Positions 1 through 35,149 of a stretch of DNA of 35,149 nt are shown here, in pieces. Under the pieces are notes generated by a model that was not told the DNA's origin, did no database searches, and worked only from the letters and a program-made list of their open reading frames with translations. The stretch comes from a virus. The DNA is taken from the IMG/VR virus record IMGVR_UViG_3300025309_000037, positions 1 to 35,149 of that record. One strand, written 5' to 3'. Within the stretch, counting starts at the first letter, position 1, and the number at the start of each line of letters is the position of its first letter. The position numbers and the translations under genes were made by a program.

Positions 1-1215
1 CTAAATAATAATTATGGATGGGGAGATAATTTAAATATCTTTTATAAAGGAAGATTAGTAACTAAACTAGAAAGTACACCTTATCTAAAAGGTGATTTAC
101 ATATTAGTGATAAAGCATTAAATTTAACTTCTCCAGACAGAAAAGATGTTATTAAGGATAGTAAATTTTATGATTTTAGAAATATAGTTAAGACTTATGC
201 TGAAAAACTATGTGCGGAAACAATGCTCGAAGGTGACGAAGATGAAATTAATGAATTTACAAGTGCAATTAGTTATTATGTAAACAAGAAAGAAATTAAA
301 AATATGATTAAATTCCTTACATTTAAAAGTAGTGATGAAAAGGACTTAGAATATTTAAGGGGCGTTGCTATAGCAAAAGGTAAAAATAAAGGAATTAATA
401 ATTTTAAAGATTATGAATTGCACTTACGTAAAGAATCAAATCAACAAAATGAATCTAATTTTGAAGAAGTAACTATTGATGCTAAAATTAAAACTCAACC
501 TCCAAAAGCAAAAGGAATTATAGTGCATCAAGGTAGCAGTTCTTATTCTGATGGATATGTAGAAAAACCAGAGATTAAGGATAATGAAACTACTGTAAAA
601 CAAGGAGAGATTATTCTAAACAATGATCAACCAGTATTCTATATTGGATTTTCAGAAGTTGAGAAATACGAATATAAACTCAATGTAGTAAAACACTATA
701 ATTTAAAAATAATTATTGCAAGAAATAAAATTGAGGAAGAAATTCTTAAAAACATGAAAGATTCTGATAATGTATTACATATTTCAGAACTAATTGAAGA
801 TGTAATAATAACTGGAATATTGTCAGATACATCATTGAATATTAGAGAACATAGAGCATTAATGCTATTTGATATGATTAGTAGGATGGTAGGACTATCT
901 TATAATGCTTTTGTAATAGGTAATTTAGCCGTTACAAAAAATATAAATGTAGAAAGTTTAGATATTAATACTCAAATTATTGAAGACAATGTATTTGTAA
1001 TTAGGAATATTGAAGCAAATAAAGTTTATGTAGATAGGAAAATTATAGATCAAACTAATTTAAGGGAAGATTTAGAAGTTAATTTGGATATTAGTGATTA
1101 TAAATTTATTTTGGGGAATCTTTATAACATTGTTGAAGAACTTAGACTTCTAGAGCATAAAAATAAAGATGACTATATGAATACAATATTGAGTATTTTG
1201 GGAAGTTCAATTTAA
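1..1215 (+). CDS. Probable GHKL/HSP90-like ATPase, C-terminal part (5' truncated)
   Basis: The frame is open from base 1 to the stop at 1213-1215, so the gene begins outside the window; the first internal ATG (223) is not its start. The visible N-terminal part reads GWGDNLNIFYKGRLV, then a strand-rich stretch ending LNLTSPDRKDVIKD. This resembles the transducer segment that follows the ATP-binding fold in HSP90/MutL-type GHKL ATPases, which large phages often carry (rIIA-like proteins). The ATP-binding motifs themselves would lie upstream and are not visible. The rest, about 330 residues, has a hydrophilic linker (about residues 145-200 of the visible part) and then an alpha/beta region I do not recognise. 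The GHKL assignment is inference from a short motif; the existence of the gene is certain. Confidence 0.4.
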   Translation, partial: LNNNYGWGDNLNIFYKGRLVTKLESTPYLKGDLHISDKALNLTSPDRKDVIKDSKFYDFRNIVKTYAEKLCAETMLEGDEDEINEFTSAISYYVNKKEIKNMIKFLTFKSSDEKDLEYLRGVAIAKGKNKGINNFKDYELHLRKESNQQNESNFEEVTIDAKIKTQPPKAKGIIVHQGSSSYSDGYVEKPEIKDNETTVKQGEIILNNDQPVFYIGFSEVEKYEYKLNVVKHYNLKIIIARNKIEEEILKNMKDSDNVLHISELIEDVIITGILSDTSLNIREHRALMLFDMISRMVGLSYNAFVIGNLAVTKNINVESLDINTQIIEDNVFVIRNIEANKVYVDRKIIDQTNLREDLEVNLDISDYKFILGNLYNIVEELRLLEHKNKDDYMNTILSILGSSI

Positions 1216-1251
1216 ACGATTAGATTTTAGAAGAAAGAAGGAGTAAAATAA

Positions 1252-1806
1252 ATGTTAATCAATAAAATTAAATCAGACGCTCTTGAAGCACGTAAGGTTC
1301 GTAAAACTGATACCGCTACATTATTAACAACTCTATATTCTGAAGCAAGCATGATAGGAAAGAACGCAGGAAATAGAGAATCTACAGACCAAGAAGTATT
1401 GCAAGCCATTGAGAAATTTATTAAAAATGCAAATGAAGTTAAGGAAATATTATTAAAAAATAATAAAGATGTTAGCAATGTGGAAAATGAGATTAAAGTT
1501 TTGAGTAAGTATTTGCCTCAAAAGATGAGTTATAATGAGTTAGAAAGTGTTGTTAGAGATATTATAGAAGCATTGAAAGATATAAATTCAGAAGTACAAA
1601 TGGGTAAAGTTATGTCTGTATTGAAGAACTCCTATGGTGGTACTTATGATGGGAAAATTGCTAGTGAAATTGTAAAGAAGGAAATTGTGCAAATTGTGAA
1701 CGCGATCCTAAAGGTTCGGATAACTATTGGTGTAAGACGCAATTGTTACAAGAATGCTTTGATTGGTTTGATAAATATTTGGAAGAATAGTAGTTCGAAA
1801 TTGTGA
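1252..1806 (+). CDS. GatB/YqeY-domain protein with an aberrant C-terminus
   Basis: Residues 1-146 match the YqeY family (related to the tail domain of GatB, the tRNA-dependent amidotransferase subunit): an N-terminal helix with charged repeats, then LSKYLPQKMSYNELE, QMGKVM and YDGKIASEIVKKE, the usual family ending. YqeY proteins are about 150 residues; this one is 184. The last 35 or so residues look like out-of-frame sequence, because the other frame over the same bases reads as a sensible Cys-rich peptide (see the pseudogene entry at 1668). The biochemical role of stand-alone YqeY proteins is not settled; tRNA or amidotransferase binding is presumed from the GatB homology. The ATG at 1252 follows AAGAAGGAG with normal spacing. 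The next gene starts 45 bases downstream. Confidence 0.75.
   Translation: MLINKIKSDALEARKVRKTDTATLLTTLYSEASMIGKNAGNRESTDQEVLQAIEKFIKNANEVKEILLKNNKDVSNVENEIKVLSKYLPQKMSYNELESVVRDIIEALKDINSEVQMGKVMSVLKNSYGGTYDGKIASEIVKKEIVQIVNAILKVRITIGVRRNCYKNALIGLINIWKNSSSKL
1668..1790 (+). pseudogene. Cys-rich reading-frame remnant overlapping the yqeY-like 3' end
   Basis: In the frame one base back from the YqeY frame, the bases after the TGA at 1665-1667 read NCKEGNCANCERDPKG, then SDNYWCKTQLLQECFDWF, and stop at TAG 1788-1790. Several Cys in CxxC-like spacing, Trp and a charged amphipathic end make this look like the end of a real zinc-binding protein rather than noise. It has no start codon or ribosome binding site of its own. 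Either one base is missing near 1670-1685, so that the YqeY domain is really fused to this tail, or this is the residue of a deleted neighbour. The coding character is judged by eye. Confidence 0.4.
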
Positions 1807-1851
1807 TTTCCTTGGATAAAAAATAAATAAAATAAAAGGAGAAATGATAAA

Positions 1852-2610
1852 ATGAATGATGTACAAATTTATGAAAATACTGAATTAGGTTTTAAAGTAA
1901 GAACAAAATTAAATGAGGACAAAAGTATTAGCATGAATGCCGAAGATACGGCTATTGGGTTTGGATGGTATGAAAAGAAAGGTGATAAAATATATCCAAG
2001 ATGGAGAACAATAAATGGATATATTAGTGATTTTGGGTTTTCGCAAGAAGTTGCGAAAGATGATTATATACAAGAAAGTCTATTTTATCTTCTGGGAATG
2101 AAAGCAAATAATGAATCTGCAATTGGTTATCAAAAATGGTTAGCTATTGATGTGATCCCTTCCATTCGTAAACATGGTGCTTTTATTGCAGATAGTGAAA
2201 ACGTAGATGAGAGTTTTATTTTAAATGAATTAAGATTTAGTAAAAAGAGAACCATAAAAACTTTTACAAATGCAAACATAGGTGATATTAAAAAGCTATA
2301 TGAGGAATTTAGAGAATATATAGATTCCGAATATAAATATAAAACAGACGAAAGAGTGGCACGTTATAAAAGTGTTGAGAAGGGACTAGATGGTTTACAT
2401 GATAGATTGATCGCAGAAGATACCAGTAATGTCGGTGATTGCTATAATGTTAGAAAACTTAAAGAAAAGGTAATTATTGATAGAACTACATTAGAGAAAA
2501 GAATTAGTGGTGGCGAAAAGGCAGGAATGACAAGAGAAATAAGTAGGTTAAATGATGAAATTGAGAACATAAATTCTGCAAGTTGCTATTGTGAATTAGA
2601 TAATGACTAA
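1852..2610 (+). CDS. BRO-N family phage antirepressor
   Basis: This 252-residue protein has the BRO-N/Ant fold in its first 110 or so residues: AEDTAIGFGW near residue 30, a WRTINGY segment, then FSQEVAKDDYIQESLFYLLGMKANNESA and the hallmark WLAIDVIPSIRKHGAFI. In this family the BRO-N domain binds DNA or counteracts a phage repressor. The remaining 140 residues are charged, probably helical, and not a C-terminal antirepressor domain I can name. Start ATG 1852 follows AAAAGGAGAAATGATAAA. It lies directly upstream of promoter P1 with its inverted repeat, so a regulatory link to P1 is possible, but that is inference from position only. Confidence 0.85.
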   Translation: MNDVQIYENTELGFKVRTKLNEDKSISMNAEDTAIGFGWYEKKGDKIYPRWRTINGYISDFGFSQEVAKDDYIQESLFYLLGMKANNESAIGYQKWLAIDVIPSIRKHGAFIADSENVDESFILNELRFSKKRTIKTFTNANIGDIKKLYEEFREYIDSEYKYKTDERVARYKSVEKGLDGLHDRLIAEDTSNVGDCYNVRKLKEKVIIDRTTLEKRISGGEKAGMTREISRLNDEIENINSASCYCELDND

Positions 2611-2615
2611 TATTT

Positions 2616-2664
2616 AAAGTAAGAAATAAAATTATTTGACATAATATCTCTTTTGTGTTATTAT
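2616..2664 (+). promoter_or_regulatory. Promoter P1 (17-nt upstream element, -35, extended -10)
   Basis: The upstream element AAAGTAAGAAATAAAAT lies at 2616-2632, TTGACA at 2636-2641, a 17-base spacer, then TATTAT at 2659-2664 preceded by TGT (extended -10). This is a strong sigma-A-type promoter. The start point should lie near 2671, leaving a leader of about 40 bases before the ligase ATG at 2712. The same 17-nt upstream element precedes P3 and P4. It reads into the ligase, macrodomain and PARP genes. Confidence 0.85.
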
Positions 2665-2686
2665 TAATGTAGTACAAAAGAGATAT
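2644..2686 (+). repeat. 13-bp inverted repeat flanking the P1 -10 box
   Basis: ATATCTCTTTTGT at 2644-2656 and its exact reverse complement ACAAAAGAGATAT at 2674-2686, separated by 17 bases that contain the -10 box and the expected start point. Arm centres are 30 bases apart, about three helical turns. The left arm is upstream of the start point, so the repeat cannot fold in the transcript; a two-site operator for a repressor or activator is the simplest reading. Confidence 0.8.
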
Positions 2687-2711
2687 AAATTTAAGAAAGA
2701 AGGAATTATAA

Positions 2712-4037
2712 ATGGAAAAAGTATTAGAAGTTATTAATCAAATCCAAGGTACAAGTGGTAGGAACGATAAGGAATCTATTATTAAGAAAAATAAAGATAA
2801 TGAATTACTTAAGGATATTTTCAAATTTGTGTACTCAACCGAAATAAAAACAGGTATCAAACGCAAGAAACTAGAAAAAGAAGTTAAGTCTAAACCCAAT
2901 ACAAAGATTAATGGTTTTTATGAATTAAAAGATTTTCTTGTTATTAATGGAACTGGTTCAGATCAAACTATTGCAAATATTCAACAATTTTTATCTGAAC
3001 AAACTGAAGAAATGCGAGAATTATACATACAAATTATTCTTCAAGATTTAAGAGGAGGTTTGAGTGAAAAAACTATCAATAGTGCATTAGGATATGAACT
3101 TATCTACATTCATAGATTAGAAAAAGGTGAAGTTGCCGAAGAAAGACATCTTAAATTGCTTAAAGGTAGGGAATTTGGTATTTACAAAAAGGAAGATGGA
3201 TATAGGGCTGAAATAGAAGTAGGCAATGATAAAGTAAAAGTCATGTCTTCTGGAGGAGAATTGTTTAAGGGTTTATTGGATATAGAAAATATTCTATTAA
3301 ATGCAGATTTACCTCATGGAGTTTTTGCTTGTGAATTATTGGCAGTAGATGATGATAACGAAATGACTAGAATGGAAAGATTCAACAAAACAGGTTCAAT
3401 ATTAAGAAGAGACGGAGAAAAATATGGGATTGAAGTTAGAGTATTTAATTTCATTCCAGACAATGGGTTTTATGAAGGAAAACATCCAATGATTTGCAAA
3501 GATAGAAAAATATTAGCAAAGCAATTGGTAGATAAAATAAACTCTCCTCTGATAAAAAATATTGATGCTTTTTATATTGGGAAAGATTTATCTCAAATTG
3601 ATTATTGGTTTGAACAAATGATGAATATAGAAGACGAGGGTATTATGGTTTTGCCAATGGATCAAAAATATGTTGGGAAAAAATCATATCAACAAATGTT
3701 AAAGGTAAAAACTGAAAAAGAAGCTGATTTACGTGTAATTGGTTTTGAAAAGGGTGAAAAAGGTAAAGAATTTGAAAATACATTAGGTAAAATGATTGTG
3801 GATTATAAAGGCAATCCTGCAAAAGTGATGTGTGGATACAAAGTAAAATATAATTCAGAAAAATATGACGATAGAATGGTCAGAGATTATATATGGACTC
3901 ATCAAGAAGAAATCTTAGGAAAGATTATTAAGGTTCGTTATACAGATGAGACTACAAATGATAAAGGTGGGGTTGATTTAAGATTATGTAGACTAATTGA
4001 ATATCGTGATGATAAGACAGAACCGAGTTATAATTAA
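2712..4037 (+). CDS. ATP-dependent DNA ligase
   Basis: It seals DNA nicks using ATP through a covalent lysyl-AMP intermediate. The nucleotidyltransferase motifs are in order: motif I KEDGYR at residues 160-165 (K160 the predicted adenylated lysine), motif III FACELLAVDD near 205, motif IV DEGIMVLP near 310, motif V LKVKTEKEADLRVIG near 328. A C-terminal OB-fold follows, with GKIIKVRYTD. The first 150 residues are a helical DNA-binding domain, as in T4/T7-group ligases with an N-terminal extension. The 441-residue length is normal for phage ligases. Start ATG 2712 follows AAGAAGGAATTATAA. First gene after P1, followed 15 bases later by the macrodomain gene. Confidence 0.92.
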   Translation: MEKVLEVINQIQGTSGRNDKESIIKKNKDNELLKDIFKFVYSTEIKTGIKRKKLEKEVKSKPNTKINGFYELKDFLVINGTGSDQTIANIQQFLSEQTEEMRELYIQIILQDLRGGLSEKTINSALGYELIYIHRLEKGEVAEERHLKLLKGREFGIYKKEDGYRAEIEVGNDKVKVMSSGGELFKGLLDIENILLNADLPHGVFACELLAVDDDNEMTRMERFNKTGSILRRDGEKYGIEVRVFNFIPDNGFYEGKHPMICKDRKILAKQLVDKINSPLIKNIDAFYIGKDLSQIDYWFEQMMNIEDEGIMVLPMDQKYVGKKSYQQMLKVKTEKEADLRVIGFEKGEKGKEFENTLGKMIVDYKGNPAKVMCGYKVKYNSEKYDDRMVRDYIWTHQEEILGKIIKVRYTDETTNDKGGVDLRLCRLIEYRDDKTEPSYN

Positions 4038-4052
4038 GAAAGGAATGATTAT

Positions 4053-4508
4053 ATGATTAAAATAATTGACGGAGATATATTAAAAGCAGAAGAGGATATC
4101 ATTTGTCATAGTTGTAATTGTCAAGGCGTAATGGGTGGAGGAATCGCAAAACAAATCAAAGAAAAGTATCGTGAAGTATATAGGCAATATAAAACACTAT
4201 GCGATAGAACAGAATCAAAAGAGTTATTAGGGTCTGTACAACTTCTTGGATGTGACGATGGCAAAATCATAGCAAATTTGTTTGGGCAAGAAAATTACGG
4301 AAGAAATGGACAATATACTGATTATGATGCATTAAGAGAAGCATTAACTTCCATTTATGAAAGGGCAATAAATCATAAAGAATCTGTTGCCATTCCTTAC
4401 AACATCGGATGCTCGCTAGGTGGAGGCAATTGGGATATAGTTTATAAGATAATTAAAGAAGTTTTTCACGACTATGATGCAACCTTATATAGATGGGAGG
4501 TGAAATAA
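4053..4508 (+). CDS. Macrodomain (ADP-ribose-binding/hydrolase) protein
   Basis: A single-domain macro protein of 151 residues, the usual size for a stand-alone domain. The binding-site landmarks are present: GDIL at 7-10, HSCNCQGVMGGGIAKQIK at 19-36 (ribose/phosphate loop, with N22 and the Gly run), ANLFGQENYG near 75-83, and IPYNIGCSLGGGNW at 114-127. The pattern is closest to the Poa1p/TARG1 branch, whose members bind ADP-ribose and remove ADP-ribosyl groups or dephosphorylate ADP-ribose-1''-phosphate. The final motif has Gly where TARG1-type enzymes often carry Asp, so the catalytic type is uncertain. The stop overlaps the PARP start by one base (TAATG), implying translational coupling. 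Confidence 0.9.
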   Translation: MIKIIDGDILKAEEDIICHSCNCQGVMGGGIAKQIKEKYREVYRQYKTLCDRTESKELLGSVQLLGCDDGKIIANLFGQENYGRNGQYTDYDALREALTSIYERAINHKESVAIPYNIGCSLGGGNWDIVYKIIKEVFHDYDATLYRWEVK

Positions 4509-5725
4509 TGAGTGAAGTAAATCCATTATATCTTGTCAAAGTAGAACCTGGAGCGAATAACAATAAATATTATCGTATGATTCCCAATGGTTCTGTATTT
4601 GACGTTCAATATGGTAGAATTGGAACATCTGGTTATCAAACAACCTCCTACCCAATGAGTAAATGGGAATCTACTTTGAAAAGTAAATTAAAGAAAGGAT
4701 ATGAAGATCAAAGTAGATTAGTTGCTGATACAATCGTTAAAGAAAAGAAGAACAAAGAATACTTAGATATTCAAAATAAAGTAATTGCATCAATTGTATC
4801 AAGACTTCAATCTATGGCACGACAAGCAATTGCAGATAACTATACAATTTCTTCAAATAAAGTTACTCAAGTAATGATTGATGAAGCACAATTAACTTTA
4901 AATAACTTAATTAGTTCTGATAATCTTGAACTGTTTAATAAAACGCTTGTGGAATTATTCAAGATCATTCCTAGAAAGATGAAAAAGGTTAAAGATAACC
5001 TAGCGACAAAAGTAGAAGATTTTGGTGAGATAATTCAAAAAGAACAAGATTTACTTGATGTAATGAGAGGCCAAGTAGTACAACAATCTGTAGTTAAAGA
5101 GGAAGAAGATGCTACTGAAAACGAGCCAATCAATAATCAAACAATATTAGATGTTATGGGTCTGCAATTTGAAGAAATTACAGAAGAAGAGAAGAAACTA
5201 ATAAAGAAAACACTTGGTTCAATTAGTGATAAATTCTATCAGGCATGGAAAGTTACTAGCATTAAGACACAAGAAAAATACGATAGTTATATCAAGGAAA
5301 ATAATATTAAAAACACCAAACTTCTTTGGCACGGATCTCGCAACGAGAACTGGTGGAGCATTATCAACACAGGATTAGTTCTAAGACCATCAGCAGTGGT
5401 TACAGGGAAGATGTTTGGATATGGGATATATTTTGCCCCTAAAGCACAAAAGAGCCTTGGATATACATCTCTTCACGGTTCATATTGGGCCGGAGGAAAT
5501 TCAAATTCAGCATTTATGAGTTTATATGATGTGGCATATGGTAAACCTTATAATGTTCATTCTTTTGATAATAAGTATCATAATTTTAACTATGAATCAC
5601 TGCAAAGAGAATGTAAAGGAGCAAATTGTTTACATGCCCACGAAGGAAGTATGTTAAGAAATGATGAGATTATTGTCTATAAGGAAGATCAAATTACAAT
5701 CAAGTATTTAGTAGAACTTAAATAA
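4508..5725 (+). CDS. WGR-domain poly(ADP-ribose) polymerase (PARP)
   Basis: A 405-residue PARP-like ADP-ribosyltransferase that should transfer ADP-ribose from NAD+. Residues 5-70 form a WGR domain (FDVQYGRIGTSGYQTTSYP; Tyr replaces the namesake Trp), the DNA-break-sensing and allosteric module of PARP1-3. Residues 115-200 are helical and include an IIPRKM segment like the PARP regulatory domain. Residues 270-405 are the catalytic domain: LWHGSR with H275, VTGKMFGYGIYFAPKAQKS with Y308 and S316, and LRNDEIIVY with E387. This completes the H-Y-E triad of true polymerising PARPs. There is no zinc finger or BRCT domain. I use ATG 4508, with GGAGGTGAAATA in front, rather than the in-frame ATG at 4493, which precedes that ribosome binding site. 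Confidence 0.93.
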   Translation: MSEVNPLYLVKVEPGANNNKYYRMIPNGSVFDVQYGRIGTSGYQTTSYPMSKWESTLKSKLKKGYEDQSRLVADTIVKEKKNKEYLDIQNKVIASIVSRLQSMARQAIADNYTISSNKVTQVMIDEAQLTLNNLISSDNLELFNKTLVELFKIIPRKMKKVKDNLATKVEDFGEIIQKEQDLLDVMRGQVVQQSVVKEEEDATENEPINNQTILDVMGLQFEEITEEEKKLIKKTLGSISDKFYQAWKVTSIKTQEKYDSYIKENNIKNTKLLWHGSRNENWWSIINTGLVLRPSAVVTGKMFGYGIYFAPKAQKSLGYTSLHGSYWAGGNSNSAFMSLYDVAYGKPYNVHSFDNKYHNFNYESLQRECKGANCLHAHEGSMLRNDEIIVYKEDQITIKYLVELK

Positions 5726-5758
5726 TTTAAAAATAAAATATAAAGGAGTTTTGATAAA

Positions 5759-6061
5759 ATGGGAAATCAAGATGCTAAAATTAAGGAAATTACATATCAT
5801 GGAACTAAACAATATTTTACGGAGGTTGACGCTAGAACAAAAGATATTATCAAAGATAGTTCTTTTAGAACTTCAGCGAAACATGAAAAGGTTATTCAAA
5901 ATAATAACGCTACAATTGTAATCCTCGAAGACGGATCAAAAGGAGTGTCAAAATGCTTACCTGTTGATACATATAATGAGACAAAGGGAATTAAAATTGC
6001 ATATATTAGAGCAAAAATAAAATCATTGCAAAAAGAACTTAAAACTTTAGTAAAATCATAA
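5759..6061 (+). CDS. Small conserved phage protein, unknown function
   Basis: 100 residues. The N-terminal half is charged; the second half has ATIVILEDGSKGVSKCLP followed by an amphipathic helix (RAKIKSLQKELKTL). I have the impression of a recurring small phage protein with a DGSKGVSKC-type core, but know no function for it. It follows the PARP gene by 33 bases with its own AAAGGAGTTTTGATAAA site and is the last gene before the hairpin at 6076, so it is probably co-transcribed with the ligase/macrodomain/PARP set. Nothing suggests an enzymatic domain. Confidence 0.75.
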   Translation: MGNQDAKIKEITYHGTKQYFTEVDARTKDIIKDSSFRTSAKHEKVIQNNNATIVILEDGSKGVSKCLPVDTYNETKGIKIAYIRAKIKSLQKELKTLVKS

Positions 6062-6075
6062 AATTAAGAAAGGCA

Positions 6076-6130
6076 AGAATCCTGAAATCGTTGCTATTAA
6101 AGGGTTTCAGGATTCTCCAAATAGCATAAA
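6076..6130 (+). repeat. Hairpin element, copy A (loop motif shared with 22.1 kb)
   Basis: A perfect 12-bp inverted repeat, AGAATCCTGAAA (6076-6087) and TTTCAGGATTCT (6105-6116), with a 17-base loop holding CGTTGCTA (6089-6096), 3 bases, and AAGGGTTT (6100-6107), followed by AAATAGCATAAA (6119-6130). No T-run follows, so it is not a standard intrinsic terminator. The loop and the trailing motif recur at 22128-22168 with a different stem. It fills most of the 107-base gap between two genes. Function unknown: RNA processing or stability element, or a protein-binding site. Confidence 0.7.
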
Positions 6131-6168
6131 ATATCGATTTCGAAGGCATTTAGAAAGGACTGATAAAA

Positions 6169-6615
6169 TTGGACAATATAGAAAAATTCAAACAAGAATA
6201 TGAATGTATATGGTTAAGAGAACAAAATAATACATCTTTAAGTCCAAATGGCTTGTGTTTATTACACATATATAAGGCAATACATAAAAACTGTGTATGG
6301 ATACATGAGCAAATGAGAGAAAATCCAAACGACAATCTTAATGTTCTAAGTCATATAATTAATGAAATTTGTCATGAATTAAAAATAAATAGTGAAAAAA
6401 TATTTACTATTTTACCTTCCGGCAGACTAAAACCTAGTCAATTTGAGAGATATATTGACGAAAAGAATATACCAAAAATTTATAAAGATGAATATAAAAT
6501 AGTCTGGAATAGGTATACTCAATTATCGGCAGAATATAGAAAAAGACAAGAGGAAAACGAAAAAGAAAGATGTAAAGATGGATATTATACATTTAATTAT
6601 AACTTCAAAGACTAG
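6169..6615 (+). CDS. Hypothetical protein, 148 aa
   Basis: Not recognised. Starts at TTG 6169, preceded by AGAAAGGACTGATAAAA; no in-frame ATG is better placed. The protein is rich in Asn, Lys and Tyr and probably mostly helical. It contains LPSGRLKPSQFERYIDEK near residue 85, which reads like a short helix-turn-helix-type segment, but this is too weak for a DNA-binding call. The C-terminus is a charged helix followed by an aromatic tail (DGYYTFNYNF). First gene after hairpin copy A, so possibly the start of a new expression unit. Confidence 0.75.
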   Translation: MDNIEKFKQEYECIWLREQNNTSLSPNGLCLLHIYKAIHKNCVWIHEQMRENPNDNLNVLSHIINEICHELKINSEKIFTILPSGRLKPSQFERYIDEKNIPKIYKDEYKIVWNRYTQLSAEYRKRQEENEKERCKDGYYTFNYNFKD

Positions 6616-6643
6616 TTTGATTTGGAGGATAGGAGTGATATAA

Positions 6644-6855
6644 ATGGATTTTGATAATATGGCAAGAGAAGAATTATTAAAAGTTTTAAAAGAAAGTTAT
6701 ATGAAATTAATTCGTCCAATACCACATAGTCCAACATTTAAAGTCGGAAATTATTATAAAGGAGAACAACAGGAGATGATGAGATAGAAATATATGGAGA
6801 TGAAATTACGTTATATTTAACATTTGATGAAACAGATAAATATTTCAGAGAATAA
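6644..6855 (+). pseudogene. Small gene with a -1 frame break
   Basis: ATG 6644, after TAGGAGTGATATAA, opens a 47-codon frame (MDFDNMAREELLKVLKESY... ending EQQEMMR) that stops at TAG 6785-6787. From 6772, the frame one base back continues without a stop as GDDEIEIYGDEITLYLTFDE to TAA 6853-6855, and that part has no start or ribosome binding site. The two halves together would give a normal protein of about 70 residues. One missing base around 6765-6775 explains it. Either a decayed gene or a sequencing error; no classical slippery heptamer is visible. Confidence 0.55.
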
Positions 6856-6901
6856 ATCAAATACCAATTTTATATACTCAGTAAGAAAGGATGATAAAAT
6901 A

Positions 6902-7189
6902 ATGGATGAAAGTAATAACGAACATTTTCCAGTAGTTACTGTAATATTTAAAGACAGAACAATGTTAAATTATTGTGTTGTTTTTGAAGATGAACCATCA
7001 AAAGGTATGGAGGGGTTAAAATATCAGGATGAAATCGAATTAAAGTTCAAGAAACTTCCTTGGTACTCAAGATTTGATGGTTGGGTTTACTTCCAAAGCA
7101 GATACATAAACGGTTGCTTTCACGTAGAAAATGTAGATGAGTATAAGATTTATTTTGTATCTAAAGAAGAATTTAAAGGAGAAAAATAA
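6902..7189 (+). CDS. Hypothetical protein, 95 aa
   Basis: Unknown function. The in-frame ATGs upstream at 6824 and 6827 have no ribosome binding site; ATG 6902 follows AGAAAGGATGATAAAATA and is preferred. The sequence alternates hydrophobic and charged residues in beta-strand fashion (VVTVIFKDRTMLNYCVVFEDE, then WYSRFDGWVYFQSRYINGCF), suggesting a small all-beta fold. It overlaps or abuts the following reading frame, whose probable ribosome binding site lies inside its last codons. Confidence 0.75.
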   Translation: MDESNNEHFPVVTVIFKDRTMLNYCVVFEDEPSKGMEGLKYQDEIELKFKKLPWYSRFDGWVYFQSRYINGCFHVENVDEYKIYFVSKEEFKGEK

Positions 7190-7193
7190 AACA

Positions 7194-7436
7194 ATCACAA
7201 AAACAGATATTTTACTTTATGGAGCGTTGCTTGAAAGTGACATGTATGCTGATGGATATGGTTCAACTGACGAGGATACAAAATTATTACAAAAGGCTTT
7301 AAAGAAAATATATGGTGTCACAGAAGAAACTTCGGAAGAAGATGTTTGGAAAGTGGAAAAGCAAATGAATGAAGATATGAAAAAGTTGGTTATAGATTTT
7401 AGGAGTAAGATGACAGAGTATTTAGGAAAGGAATGA
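7194..7436 (+). CDS. Hypothetical protein, about 80 aa, apparent ATC start
   Basis: Unknown function; acidic, helical, with YGALLESDMYADGYGS and a Lys/Glu-rich C-terminus. Start assignment is difficult. The frame is open from before ATG 7137, which lies deep inside the upstream gene with no ribosome binding site. The only site, AGGAG at 7177-7181, is followed in frame by ATC at 7194 with a 12-base gap and by no ATG, GTG or TTG nearby. Either ATC is used, translation comes from an upstream start by coupling, or the true start codon has mutated. The coding region itself is plausible by composition. Confidence 0.6.
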   Translation: MTKTDILLYGALLESDMYADGYGSTDEDTKLLQKALKKIYGVTEETSEEDVWKVEKQMNEDMKKLVIDFRSKMTEYLGKE

Positions 7437-7442
7437 GTTAAA

Positions 7443-7853
7443 TTGAAATTCAAAGAAAAAGATAGAGTGAGAGTTAAAAATATAAGAGACGAAGCTACAA
7501 TATGTGATATTGAACCAAGTTATTTAATTGGTAAAATAGGTACGATTATTTTTATTGACCATATTCCAGAAATCAATGGGGATATTGATTGTCCATATGA
7601 GATTAGATTCGATGATTATAAAGCGCAGGAATCAGGAAATGCTTTTTGGGAAGAAAGTGAATTAGAATTAATTAGTTCAGAAGAAATTCCTTTATATCCA
7701 TTTAATCTTCCAAATGATAGGAATATTTCAGATGCTTTTTATTACTTGAAATCCAAGGGAGTTACGCCTGAACTATATGAAAAGTTATGGGAGTTATGGA
7801 AGCAAATTAAAAGGATTTTAAGCTTAATTAAGAAAGGAATATTAAAAAAATGA
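7443..7853 (+). CDS. Hypothetical protein with N-terminal SH3-like barrel
   Basis: 136 residues from TTG 7443 after GGAAAGGAATGAGTTAAA. Residues 1-80 look like a small SH3/KOW-type barrel: FKEKDRVRVKNI at the start, GKIGTIIFID, then YEIRFDD and FWEESELEL, a layout common in small phage and bacterial proteins of unknown role. The C-terminal 45 residues are helical and Lys-rich (YEKLWELWKQIKRILSLIKK). The stop TGA overlaps the next ATG (ATGA), so the next gene is translationally coupled. Confidence 0.75.
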   Translation: MKFKEKDRVRVKNIRDEATICDIEPSYLIGKIGTIIFIDHIPEINGDIDCPYEIRFDDYKAQESGNAFWEESELELISSEEIPLYPFNLPNDRNISDAFYYLKSKGVTPELYEKLWELWKQIKRILSLIKKGILKK

Positions 7854-8011
7854 GAAGATATAGAACTAGTTCAACAACGTCTAGTGGTGTAGGCATAGGA
7901 TCTGTTATTGCTGTAATTTTATCTTGGACAATTAATCATTCAATATTATGGGCTATTTTGCATGGTATACTAAGTTGGTTTTACATAATTTATTGGGTAA
8001 TTAAATACTAA
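7850..8011 (+). CDS. Small membrane protein, 53 aa, two TM segments
   Basis: ATG 7850 overlaps the preceding stop by four bases and is preceded by AGAAAGGAATATTAAAAA. After a basic, Ser/Thr-rich N-terminus (MRRYRTSSTTSS), two hydrophobic stretches follow: GVGIGSVIAVILSWTI and ILWAILHGILSWFYIIYWVI, separated by NHS. This is a small two-span inner-membrane protein. Similar tiny Gly/Trp-rich membrane proteins recur in Firmicute phages and their hosts with no known function. Holin activity is possible for any such protein, but no lysis gene is nearby, so I do not assign it. Confidence 0.75.
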   Translation: MRRYRTSSTTSSGVGIGSVIAVILSWTINHSILWAILHGILSWFYIIYWVIKY

Positions 8012-8041
8012 GAATGAACTACTTTATTTGGAGGAAGAAAG

Positions 8042-8236
8042 ATGAAAGTAAGAATTATAAAAGACCTGTCGGCAGAAAATAATAGTACGTTTCCTATTAA
8101 GAAATTTATAGGTAAAGTATTTAATGCAGAACATCTAGCAGACAACAGTGTTGATGTAGACTTTGGTGAATATTTGGGTGAATATCTAGGAACATTACAC
8201 GTTTTTGAAGGTGAATATGAAATTGTAGAATCCTAG
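8042..8236 (+). CDS. Hypothetical protein, 64 aa
   Basis: Unknown. ATG 8042 after GGAGGAAAG. The alternating pattern (MKVRIIKDLS, GKVFNAEHL, VDVDFGEYLGEYLGTLHVFEGEYEIVE) suggests a small beta barrel, similar in general style to the SH3-like domain of the protein encoded at 7443. It contains a short internal GEYLGEYLG duplication. Acidic C-terminus. Confidence 0.75.
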   Translation: MKVRIIKDLSAENNSTFPIKKFIGKVFNAEHLADNSVDVDFGEYLGEYLGTLHVFEGEYEIVES

Positions 8237-8280
8237 CATAAACTTTAACTTTTAATTGTTTTAAGAAAGGAATTGATTTT

Positions 8281-8532
8281 ATGAAAAAATATATGACTTT
8301 TGGTTGGGTGCTTGAAGGTGGAGGATGGGTTGTCAGTGACACATTGGAAGAAGCAAAAGGTTTGTGGAGTTTTGGAAAAATAGTATTTGAGATTAATTCT
8401 GAAGATGCAGAAGAATTAATGGCATATGGAAAAGAAGTAAAAAGCAATAGACTCATATTGGAAAAACTTAAAGAGAAATATTCTATTGCCTATCAAGAAA
8501 ATGAACCACCAAATTATTTAGTAAGCAAATAA
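8281..8532 (+). CDS. Hypothetical protein, 83 aa
   Basis: Unknown. ATG 8281 after AGAAAGGAATTGATTTT. The N-terminus is Gly/Trp-rich (MTFGWVLEGGGWVVSDTLEEA); the rest is mixed alpha/beta with a helical DAEELMAYGKEVKS segment. No motif recognised. Confidence 0.75.
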   Translation: MKKYMTFGWVLEGGGWVVSDTLEEAKGLWSFGKIVFEINSEDAEELMAYGKEVKSNRLILEKLKEKYSIAYQENEPPNYLVSK

Positions 8533-8568
8533 TTTCCCAGAAAATTATGGTTCAATGGAGGTGATTTA

Positions 8569-8739
8569 ATGACAGTAAATGATTTGTATGAAGAACTTGG
8601 TAAACTAATGAAAAATAATCCTAGTACAGTTAATGATGAAATTTATTACTTCAGTTACGATTGGAAGGTTGATGCTATTAATAGTTTAAGTATTGAATGG
8701 GATTTAGATTGGGAAGGCAGATACATAATATTAAAATAG
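8569..8739 (+). CDS. Hypothetical protein, 56 aa
   Basis: A short gene supported mainly by its ribosome binding site, TGGAGGTGATTTA, immediately before ATG 8569, and by its fit between neighbours (36 bases after one stop, 47 before the next start). The product is acidic and aromatic (YYFSYDWKVDAINSL, WDLDWEGRYIIL), probably a small beta fold. Function unknown. Confidence 0.65.
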   Translation: MTVNDLYEELGKLMKNNPSTVNDEIYYFSYDWKVDAINSLSIEWDLDWEGRYIILK

Positions 8740-8786
8740 TGACTCACAAGGGACAATTCAATTCAATAAATAAAGGAGGATAAATT

Positions 8787-9113
8787 ATGACAATTTGTAG
8801 AGAATGTGAATTTTACTCAGAGGATGATTTAACAGGCCTATCTCCACAAGATAAATTAGATCATGTAAGTGGTCACTGTATGGATGCTGATAATCCAGAT
8901 TTTAATGAATGGGCAAGAACATTTGGTAGAGGTATTACTAGAGAAGATTCATTAACAAGTCCTAAATGGTGTAGTAAAAGAGATAATCCTGAAACAACAG
9001 AAGAATATTATACTAAAGATGAAATTAGTGAATTTGTTAAGGAAGAAATTAGAAATAGGAAATTGATTGAATTTATAAGATGTACTAGATCAAATGATAT
9101 AATTTGGTATTAA
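8787..9113 (+). CDS. Hypothetical zinc-binding protein, 108 aa
   Basis: ATG 8787 after AAAGGAGGATAAATT. Starts MTICRECEFYS; Cys/His positions CREC at 4-7, H26, H30, C31 and WC near 62 could form a zinc site. The C-terminal half is a charged helix (YTKDEISEFVKEEIRNRKL). One of a run of short Cys-rich proteins between 8.8 and 12.5 kb. Function unknown; metal binding is inferred from Cys spacing. Confidence 0.75.
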   Translation: MTICRECEFYSEDDLTGLSPQDKLDHVSGHCMDADNPDFNEWARTFGRGITREDSLTSPKWCSKRDNPETTEEYYTKDEISEFVKEEIRNRKLIEFIRCTRSNDIIWY

Positions 9114-9137
9114 TTAAATATTAAGGAGTTAAAATAA

Positions 9138-9314
9138 ATGGATTTAAAAGTTGTACCACAAGAACATTCAATAATGACATTGTATGGAGCAGATACCCAA
9201 GAAATACTTCGTTTTGAACCTAATGGAGATATATTTATTCATGGCAAATTGTCCACTAATGATAGGGAAATAACTGATGGATTTAGAGAATTTTTAGGAA
9301 AACAGGGATTTTAA
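9138..9314 (+). CDS. Small conserved phage protein, 58 aa
   Basis: ATG 9138 after AAGGAGTTAAAATAA. The product has a beta-hairpin-like core (ILRFEPNGDIFIHGKLSTNDREI) and a short C-terminal helix (DGFREFLGKQGF). The core pattern, a strand with FEPNGDI and a second strand ending near DGFREFL, recurs in small phage proteins as I remember them, with no known role. The Asn-Gly turn fits a two-stranded sheet. Confidence 0.65.
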   Translation: MDLKVVPQEHSIMTLYGADTQEILRFEPNGDIFIHGKLSTNDREITDGFREFLGKQGF

Positions 9315-9369
9315 TAACCAAATCAAAAGAACAGTTCAATACTAATAAAAGAAAGGAAGTATTAAAATT

Positions 9370-9765
9370 ATGAGTGTAGATTATTATTCATGTGATTGTT
9401 GCGGAGAAAGTGTTTATGAAGAATTTGTAAAGGGTTGTGAAAAGTGTGGACATAGTATTTGTACGGAATGTGTAGTAAATGATGATATTAATTCTGAATA
9501 TGCAAGTAGATATCGTGTTAAATTTGATGGATCAGAAGAACAAAAAGAGGAATATGGAATTACTGAAGAAGATATAAATAATAGATATTTTGAAATAGGG
9601 AAACCAATTGATGATACAGGTATTGATCCAAAGTATTGTCCTTTTTGTAATGGAAATATGATACATAATGATGATTTATTGGATTATTTATTAAATAAAT
9701 ATGGTTTATCTAAAGATGAAGTTAAAAAGGAATATTTGGAAAGTGCATTTTTAAAGTATTTATAG
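9370..9765 (+). CDS. RING/treble-clef-like zinc-binding protein, 131 aa
   Basis: ATG 9370 after AAAGGAAGTATTAAAATT. Four Cys pairs are visible: CDCC near residue 8, then GCEKCGHSICTECV near 28-37, then YCPFC near 89-93. The C-x2-C, C-x2-C-H-x3-C-x2-C and C-x2-C arrangement resembles a cross-brace RING or FYVE-like domain that binds two zinc ions, with an insert of about 45 residues before the last pair. The C-terminus is helical (DDLLDYLLNKYGLSKDEVKK). Such domains mediate protein contacts; ubiquitin ligase activity should not be assumed in a bacterial virus. Confidence 0.75.
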   Translation: MSVDYYSCDCCGESVYEEFVKGCEKCGHSICTECVVNDDINSEYASRYRVKFDGSEEQKEEYGITEEDINNRYFEIGKPIDDTGIDPKYCPFCNGNMIHNDDLLDYLLNKYGLSKDEVKKEYLESAFLKYL

Positions 9766-9787
9766 TAAAGAAAGGATGGAAAAATAA

Positions 9788-10225
9788 ATGATTTATAAAG
9801 TAACTATACGAGATTGTGTAGAGGGGCTTAATTATAATAGTAAATGGATTCATGAAGATTGTTACGTTGAAGCAAACACTAAAGAAGAAGGATTAGAGAT
9901 AGGAAAGAAATATTTTGGCAAAAGAGATTATAATAGTATTCATATTTTAGAAATAGAAACTGTAGCCAAGGATCAAATCGAAGGAATAGAATATAAGGAT
10001 TTTGAAAAGTGTAAAGTTTATTGGGGAGATAAAAATAAAATAGAGATATTTAATACTAATGAAGATTTTAGAAATTATTGTGAGAAGAATAAATATTATT
10101 ATGACTTTCAAAATAAATCAATTCTGCACAATAATAAATTGATTGGTGCAGTCTTCGGAGAAAATAGAATGGTAGATTATAAATTATTAGATCATTGGGA
10201 TAGTATTTCGTTTAAGAAAGCCTAA
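9788..10225 (+). CDS. Hypothetical protein, 145 aa
   Basis: ATG 9788 after AAAGGATGGAAAAATAA, 22 bases behind the preceding stop. Mixed alpha/beta; begins YKVTIRDCVEGLNYNSKWIHEDCYVEANTKEEGLEIGKKYFG, which looks like a strand-strand-helix unit. Three Cys are spread out and do not form a clear zinc site. No family recognised. Confidence 0.75.
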   Translation: MIYKVTIRDCVEGLNYNSKWIHEDCYVEANTKEEGLEIGKKYFGKRDYNSIHILEIETVAKDQIEGIEYKDFEKCKVYWGDKNKIEIFNTNEDFRNYCEKNKYYYDFQNKSILHNNKLIGAVFGENRMVDYKLLDHWDSISFKKA

Positions 10226-10274
10226 TTGTAATACTGTAAAAGATATAACTTATAGAGTTGAAAGGAGAATCAAA

Positions 10275-10415
10275 ATGAACGATCCAAACAATTTTCAATG
10301 TGATATTTGTGGTAACACATTAACTTCAGAATCTTGTTTTTGTGAAAACTGTAAAACGTGGTTTTGTAATGGTTGTGCATTTGAAGATAAATGTGAAGAA
10401 AGGCAAGGTATTTAA
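10275..10415 (+). CDS. Small zinc-finger-like protein, 46 aa
   Basis: ATG 10275 after AAAGGAGAATCAAA. In 46 residues it has seven Cys: CDIC at 9-12, CFCENC at 21-26 and CNGC at 31-34, plus C40, which is enough for one or two zinc sites in a compact treble-clef arrangement. The CxxC spacings and the following CK-T-W-F-C-N-G-C segment echo the middle of the larger Cys-rich protein encoded at 9370, so the two may be related. Function unknown. Confidence 0.7.
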   Translation: MNDPNNFQCDICGNTLTSESCFCENCKTWFCNGCAFEDKCEERQGI

Positions 10416-10431
10416 GGAGGGAGAAATTATT

Positions 10432-10665
10432 ATGGAAGAAAATTGGTTAGGTTGGTTTCAAGTAAATTATATCTTAAAAAAGAGAAACTTTGTTAGAGTT
10501 ATTCTTACTGATACATTAAATGGTAGGAAATTACATCTTGATTATTCTTTGAAATATGGTCAATACAATAAGTTTAAAAAAGAGTATCAAAAAGGTGAGA
10601 TTGTTAATTTGTATGAAACCAGTGATGGAGATAGTGTTGTAAATGTTATGGGTGGATTGAATTGA
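10432..10665 (+). CDS. Hypothetical protein, 77 aa
   Basis: The frame is open upstream to ATG 10342, but that lies inside the preceding gene; ATG 10432, after TAAGGAGGGAGAAATTAT, is the real start. The product is basic in the middle (ILKKRNFVRVILTDTLNGRKLHLDYS) and probably all-beta, with a C-terminal DGDSVVNVMGGLN. No family recognised. Confidence 0.75.
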   Translation: MEENWLGWFQVNYILKKRNFVRVILTDTLNGRKLHLDYSLKYGQYNKFKKEYQKGEIVNLYETSDGDSVVNVMGGLN

Positions 10666-10697
10666 ATAAGTAAATAGAATGAAAGAGGGATTTAGAT

Positions 10698-11027
10698 ATG
10701 ATTCATAAAATTGGTGAAGAAATTCGTGTTGTTAGAGATTATGAAATTGAAACAATTTTAAGTGAAAATAAATTACAAGTTAAAGAAGGTGATAAAGGTT
10801 TTATAGATAGTAGTGGTAGCATTCATTATACATCTGGTCAAGCAAGAGGTAAAATTCATCGCTTAAGGGAAGTTGAAGTTAAAGGTTATGACCATGAGAA
10901 CATTGCAAAGATGATATTTAAGAGATTAGATAATCAATATAGAATTAGCGATTTTCTTGAAGATTGGGATATAGGAATGAATGATTTTGTTAGTGAAATT
11001 GAAGATGTTTTAAGTGATATTTTGTAA
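10698..11027 (+). CDS. Hypothetical protein, 109 aa
   Basis: ATG 10698 after AAGAGGGATTTAGAT. Residues 1-60 read as a beta-rich, SH3-like unit (GEEIRVVRDYEIETILSE, QVKEGDKGFIDSSGSIHY); the remainder is an acidic helical domain (NIAKMIFKRLDNQYRIS, FVSEIEDVLSDIL). Function unknown. Confidence 0.75.
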   Translation: MIHKIGEEIRVVRDYEIETILSENKLQVKEGDKGFIDSSGSIHYTSGQARGKIHRLREVEVKGYDHENIAKMIFKRLDNQYRISDFLEDWDIGMNDFVSEIEDVLSDIL

Positions 11028-11076
11028 ACCATAGCAAACGAATCTTTCATAGGGAAAATAAAAGGAGATGGTAAAT

Positions 11077-11328
11077 ATGACTTTAGAAGATGCTATTATT
11101 CATGCAGAAGAAACAGCAAAAGAAAACATATGTACACCATGTGGAGAAAATCATATGCAATTAGCTGAGTGGTTAAAGGAACTAAAAGAATATAAACTTT
11201 ATTTTGGAAATGAAATGGCAAAGAAGAAAATAGACAATTGTGGTTATTGGGATGGATTGCGATCTAGGAAAAATCATAGTGCATCCATAGAAATTATGGA
11301 TAATATGATAGAGATAAGAAAACTATGA
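11077..11328 (+). CDS. Small phage protein with CxxC and LAEWLKELK helix
   Basis: I choose ATG 11077 over ATG 11068, because the latter sits inside the ribosome binding site AAAGGAGATGG. The 83-residue product begins MTLEDAIIHAEETAKENIC and continues TPCGENHMQLAEWLKELKEYK. The pattern of two helices bridged by C..CG...H before QLAEWLKEL is common in small proteins of Firmicute phages and may bind a metal, but no activity is known. The C-terminal half is charged and variable. Confidence 0.75.
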   Translation: MTLEDAIIHAEETAKENICTPCGENHMQLAEWLKELKEYKLYFGNEMAKKKIDNCGYWDGLRSRKNHSASIEIMDNMIEIRKL

Positions 11329-11366
11329 AATTAACCATTTAATTGATTAGGAAGGAGTTGATAATA

Positions 11367-11645
11367 ATTAAATGTTCTGTTTGCGGTTATAAACTTTATA
11401 CTAATAGTTGGTCTGGTGAACATGGACTAGAAGAAACAATTAAGAGATGTGAAAGTTGTGGGTATTTAGATCATTGGTCTTACGGGCAACAAGAGTTAAA
11501 AGTAGGTAAGTGGCATATGCGTTTTACTTATCATCCTTATATCTCTAAAGAAGATGAAAAGTTAGCAGAGAAATATTTCAATGAATTTCAAAAGAGAATT
11601 AGGATGAGAAAATATTATTATAAACATATAAAGAGGAGTGATTAA
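11367..11645 (+). CDS. Zinc-ribbon protein, about 92 aa, ATA or ATT start
   Basis: The protein contains CSVCGY near its N-terminus and CESCGY about 28 residues later, a two-knuckle zinc ribbon, followed by a basic, aromatic C-terminus (KRIRMRKYYYKHIKR) that could contact nucleic acid. AAGGAG lies at 11352-11357; in frame after it come only ATA (11361, 11364) and ATT (11367), with 6 and 9 bases of spacing for the last two. TTG 11343 precedes the site and TTG 11358 abuts it, so both are poor. I set the start at ATT 11367; it could be ATA 11364. Confidence 0.65.
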   Translation: MKCSVCGYKLYTNSWSGEHGLEETIKRCESCGYLDHWSYGQQELKVGKWHMRFTYHPYISKEDEKLAEKYFNEFQKRIRMRKYYYKHIKRSD

Positions 11646-11816
11646 ATGGATAAAGTTTTTAAAATTTATGCCAATTGGGAAGAAAATGGATTATATTATA
11701 TTGATACGGATTATGGTCAATTAAATACTAATAATAAAACTCAATATGAGAAAGCAGTTAAAGATGGATTTATAATTATTAAACTGCCTGAAGATGATGT
11801 TGTAATTTTAGATTAG
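11646..11816 (+). CDS. Hypothetical protein, 56 aa
   Basis: ATG 11646 directly follows the stop of the zinc-ribbon gene, with GAGGAGTGATTAA in front. Product: acidic, aromatic, mixed strands (VFKIYANWEENGLYYIDTD) and a C-terminal strand (IIIKLPEDDVVILD). Function unknown; accepted for its strong ribosome binding site and snug fit. Confidence 0.65.
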   Translation: MDKVFKIYANWEENGLYYIDTDYGQLNTNNKTQYEKAVKDGFIIIKLPEDDVVILD

Positions 11817-11854
11817 CATCAAGAACTGATTTGCTAGGAAAGGAGTGATAAATA

Positions 11855-12070
11855 ATGCCATATGATTGTTCAATTACAAAAAGAAAAGGTTGTAATTATT
11901 GTATAAGAGGTAAGGAGTTATCAGAAAATAATAACTTGTCTTTTTGGATTAATGATAATGATTGTAAAGGAAATGCAAGAATTAAAATAAGAACTGCAGC
12001 AGGAGTAAATTCTATGAATGAACATATCAATATTAATTATTGTCCTATTTGTGGAAAAGAATTAACTTAA
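11855..12070 (+). CDS. Small zinc-ribbon protein, 71 aa
   Basis: ATG 11855 after AAAGGAGTGATAAATA. Cys at C5, C13, C16 and C37, and a C-terminal INYCPICGKELT, a knuckle that ends many small phage proteins. Probably binds one or two zinc ions. Function unknown. Confidence 0.75.
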   Translation: MPYDCSITKRKGCNYCIRGKELSENNNLSFWINDNDCKGNARIKIRTAAGVNSMNEHININYCPICGKELT

Positions 12071-12107
12071 ATAAAGTATTTTAATGAGATAATGAGGTGA
12101 AATAAAT

Positions 12108-12323
12108 TTGAGCATTGAATATTGGTGTGATAATTGTGGTACAGAACCTAAAATAAAGACAGGAAATAAAATTAATTATTGTCCATGTTGCGGTAAATAT
12201 GGATCATTGCATAATCGTAGAAAATCAAAGTGGGTTATTTCTTATAATGATGAGGACGATTCAGATTATATAAAATTAGATGTAGAACAAATAAGAAGAG
12301 ATGCTGGTAAAATATTTGAATAG
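12108..12323 (+). CDS. Small zinc-ribbon protein, 71 aa
   Basis: TTG 12108 after TGAGGTGAAATAAA. CDNCG near residue 7 and YCPCCG near residue 24 form a standard four-Cys zinc ribbon, followed by a basic stretch (HNRRKSKWVIS) and an acidic helix. The last part, KLDVEQIRRDAGKI, is an amphipathic helix. Function unknown; nucleic-acid or protein binding is possible. Confidence 0.75.
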   Translation: MSIEYWCDNCGTEPKIKTGNKINYCPCCGKYGSLHNRRKSKWVISYNDEDDSDYIKLDVEQIRRDAGKIFE

Positions 12324-12376
12324 ATAATAAATAAATCAAAGTACAGTTTTATTTGATGGAAATGAGTTGATTAATA

Positions 12377-12520
12377 ATGATTAGAAAAACTCCATACTTA
12401 TGTGAAATGTGTAAGAAGCATTTTTATGAGCCAAATGTTGTTAAAGAAAAACATTGTGAATATAGAGTATGTCCTCACTGTAATAGCAGATGGATTAAAC
12501 AACCATGTCATTGCATATAA
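12377..12520 (+). CDS. Small zinc-finger protein, 47 aa
   Basis: ATG 12377 after AATGAGTTGATTAATA, a weaker ribosome binding site than its neighbours. The 47 residues hold CEMC at 9-12, H15, C27, CPHC at 32-35 and CHC near the end, with basic residues between, a convincing zinc-binding composition. It is the last of the run of Cys-rich genes that starts at 8787. Function unknown. Confidence 0.65.
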   Translation: MIRKTPYLCEMCKKHFYEPNVVKEKHCEYRVCPHCNSRWIKQPCHCI

Positions 12521-12547
12521 TTAAGAAGATTTAAAGGAGGATGAATA

Positions 12548-12733
12548 ATGGAAGATAAGATATTATATACAGAATTAAGTGGAAGGCAAGCGATATTATT
12601 ACAAAATAAGATTTATAAGACATTATTAGATTATATAACTAATGGTGAAATTTTATTTGAAAAGAATCAATTGACTGAAACGTATAAAATCAAAGGGGTG
12701 AGATGGGATATTAAGTTAACTGTGATTGAATAA
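12548..12733 (+). CDS. Hypothetical protein, 61 aa
   Basis: ATG 12548 after AAAGGAGGATGAATA, a near-perfect ribosome binding site. Product: a helix (SGRQAILLQNKIYKTLLDYI) followed by two or three strands (ETYKIKGVRWDIKLTVIE). No recognised family. Confidence 0.75.
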   Translation: MEDKILYTELSGRQAILLQNKIYKTLLDYITNGEILFEKNQLTETYKIKGVRWDIKLTVIE

Positions 12734-12783
12734 TTATGACATCAATCCACTGTTTCTAGCTAATATAAAAGGAGGTAATTTTT

Positions 12784-13008
12784 TTGATTATTCCACTTAA
12801 TGATATAGAAATTAAAGAATATCTAGATAATGTAATTACCAATTGGAGAAAACGAAAGATAGAATCGAAAGATATTTTAAAAGACATTCTAAATACAGAG
12901 TGGTCAGGGATGGCAGGTCAATATGAAGAAGAAATTTTGGTTGCTAGTTGTTATATTGACGCTTTTCAAAGTGTAAGAGTAAGTTTATTTGGAGAGTTAT
13001 TATCATAA
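12784..13008 (+). CDS. Hypothetical protein, 74 aa
   Basis: TTG 12784 after AAAGGAGGTAATTTTT. Helical, with IEIKEYLDNVITNWRKRKIESKDILKDIL in the first half and a less polar second half (ILVASCYIDAFQSVRVSLFGELL). No recognised family. Confidence 0.7.
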   Translation: MIIPLNDIEIKEYLDNVITNWRKRKIESKDILKDILNTEWSGMAGQYEEEILVASCYIDAFQSVRVSLFGELLS

Positions 13009-13039
13009 ATATGCTATTTGAAAGGAGGGAGAGGTTAAC

Positions 13040-13246
13040 ATGTTTAATATTGGAGATATGATTTCTCATTCACGTATTCACATCTTACCAAGTGGTGGAA
13101 AAGTAAAATTTGTAGAAGAAGGATGGATAACTGGATTTTGTCCAGAAGACGAAAATATAGTGTGTGTAGAGCTTTATACAAAAGATTGTCTTATGAGTCA
13201 GAAAGTTCATATTGACTCATTAATAAAAATCAATAAATTTCATTGA
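13040..13246 (+). CDS. Hypothetical protein, 68 aa, SH3-like
   Basis: ATG 13040 after AAAGGAGGGAGAGGTTAAC. Begins FNIGDMISHSRIHI and continues with strand-like segments (GKVKFVEEGWITGF, IVCVELYT, VHIDSLIKI), in keeping with a small barrel. Contains two Cys without zinc-site spacing. Function unknown. Confidence 0.75.
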   Translation: MFNIGDMISHSRIHILPSGGKVKFVEEGWITGFCPEDENIVCVELYTKDCLMSQKVHIDSLIKINKFH

Positions 13247-13286
13247 TCAAACATTTAAAACACAATTTCGAAAGGAGTAATAAAAC

Positions 13287-13586
13287 ATGAATATAAACAT
13301 AGAAACTAAATATAGTGTTGGAGATAAAGTTTTTGTAATAGCTGAAACATCTAAATATAATGATTGGTATAGGAATGAAACAAAATGGGTAGTGGTAGAG
13401 GATACTTCACAAATTGCATGGAATCCACCACTTATCCCATTAGAAATTGAGAAAATTGTTATTACTCAATATTCAAGAAGTTATAAATTGTTTTATAAAG
13501 TTCAAGATTATCTCTATAGTGAGAAGGATATGTTTGATATTTTGGATGACGCACAGATAGAATGTAAGAAAAGAACTAAGGATTGA
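13287..13586 (+). CDS. Hypothetical protein, 99 aa, SH3/KOW-like
   Basis: ATG 13287 after GAAAGGAGTAATAAAAC. ETKYSVGDKVFVI opens a probable SH3-like barrel, followed by EIEKIVITQYSRSYKLFYKVQDYLYSEKDMF, a layout known from small proteins on mobile elements that describe a parameterised barrel with a terminal EKDMF-type strand-helix. C-terminus basic. It is the last gene before promoter P2; the next gene begins 101 bases later. Confidence 0.75.
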   Translation: MNINIETKYSVGDKVFVIAETSKYNDWYRNETKWVVVEDTSQIAWNPPLIPLEIEKIVITQYSRSYKLFYKVQDYLYSEKDMFDILDDAQIECKKRTKD

Positions 13587-13620
13587 CACGATAAAATCCA
13601 AAACTTAAAGGAAAATTACA

Positions 13621-13650
13621 TTGACATTACTACTATAAGTAAGATATAAT
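13621..13650 (+). promoter_or_regulatory. Promoter P2
   Basis: TTGACA at 13621-13626 and TATAAT at 13645-13650, both consensus, with an 18-base spacer. It lacks the TG extension and the 17-nt upstream element of P1, P3 and P4. The start point would lie near 13657, about 30 bases before the methyltransferase ATG at 13688. It drives the methyltransferase and helicase genes. Confidence 0.8.
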
Positions 13651-13666
13651 TATTTATAGTAGTAAT
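13626..13666 (+). repeat. 13-bp inverted repeat flanking the P2 -10 box
   Basis: ATTACTACTATAA at 13626-13638 and its exact reverse complement TTATAGTAGTAAT at 13654-13666, separated by 15 bases containing the -10 box. Arm centres are 28 bases apart. The geometry is that of the P1 repeat (one arm in the spacer, one around the start point) but the sequence is unrelated. A two-site operator is the likely function. Confidence 0.8.
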
Positions 13667-13687
13667 GAAAGAAATGAGTTGATACAT

Positions 13688-15010
13688 ATGACGTATTCAG
13701 GTCACGCAGATTCAAAAATGATGTTCTATCCAACACAGGAATTTGAGACACATAGATTATTAGGACTTCTTGGTAGGATAGAAATAGATTGGTTAAAGAA
13801 AAACTATCTAAAAGAATATTACACAAAAGAAGGAATATATCAAGAATTAGCAATGAAAGCACTAGATAACAATGTCAGAATAGAAAACGTCTATTACGAT
13901 TATTGGTTGAACACAAATCAATATGATATGATAAAGAAGAATTGTGAATTTAGTTTAGGAAGTAATAATAATTTCCCTATTGTAATCAGCGATTTGTGGG
14001 CAGGAGAGGGAAAGTGGTTAGATTGCTTTTCATCTGTAATGGATCGAAGTCAAAATAGTAATAATTTTATTCAAATTGCTAATGAATTGGAACAAAACAG
14101 ATATAAAATTATCTCAGATAATCCTAATATTTATGATTCATATAATGAAGCATTTGAAACATTAAAGCAAATTCCCAAGCAATCAAGTTCATTATTTTTG
14201 TTCAACCCTCCATATGGTATGGTCAATAAAATTCGCTCAATTCGTTTTTACTTACAAATGACGATTGATCGCCAATTAATATACAACCCCTCAACATCAA
14301 AAGACTACAAAACAGGATATATCGTCTGTGTTATTCGCAAAGATGATTTTCTAGACTCCCTAGACATTCTATCCAAAAACTTTGACATCCTTAAAAACTC
14401 AATCTATAAAACTAATCCAGAAGAATACGCTAAATTCAAACAATACATTTTTATTGCTCGTCTCAAAAGACATCCATATGACTTATCTAATACAATGCAG
14501 GCAATGGATTTCACTAAACAATATAATGAAATAAAAGCAATTATAGAATCAGAGCCAGAATTCAACCTCAGACAATATAATACTTATCAATCAATTAATT
14601 ATCCCTACATCGACTATGACACAGCAAAAGAAAATAATAAATATATTGAAGCACCTACTACTCATATTAGTAAAAATGATTCAATATGGAAATGGGCAAA
14701 AGGAATTACAGAATTAAAAGATTTAGGTGGAGAAAAATTAGTTGTTCCTAAACCATTAAAATTAGGTGAAATCAGTAATCTTCTAGCATCTGGAATGATT
14801 AACGGTGAAATATCATTAGAAGATGGTACTGGTAGACATGTTGCTATTGGTGGAACGAAGAGTATTGAGAAGAAAGAAATAAATAAATATAAGGATGATA
14901 ATGGGGATAATTATACTGAGACAAAGATTATTAAAATGAGTCTTCCCTATTTAAACATTTTGTGCTCTGACAATGGTAAATTAATCATAAAGGAATTAGG
15001 AGGTGAATAA
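13688..15010 (+). CDS. Putative N6-adenine DNA methyltransferase (NPPY motif)
   Basis: 440 residues. SDLWAGEGKWLDCF at 101-114 is a SAM-binding motif I (acidic strand end plus Gly loop), and LFNPPYG with NPPY at 173-176 is the catalytic motif IV of amino-methyltransferases acting on adenine. Between them, ANELEQNRYKII resembles the acidic motif II region. The N-terminal FYPTQEFE matches the YPT-type opening seen in DUF6094-like methyltransferases of mobile elements. It should methylate adenine in DNA, target unknown. ATG 13688 is preferred to TTG 13679. The helicase starts 5 bases after its stop, so the two probably work together, for example in modification or anti-restriction; that role is inferred. 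Confidence 0.75.
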   Translation: MTYSGHADSKMMFYPTQEFETHRLLGLLGRIEIDWLKKNYLKEYYTKEGIYQELAMKALDNNVRIENVYYDYWLNTNQYDMIKKNCEFSLGSNNNFPIVISDLWAGEGKWLDCFSSVMDRSQNSNNFIQIANELEQNRYKIISDNPNIYDSYNEAFETLKQIPKQSSSLFLFNPPYGMVNKIRSIRFYLQMTIDRQLIYNPSTSKDYKTGYIVCVIRKDDFLDSLDILSKNFDILKNSIYKTNPEEYAKFKQYIFIARLKRHPYDLSNTMQAMDFTKQYNEIKAIIESEPEFNLRQYNTYQSINYPYIDYDTAKENNKYIEAPTTHISKNDSIWKWAKGITELKDLGGEKLVVPKPLKLGEISNLLASGMINGEISLEDGTGRHVAIGGTKSIEKKEINKYKDDNGDNYTETKIIKMSLPYLNILCSDNGKLIIKELGGE

Positions 15011-15015
15011 TTAAT

Positions 15016-17595
15016 TTGATTCCATATTTAAGAACTACAGATAAGAATACTATTAATTGCAATGCTGATTTAGTTATTCTTGATTCAGGAGATCCAATAT
15101 TAATCTCTCTATGTGATTTGCATATCAAGAATAGAAAAATATGCTCAGATTTAATCTCTCATTCTTATCATATTACTTTAAGAGATAGAGAAGATATTTT
15201 CTTTGAGCAAACATTATATGGTAGAGAAAATCATTATCGTTATAAATCTGACAAAATGGAAAATGATTTAACTCATACAATTATTTACAATACTAAAATT
15301 AATGATTATTGTATCAATTGGAATAATGAAGATAAGAATGAGATTATCACAAAGTATCTAAGAAATATTCATTATTTGCCTGTGACTGCCGAAATTGTTA
15401 AAATGATTTTAGATAAAGATGATGAAACAAATTCTAAATATAAAAGTAGTTATAGTAATTATGGTTGTGTTGGAGAATGTACTGTTTATACTAATAATCC
15501 AATGTATACTGATTTAAAAGTATATGAAATCAATGTTACTTGGTTTAAACAAAGTTTAAATGCTTTGACATTAGAGGGTTATGAAGAAGATTTTGATTGG
15601 AATGAAATAGATGATATCGAAGGATACATCTTCGCTTTTCTTAGTCAGATTAAGGAAAGATTGAAACAAAATGTTAGAGTTTTGTTTGATCCCAAGAATA
15701 TTAATCAGAAAATGTTTGAAGGAAAGATGAAACCATTTGATGGTCAAGTTCCAATTATTCAAGCAGGGTTAGAGGTTTTGAAAAGAAGCCGGTTTGTTTA
15801 TTTGGCTTGTACTCAGGGGTTTGGGAAGAGTCTCAGTACAGCAAAAATAAATCACTGTCATTTATATCAAAAGAAACAAAACTATGTTACTTTAATTATG
15901 GCTCCTGCAATTACATTATCTCAATGGGAAGAAGAGATTGAAAATAGCATAGGAGATAAAATTAATATTTTTACAATTAAGAAAACTTCTGAATTTATTA
16001 AAATTTATAATAAAACTAATTTGCAATTTGATAGACCAACTTATTTTATTGTTGGAAAAGAGACATTTAAACTTGATGCAAAACGTGTATCTGGAATTAA
16101 TATTAGAACTATGGAAATAAAGCATAAAAAAGAAGTACAGAGTGGTGGTTATTATAGTTATTCAACAATTAAAGAAATAAAAGAGAAAATAACTATAGCC
16201 TGTTGTCCTGATTGCGGTAGACCTTTACAAAATGAATTGAGAAAAAAAGAAGATGTATTCTTTACTGCTAAAGATTTTGAAGGCAATCCTAAGAAATCAA
16301 ATTACAAATGTTCTAATTGTGATGCAGTTTTATGGCAAAGTACATATGATAAAACTAAGAAAAGTAGTTTAATAAGATTTATTAAAACTAAAAATATTCA
16401 TTTTGATTCTGTCGCTATCGATGAAGCACATCAAAATCGTAATGGAGAATCGATTATCGGTAACTCTACAAGGACATTGTTCAATTATGCTAAGAAGATA
16501 TTACTACTTAGCGGTTCCAGTAATTCAGGATATAGTTCGAGTTTTCACAGTTTGTTATTAGGATTAATTCCAAATAAACTCAAAGCAAACGATGTTATGG
16601 AAATGGAAAAATTTATTAAAACTTATGGAACATTAATGGCAGTCTCTAAAAAGAAAGATGGAGAATATTATCGTTCAGGCCGAAGTGAAATTAAAGATAG
16701 TGAATTTAAAGAGATCGAGGGCATAAACCCAATTGCCTACAGTAAATATCTTATAGAGAACTATATATTTGCTACTCTTGACGATCTAGGAAAGGATTTG
16801 CCGGACTTAAATGAAGTCTATGTACCAATTAGCCAAACTCAAGGAATGGAACGCTTAGAGAGGGATTTATGGCATGAAATTAAGTCTGCTAATGCTTTCA
16901 ATGCTAAGATGTATGAGAGTTCGATTGTAGAACATTACATTAACAATCCTTTTAAATGGGATTCTATTCCTATTAATAGAGGAGAAGAAAGTTATAAAGA
17001 AGTTCAACCCAAATGTATTGCTGATTGTATTTTACCAAAAGAGCAGAAATTATTAGATATAATCAAACAAGAAGTTTCAGAAGGTAGAAAATGCTGTATA
17101 TATGTTGACTTCACTGGCGGTGGAGAATATATGCAAGGTGAAACCATTGCAAAAAGAATTGAAGTTTTGTTAACGAAAAACAACATTGAATGTTTTACAT
17201 TGAAGGCATCTGTGGCTACTTATGACAGAAAAGAATTATTAGATAAGAAAAAAGATGATTTTCAAGTATTGATTACGAATGCAAAATTAGTGGAAGTTGG
17301 ATTGAACCTCACATACTTAAGTACATTTTTAGTTTATATGCCCTCTTATCATTATGAAACCATAGTACAGAGCATAAGAAGAGGATATAGGGCGAATAGT
17401 ACATTAGAAAATAGAATTTATCATCTTTATTATGAAAACAGTTGTGAGAATGGAATTATTAAACGCTACCAAAGAAAAATGGCTGAAGCACAAGCAATTG
17501 AAGGTAAATTTGATGCTTGCTTAGAAGACGATGATACTATTCGGACTGCTAGTAAACTTGGCAAGAAGATTAACGAAGGAGTTGGTATAAAGTAA
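15016..17595 (+). CDS. SF2 (SNF2/DEAH-type) helicase with zinc insertion
   Basis: 859 residues. Helicase motif I TQGFGKS at 266-272 (the usual second Gly and Lys kept), motif Ia MAPAITLSQW near 295, motif II DEAH at 469-472, motif III LSGSS at 498-502, and motifs V-VI VEVGLNLTYLSTFLVY and QSIRRGYR (785-792). A CPDC (397-400) and CSNC (432-435) pair forms a zinc ribbon inserted in the first RecA domain. The first 240 residues are a separate, unrecognised domain. It probably translocates on duplex DNA using ATP. TTG 15016 is the start, after GGAGGTGAATAATTAAT. Genes of this type next to an NPPY methyltransferase occur on mobile elements; a joint DNA-modification or anti-restriction role is inference. 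Confidence 0.8.
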   Translation: MIPYLRTTDKNTINCNADLVILDSGDPILISLCDLHIKNRKICSDLISHSYHITLRDREDIFFEQTLYGRENHYRYKSDKMENDLTHTIIYNTKINDYCINWNNEDKNEIITKYLRNIHYLPVTAEIVKMILDKDDETNSKYKSSYSNYGCVGECTVYTNNPMYTDLKVYEINVTWFKQSLNALTLEGYEEDFDWNEIDDIEGYIFAFLSQIKERLKQNVRVLFDPKNINQKMFEGKMKPFDGQVPIIQAGLEVLKRSRFVYLACTQGFGKSLSTAKINHCHLYQKKQNYVTLIMAPAITLSQWEEEIENSIGDKINIFTIKKTSEFIKIYNKTNLQFDRPTYFIVGKETFKLDAKRVSGINIRTMEIKHKKEVQSGGYYSYSTIKEIKEKITIACCPDCGRPLQNELRKKEDVFFTAKDFEGNPKKSNYKCSNCDAVLWQSTYDKTKKSSLIRFIKTKNIHFDSVAIDEAHQNRNGESIIGNSTRTLFNYAKKILLLSGSSNSGYSSSFHSLLLGLIPNKLKANDVMEMEKFIKTYGTLMAVSKKKDGEYYRSGRSEIKDSEFKEIEGINPIAYSKYLIENYIFATLDDLGKDLPDLNEVYVPISQTQGMERLERDLWHEIKSANAFNAKMYESSIVEHYINNPFKWDSIPINRGEESYKEVQPKCIADCILPKEQKLLDIIKQEVSEGRKCCIYVDFTGGGEYMQGETIAKRIEVLLTKNNIECFTLKASVATYDRKELLDKKKDDFQVLITNAKLVEVGLNLTYLSTFLVYMPSYHYETIVQSIRRGYRANSTLENRIYHLYYENSCENGIIKRYQRKMAEAQAIEGKFDACLEDDDTIRTASKLGKKINEGVGIK

Positions 17596-17635
17596 GAAAT
17601 AAAATATTGACATTATATTATGCCCATGTTATAAT
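17589..17635 (+). promoter_or_regulatory. Promoter P3
   Basis: Upstream element AAAGTAAGAAATAAAAT at 17589-17605, TTGACA at 17607-17612, 17-base spacer, TATAAT at 17630-17635 with TGT before it. The upstream element contains the helicase stop codon (17593-17595), so the promoter overlaps that gene. It drives the small-gene block from 17709. The leader of about 65 bases contains a TTTTCTAGAAAA palindrome at 17680-17691 of unknown meaning. Confidence 0.85.
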
Positions 17636-17708
17636 AAATATATACTAAGTACATAAATAAAATTCCAAGCAAATATTTCTTTTCTAGAAAATGGTAAGGA
17701 GGTGAAAA

Positions 17709-17957
17709 ATGGATACAATCAAATTACAGGATAATCACAGAAAAGCTTTAAGTAGTAAAATTACCAAAGCCATTAATGCTATACCAGATGAAACAATTCA
17801 AGAAATATTCCTAGATTATATTGCAAATGAGATTGACAATTTATATTCAGAAAGTAATTTTCAAGATATTGTAGAGTCTCAGTTAAGAGAAATTATTAGA
17901 AATATGTTTATTGAAAAAGGGTTATTAAAAGCAGTTAATATTGAGGAGAGTGTTTAA
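17709..17957 (+). CDS. Hypothetical protein, 82 aa
   Basis: ATG 17709 after AAGGAGGTGAAAA. All-helical and acidic (NHRKALSSKITKAINAI, ETIQEIFLDYIANEIDNLY, IVESQLREIIRNMFIEKG). First gene behind P3. No family recognised. The next gene starts two bases after the stop. Confidence 0.8.
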   Translation: MDTIKLQDNHRKALSSKITKAINAIPDETIQEIFLDYIANEIDNLYSESNFQDIVESQLREIIRNMFIEKGLLKAVNIEESV

Positions 17958-17958
17958 T

Positions 17959-18249
17959 TTGATTTCTAAGAAACAATATTGTGAATTAGTTATCGAAGAT
18001 TTTTGCAATAGCGAAGAAATAAATAGAGAAGAATTAAAAGAAGGTGATATTTATAAAAGTTCATGTTTAGGTATTGCTATGGAGTATCTAGGGTTAATTA
18101 AAGATCCAAGTAATCTTGAATATATCTCAACTAGAGCAGGAATTGCAGATACTTATGTTAATGCAGACGAAAGAGTTATTAATATGTTAACAGTTAGAGA
18201 TATGTTGAGTTTATTGCCTGATGAAGTGGAAAATCAATGGGAATGGTAA
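17959..18249 (+). CDS. Hypothetical protein, 96 aa
   Basis: TTG 17959 after TGAGGAGAGTGTTTAAT; the in-frame TTG 17941 precedes that site and is rejected. Helical protein with MISKKQYCELVIEDFCN and CLGIAMEYLGLI segments and an acidic, Trp-rich end (EVENQWEW). Function unknown. Translationally coupled to the preceding gene by position. Confidence 0.75.
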   Translation: MISKKQYCELVIEDFCNSEEINREELKEGDIYKSSCLGIAMEYLGLIKDPSNLEYISTRAGIADTYVNADERVINMLTVRDMLSLLPDEVENQWEW

Positions 18250-18290
18250 TTTATTTAATAGTCGATTTTAATAGAGAGGGGGAAAAATAA

Positions 18291-18569
18291 ATGAAATTTC
18301 AAGATGAATTAATTAAAATCTTTGATGAATGTACTGCAGAAATATTTGAGGGAGAAACCTTAGACGAAGATGATAAATTAGATTTTGAACTAATAAGAGA
18401 AACCGTAATAGCAGGGTTAGCCAAAGAGGTAGTTTCCGAAGAAGATAAGGAGTTTGTATTGAGTAATTTAGATTTATATAAACGACTATTTAAAGCCGTA
18501 TTAACAGATGGTGAAAAAGAAATAAAGATGGTTTTGGTTGAAATGTTAAAACGTAAAAGACAAATATAA
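18291..18569 (+). CDS. Hypothetical protein, 92 aa
   Basis: ATG 18291 after AGAGGGGGAAAAATAA. Strongly acidic, helical (FQDELIKIFDECTAEIFEGETLDEDD, then EEDKEFVLSNLDLYKRLFKAVL) with a basic C-terminal tip (KRKRQI). Acidic small proteins of this kind in phages sometimes mimic DNA, but nothing specific supports it here. Confidence 0.75.
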   Translation: MKFQDELIKIFDECTAEIFEGETLDEDDKLDFELIRETVIAGLAKEVVSEEDKEFVLSNLDLYKRLFKAVLTDGEKEIKMVLVEMLKRKRQI

Positions 18570-18597
18570 AAATTGATTCGAGGGACAAATAAATTAA

Positions 18598-18936
18598 ATG
18601 GAAGAAGGTAAAAATTTAATGGAAATAAAACAAAGCATTTTTGATCAAGGAGTAAATATCAATGGGAAATTATGTGCATTTAAAATCGAAACATATGAAA
18701 CTAGACATAAATTAGATGGAGTATATGGGGTTTCTGGAGCAGAAAGAAGCAAAGAAGATGAATACATAAAAACAAACACATCTAGAATTTTAGGATATTT
18801 TAATGAGGAAACAGGAGTTATTAAAACTGTTGGTGTGTATGGATCTGAATACAATATAAAAAATTCTGATAGGTTAAAAGTATTAAATGTCAAAATAATT
18901 GATCAAGGGAAGTTATTACAAGACATAGTATTTTAG
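18598..18936 (+). CDS. Hypothetical protein, 105 or 112 aa
   Basis: Two starts are possible: ATG 18598, distant from GAGGG upstream, or ATG 18619, preceded by AGAAGGTAAAAATTTA. The seven extra residues (MEEGKNL) carry no clue, and 18619 may be the better choice. The protein is probably beta-rich: GKLCAFKIETYETRHKLDG, ILGYFNEETGVIKTVGVYGSEYNI, LKVLNVKII. Function unknown. Confidence 0.7.
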   Translation: MEEGKNLMEIKQSIFDQGVNINGKLCAFKIETYETRHKLDGVYGVSGAERSKEDEYIKTNTSRILGYFNEETGVIKTVGVYGSEYNIKNSDRLKVLNVKIIDQGKLLQDIVF

Positions 18937-18989
18937 TCTCCATCGAAAATTCCATTTTAAGTTATAAACATGAAAGAAGGAGATAATTT

Positions 18990-19361
18990 ATGAAAATTGA
19001 AATACCAATATCTCATCAATCTCAAAAACAAATAAACTATCTTACCAAAAACTACACCGAAACAAAAGAAGTCCCTGAGAAAATTAATGGTAGAACGCTA
19101 ATTCATATTTACCCAAAAGAAGATACTATTGAAGATGGAACAGATGATTCTCGTGGTTTTGTAGATGCTCTTAATTGCGAAATACATATTTACAATACTG
19201 ACAATATGACAGTGTTTAAAACAAAAAGACATGACCAAATAGAAATGAGAGTACCTTGTAATGTTAGGATATTTAAAGATTTGAGTACAATGCTAATTAT
19301 TGATACTCCTGTGACGTTTGGAATATATCAATCATTAGAGGTTAGGAAAGTATTAGTATAA
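18990..19361 (+). CDS. Hypothetical protein, 123 aa
   Basis: ATG 18990 after AGAAGGAGATAATTT. Probably all-beta; segments include RTLIHIYPKEDTIEDGTDDS, DALNCEIHIYNTDNMTVF and MLIIDTPVTFGIYQSLEVRKVL. No recognised domain. Placed mid-operon behind P3 with 40-50 base gaps on either side. Confidence 0.75.
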   Translation: MKIEIPISHQSQKQINYLTKNYTETKEVPEKINGRTLIHIYPKEDTIEDGTDDSRGFVDALNCEIHIYNTDNMTVFKTKRHDQIEMRVPCNVRIFKDLSTMLIIDTPVTFGIYQSLEVRKVLV

Positions 19362-19402
19362 AAACAGCATATAATTAGAATTTTAGAGGAGGAAAACAAT
19401 TA

Positions 19403-19735
19403 ATGAAATGCGAATCATGTTTACTTCGAGGAGAAAATGAAAATATAGAAGATTTTACTTTACAACTAAATGTAACAGAGCATCACTATCAAAAATTCAA
19501 TATCAAAGACGATGGGACTTTAGAATACATAGACTCAGATGCAGATCAAACAATATATCTAGAATGTCCTTTATGTGGTACAAAATATGATTTAGATGTG
19601 GATTATCAAAACTTTAACTTACAATTGGAGGAACGACACGTTATCACAAGATTGGATTTTGCAGGAAATTATAAAGATGTAAATCCAATTGTAAATATTA
19701 ATGATTATAAAATTATTGAGAGGAAAGGTAGTTAA
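19403..19735 (+). CDS. Hypothetical zinc-ribbon protein, 110 aa
   Basis: ATG 19403 after GAGGAGGAAAACAATTA. CESC at residues 3-6 and CPLCG near 55 bracket a strand-rich insert of about 48 residues, giving a split zinc ribbon. The remainder is acidic (DLDVDYQNFNLQLEERHV). The stop is two bases before the next ATG. Function unknown. Confidence 0.75.
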   Translation: MKCESCLLRGENENIEDFTLQLNVTEHHYQKFNIKDDGTLEYIDSDADQTIYLECPLCGTKYDLDVDYQNFNLQLEERHVITRLDFAGNYKDVNPIVNINDYKIIERKGS

Positions 19736-19737
19736 TT

Positions 19738-20055
19738 ATGGAAATATTAACTCTACACGATCACGTATATGACACTTACACAAATAAAGTCAAAGGTAAT
19801 AAATTACTTTCATATGAGATGGTGCAGAAAAAACTTACCAGAAACTATCATCTATCCAAAAAAGTAAAATTAGGTTCACAAGAATTATGTCTCTACGGAT
19901 GCTTAACTTTCCTAGTAAGTGAAAATTGTGTCTTATGGATTAAGAATTACATAGGTACAGATACTTCATGGTTCATTAAAGATATGAAGAAATATGAGAA
20001 ACTAAATGAGCAATTAGGCATTGACAATAATGCAAAAGAATTAAAGTTTGACTAA
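19738..20055 (+). CDS. Hypothetical protein, 105 aa
   Basis: ATG 19738 after GAGAGGAAAGGTAGTTA, inside the end of the preceding gene. Mixed alpha/beta with a basic N-terminal half (YEMVQKKLTRNYHLSKKVKLG) and a hydrophobic middle (CLYGCLTFLVSENCVLWIKNYIG). The latter is too short and Cys/Asn-broken for a confident membrane span. Function unknown. Confidence 0.75.
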   Translation: MEILTLHDHVYDTYTNKVKGNKLLSYEMVQKKLTRNYHLSKKVKLGSQELCLYGCLTFLVSENCVLWIKNYIGTDTSWFIKDMKKYEKLNEQLGIDNNAKELKFD

Positions 20056-20093
20056 ATGCTAAAATAAATATATAATGAAAGGGAGGTTGGATA

Positions 20094-20222
20094 ATTAGAT
20101 TGGCTGAAAAGATCATTGCATATCTTAAACAAGAAGCAGATAAGGAAGTTGCAAGAAAAACTAAAGATATTAATTTTTATTTTAGTAAATGTTATTATAA
20201 GCACAATTTAAGGCGTAGGTAA
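20094..20222 (+). CDS. Small basic protein, about 40 aa, ATT or TTG start
   Basis: The frame encodes LAEKIIAYLKQEADKEVARK followed by a basic, Tyr-rich end (CYYKHNLRRR), a single amphipathic helix plus tail. GGGAGG lies at 20081-20086. TTG 20100 is 13 bases away, which is long; ATT 20094 has a normal 7-base gap and the same frame. It may therefore be another gene with an ATT start. Function unknown. Confidence 0.5.
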   Translation: MRLAEKIIAYLKQEADKEVARKTKDINFYFSKCYYKHNLRRR

Positions 20223-20261
20223 TACATATGGTTATTTTGATTAGAAAGGAGAAATAAATAT

Positions 20262-20453
20262 ATGTCAGAGACTATTGGACTAATTGGATTCTTACTGGCA
20301 TTTGGAATGATTTCAGGAATGTCTGGTGGATGGATAATTGCATCATCATTAAAGAAAGTAGCAAAAGAATGGAAGCCTATTTTTGAGAAGTTGGTAGGTG
20401 AAGATACCATAGAAATTAAGATTTTAAGTGGAAAGGAGTGTTATTGTGGATAA
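20262..20453 (+). CDS. Small single-span membrane protein, 63 aa
   Basis: ATG 20262 after AGAAAGGAGAAATAAATAT. The first 30 residues are a Gly-rich hydrophobic span (IGLIGFLLAFGMISGMSGGWIIASS), then a basic amphipathic segment (LKKVAKEWKPIFEKL) and a short tail with two Cys. It is predicted to insert with the C-terminus in the cytoplasm by the positive-inside rule. Its 3' end overlaps the next gene by 8 bases. Function unknown. Confidence 0.75.
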   Translation: MSETIGLIGFLLAFGMISGMSGGWIIASSLKKVAKEWKPIFEKLVGEDTIEIKILSGKECYCG

Positions 20454-20580
20454 AACTTATATCATAAAATTTAAAAACATAAATAAAGATTATAAAGATG
20501 ACGCAGAAGGAAATTTAGAAGCATTATTTTCAGATGTGGTAGATTTTGCAGAAAGTTTTGAAATAGAAGAAGTTGAGTAA
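20446..20580 (+). CDS. Hypothetical protein, 44 aa
   Basis: GTG 20446 with GGAAAGGAGTGTTATT before it, overlapping the upstream stop by eight bases. Product starts MDKTYIIKFKNINKDYKDD and ends in an acidic helix (LFSDVVDFAESFEIEEVE). Accepted for its good ribosome binding site and coupling. Function unknown. Confidence 0.65.
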   Translation: MDKTYIIKFKNINKDYKDDAEGNLEALFSDVVDFAESFEIEEVE

Positions 20581-20629
20581 TAAAAATATCCAACAAATAG
20601 AACAGTTATTTTATTTAAGGAGGTGAACT

Positions 20630-20794
20630 ATGGACGAAGATTTTATTAAAAATTTGAAAATTTTTATGGAAGATTATGAAAAACTAAATAAATTTTGCAA
20701 GGAAATGTTTAATGATAAACTAATATCAGACAAAGTTAAAAATATGTATTCTGAAAAATATAATGCACTCAATATTCATAGAATTGGTAAATAA
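20630..20794 (+). CDS. Hypothetical protein, 54 aa
   Basis: ATG 20630 after TAAGGAGGTGAACT, an ideal ribosome binding site. Helical throughout (FIKNLKIFMEDYEKLNKFCKEM, SDKVKNMYSEKYNAL). Function unknown. Confidence 0.7.
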   Translation: MDEDFIKNLKIFMEDYEKLNKFCKEMFNDKLISDKVKNMYSEKYNALNIHRIGK

Positions 20795-20814
20795 TTAAGG
20801 AGGTGAAAAATATA

Positions 20815-20976
20815 ATGGAATCAACATCACGCATTAAGATTAATGAGTATAAAAATAATCCTAAATCAGCAATTGAACAATTAGAGTTTTGTGAATATGA
20901 ATGCGAAGGTGGAATAATGGTCAATAATGTTGCATTTATTGCTTTGAAAGAATTGGTTATGGAGGATGATAGGTAA
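20815..20976 (+). CDS. Small conserved phage protein, 53 aa
   Basis: ATG 20815 after TAAGGAGGTGAAAAATATA. The product reads MESTSRIKINEYKNNP, then AIEQLEFCEYECEGG and NNVAFIALKEL. The C-x3-C-EGG core followed by a hydrophobic helix is, to my memory, recurrent in small Firmicute phage proteins of unknown role. The stop is immediately followed by the ATG of the next (broken) gene. Confidence 0.7.
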   Translation: MESTSRIKINEYKNNPKSAIEQLEFCEYECEGGIMVNNVAFIALKELVMEDDR

Positions 20977-21188
20977 ATGAATATAGTAATTAATGAGAAA
21001 AAGAACTTTGAAATACCAAAAACACCTTTTATTATTTCTGTGGACAATAAAGACTTTAGTTAGTTACAAGAAAAGAAAATAAAGATGGAAATAATTTCTT
21101 CTTAACTGATTTCTATAAAGGTTATACATGGTCTAGTGATTTATATACATTTGATTTTCTTGAAGAAAAATTAAAAAGTAAAGAATGA
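20977..21188 (+). pseudogene. Small gene with a -1 frame break
   Basis: ATG 20977, directly behind the preceding stop, reads MNIVINEKKNFEIPKTPFII then SVDNKDFS and stops at TAG 21061-21063. From 21063 the frame one base back is open and protein-like: VTRKENKDGNNFFLTDFYKG, then YTWSSDLYTFDFLEEKLKSKE to TGA 21186-21188. The pieces join naturally if one T is restored in TTTAGTTAG (giving ...KDFSLVTRKEN...). The second part has no start or ribosome binding site. Decay or a homopolymer sequencing error are both possible. The joined product would be about 70 residues. Confidence 0.6.
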
Positions 21189-21241
21189 TTAATTATTGAA
21201 TCAACTTTAACTATTGAAAATAATTAAAGGAGGTGACAGTC

Positions 21242-21418
21242 ATAAGAAAAGTAAGATTTTTAAAAGATTTCAATTCATTCAAGAAAGACACTTATCGAGT
21301 TATTATGGAAGAAACTGCATTGCATTATCGCATTCAAGTTAATTTGTATAGTGATGAGTTATATTGGATTCATAAGGAAGATTGTGGATATTTGTTTATG
21401 GTTGTAGAGAGGAGTTAG
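21242..21418 (+). CDS. Hypothetical protein, about 58 aa, ATA start
   Basis: A strong ribosome binding site, AAAGGAGGTGA at 21226-21236, is followed after 8 bases by ATA 21242, in frame with RKVRFLKDFNSFKKDTYRVIMEE. The GTG at 21233 lies within the ribosome binding site and cannot be the start that site serves. No ATG or TTG is near. Product beta-rich, basic at the N-terminus, ending DELYWIHKEDCGYLFMVVER, like small barrel proteins of phages. Function unknown. Confidence 0.65.
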   Translation: MRKVRFLKDFNSFKKDTYRVIMEETALHYRIQVNLYSDELYWIHKEDCGYLFMVVERS

Positions 21419-21423
21419 GAATA

Positions 21424-21612
21424 TTGTTAAACACAACAGAGTTAAATGAAATCAATACATATTTGACATATTTAGCATTAGGTATTGAAGATAATGGATT
21501 ATCAAAAGAACAAAATAAAGAAATTGAGCATTTAAGTAATAGGTGTGCAGATGTTATTGATGAAATTATTGAATATAAAGAAAATAAAATGAAAGTAGGA
21601 ATATTAAAATGA
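21424..21612 (+). CDS. Hypothetical protein, 62 aa
   Basis: TTG 21424 after GAGAGGAGTTAGGAATA; the ATG at 21382 in the same frame lies inside the preceding gene and before the ribosome binding site. Product helical (TTELNEINTYLTYLALGIED, EIEHLSNRCADVIDEIIEY). Overlaps the next ATG by four bases. Function unknown. Confidence 0.7.
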   Translation: MLNTTELNEINTYLTYLALGIEDNGLSKEQNKEIEHLSNRCADVIDEIIEYKENKMKVGILK

Positions 21613-22037
21613 AAAAATCACAATTAAATAGTTCAATGCTTTTTAAAATGAGAAATGGAGTATTATTTGCTTTATTGAGTGACATCGAAGGTGATCTTAT
21701 ATTTTATGATAAAATTGACATTGAGGAAGGATATAGTGGTGATGGAATATTATTAGATGATTTTGATGATGATTTATCTCCAGATGACGATGATTTTGAC
21801 ATTATAGCAATTAAACAACTTAGTAGTTGTGTGAAGGTTATTTCAAATGTTTTAGGAAATAATGAACCTGAAGAATGGGATTGGGTAGAGGAAGTTGAGA
21901 AAGATGTAGAAGAAGAGCCAAAAGTTGAAAACACTGTTCAAAATATTACAATTAATATCACAATTGATTCAAAAATGGATATTAATGATTTTGTGAATGA
22001 ATTATCATCAAAAATGAAGAATATTAGCAATTATTAG
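21609..22037 (+). CDS. Acidic hypothetical protein, 142 aa
   Basis: ATG 21609 overlaps the upstream stop (ATGA). A first segment with strand character (MLFKMRNGVLFALLSDIEGDLIFYDKI) leads into a very acidic stretch (LLDDFDDDLSPDDDDFDII, residues 49-67), a helix, a second acidic run (EEVEKDVEEEP), and a C-terminal strand-helix unit (ITINITIDSKMDINDFVNEL). The acid-rich parts could mimic nucleic acid or bind cations; no evidence decides. Last gene of the P3 block. Confidence 0.75.
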   Translation: MKKSQLNSSMLFKMRNGVLFALLSDIEGDLIFYDKIDIEEGYSGDGILLDDFDDDLSPDDDDFDIIAIKQLSSCVKVISNVLGNNEPEEWDWVEEVEKDVEEEPKVENTVQNITINITIDSKMDINDFVNELSSKMKNISNY

Positions 22038-22050
22038 ACCCTCAAGAAAT

Positions 22051-22198
22051 TTTCATTTTATAGGATTATGACTAAAATGACCATAAATTCTAATTTTAAG
22101 TAAAAATCACTAAAATAGCCATGCAACCGTTGCTACATAAGGGTTTGCGGTCATTAAATAGGCATAAATAATTATGTTATATATTCTATCCTATGAAA
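22051..22198 (+). other. Candidate structured non-coding element (hairpin copy B)
   Basis: This stretch between two gene blocks codes for nothing obvious. It holds CGTTGCTA (22128-22135), 3 bases, AAGGGTTT (22139-22146) and AAATAGGCATAAA (22156-22168), the same motifs in the same order and spacing as copy A at 6.1 kb. GCAA and TTGC with CC/GG close the loop in place of the stem seen in copy A. A near-repeat ACTAAAATnnCCAT occurs at 22071-22084 and 22109-22122. An outer pairing, TTTC plus ATAGGAT (22051-22066) with ATCCTATGAAA (22188-22198), encloses the whole. Folded RNA or a protein-bound DNA site are both possible. Confidence 0.5.
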
Positions 22199-22230
22199 GT
22201 GGAATTTTATGTGGTTTGATTATAGTTTAT

Positions 22231-22277
22231 AAAGTAAGAAATAAAATGTTGACATGGTTGTTGTGGTATGTTATAAT
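22231..22277 (+). promoter_or_regulatory. Promoter P4
   Basis: Upstream element AAAGTAAGAAATAAAAT at 22231-22247, TTGACA at 22249-22254, 17-base spacer, TATAAT at 22272-22277 preceded by TGT. Start point near 22284, 25 bases before the HD-protein start. It is positioned to drive the HD hydrolase and, unless a terminator intervenes, the replication operon. Confidence 0.85.
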
Positions 22278-22308
22278 TATTAAGTGGAGTTATTGAAAGG
22301 AGTAGCGA

Positions 22309-22884
22309 GTGGATAGATTAAATATTTTCGAAACAGAACTATCATACATATTAAATCCTAAGATCAAAGAATTCACAGAAAAGGCATTAAATAACTTACC
22401 AGAATATTTCTTCTCAATTCCTGCATCATCTTCAGGTAAATATCATCCTCAATATGCTTTAGGAGAAGGAGGTTTGGTAAAACATACTCAAGCAGCAGTT
22501 AGAATTGCAGTAGAGATGTTTAGATTAGATATATTTAAGTATACAGAAGATGATAAAGACATAATTATAGCATCTTTAATATTACATGATGGTTGTAAAT
22601 CAGGATTAGATAATAGTTCGCATACTGTCACAGAACATCCATTAATTGTTACTAATATGTTAAAAAATAATCAAGAAATAAATAGTTGTTTAGATGATAA
22701 TACTTTGAACATGATTGTTGGTAATATTGAATCACATATGGGGCAATGGTGCTTCGATTATAAAACAAAAAAGAAAATAATGCCTACGCCAAAAAGTAAA
22801 ATACAACACTTTGTACATTGGTGTGATTATTTAGCTAGTAGAAAATGTCTAGAATTCAATTTCGATGTTAAGGTTGTAAGATAA
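22309..22884 (+). CDS. HD-domain phosphohydrolase
   Basis: A 191-residue HD-superfamily protein, which hydrolyse phosphate esters of nucleotides or nucleic acids with a metal pair. Metal ligands in order: H59 (GGLVKHT), H93-D94 (LILHDGCKSG), H110 (TEHP), H143 (ESHMGQW) and D173 (HWCDYLASRK). The presence of the extra His residues suggests a two-metal site. The substrate is not evident; in a phage a role in nucleotide pools or cyclic-nucleotide signalling is possible, but this is inference. GTG 22309 is the start, with GAAAGGAGTAGCGA before it. First gene after P4 and upstream of the replication genes. Confidence 0.85.
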   Translation: MDRLNIFETELSYILNPKIKEFTEKALNNLPEYFFSIPASSSGKYHPQYALGEGGLVKHTQAAVRIAVEMFRLDIFKYTEDDKDIIIASLILHDGCKSGLDNSSHTVTEHPLIVTNMLKNNQEINSCLDDNTLNMIVGNIESHMGQWCFDYKTKKKIMPTPKSKIQHFVHWCDYLASRKCLEFNFDVKVVR

Positions 22885-22904
22885 AATAATAATAGAAAGG
22901 AAAG

Positions 22905-22985
22905 ATGTTTATTAAAACAAAAGCATGGGGTCAAGTTCCTATCTGTAGAAGTAATTCACCACCTTCTTTCAATATATTTTTATAA
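22905..22985 (+). CDS. Possible 26-aa peptide
   Basis: ATG 22905 after AGAAAGGAAAG (short spacing) opens MFIKTKAWGQVPICRSNSPP and stops at 22983-22985. It occupies a 154-base gap otherwise empty of genes. The composition is unlike random AT-rich sequence (Trp, Pro, Cys, Arg), which is the main argument; the size makes it doubtful. Confidence 0.35.
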   Translation: MFIKTKAWGQVPICRSNSPPSFNIFL

Positions 22986-23038
22986 GATCATGTGCATTAA
23001 ATAATAAAATAAAATTATTGAAAGAAGGAATACATAAT

Positions 23039-24241
23039 ATGGCAAAGAAAGAAGATAAAAAACAACTTAAAAAAGGACAATCGTTATTTCAATTAATTGG
23101 AGAAGCAAAAATTACTGATTTCACATTTAAGATGGACGAAACCACAAAGAAATCAGATTGGGTTTGGAATCAACTAAATCTTGGAGTGGATTGCGGTGGT
23201 GGAAATGTTGTTTATGCTGATTTAATGGGTGGTTATGGTTCTGAAAGAGATAATATTCTCTATGTCCATGGTCAAAAAGAAAATGATAAAGGTAAAATAA
23301 TTGATGATTTTGGAAATCAATATACAATTGCTTGGGAGGATAGATTTGACGAAGATATTCTTAAGACAATAGGGGATCAATGTTTTATTACTATTGGGCT
23401 TGAAAAAGACAATAAAGAAAAAACATTCCCTAAGAGATTTTTATCTGCTTATGATGCTATTGAATATGTTCAAGAGCATCTTAAAGATGGAATGGTTATT
23501 AATGTTAAGGGTGGATTTGTATTCAAAACATATAATGATTCAGTTACAGTAACAAAAGAAATTAAAAGTATATTTTTATCTAAAGTAGATGATGCTTCTA
23601 AATATAAAGCAACATTCACACAATCAATTCTTCTTGATAAAGATAGTGTTGGTAAGCTAGATAAAGAAAAGGCTGTTTATCCTATTTATGCAAGGGTTAT
23701 TGATTATACAAAAGAATATAATGGCAAAATAGTTAAACAAAATATTACATTTAAGAAAACATTTGAACTTGAAGTAGATAAGATTAAACCTGAAAATACT
23801 AAAAAGTTTATTGATAAAGTATTAAAAGTAAAAAAAGATATTACAGAAGTTGTTATTGACGGTGATATTGTAGAAGGACAGTCTTTAGTTAATATTACAG
23901 AAGCAGATATCCCTGAAGATATTATGGATCTTATTGAAATGGGAGCTTATACTATGGAAGAGGCAATAAATAAACTTGCTGTTGGTGGTAGTAAAGAAAA
24001 GAAAATGGTAATTAGAAAACCAGCTATTAAAATGGTTGGCGAGGAAGATAATAAAAAACCAGTAATTCTTAAAACAGATGGTCAATATAAAGAAGAAGAT
24101 TTCTTTTTTGACTTTATGATTGAAGATAAAGAAGAGGAGGAGGAAGAAGAAGATTTAGAAATTACTGATACAGAAGATTCTGATGAAAATGAAGATGCTA
24201 CAGAAGATACATCTTGGATGGATGCACTAGACGAAGAATAA
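23039..24241 (+). CDS. Single-stranded DNA-binding protein (phage SSB-like)
   Basis: 400 residues starting at ATG 23039 behind GAAGGAATACATAAT (the frame is open to ATG 23018, which lacks a site). The central part is beta-rich, as expected for OB folds (ITDFTFKMDETTKKSDWVW, then MVINVKGGFVFKTYNDSVTV). Residues 365-400 are an acidic tail with a long Glu run that ends EDTSWMDALDEE, like the protein-docking tails of SSBs. It precedes the recombination and helicase genes, the usual place for SSB in phage replication modules. It should coat single-stranded DNA. The OB-fold assignment is inferred from composition, tail and context; no diagnostic motif is present. Confidence 0.6.
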   Translation: MAKKEDKKQLKKGQSLFQLIGEAKITDFTFKMDETTKKSDWVWNQLNLGVDCGGGNVVYADLMGGYGSERDNILYVHGQKENDKGKIIDDFGNQYTIAWEDRFDEDILKTIGDQCFITIGLEKDNKEKTFPKRFLSAYDAIEYVQEHLKDGMVINVKGGFVFKTYNDSVTVTKEIKSIFLSKVDDASKYKATFTQSILLDKDSVGKLDKEKAVYPIYARVIDYTKEYNGKIVKQNITFKKTFELEVDKIKPENTKKFIDKVLKVKKDITEVVIDGDIVEGQSLVNITEADIPEDIMDLIEMGAYTMEEAINKLAVGGSKEKKMVIRKPAIKMVGEEDNKKPVILKTDGQYKEEDFFFDFMIEDKEEEEEEEDLEITDTEDSDENEDATEDTSWMDALDEE

Positions 24242-24262
24242 GAGAGTTATTTCCTATATCAA

Positions 24263-24287
24263 GGGGTAAGGATAATATTCTTACCCC
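24263..24287 (+). repeat. Hairpin between SSB-like and Sak4-like genes
   Basis: GGGGTAAG (24263-24270) and CTTACCCC (24280-24287), perfect 8-bp arms with a 9-base loop, in the 94-base gap after the SSB-like gene. The following sequence is A-rich rather than a T-run on the + strand, so termination is doubtful; a processing or stability hairpin within the operon mRNA is more likely. Confidence 0.6.
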
Positions 24288-24335
24288 AGATAATAAAAAT
24301 AGTATAATAAAATTAATCGAAAGAAGGAATTTTAG

Positions 24336-25472
24336 TTGGCAGAAAGAAAATATGGTAAAAAGAATGTAATCAAAGTAAATCCACTGGCTTATAATTTGGG
24401 ATTAATTGGAGAAAGTGGAATTGGAAAAACAACCCTAGCAAAAGAAGTATGTGAGCAACTTGTAGGAGAAGACGGATACATGATTTTCAATATTGGTAAA
24501 GAAGATGGTATTGATGCCATTGCCGGAGCTATATATGAAGATATCCCTGACTGGGATGCTTTTGAAGAAGTCACTGATGATATATTAGAGAATAAACTTA
24601 CAGATTATAAAGATTTAAAGGTTATTATTTATGATACATTAGATGAGTTGTTTGAAATTGCCGAACCAGAAGTAATTAGATTACATAATAAAGAAAATCC
24701 AGAAAAACCAACTCAATCTATTAAAGCAACTTTTGGTGGATATATGGCCGGAGAAGACAAAGCCGCTGAAATTATTTTAACGAGAATGTGGGAGCTTAAA
24801 AAAATAGGAATTAGTATGTTTATTATTGGTCATACAAAAAAGAGAACTATGACAGATGTGGCAACTGGTCTTGAATATGATATGTTAACTACTAATATGT
24901 CTCATAGATATTTTAGTGCATTAAAGACAAAATTACATGTACTGGGTGTTGCATCTATCGATAGAGAAATTACGCAAACAAAAACAGGAAGAAAGGTTGG
25001 AAAAGGCAAAGATAGAAAGGACGAAATAAAAGGATCTATCGAAAATGAAACAAGGAAGATTACTTTTAGAGATGATAATTTTAATATTGATTCTAAGTCA
25101 AGATTTTCTGAAATTACCGACTCAATACTTTTTAGTCCAGAAGAATTTATAAAAGCAGTTGAGGAAGCAATTAAAATTGAACATGATAAGCAAGCAGGAA
25201 TCAAATCTATCGAAGATACTAAGATAGAACAAGCAGTAGAAAAAGAAAAAATTGATGAAATCAACGCAATTGACAAAAAAGCAGAATTTGAAATAAAAGA
25301 AGTAGAACAACTTGTAGCAATGATTACTGGTTTTGTAAAAACAAATAAAACAAATCCAGAAAAATTAAAACCGCTACTTTTAAAAAGTAAAGAGCTAGGA
25401 TATGTAAATCCTACAAAAGTTGATAACTTAGAACATGCAAATATTTTGTTCGATTTAATAGACGGAAAATAA
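24336..25472 (+). CDS. Sak4-like RecA-fold ATPase (recombination)
   Basis: 378 residues. Walker A GESGIGKTT at 25-33, Walker B KVIIYDTLDEL around 95-105, and MSMFIIGHTKKR-type sensor segment (GISMFIIGHTKKR) near 165. This layout, a short RecA core without the DnaB N-terminal domain, matches the phage Sak4/AAA_24 group, which anneal or exchange single strands together with SSB. The C-terminal third is charged and helical (residues 265-375). Start TTG 24336 follows GAAAGAAGGAATTTTAG. It lies between the SSB-like gene and DnaB-like helicase, fitting a recombination role during replication. Confidence 0.8.
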   Translation: MAERKYGKKNVIKVNPLAYNLGLIGESGIGKTTLAKEVCEQLVGEDGYMIFNIGKEDGIDAIAGAIYEDIPDWDAFEEVTDDILENKLTDYKDLKVIIYDTLDELFEIAEPEVIRLHNKENPEKPTQSIKATFGGYMAGEDKAAEIILTRMWELKKIGISMFIIGHTKKRTMTDVATGLEYDMLTTNMSHRYFSALKTKLHVLGVASIDREITQTKTGRKVGKGKDRKDEIKGSIENETRKITFRDDNFNIDSKSRFSEITDSILFSPEEFIKAVEEAIKIEHDKQAGIKSIEDTKIEQAVEKEKIDEINAIDKKAEFEIKEVEQLVAMITGFVKTNKTNPEKLKPLLLKSKELGYVNPTKVDNLEHANILFDLIDGK

Positions 25473-25483
25473 ATATAAATAAT

Positions 25484-25507
25484 GGGAGGGAATTAATTTT
25501 TCCTCCC
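25484..25507 (+). repeat. Short hairpin after the Sak4-like gene
   Basis: GGGAGG (25484-25489) pairs with CCTCCC (25502-25507) across a 12-base AT-rich loop, in the 63-base gap before the next gene. The T-run lies in the loop, not after the stem, so it is not an intrinsic terminator. Because CCTCCC resembles the anti-Shine-Dalgarno sequence and GGGAGG a ribosome binding site, it may simply sequester such a sequence. Confidence 0.45.
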
Positions 25508-25535
25508 TGTACGACTTAAAGGAGATAAAATATTT

Positions 25536-26090
25536 ATGACAAAAAGAAGCAAGGAAGAAATAGAAAAAGAGAAACTGGAAAATTTAGAAAAGAAAAGATT
25601 AAAACAAATTAAACAAGAAAAATTAAAAAATGATCAAAATCTAAAATCAAAAATATATAAGGAATGGTGTGAACTTTATGAATATGTAAAAAAAGATATT
25701 TTAGAATACGAACCAGATTTAAAATTGCCTAATTATGTATTACTAAGACTCAAGGGATTATCTAAAGGTCAATTTATTGCTAATAAAAAAATAACCCCTA
25801 TGGCAAGTTATGATTTCAAAACTATTCTGTATACATTTAAACTATGCAAACAAGACATATTAATCGGATTTAGAACTAATAATACTAAATTTACTGGCGA
25901 ACAACATAAATTCAATTATGCAATGGTTATTATAGAAAGCAATATTAACGATATGGTTATTAGGTTAAAAAATGCAGAAACCGCAAAAAGCAAAGCGGAA
26001 AATATAGAAACTGATAATATATTTCACGAAGGAGCAGAATACAAGACAAAAACCAAAATAATAAACAATACATTAAAAGATTTATGGTAA
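25536..26090 (+). CDS. Hypothetical replication-module protein, 184 aa
   Basis: ATG 25536 after AAAGGAGATAAAATATTT. Residues 1-40 are a highly charged coiled-coil-like helix (EEIEKEKLENLEKKRLKQIKQ); the remainder is mixed alpha/beta with PNYVLLRLKGLSKGQFIANKK and a C-terminal helix. No family recognised. It sits between the Sak4-like ATPase and the DnaB-like helicase, the position often held by helicase loaders or replication accessory proteins; this is positional inference only, as it has no AAA motifs. Confidence 0.7.
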   Translation: MTKRSKEEIEKEKLENLEKKRLKQIKQEKLKNDQNLKSKIYKEWCELYEYVKKDILEYEPDLKLPNYVLLRLKGLSKGQFIANKKITPMASYDFKTILYTFKLCKQDILIGFRTNNTKFTGEQHKFNYAMVIIESNINDMVIRLKNAETAKSKAENIETDNIFHEGAEYKTKTKIINNTLKDLW

Positions 26091-26103
26091 AGAGGTGATA
26101 TCT

Positions 26104-27618
26104 ATTACACAAGCCGTTAAAAGTAAAAGTACAACAAGTAAACTAACTCCGTTCGAAGAAGAAATGTTGGCAACAGGTAAAAAGATAAGAGAATATAAAA
26201 AGGCTTGCGAGGCAAATATAGTATCAATATTATGGAAACAACCTGATTTATATTATACATATGATAAACTAAAGTTATCTAATTTTACAGAAAATTGTTG
26301 GAAGGTATATTGGCAGATAGGTTATGACATAGTTATAAAAGAGAAGAAGTTAGTCCTTGACGATGTTACCGTAGGATTATATCTTGAAAAACATTTAAAA
26401 TTAAAGGAGCAATATGAAAAATATAAAGGTTATGAAACAATTGAAAACGCAAAAACATATGTAAAGATTGATAATATTAGTGGATATATTAATGAACTTT
26501 ACAAGTGGAATGCTGTATTAGGTTTATTAAAAAAGAAACCAATATCAGAAAGAATTAAAGATTTTGTAGATATGACATCTGAACAAATATATGACGAAGA
26601 AGAGGCGATATTGAATCATATTTTTATTAATGTTGAAGGAGAAGATATTACTCATGATATTTCTGATGGACTAGATGAATTGATTGAAGAATTAGATCAA
26701 GGTGCAGCAGTAGGTTTGCCATTATACAATTCGCTTATGTTAAATAAAGAAGTCGGAGGTAATCTTGAAGGTAATATTACTTTGGTTGGTGGTTTGAGTG
26801 GTGTCGGCAAAACAGCGTTAAGTAGAATTTTAATTCTTCCAGGAATTTTGGAACATAAAGAGAAAATCGTCATAATGATAAACGAAGAAGGGAAGAAAAA
26901 ATGGCAACGTGAATTCCTTGTTTGGGTGGCTAATAATGTTTTTAAGGAAGATTTACAAAAATATATTGTACGTGATGGCAAATATAAACCAGAGGTAAAA
27001 GAATTACTAAAAAAGTGTTCAGAATGGGTTAAGCAATATAAAAATACAATAATACTAAAACCATTCACACAATATACTACAGCCAAAGCCATTAAAACAA
27101 TAAAAAAATACTCTAGTATGGGCGTAAAGTATTTTATGCTTGATACATATAAAGCAGATTCAAAAGCATCAAGTAGCGAGGCTTTTTGGTTTAGTATGCA
27201 ACAGAACATGGTTGAAATTAATGATGTTATTAAACCAGAATCAAAAAATGTACATATTTGGATTACATTCCAATTGAGCAAAGGTAGTTCAAAACAAAGA
27301 TATTATGATCAAGATAATATTGGAATGGCAAAAAATATTGTTGATGTCGCATCAACTTGTTTAATGGTTAGAAAAGTTCTTGATGATGAAATAGAAGGTG
27401 GAAAACGCGAATTAAATGTTTATAGAAAAGAAAAAAGACAAGGTAATATTGAATCTCAAATTCCTGTAAAATTAAAAAAAGGAAAGAATTATCAAATAAT
27501 ATTCATTGTTAAAAATCGTGAAGGTAGCACTAATGATTATCAAATTATTGTGGAGCACGACCTTTCGCGCAATGTATACAAAGAAATTGGTTATACGGTT
27601 GTTCCAGTAGATTTTTAA
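26104..27618 (+). CDS. DnaB-like replicative DNA helicase (ATT start)
   Basis: About 504 residues. The C-terminal RecA domain has Walker A GGLSGVGKT (near 229-237), a following IVIMINEEGKKKWQRE segment as in DnaB motif H1a, Walker B-like YFMLDTYKAD, and VHIWITFQLSKGS, then a Gln/Arg-rich end motif (KRQGNIESQIPVKLKKG). The first 170 residues are helical, equivalent to the DnaB N-terminal domain. It should unwind the phage fork as a hexamer. Upstream AAAGAGGTGA (26089-26098) serves no ATG, GTG or TTG: GTG 26095 is inside it. ATT 26104, with 8 bases spacing, is the likely start. The next ATG in frame (26164) has no site. Confidence 0.85.
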   Translation: MTQAVKSKSTTSKLTPFEEEMLATGKKIREYKKACEANIVSILWKQPDLYYTYDKLKLSNFTENCWKVYWQIGYDIVIKEKKLVLDDVTVGLYLEKHLKLKEQYEKYKGYETIENAKTYVKIDNISGYINELYKWNAVLGLLKKKPISERIKDFVDMTSEQIYDEEEAILNHIFINVEGEDITHDISDGLDELIEELDQGAAVGLPLYNSLMLNKEVGGNLEGNITLVGGLSGVGKTALSRILILPGILEHKEKIVIMINEEGKKKWQREFLVWVANNVFKEDLQKYIVRDGKYKPEVKELLKKCSEWVKQYKNTIILKPFTQYTTAKAIKTIKKYSSMGVKYFMLDTYKADSKASSSEAFWFSMQQNMVEINDVIKPESKNVHIWITFQLSKGSSKQRYYDQDNIGMAKNIVDVASTCLMVRKVLDDEIEGGKRELNVYRKEKRQGNIESQIPVKLKKGKNYQIIFIVKNREGSTNDYQIIVEHDLSRNVYKEIGYTVVPVDF

Positions 27619-27631
27619 AGGGGATGGTGAT

Positions 27632-28711
27632 ATGACTGCTAATGAATTAATCCAATATATTATTGATAATGACAAGATTGTGTATATACTTGAAAATTTA
27701 GGTTGCCATCATCTCAAAGAATATAGTAAAGAATATAGATGTGGATTACCATCTCATTCAAGTAAAGACGCTATATCTGTAAAAAAGGAAACATTAAAAA
27801 CTAAAATATATCAATCGGATAGCAATATTGTTAGAGGTAATATATTTACTTTATGTATGAATATAAAGAATATATCTTTCTCAGATTCAAATAGATATGT
27901 CCATAACCTATTTGGTCTAGAATACAAATTTAATCATAAAAAGAAAGACGATATGCAATTTAATGATCCTTTAGAGATTTTTAAGAAAGTAAAAAGTAAA
28001 AGACATTCTTATGATTTAAACGATCTAGAGGTTATTAATCAAAATTGCTTAAACGAATACATTCCATATATACATATAGATTGGGTGAGAATAGACGGTA
28101 TTATGCCTTGGACTTCTAAAGTATTTAATATCGGGTATAGCGTAAACAGAAAGAGAATAGTTATTCCTCATCGTTTTTGGAGTGGAGAAAAAAATGATTA
28201 TGTAGGTGTTATGGGTAGGACGGTTATTAAAGAACACGAAATGTTAGATATACCAAAATATTTTCCATTAAAAAACTTCCCTAAAAGCATGAATATATAT
28301 GGACTTCAAGAAAACTATCAAGCGATACAAGAGGCAGGATGTGTTTTAGTTTATGAAGCTGAAAAATCAGTATTAAAAAGACATAGTAGAAACGATGGCA
28401 CTGGAGTGGCTGTATGTTGTCATGATATATCTGATGAACAAGTAAAAATATTAATAGGTCTAAACGTAGATATAATTATCGCTTTTGATAAGGGAATATC
28501 AGTTGATCATATAAGAAGCACCTGCGAACATTTTTATGGTGTAAGAAATATATATTACATTTATGATAAATATGATTTGTTAAAAGATAAGGAGTCTCCA
28601 GCAGATGCACTTAATAAAATATTTAACTATTTGTTAAAATACAAAATTTCATATGACGAAAAAGAAAGAAGGTTATATTTAAAATGGCTCGAAAAAGTAA
28701 AGAAGAATTAG
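27632..28711 (+). CDS. DnaG-like primase (Toprim)
   Basis: 359 residues; synthesises RNA primers at the fork, probably in contact with the adjacent DnaB-like helicase. An N-terminal zinc-finger-like segment (GCHHLKEYSKEYRCGLPSHSS, residues 24-44) resembles the CHC2 finger but keeps fewer Cys/His ligands than bacterial DnaG. The Toprim domain has CVLVYEAEKSVLK (237-249, acidic E242/E244), IIIAFDKGIS near 281-290 with D286, and ESPADALN near 327, standing for the usual DnaG end motif. It is short compared with the 600 or so residues of bacterial DnaG, lacking the helicase-binding domain. ATG 27632 after AAAGGGGATGGTGAT. Confidence 0.85.
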   Translation: MTANELIQYIIDNDKIVYILENLGCHHLKEYSKEYRCGLPSHSSKDAISVKKETLKTKIYQSDSNIVRGNIFTLCMNIKNISFSDSNRYVHNLFGLEYKFNHKKKDDMQFNDPLEIFKKVKSKRHSYDLNDLEVINQNCLNEYIPYIHIDWVRIDGIMPWTSKVFNIGYSVNRKRIVIPHRFWSGEKNDYVGVMGRTVIKEHEMLDIPKYFPLKNFPKSMNIYGLQENYQAIQEAGCVLVYEAEKSVLKRHSRNDGTGVAVCCHDISDEQVKILIGLNVDIIIAFDKGISVDHIRSTCEHFYGVRNIYYIYDKYDLLKDKESPADALNKIFNYLLKYKISYDEKERRLYLKWLEKVKKN

Positions 28712-29814
28712 AAAAATTAAAGAAAAAATACAATACAAATATGCTGTGGAGTTGGTCAAGGTATAATACATATAAAAATTCTATTTACGAGTATTACCTT
28801 AAATATATAGCAAGAGTAAAAGAAGATAGAGATGATGGGATTTATGGAGTTAGTGGTAATGCGTGTCATGGAATTCTTGAAAATTTTTATTCTAAAAAAA
28901 TTGAATATGAAGATATGTTACAAGAATACGAAAATGCTTTATTTACATTTAATGCTGGAGAATTAAAATATGATAGAACTAACGAAGAAAAAAATAGTAA
29001 TATAGCAAATAAATATGAAAATTGCATAAGGCACTTTTTTAAAAATCATAATATAATTAATAAAAAAGTAGAAATAGAAAAATTTATTATTATAAAAATA
29101 GATAGATTTGTATTTCAAGGTTATATTGACTTTATACATAAAGAAGATAATTATTTCATAATTACAGATTGGAAAACTTCAAGTATTTACTCTGGAAAGA
29201 AAATAGATAGTGAAAAGGGACAATTAATTTTATATGCAGAAGGAATTAAGCAGTTAGGTGTACCTTTAGAAAATATAAAAATAAGATGGAACTTTCTTAA
29301 ATATGTAATAGTTGAAGTTTTGCAAGCCAATGGAAAAATAACCGAACGAAATATTTCAAGAAACGAAATAGGCAAAAGTTTAAAATCCAATGTAAAAATG
29401 TGGTTAAGTAAAGAAAAATTATATTCAGAAGAAGAAATAAATTCGTATTTAGATTTATTATCTATGACAAATGATATATCATGTCTTCCAAAATCAATAC
29501 AAGTAAAATATAAAATAAAAGATTGTTATGTTTATATCGATTTCACAGAAGAAGAAATAGAGAATTTAAAATCAGATATTGTTGATGCTATTATCGATAT
29601 TGATAAAAAAGAAACAGAATATCTAAAAATAAAAGATGAAAATATATGGTGGGAAGAAATTACTGATAAAAAATCTTATTTCTTTGCAAATCTAAGTGGT
29701 TATAGTAGTTTTTTACATAAACCTTATGCCGAATATTTAGAAAAAAGAAATAAGATTTTAGAATCGGCAGATAGCAATGAGGATATGAGTTGGTTAGAAG
29801 GTTTAATGGATTAA
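28684..29814 (+). CDS. RecB/Cas4-like PD-(D/E)XK nuclease
   Basis: 376 residues starting at ATG 28684, overlapping the primase 3' end by 28 bases. Catalytic motifs of the RecB-type nuclease family: GNACHGILENF with H62, GYIDF with D149, ITDWKTS with D162 and K164 (the D-x-K pair), and QLILYAEG with Q180 and Y184. These are the residues used by Cas4/AddB-type exonucleases. No Fe-S cluster Cys pattern is visible, so it is closer to the plain RecB domain. It would process DNA ends in recombination or replication. The C-terminus (NEDMSWLEGLMD) closely matches the tail of the SSB-like protein. Confidence 0.85.
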   Translation: MARKSKEELEKLKKKYNTNMLWSWSRYNTYKNSIYEYYLKYIARVKEDRDDGIYGVSGNACHGILENFYSKKIEYEDMLQEYENALFTFNAGELKYDRTNEEKNSNIANKYENCIRHFFKNHNIINKKVEIEKFIIIKIDRFVFQGYIDFIHKEDNYFIITDWKTSSIYSGKKIDSEKGQLILYAEGIKQLGVPLENIKIRWNFLKYVIVEVLQANGKITERNISRNEIGKSLKSNVKMWLSKEKLYSEEEINSYLDLLSMTNDISCLPKSIQVKYKIKDCYVYIDFTEEEIENLKSDIVDAIIDIDKKETEYLKIKDENIWWEEITDKKSYFFANLSGYSSFLHKPYAEYLEKRNKILESADSNEDMSWLEGLMD

Positions 29815-29824
29815 GGAGGATTTT

Positions 29825-32800
29825 ATGGAAAATTATATTAGATATCATATCCATGACGATACAAGCAATTGCAATGGTTATTCTGATTCTTGTACTAGTT
29901 ATAAAGAGTATATCAAACTTGCTAAAAAAGAAAAATGTAAAGCATTAGCGTTTTCTAACCACGGAGGAATGTACGATTGGATAAAAAAGAAACAGGATTG
30001 TGATAAAGCAGGAATTAAATACATACATGGTATTGAATCATATATGTGTACTAAATACGAATCAGACGAAAGAGGATATCATATAGGGTTATATGCCAAG
30101 AATTATAATGGAGTATTAGAATTAAATACTTTAAATTCTAAATCTACCTCTAAGGGAAAACTTGAGAACAAAACAGATAGGCATATGTATTATAATCCTA
30201 GAATATCGTTTGAAGACTTAATGAATACAAGCGAAAATATTATAATTACAACTGCTTGTTTGGCTTCGATGTTATGGAGAAAAAAAGATGATGAAGATGA
30301 CTACGTACAGAGATTTTTAGAGTGGATGTCTAAAAATAGTCATAGGTGTTTTTTAGAAATTCAATATCACACACATGAACATCAAATAGAATATAATAAA
30401 TTACTATGGGAGTGGAGTAAACAGTATAATATACCGCTAATAGCTGGTACAGACACACATTCATCTTCAAAATATAAAGCAGAGTGCAGAAAAATCCTCC
30501 AAATATCAAAAGATAGTTTTTATGGAGAAGAGGATGAATTCGATCTTACTTGGAAAAGTTTTGATGAATTAGTTGAGTGTTTTAGAATCCAAAATGCACT
30601 ACCAGAAGAAGTATGGATGAAAGCTATAGATAATACAAATAAATTTGCTGATATGATTGAAGAATTTAAATTAGATAAGTCATTTAAGTATCCTAATCTT
30701 TATGGTGATAATGCTGTAGATATTTGGAAAGAAACTATAGCAAAAAAATTCAAAAACAAAAAGAAAAATAATATCATTGATATTAATAAGATTGATGAGT
30801 ATAAAAAAAAAATAAATGAAGAATTTGATGCAATGAAAAATCAAAACATGGAAAGTTTCATGATGTTTATGTCTGAGTTGGTTGATTATTGTAATGAGAA
30901 TGAAATACCATATGGTTTTTGTCGTGGTTCTGTAGGTGGTAGTGAAATTGCTTTTATTACAGATATTACTGACGTAGACCCTATAAGATGGAATACTGTT
31001 TTCTCAAGATTTTGTAATGCCGACAGGGTTTCTCTAGCGGATATCGACATAGATTTTGCTCCAGAAGATCGCGTTAAAGTTTATGAGTATATAATCAAAA
31101 GATTTACTCCAGAAAAAACGGCATATATATCAGCATTCTCAACATTGAGAGATAGAGGAACAATTGATGTATTGGCTAAAGGTTTAAAATATGAAAACCT
31201 AGATATAGTAATGAATATTAAAAATGAATTTGATAAATTATTTGATGAATATTTTAAGATAATCCAAGAAGAGGTTAATTTAGAGGAATTAGATGAAATA
31301 GATGCAAAGTCTATTGATTTTGATTATCATGAAGTTTATTGTAATAGAATCCGAAATAATAAATCATTAACAAGAGCAAATAATTTAAAGAAAGAATTTC
31401 AAAATCTTAAAGACAATAATAAAGATTTATTTTATTATTTTGATGGTTTAAAAGGAACTATTATAGCAAAGGGTACTCATCCGGCAGGTATTATAGGTTC
31501 TCCAATTACGCTTGCTGATAATCTAGGTGTCTATTATAAAGATGGGGATGAATCTCACCCAATATCAATATGTTCTATGAAAGCAGTTGACTCTGTAAAC
31601 TTTGTAAAGTTCGATATATTAGGATTAAAAACTGTTGGAATAATGAAAGATGTGTATAAATCAATAGGTTCTCATTATCTTAAAGCTCATGAAATTGATT
31701 GGAATGATAATAAAGTTTGGGATAATATGATTACTTCAAATGTGGGAGTTTTCCAATTTGAGGGAGACTACGCCTTTTCACTACTTAAAGACTTTAAACC
31801 TAGATTTATTAATGATATGTCTTTGGTAAATGCTGCACTACGTCCATCTGGTAAATCATATAGAGATAGATTGATTAAGAAAGAAGTTAATATAAATCCT
31901 TCGAAACAATTAGATGACTTGTTGAAAGATAATTATGGATACTTAGTATATCAAGAAGATACTATTAAATTTCTAACAGATATTTGTGGATTTAGCGGAT
32001 CTCTTGCAGACACTACTAGAAGGGCAATTGGTAAAAAAGATACTGTTTTGCTTAATGAACAACTACCAAAAATCATGGATGGATATTGTGGTAAGTCTGA
32101 TAAGATAAGAGAAGATGCTGAAGAGGAGGCAAAACAATTTCTTCAAATCATCGACGATTCTTCTGAATATCAATTTGGATATAATCATTCCACTGGTTAC
32201 AGTATGAATGGATATGCGGAGACTAGATTAAGGACTTATTACCCATTAGAATTTGCTACTGCTTATCTAGACAGATCAGAAAACAAGGAAGATACAAATA
32301 GAGGTGTATCGTTAGCTAATCAATTGAATGCAAAAATTAATCCTATTTCATTTGGTAAATCAATCGCAAAATACACATTTGATAAAAAAGAAAATAGTAT
32401 CTATAAAGGTATTTCTTCAATTAAATTTCTTAACGAACAAGTTCCAAATGAATTATGTGCTTTAGCACAACAAAAAAATTATACGGATTTTATTGAGTTA
32501 TTAAGTGATATAAAAAATACATCGGTAAATTCTCGTCAACTTAAAATATTAACTGGACTAAATTTCTTTAGATGTTTTGGAAAAAATAAAAAACTTCTTC
32601 AAATTATAGAACTATATGATAAGTTCGCTTATTCCAAACAAATTAATTTTAAAGATATAGAAAAACTTAAAATTAATGAAGAAATATTAAAAAGATATTC
32701 ACAAAAAACAACAAAAACCCTTTATAAAGAATTGAATATGATTGAATATATTAAGGCAGTAATTAAAGATATAGAGGACAAACCTTTGTCTATTAAAGAA

Positions 32801-33121
32801 CAAGTAAAATTCGAGATGGAGTTTCTTGAATATACTGATTATCAAAATGAAAGTGCAGGTGATAAATTTTATATAATTACTAAATTTGAGGTATATAAAG
32901 ATAAAACAAAACCCTATGTAACTTTGCATCATGTAAGAACAGGAACAGATATGAAAACAAAAATTAAAGATGGAAAAATATTTGTTGAAAATCCATTCAA
33001 ATTATACGATGTATTAAAAGTTAATGAATTCAAACAACAGTTTAAGACAAAAAATATCGGAGGAAAATGGCAAAAAACAAATGAAATAGAAGATATATTA
33101 TTTGATTATGAGGTGTATTAA
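29825..33121 (+). CDS. DNA polymerase III alpha subunit, DnaE type with PHP domain
   Basis: 1098 residues, a typical DnaE size. An N-terminal PHP domain with HIHDDTSN (H8, H10), FSNHGG (N45, H46; bacterial DnaE usually has D at the first position), GIESYM (E71), YHTHEH (182-186) and GTDTHS (D210, H212), so most metal ligands for a proofreading exonuclease remain. Palm: FCRGSVGGS near 365, the catalytic pair D406 and D408 (ADIDIDF, 405-411), and D597 in VKFDILGLKT. ATG 29825 after TAAGGAGGATTTT. It is the replicative polymerase of the phage; no separate proofreading exonuclease (DnaQ) is visible in the window. The next gene starts immediately after its stop. Confidence 0.93.
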   Translation: MENYIRYHIHDDTSNCNGYSDSCTSYKEYIKLAKKEKCKALAFSNHGGMYDWIKKKQDCDKAGIKYIHGIESYMCTKYESDERGYHIGLYAKNYNGVLELNTLNSKSTSKGKLENKTDRHMYYNPRISFEDLMNTSENIIITTACLASMLWRKKDDEDDYVQRFLEWMSKNSHRCFLEIQYHTHEHQIEYNKLLWEWSKQYNIPLIAGTDTHSSSKYKAECRKILQISKDSFYGEEDEFDLTWKSFDELVECFRIQNALPEEVWMKAIDNTNKFADMIEEFKLDKSFKYPNLYGDNAVDIWKETIAKKFKNKKKNNIIDINKIDEYKKKINEEFDAMKNQNMESFMMFMSELVDYCNENEIPYGFCRGSVGGSEIAFITDITDVDPIRWNTVFSRFCNADRVSLADIDIDFAPEDRVKVYEYIIKRFTPEKTAYISAFSTLRDRGTIDVLAKGLKYENLDIVMNIKNEFDKLFDEYFKIIQEEVNLEELDEIDAKSIDFDYHEVYCNRIRNNKSLTRANNLKKEFQNLKDNNKDLFYYFDGLKGTIIAKGTHPAGIIGSPITLADNLGVYYKDGDESHPISICSMKAVDSVNFVKFDILGLKTVGIMKDVYKSIGSHYLKAHEIDWNDNKVWDNMITSNVGVFQFEGDYAFSLLKDFKPRFINDMSLVNAALRPSGKSYRDRLIKKEVNINPSKQLDDLLKDNYGYLVYQEDTIKFLTDICGFSGSLADTTRRAIGKKDTVLLNEQLPKIMDGYCGKSDKIREDAEEEAKQFLQIIDDSSEYQFGYNHSTGYSMNGYAETRLRTYYPLEFATAYLDRSENKEDTNRGVSLANQLNAKINPISFGKSIAKYTFDKKENSIYKGISSIKFLNEQVPNELCALAQQKNYTDFIELLSDIKNTSVNSRQLKILTGLNFFRCFGKNKKLLQIIELYDKFAYSKQINFKDIEKLKINEEILKRYSQKTTKTLYKELNMIEYIKAVIKDIEDKPLSIKEQVKFEMEFLEYTDYQNESAGDKFYIITKFEVYKDKTKPYVTLHHVRTGTDMKTKIKDGKIFVENPFKLYDVLKVNEFKQQFKTKNIGGKWQKTNEIEDILFDYEVY

Positions 33122-35149
33122 TTGGCAAATAAAGTATTAGTTGAGTTTGAAGGTACAGTAATCTCTAATCCATTCAATGAAGAAGATTATAAAATATATG
33201 GATTAAAGGTTGATTATGATAAATTCCCTAATATTAAACCGAACAAATATCAAAATGTAAGTTTAGTTGGAAACCTTCCAGACCTTGAAGATGGAATTGA
33301 ATATACTGTAAATGCGGAAGAGGTCAATGGTAAAAGTGGTATCCAATATAAGTTTATTAACATCAAAAGAGATAGACCTAAAACAGAAGCGTCAACTAGA
33401 TTATTCTTACAAAGTATATTAGATAGTTATAGTCAAGTCGATGAGGTTATGCGTGAATATCCAGATATTATTGACAGAGTTATTAATAATCGTTTGGAAG
33501 ATATTGATTTAAACAAACTCTATAATATTGGAAGGTTTAGATTCGATGTTATTAAACGTAAAATAATTGAAAATTTTGCACTAGCAGAGATGGTTACGGA
33601 ATTTAAAGGATTTATCGAATTTAAAATCTTAAAGGCATTGTATGATAAATATGGGTCAGTCGATATGATCAAAGAGAAACTACAAGATAATCCGTATAAG
33701 TGTTTGTGCGGATTATCCAGAATAGCCTTCAAAACAGCAGACAAGATACTTCTTGGATTTAATAAAGATTGTATAGCAACAAAGAAAAAAGGAGAAATTC
33801 CTCCAATCGATTTCACTTTTGATTTGCAAACTTCTAGTCAAAGACAAAAATCTGCAATCATGTTTCTACTAGAAGAAAATGAGAATGATGGTAATACAAA
33901 AATTGATATCAAAGTCCTAAGAAAACAATCAGAAGCATTAGCAAAGAAATGTATTGAACACTTTGTTGATATTATTAAGAATGATAAAGATATTCATTTT
34001 GGCAAAGCGACAAATACAGTTGCATTAGAGGAAACGTATCAAACTGAAGTATATATTGCTAATAGGATTTTAGAAGGGATGAAGGTAGAAAATCAATGGA
34101 ATATAGATACTGAAAAATATAAGATAAATTCCGAAGTAACTCTCACAGATCAACAATATAAAGTTTTACCTATGGTATGTAATTCTAATGTGTCTATACT
34201 AAATGGGTTTTCCGGTTCAGGCAAGAGCCAAACAACTAAATCAGTAATTGATATGCTAAAAGATAATAATAAATCATTTTGCTTATTTGCTCCCACTGGT
34301 AGAGCTGCAAAGGTTCTTGCTGAATTCACTAAAGAAAATGCTTCAACTATACACAGAGGATTAGCGTATATTCCTCCAGAATGGGGTTACAATGAGGAGC
34401 ATAAATTACCTTATTCCGTAGTTATAGTGGATGAATTTTCTATGTGCGATGTCTTTCTAATGAAACATTTATTAGAAGCAATTGATTTTTCTAAAACTAA
34501 ATTACTGATGATTGGTGATAGTGCTCAAATTCCTTCTGTTGGAGCAGGAAATGTATTCTATGATTTAATTAATTCAAAACTAATTCCTATAGTTTCTCTA
34601 ATACAAATATTTAGATATGGAGAAGGAGGAGTATTAACTGTAGCAACAAAAACTAGAAATAGCGAAAAGTTTCTAGCAGACCATCAAAAACCACAAATAT
34701 TTGGCGATGATAAAGGTTATATGTTTATATCTATGCAACAAGAACATATAATTAAAAATATTGTTGCATTGTATCAAAAACTATTAACTTCAGGAAATTC
34801 TATAGAAGATATTATGATTTTATCTTCATACAATGTAGGTGATTATGGTACAGTAGCAATAAATAAACATCTACAACCTATTGCTAATCCTAATGTAATA
34901 TTGAAAGGTATTAACATTCAAATTGGGGATACTAAATTTTATAAAAATGATTTGGTAATTCAATCAGTTAATAATTATAAAGCAATAAGATATAAAGAAG
35001 ATGGTTGGATAGACGAAGATGATAAAACATTTGTTGCAAATGGAGAAATTGGTAAAATAATTAAAATTGAATATGGTAAAGTAATTATTATGTTTGATGA
35101 ATTGGTTGTATATACTAAAAATGATTTATTAAATGTTAAATTGGCTTAT
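33122..35149 (+). CDS. RecD2-like SF1 helicase (3' truncated by window end)
   Basis: Open from TTG 33122 to the last base: 676 codons without a stop. The TTG abuts the polymerase stop and is served by GAGGTG. N-terminal region as in RecD2: SLVGNLPDLEDGIEY (47-60), LYDKYGSVDMIKEKLQDNPY (173-192) and TADKIL. Helicase motifs: Walker A GFSGSGKS at 362-369, Ia LFAPTGRAAKVLAEF near 388, STIHRGL, II VIVDEFSMCD with DEFS at 437-440, III IGDSAQIPSVG at 464-474, IV QIFRYGEGG. SF1B helicases of this type unwind 5' to 3' in repair and replication. The window ends in the barrel-like domain before the final motifs. Confidence 0.9.
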   Translation, partial: MANKVLVEFEGTVISNPFNEEDYKIYGLKVDYDKFPNIKPNKYQNVSLVGNLPDLEDGIEYTVNAEEVNGKSGIQYKFINIKRDRPKTEASTRLFLQSILDSYSQVDEVMREYPDIIDRVINNRLEDIDLNKLYNIGRFRFDVIKRKIIENFALAEMVTEFKGFIEFKILKALYDKYGSVDMIKEKLQDNPYKCLCGLSRIAFKTADKILLGFNKDCIATKKKGEIPPIDFTFDLQTSSQRQKSAIMFLLEENENDGNTKIDIKVLRKQSEALAKKCIEHFVDIIKNDKDIHFGKATNTVALEETYQTEVYIANRILEGMKVENQWNIDTEKYKINSEVTLTDQQYKVLPMVCNSNVSILNGFSGSGKSQTTKSVIDMLKDNNKSFCLFAPTGRAAKVLAEFTKENASTIHRGLAYIPPEWGYNEEHKLPYSVVIVDEFSMCDVFLMKHLLEAIDFSKTKLLMIGDSAQIPSVGAGNVFYDLINSKLIPIVSLIQIFRYGEGGVLTVATKTRNSEKFLADHQKPQIFGDDKGYMFISMQQEHIIKNIVALYQKLLTSGNSIEDIMILSSYNVGDYGTVAINKHLQPIANPNVILKGINIQIGDTKFYKNDLVIQSVNNYKAIRYKEDGWIDEDDKTFVANGEIGKIIKIEYGKVIIMFDELVVYTKNDLLNVKLAY

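Follow-up and report, generated by a model that had tools for sequence, protein, structure and literature searches.

The virus record analysed here (the window, 35,149 bases and probably a fragment) was found to carry adjoining genes for an ATP-dependent DNA ligase, a macrodomain protein and a PARP with a WGR domain. With moderate confidence, these are interpreted as a phage-encoded cassette for reversible ADP-ribosylation, with phage DNA breaks during replication as its most likely site of action. It is proposed more tentatively that a break-activated PARP, a dedicated and exchangeable eraser and an exchangeable ligase make up a self-contained prokaryotic unit for strand-break signalling and sealing, a viral counterpart of PARP3, TARG1 and ligase. 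The evidence consists of domain architecture, conserved residues, conserved adjacency and the exchange of genes within slots; that close relatives swap the eraser and the ligase for unrelated equivalents in place suggests that the three products work together.

All three genes lie on the plus strand behind one promoter, an arrangement that the original prediction had read from the letters and that stood up to analysis. The promoter (TTGACA-17 nt-TATTAT, 2636–2664, with TG ahead of the second hexamer) was the top and sole 11/12 match within 2500–6300, and no terminator-like sites were found in the same interval. Of 15 sister loci, 9 likewise had a match of at least 11/12 ahead of the ligase, and the region reads as a conserved, strong promoter. 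A perfect 13-nt inverted repeat over the promoter (2644–2686) is a possible operator or 5′ hairpin; the sister loci checked showed no such repeat ahead of their ligases, the promoter region was not found as an exact sequence in other viral contigs, and no known phages gave a near DNA match to the window. The ligase gene (2712–4037, 441 aa) is followed by those of the macrodomain (4053–4508, 151 aa) and the PARP (4508–5725, 405 aa), the last two being coupled, as had been noted, by TAATG, in which the stop TAA (4506–4508) overlaps the start ATG (4508–4510). The ATG at 4493 given for the PARP in the ORF list was rejected because the GGAGGTG ribosome site comes after it. The unit may extend to a small conserved gene (5759–6061, plus strand, 100 aa), which probably comes next in it and in locus L087 is found between PARP and ligase.

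The PARP was matched by the Pfam PARP (1.8e-24) and WGR (8.4e-8) models, and the family profile aligned with human PARP2 (1.1e-28) across the WGR, helical and catalytic regions. The catalytic triad described as intact in the original prediction (H275, Y308, E387) was unchanged across 54 aligned relatives, bacterial chromosomal PARPs among them. The N-terminal WGR domain (~7–69) was likewise confirmed as a domain, with R37 invariant and G36 present in 53 of the 54, although its motif is spelled YGR, as is usual in bacterial PARPs (PMC5966428). Structure modelling, which had been proposed as a check, returned a complete enzyme: the AlphaFold2 model (pLDDT 87.2) superimposed on residues 549–1006 of human PARP1 bound to a DNA double-strand break over 363 of 405 residues (Z 26.8, rmsd 3.9). 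Helices 91–197, which lie inside this alignment, correspond as a fold only to the autoinhibitory helical domain between WGR and ART (~229–405); Pfam does not detect this domain in most bacterial PARPs, the window PARP likewise (PMC5966428). An H-Y-E ART domain, a WGR domain and the helical fold, the characters of DNA-dependent PARPs (PARP1-3 clade), are all present, and WGR and helical domains were kept in all PARP models and alignments examined. On the model, the window PARP has the WGR-helical-ART architecture of PARP3, the one through which human PARP1-3 couple catalysis to the binding of breaks.

Viral contigs were scanned with the PARP, giving 70 loci, with further loci from later scans; removal of near-identical PARPs left 55 viral loci in which 1.5 kb or more of upstream sequence was available. 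A macrodomain gene occurred upstream within 3 kb of the PARP in 48 of these and lay within 60 bp of it, or overlapped it, in 40. It was the most regular neighbour of the PARP (61 of 71 loci, the next gene family reaching 31 of 71), and the wider gaps between the two (~0.8 kb) contain an extra gene, which in two of the three tested was of GIY-YIG/NUMOD homing-endonuclease type. Among 51 dereplicated genome loci used as a control, an upstream macrodomain was present in only five, all from Bacillota and perhaps prophages, and in none from Bacteroidota. Chromosomal WGR-PARPs (Herpetosiphon, C. difficile CD160, Cytophagales) share the domain architecture and YGR motif of the phage enzyme but differ in that the Bacteroidota loci examined had neither a macrodomain nor a ligase adjoining; those of Lachnospiraceae were also without an adjoining macrodomain. 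Given that genome loci mostly lack it, macrodomain adjacency is a trait of this phage group and not of WGR-PARPs generally. The conserved adjacency implied by the original prediction was therefore found for the macrodomain–PARP pair; for the ligase it recurs repeatedly without being universal. A microbial PARG profile gave no match in the cassette phage genomes, and the control for that family was likewise without a match.

The window macrodomain (Pfam Macro, 2.7e-9), correctly recognised from the beginning, is closest to BT1257, SCO6735, DarG and Poa1p, with which it shares the fold and the ALC1-like class (Z 19.6 to 5e3b); it differs from these in being partnered with a PARP, rather than with DarT or standing alone. 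Its Q79, invariant in 9 relatives, aligned with Gln85 of SCO6735 (by residue count on the chain, with the tag offset assumed), and its H19 with H23 of Poa1p. Mutation of Gln85 abolishes the activity of SCO6735, which strips ADP-ribose from thymidine in DNA (dT-ADPr) and from protein Glu/Asp, the substrates of TARG1 (PMC9411070). The window macrodomain thus has both characters of the SCO6735 type, the ALC1-like fold and the glutamine at the Gln85 position, and differs from human TARG1 in that equivalents of the Lys84/Asp125 dyad are both missing. The window-type group, throughout which Q79 is unchanged, numbers eight. Many relatives instead carry a TARG1-type macrodomain, with equivalents of Lys84 and Asp125 both present in 25 of the 55 dereplicated viral loci; the one tested against human TARG1 (L031) matched at 5e-25 and has both residues. 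As the two types are only ~30% identical, one seems to have been replaced in place by an equivalent. A third set comprises several clades without the Asp125 equivalent, some also without the GAGIA motif, and its members may bind ADP-ribose rather than erase it.

The ligase (Pfam DNA_ligase_A_M, 6e-8; phrog_114, 1.5e-65) carries the KxDG, EGxM and KxK motifs of ATP-dependent ligases as KEDG with the predicted K160, EGIM at 309 and LKVK at 330, and by these matches appears to be an ordinary nick-sealing phage ATP ligase of family phrog_114. It had been described as an end-joining enzyme, a description that found no support: no Ku above cut-off was found in 34 large relatives (whose records may be incomplete) and the window ligase scored far under the LigD cut-offs, leading to rejection of end joining with Ku or Ku-LigD. 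The suggestion of a strand-break signalling unit is partly supported, by the conserved pair of writer and putative eraser and the recurring ligases, and not in its end-joining part.

These 34 large records had been selected by PARP alone. A strong ATP ligase match was obtained in eight of them (112–218 kb), and in all eight a copy lay 346–1393 bp from the PARP; the chance of a given gene falling so near is ~1.5–3% per record, the records not being independent. The remaining 26 were without an ATP ligase, and 21 of these had an NAD-dependent ligase, as a rule well away from the PARP (median distance 32 kb) and adjacent to it in one. The idea that an NAD-consuming PARP selects for an NAD-independent ligase, raised by the difference between eight of eight and one of 21, was weakened by NAD ligases next to the PARP or its macrodomain: in L030 and L048 such a ligase occupies the slot ahead of macrodomain–PARP, and in L038 it is directly upstream of the PARP. 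As about two thirds of related phages have no ligase adjoining the PARP, the ligase is considered an optional part of the cassette.

The ligases that do adjoin the PARP fall into ten types (less than 55% identity), the type having changed 12 times on the PARP tree, and this slot changes more often than that of the macrodomain. Between the window and L001, the PARPs are 95% identical, the macrodomains 56% and the ligases 33%, and the following gene differs by 3%; in L005 and L009, PARPs of 85% identity are accompanied by ligases of 39%. The order PARP-gene-ligase is found in L087/L154, L185 and Cellulophaga phage phi4:1, L010 carries a tandem pair of ATP ligases, and the ligase of L065 contains a LAGLIDADG intein. 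Homing endonucleases and the intein in the region may have helped gene exchange. Without function, it is hard to account for a link remade with unrelated ligases, of both cofactor types and in varied gene orders.

If the cassette acts at phage DNA breaks, the WGR domain would bind nicks or ends with a 5′-phosphate, relieving the helical domain, and the ART domain would spend NAD+ to ADP-ribosylate the PARP itself, nearby phage proteins and/or 5′-phosphate DNA ends. The macrodomain would take ADP-ribose off acidic residues or off DNA; the ligase would seal the cleaned end or directly join the ADP-ribosylated one. Each of these steps is inferred, from the sensing of the break and the placing of the mark to its erasure and the passing on to the ligase. 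PARP3 mono-ADP-ribosylates phosphorylated DNA ends, a modification reversed by TARG1 (PMC5725667), and PARP3-modified gapped DNA can be joined by DNA ligases including that of T4 (PMC5843604). Human PARP3, as well as PARP1/2, has in common with the phage enzyme the WGR-HD-ART architecture, the H-Y-E triad and a ligase as functional neighbour, and many phage relatives have a TARG1-type hydrolase; the phage differs in having three genes in one unit, with no HPF1, Ku, APLF or XRCC proteins identified.

It is also conceivable, though unlikely, that the writer–eraser pair serves to control proteins of host or phage in a takeover like that of T4 Alt/Mod, with the ligase nearby as a fellow early gene of the replication region. 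Reviews place phage ARTs chiefly in host-protein modification (PMC9503650, PMC7824862), and the cassette is often close to DnaE, helicase and primase genes, where ligases may occur anyway; the lack of an ATP ligase in 26 of 34 large records also fits such a role. What this leaves unaccounted for is the retention of the DNA-binding WGR and helical domains in every model and alignment examined, the placing of ATP ligases within 1.4 kb of the PARP in eight of eight records when NAD ligases lie at a median of 32 kb, and the refilling of the ligase slot by unrelated ligases. A role as a toxin–antitoxin or superinfection exclusion system seems less probable again. Here a break-triggered PARP would deplete NAD+ or modify DNA, the macrodomain would be the antidote and an ATP ligase would keep ligation independent of NAD+. 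The phage macrodomain is upstream of the PARP and nearly always paired with it, both macrodomain types scored with the DarG profile, and most ligase-linked records have an ATP and not an NAD ligase adjoining. However, an NAD ligase adjoins in the three loci named above, the macrodomain does not adjoin the PARP in L011, L058 and L087, where one occurs elsewhere in the record, and none was detected in the records of L064 and L148. Like DarTG, the phage cassette places an ADP-ribose writer next to a macrodomain eraser; it differs from DarTG in its writer, a WGR-PARP without a PADLOC or NCBIfam match, in its attached ligase, and in its macrodomain, which matched the DarG profile (1e-23) over only positions 1–139 of 329 and has no DarG C-terminal DarT-binding domain. 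By these searches, the cassette is neither DarTG nor Ku-LigD end joining.

The same DarG match also fits a macrodomain that counters host defence by DarT or ADP-ribose signals and stands by the PARP only incidentally. At least 2794 of 50,697 phage records had a macrodomain match, and almost none of these had a PARP as well. Chance would not be expected to yield conserved immediate adjacency in 40 of the 55 dereplicated loci, or to fill the slot with another macrodomain type, and this explanation is regarded as improbable. Least probable of all, and very much so, is that ligases and macrodomains are exchanged as a side effect of recombination driven by homing endonucleases, gene order having no functional meaning. 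GIY-YIG/NUMOD genes do lie between macrodomain and PARP in several loci and, with the intein of the L065 ligase, could drive exchange without functional selection, but recombination at shared borders explains swaps of homologues and not an NAD ligase in the slot, and it leaves unexplained the remaking of the link in reversed order (PARP-x-ligase in L087, L185 and phi4:1). Against a module acting at breaks there also stand the absence of an adjoining ligase in about two thirds of the related phages, the macrodomain clades lacking the Asp125 equivalent and the chromosomal Bacteroidota and Lachnospiraceae WGR-PARPs lacking a macrodomain neighbour.

Phage PARPs are already known (PMC4245714; PMC9503650; PMC7824862), with PART families counted among the frequent viral ARTs (PMC9503650). 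The original contrast with known phage ADP-ribosyltransferases as being of R-S-E type was incomplete, as Aeromonas phage Aeh1 and Cellulophaga phage phi4:1 had already been reported to have H-Y-E PARPs (PMC4245714). Phage macrodomains are mostly taken in reviews to act on small ADP-ribose signals. No description of the conserved macrodomain–PARP pair or its ligase linkage was found in the open-access papers searched; as the search covered open-access papers only, the novelty of the three-slot cassette is provisional. The surveys of prokaryotic and phage PARPs consulted record presence only, and a conserved PARP–macrodomain operon with a recurring ligase makes their role directly testable. The cassette offers compact reconstituted systems for break-dependent ADP-ribosylation, and two catalytic eraser types occupying one slot provide a natural comparison. 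Were DNA ends to be its target, DNA ADP-ribosylation of the PARP3 type, hitherto seen mainly in vitro, would gain a biological setting.

Phages phi4:1 (L072) and L073 sit on long branches of the PARP tree, their position being unsure. No macrodomain was found among the phi4:1 flanking genes tested, and gp030, a candidate macrodomain between PARP and ligase, was rejected as it had no significant Pfam match. As in the window, the WGR-PARP of phi4:1 (gp031) lies by an ATP ligase (gp029), differing in the order PARP-gp030-ligase and in an identity of 33%.

The PARP gene of the window is followed on its 3' side by a small gene (5759-6061), whose counterpart in L001, the viral contig locus most closely related to the window, is 97% identical, with a dN of 0.017 and a dS of 0.36. 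Counterparts of this small gene occur 3' of PARP in approximately 10 relatives, and in locus L087 the counterpart is placed between the PARP and ligase genes.

L010 possesses a tandem pair of divergent ATP ligases (958-3471) 5' of its macrodomain and PARP genes, possibly representing an intermediate of ligase replacement, and the ligase gene of L065 (5084-7504) contains a LAGLIDADG intein. The macrodomains located 5' of PARP in L039, L040, L047 and L050 lack both the GAGIA motif and the Asp125 equivalent, and these proteins are perhaps readers rather than erasers of ADP-ribose. L058 carries two closely spaced PARP genes (6071-9209), one of which is divergent (~36% identity to the window PARP). 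The PARP reading frame is split in two in L013 (5935-7164) and L014 (7995-9224), contigs which look identical. In the jumbo phage L073 (5953-12323), PARP is followed ~3 kb on by genes resembling, by eye, HNH/RNA ligase and kinase genes.

A perfect 13-nt inverted repeat (window 2644-2686) overlaps the promoter of the cassette; the sister loci examined show none 5' of their ligase genes. Directly 5' of the cassette is an anti-repressor (Ant) gene (window 1852-2610) matching phrog_2011 and phrog_463. Elsewhere in the window (13679-17595), a methyltransferase-like gene (weak DUF6094) precedes a SNF2/ResIII helicase gene.
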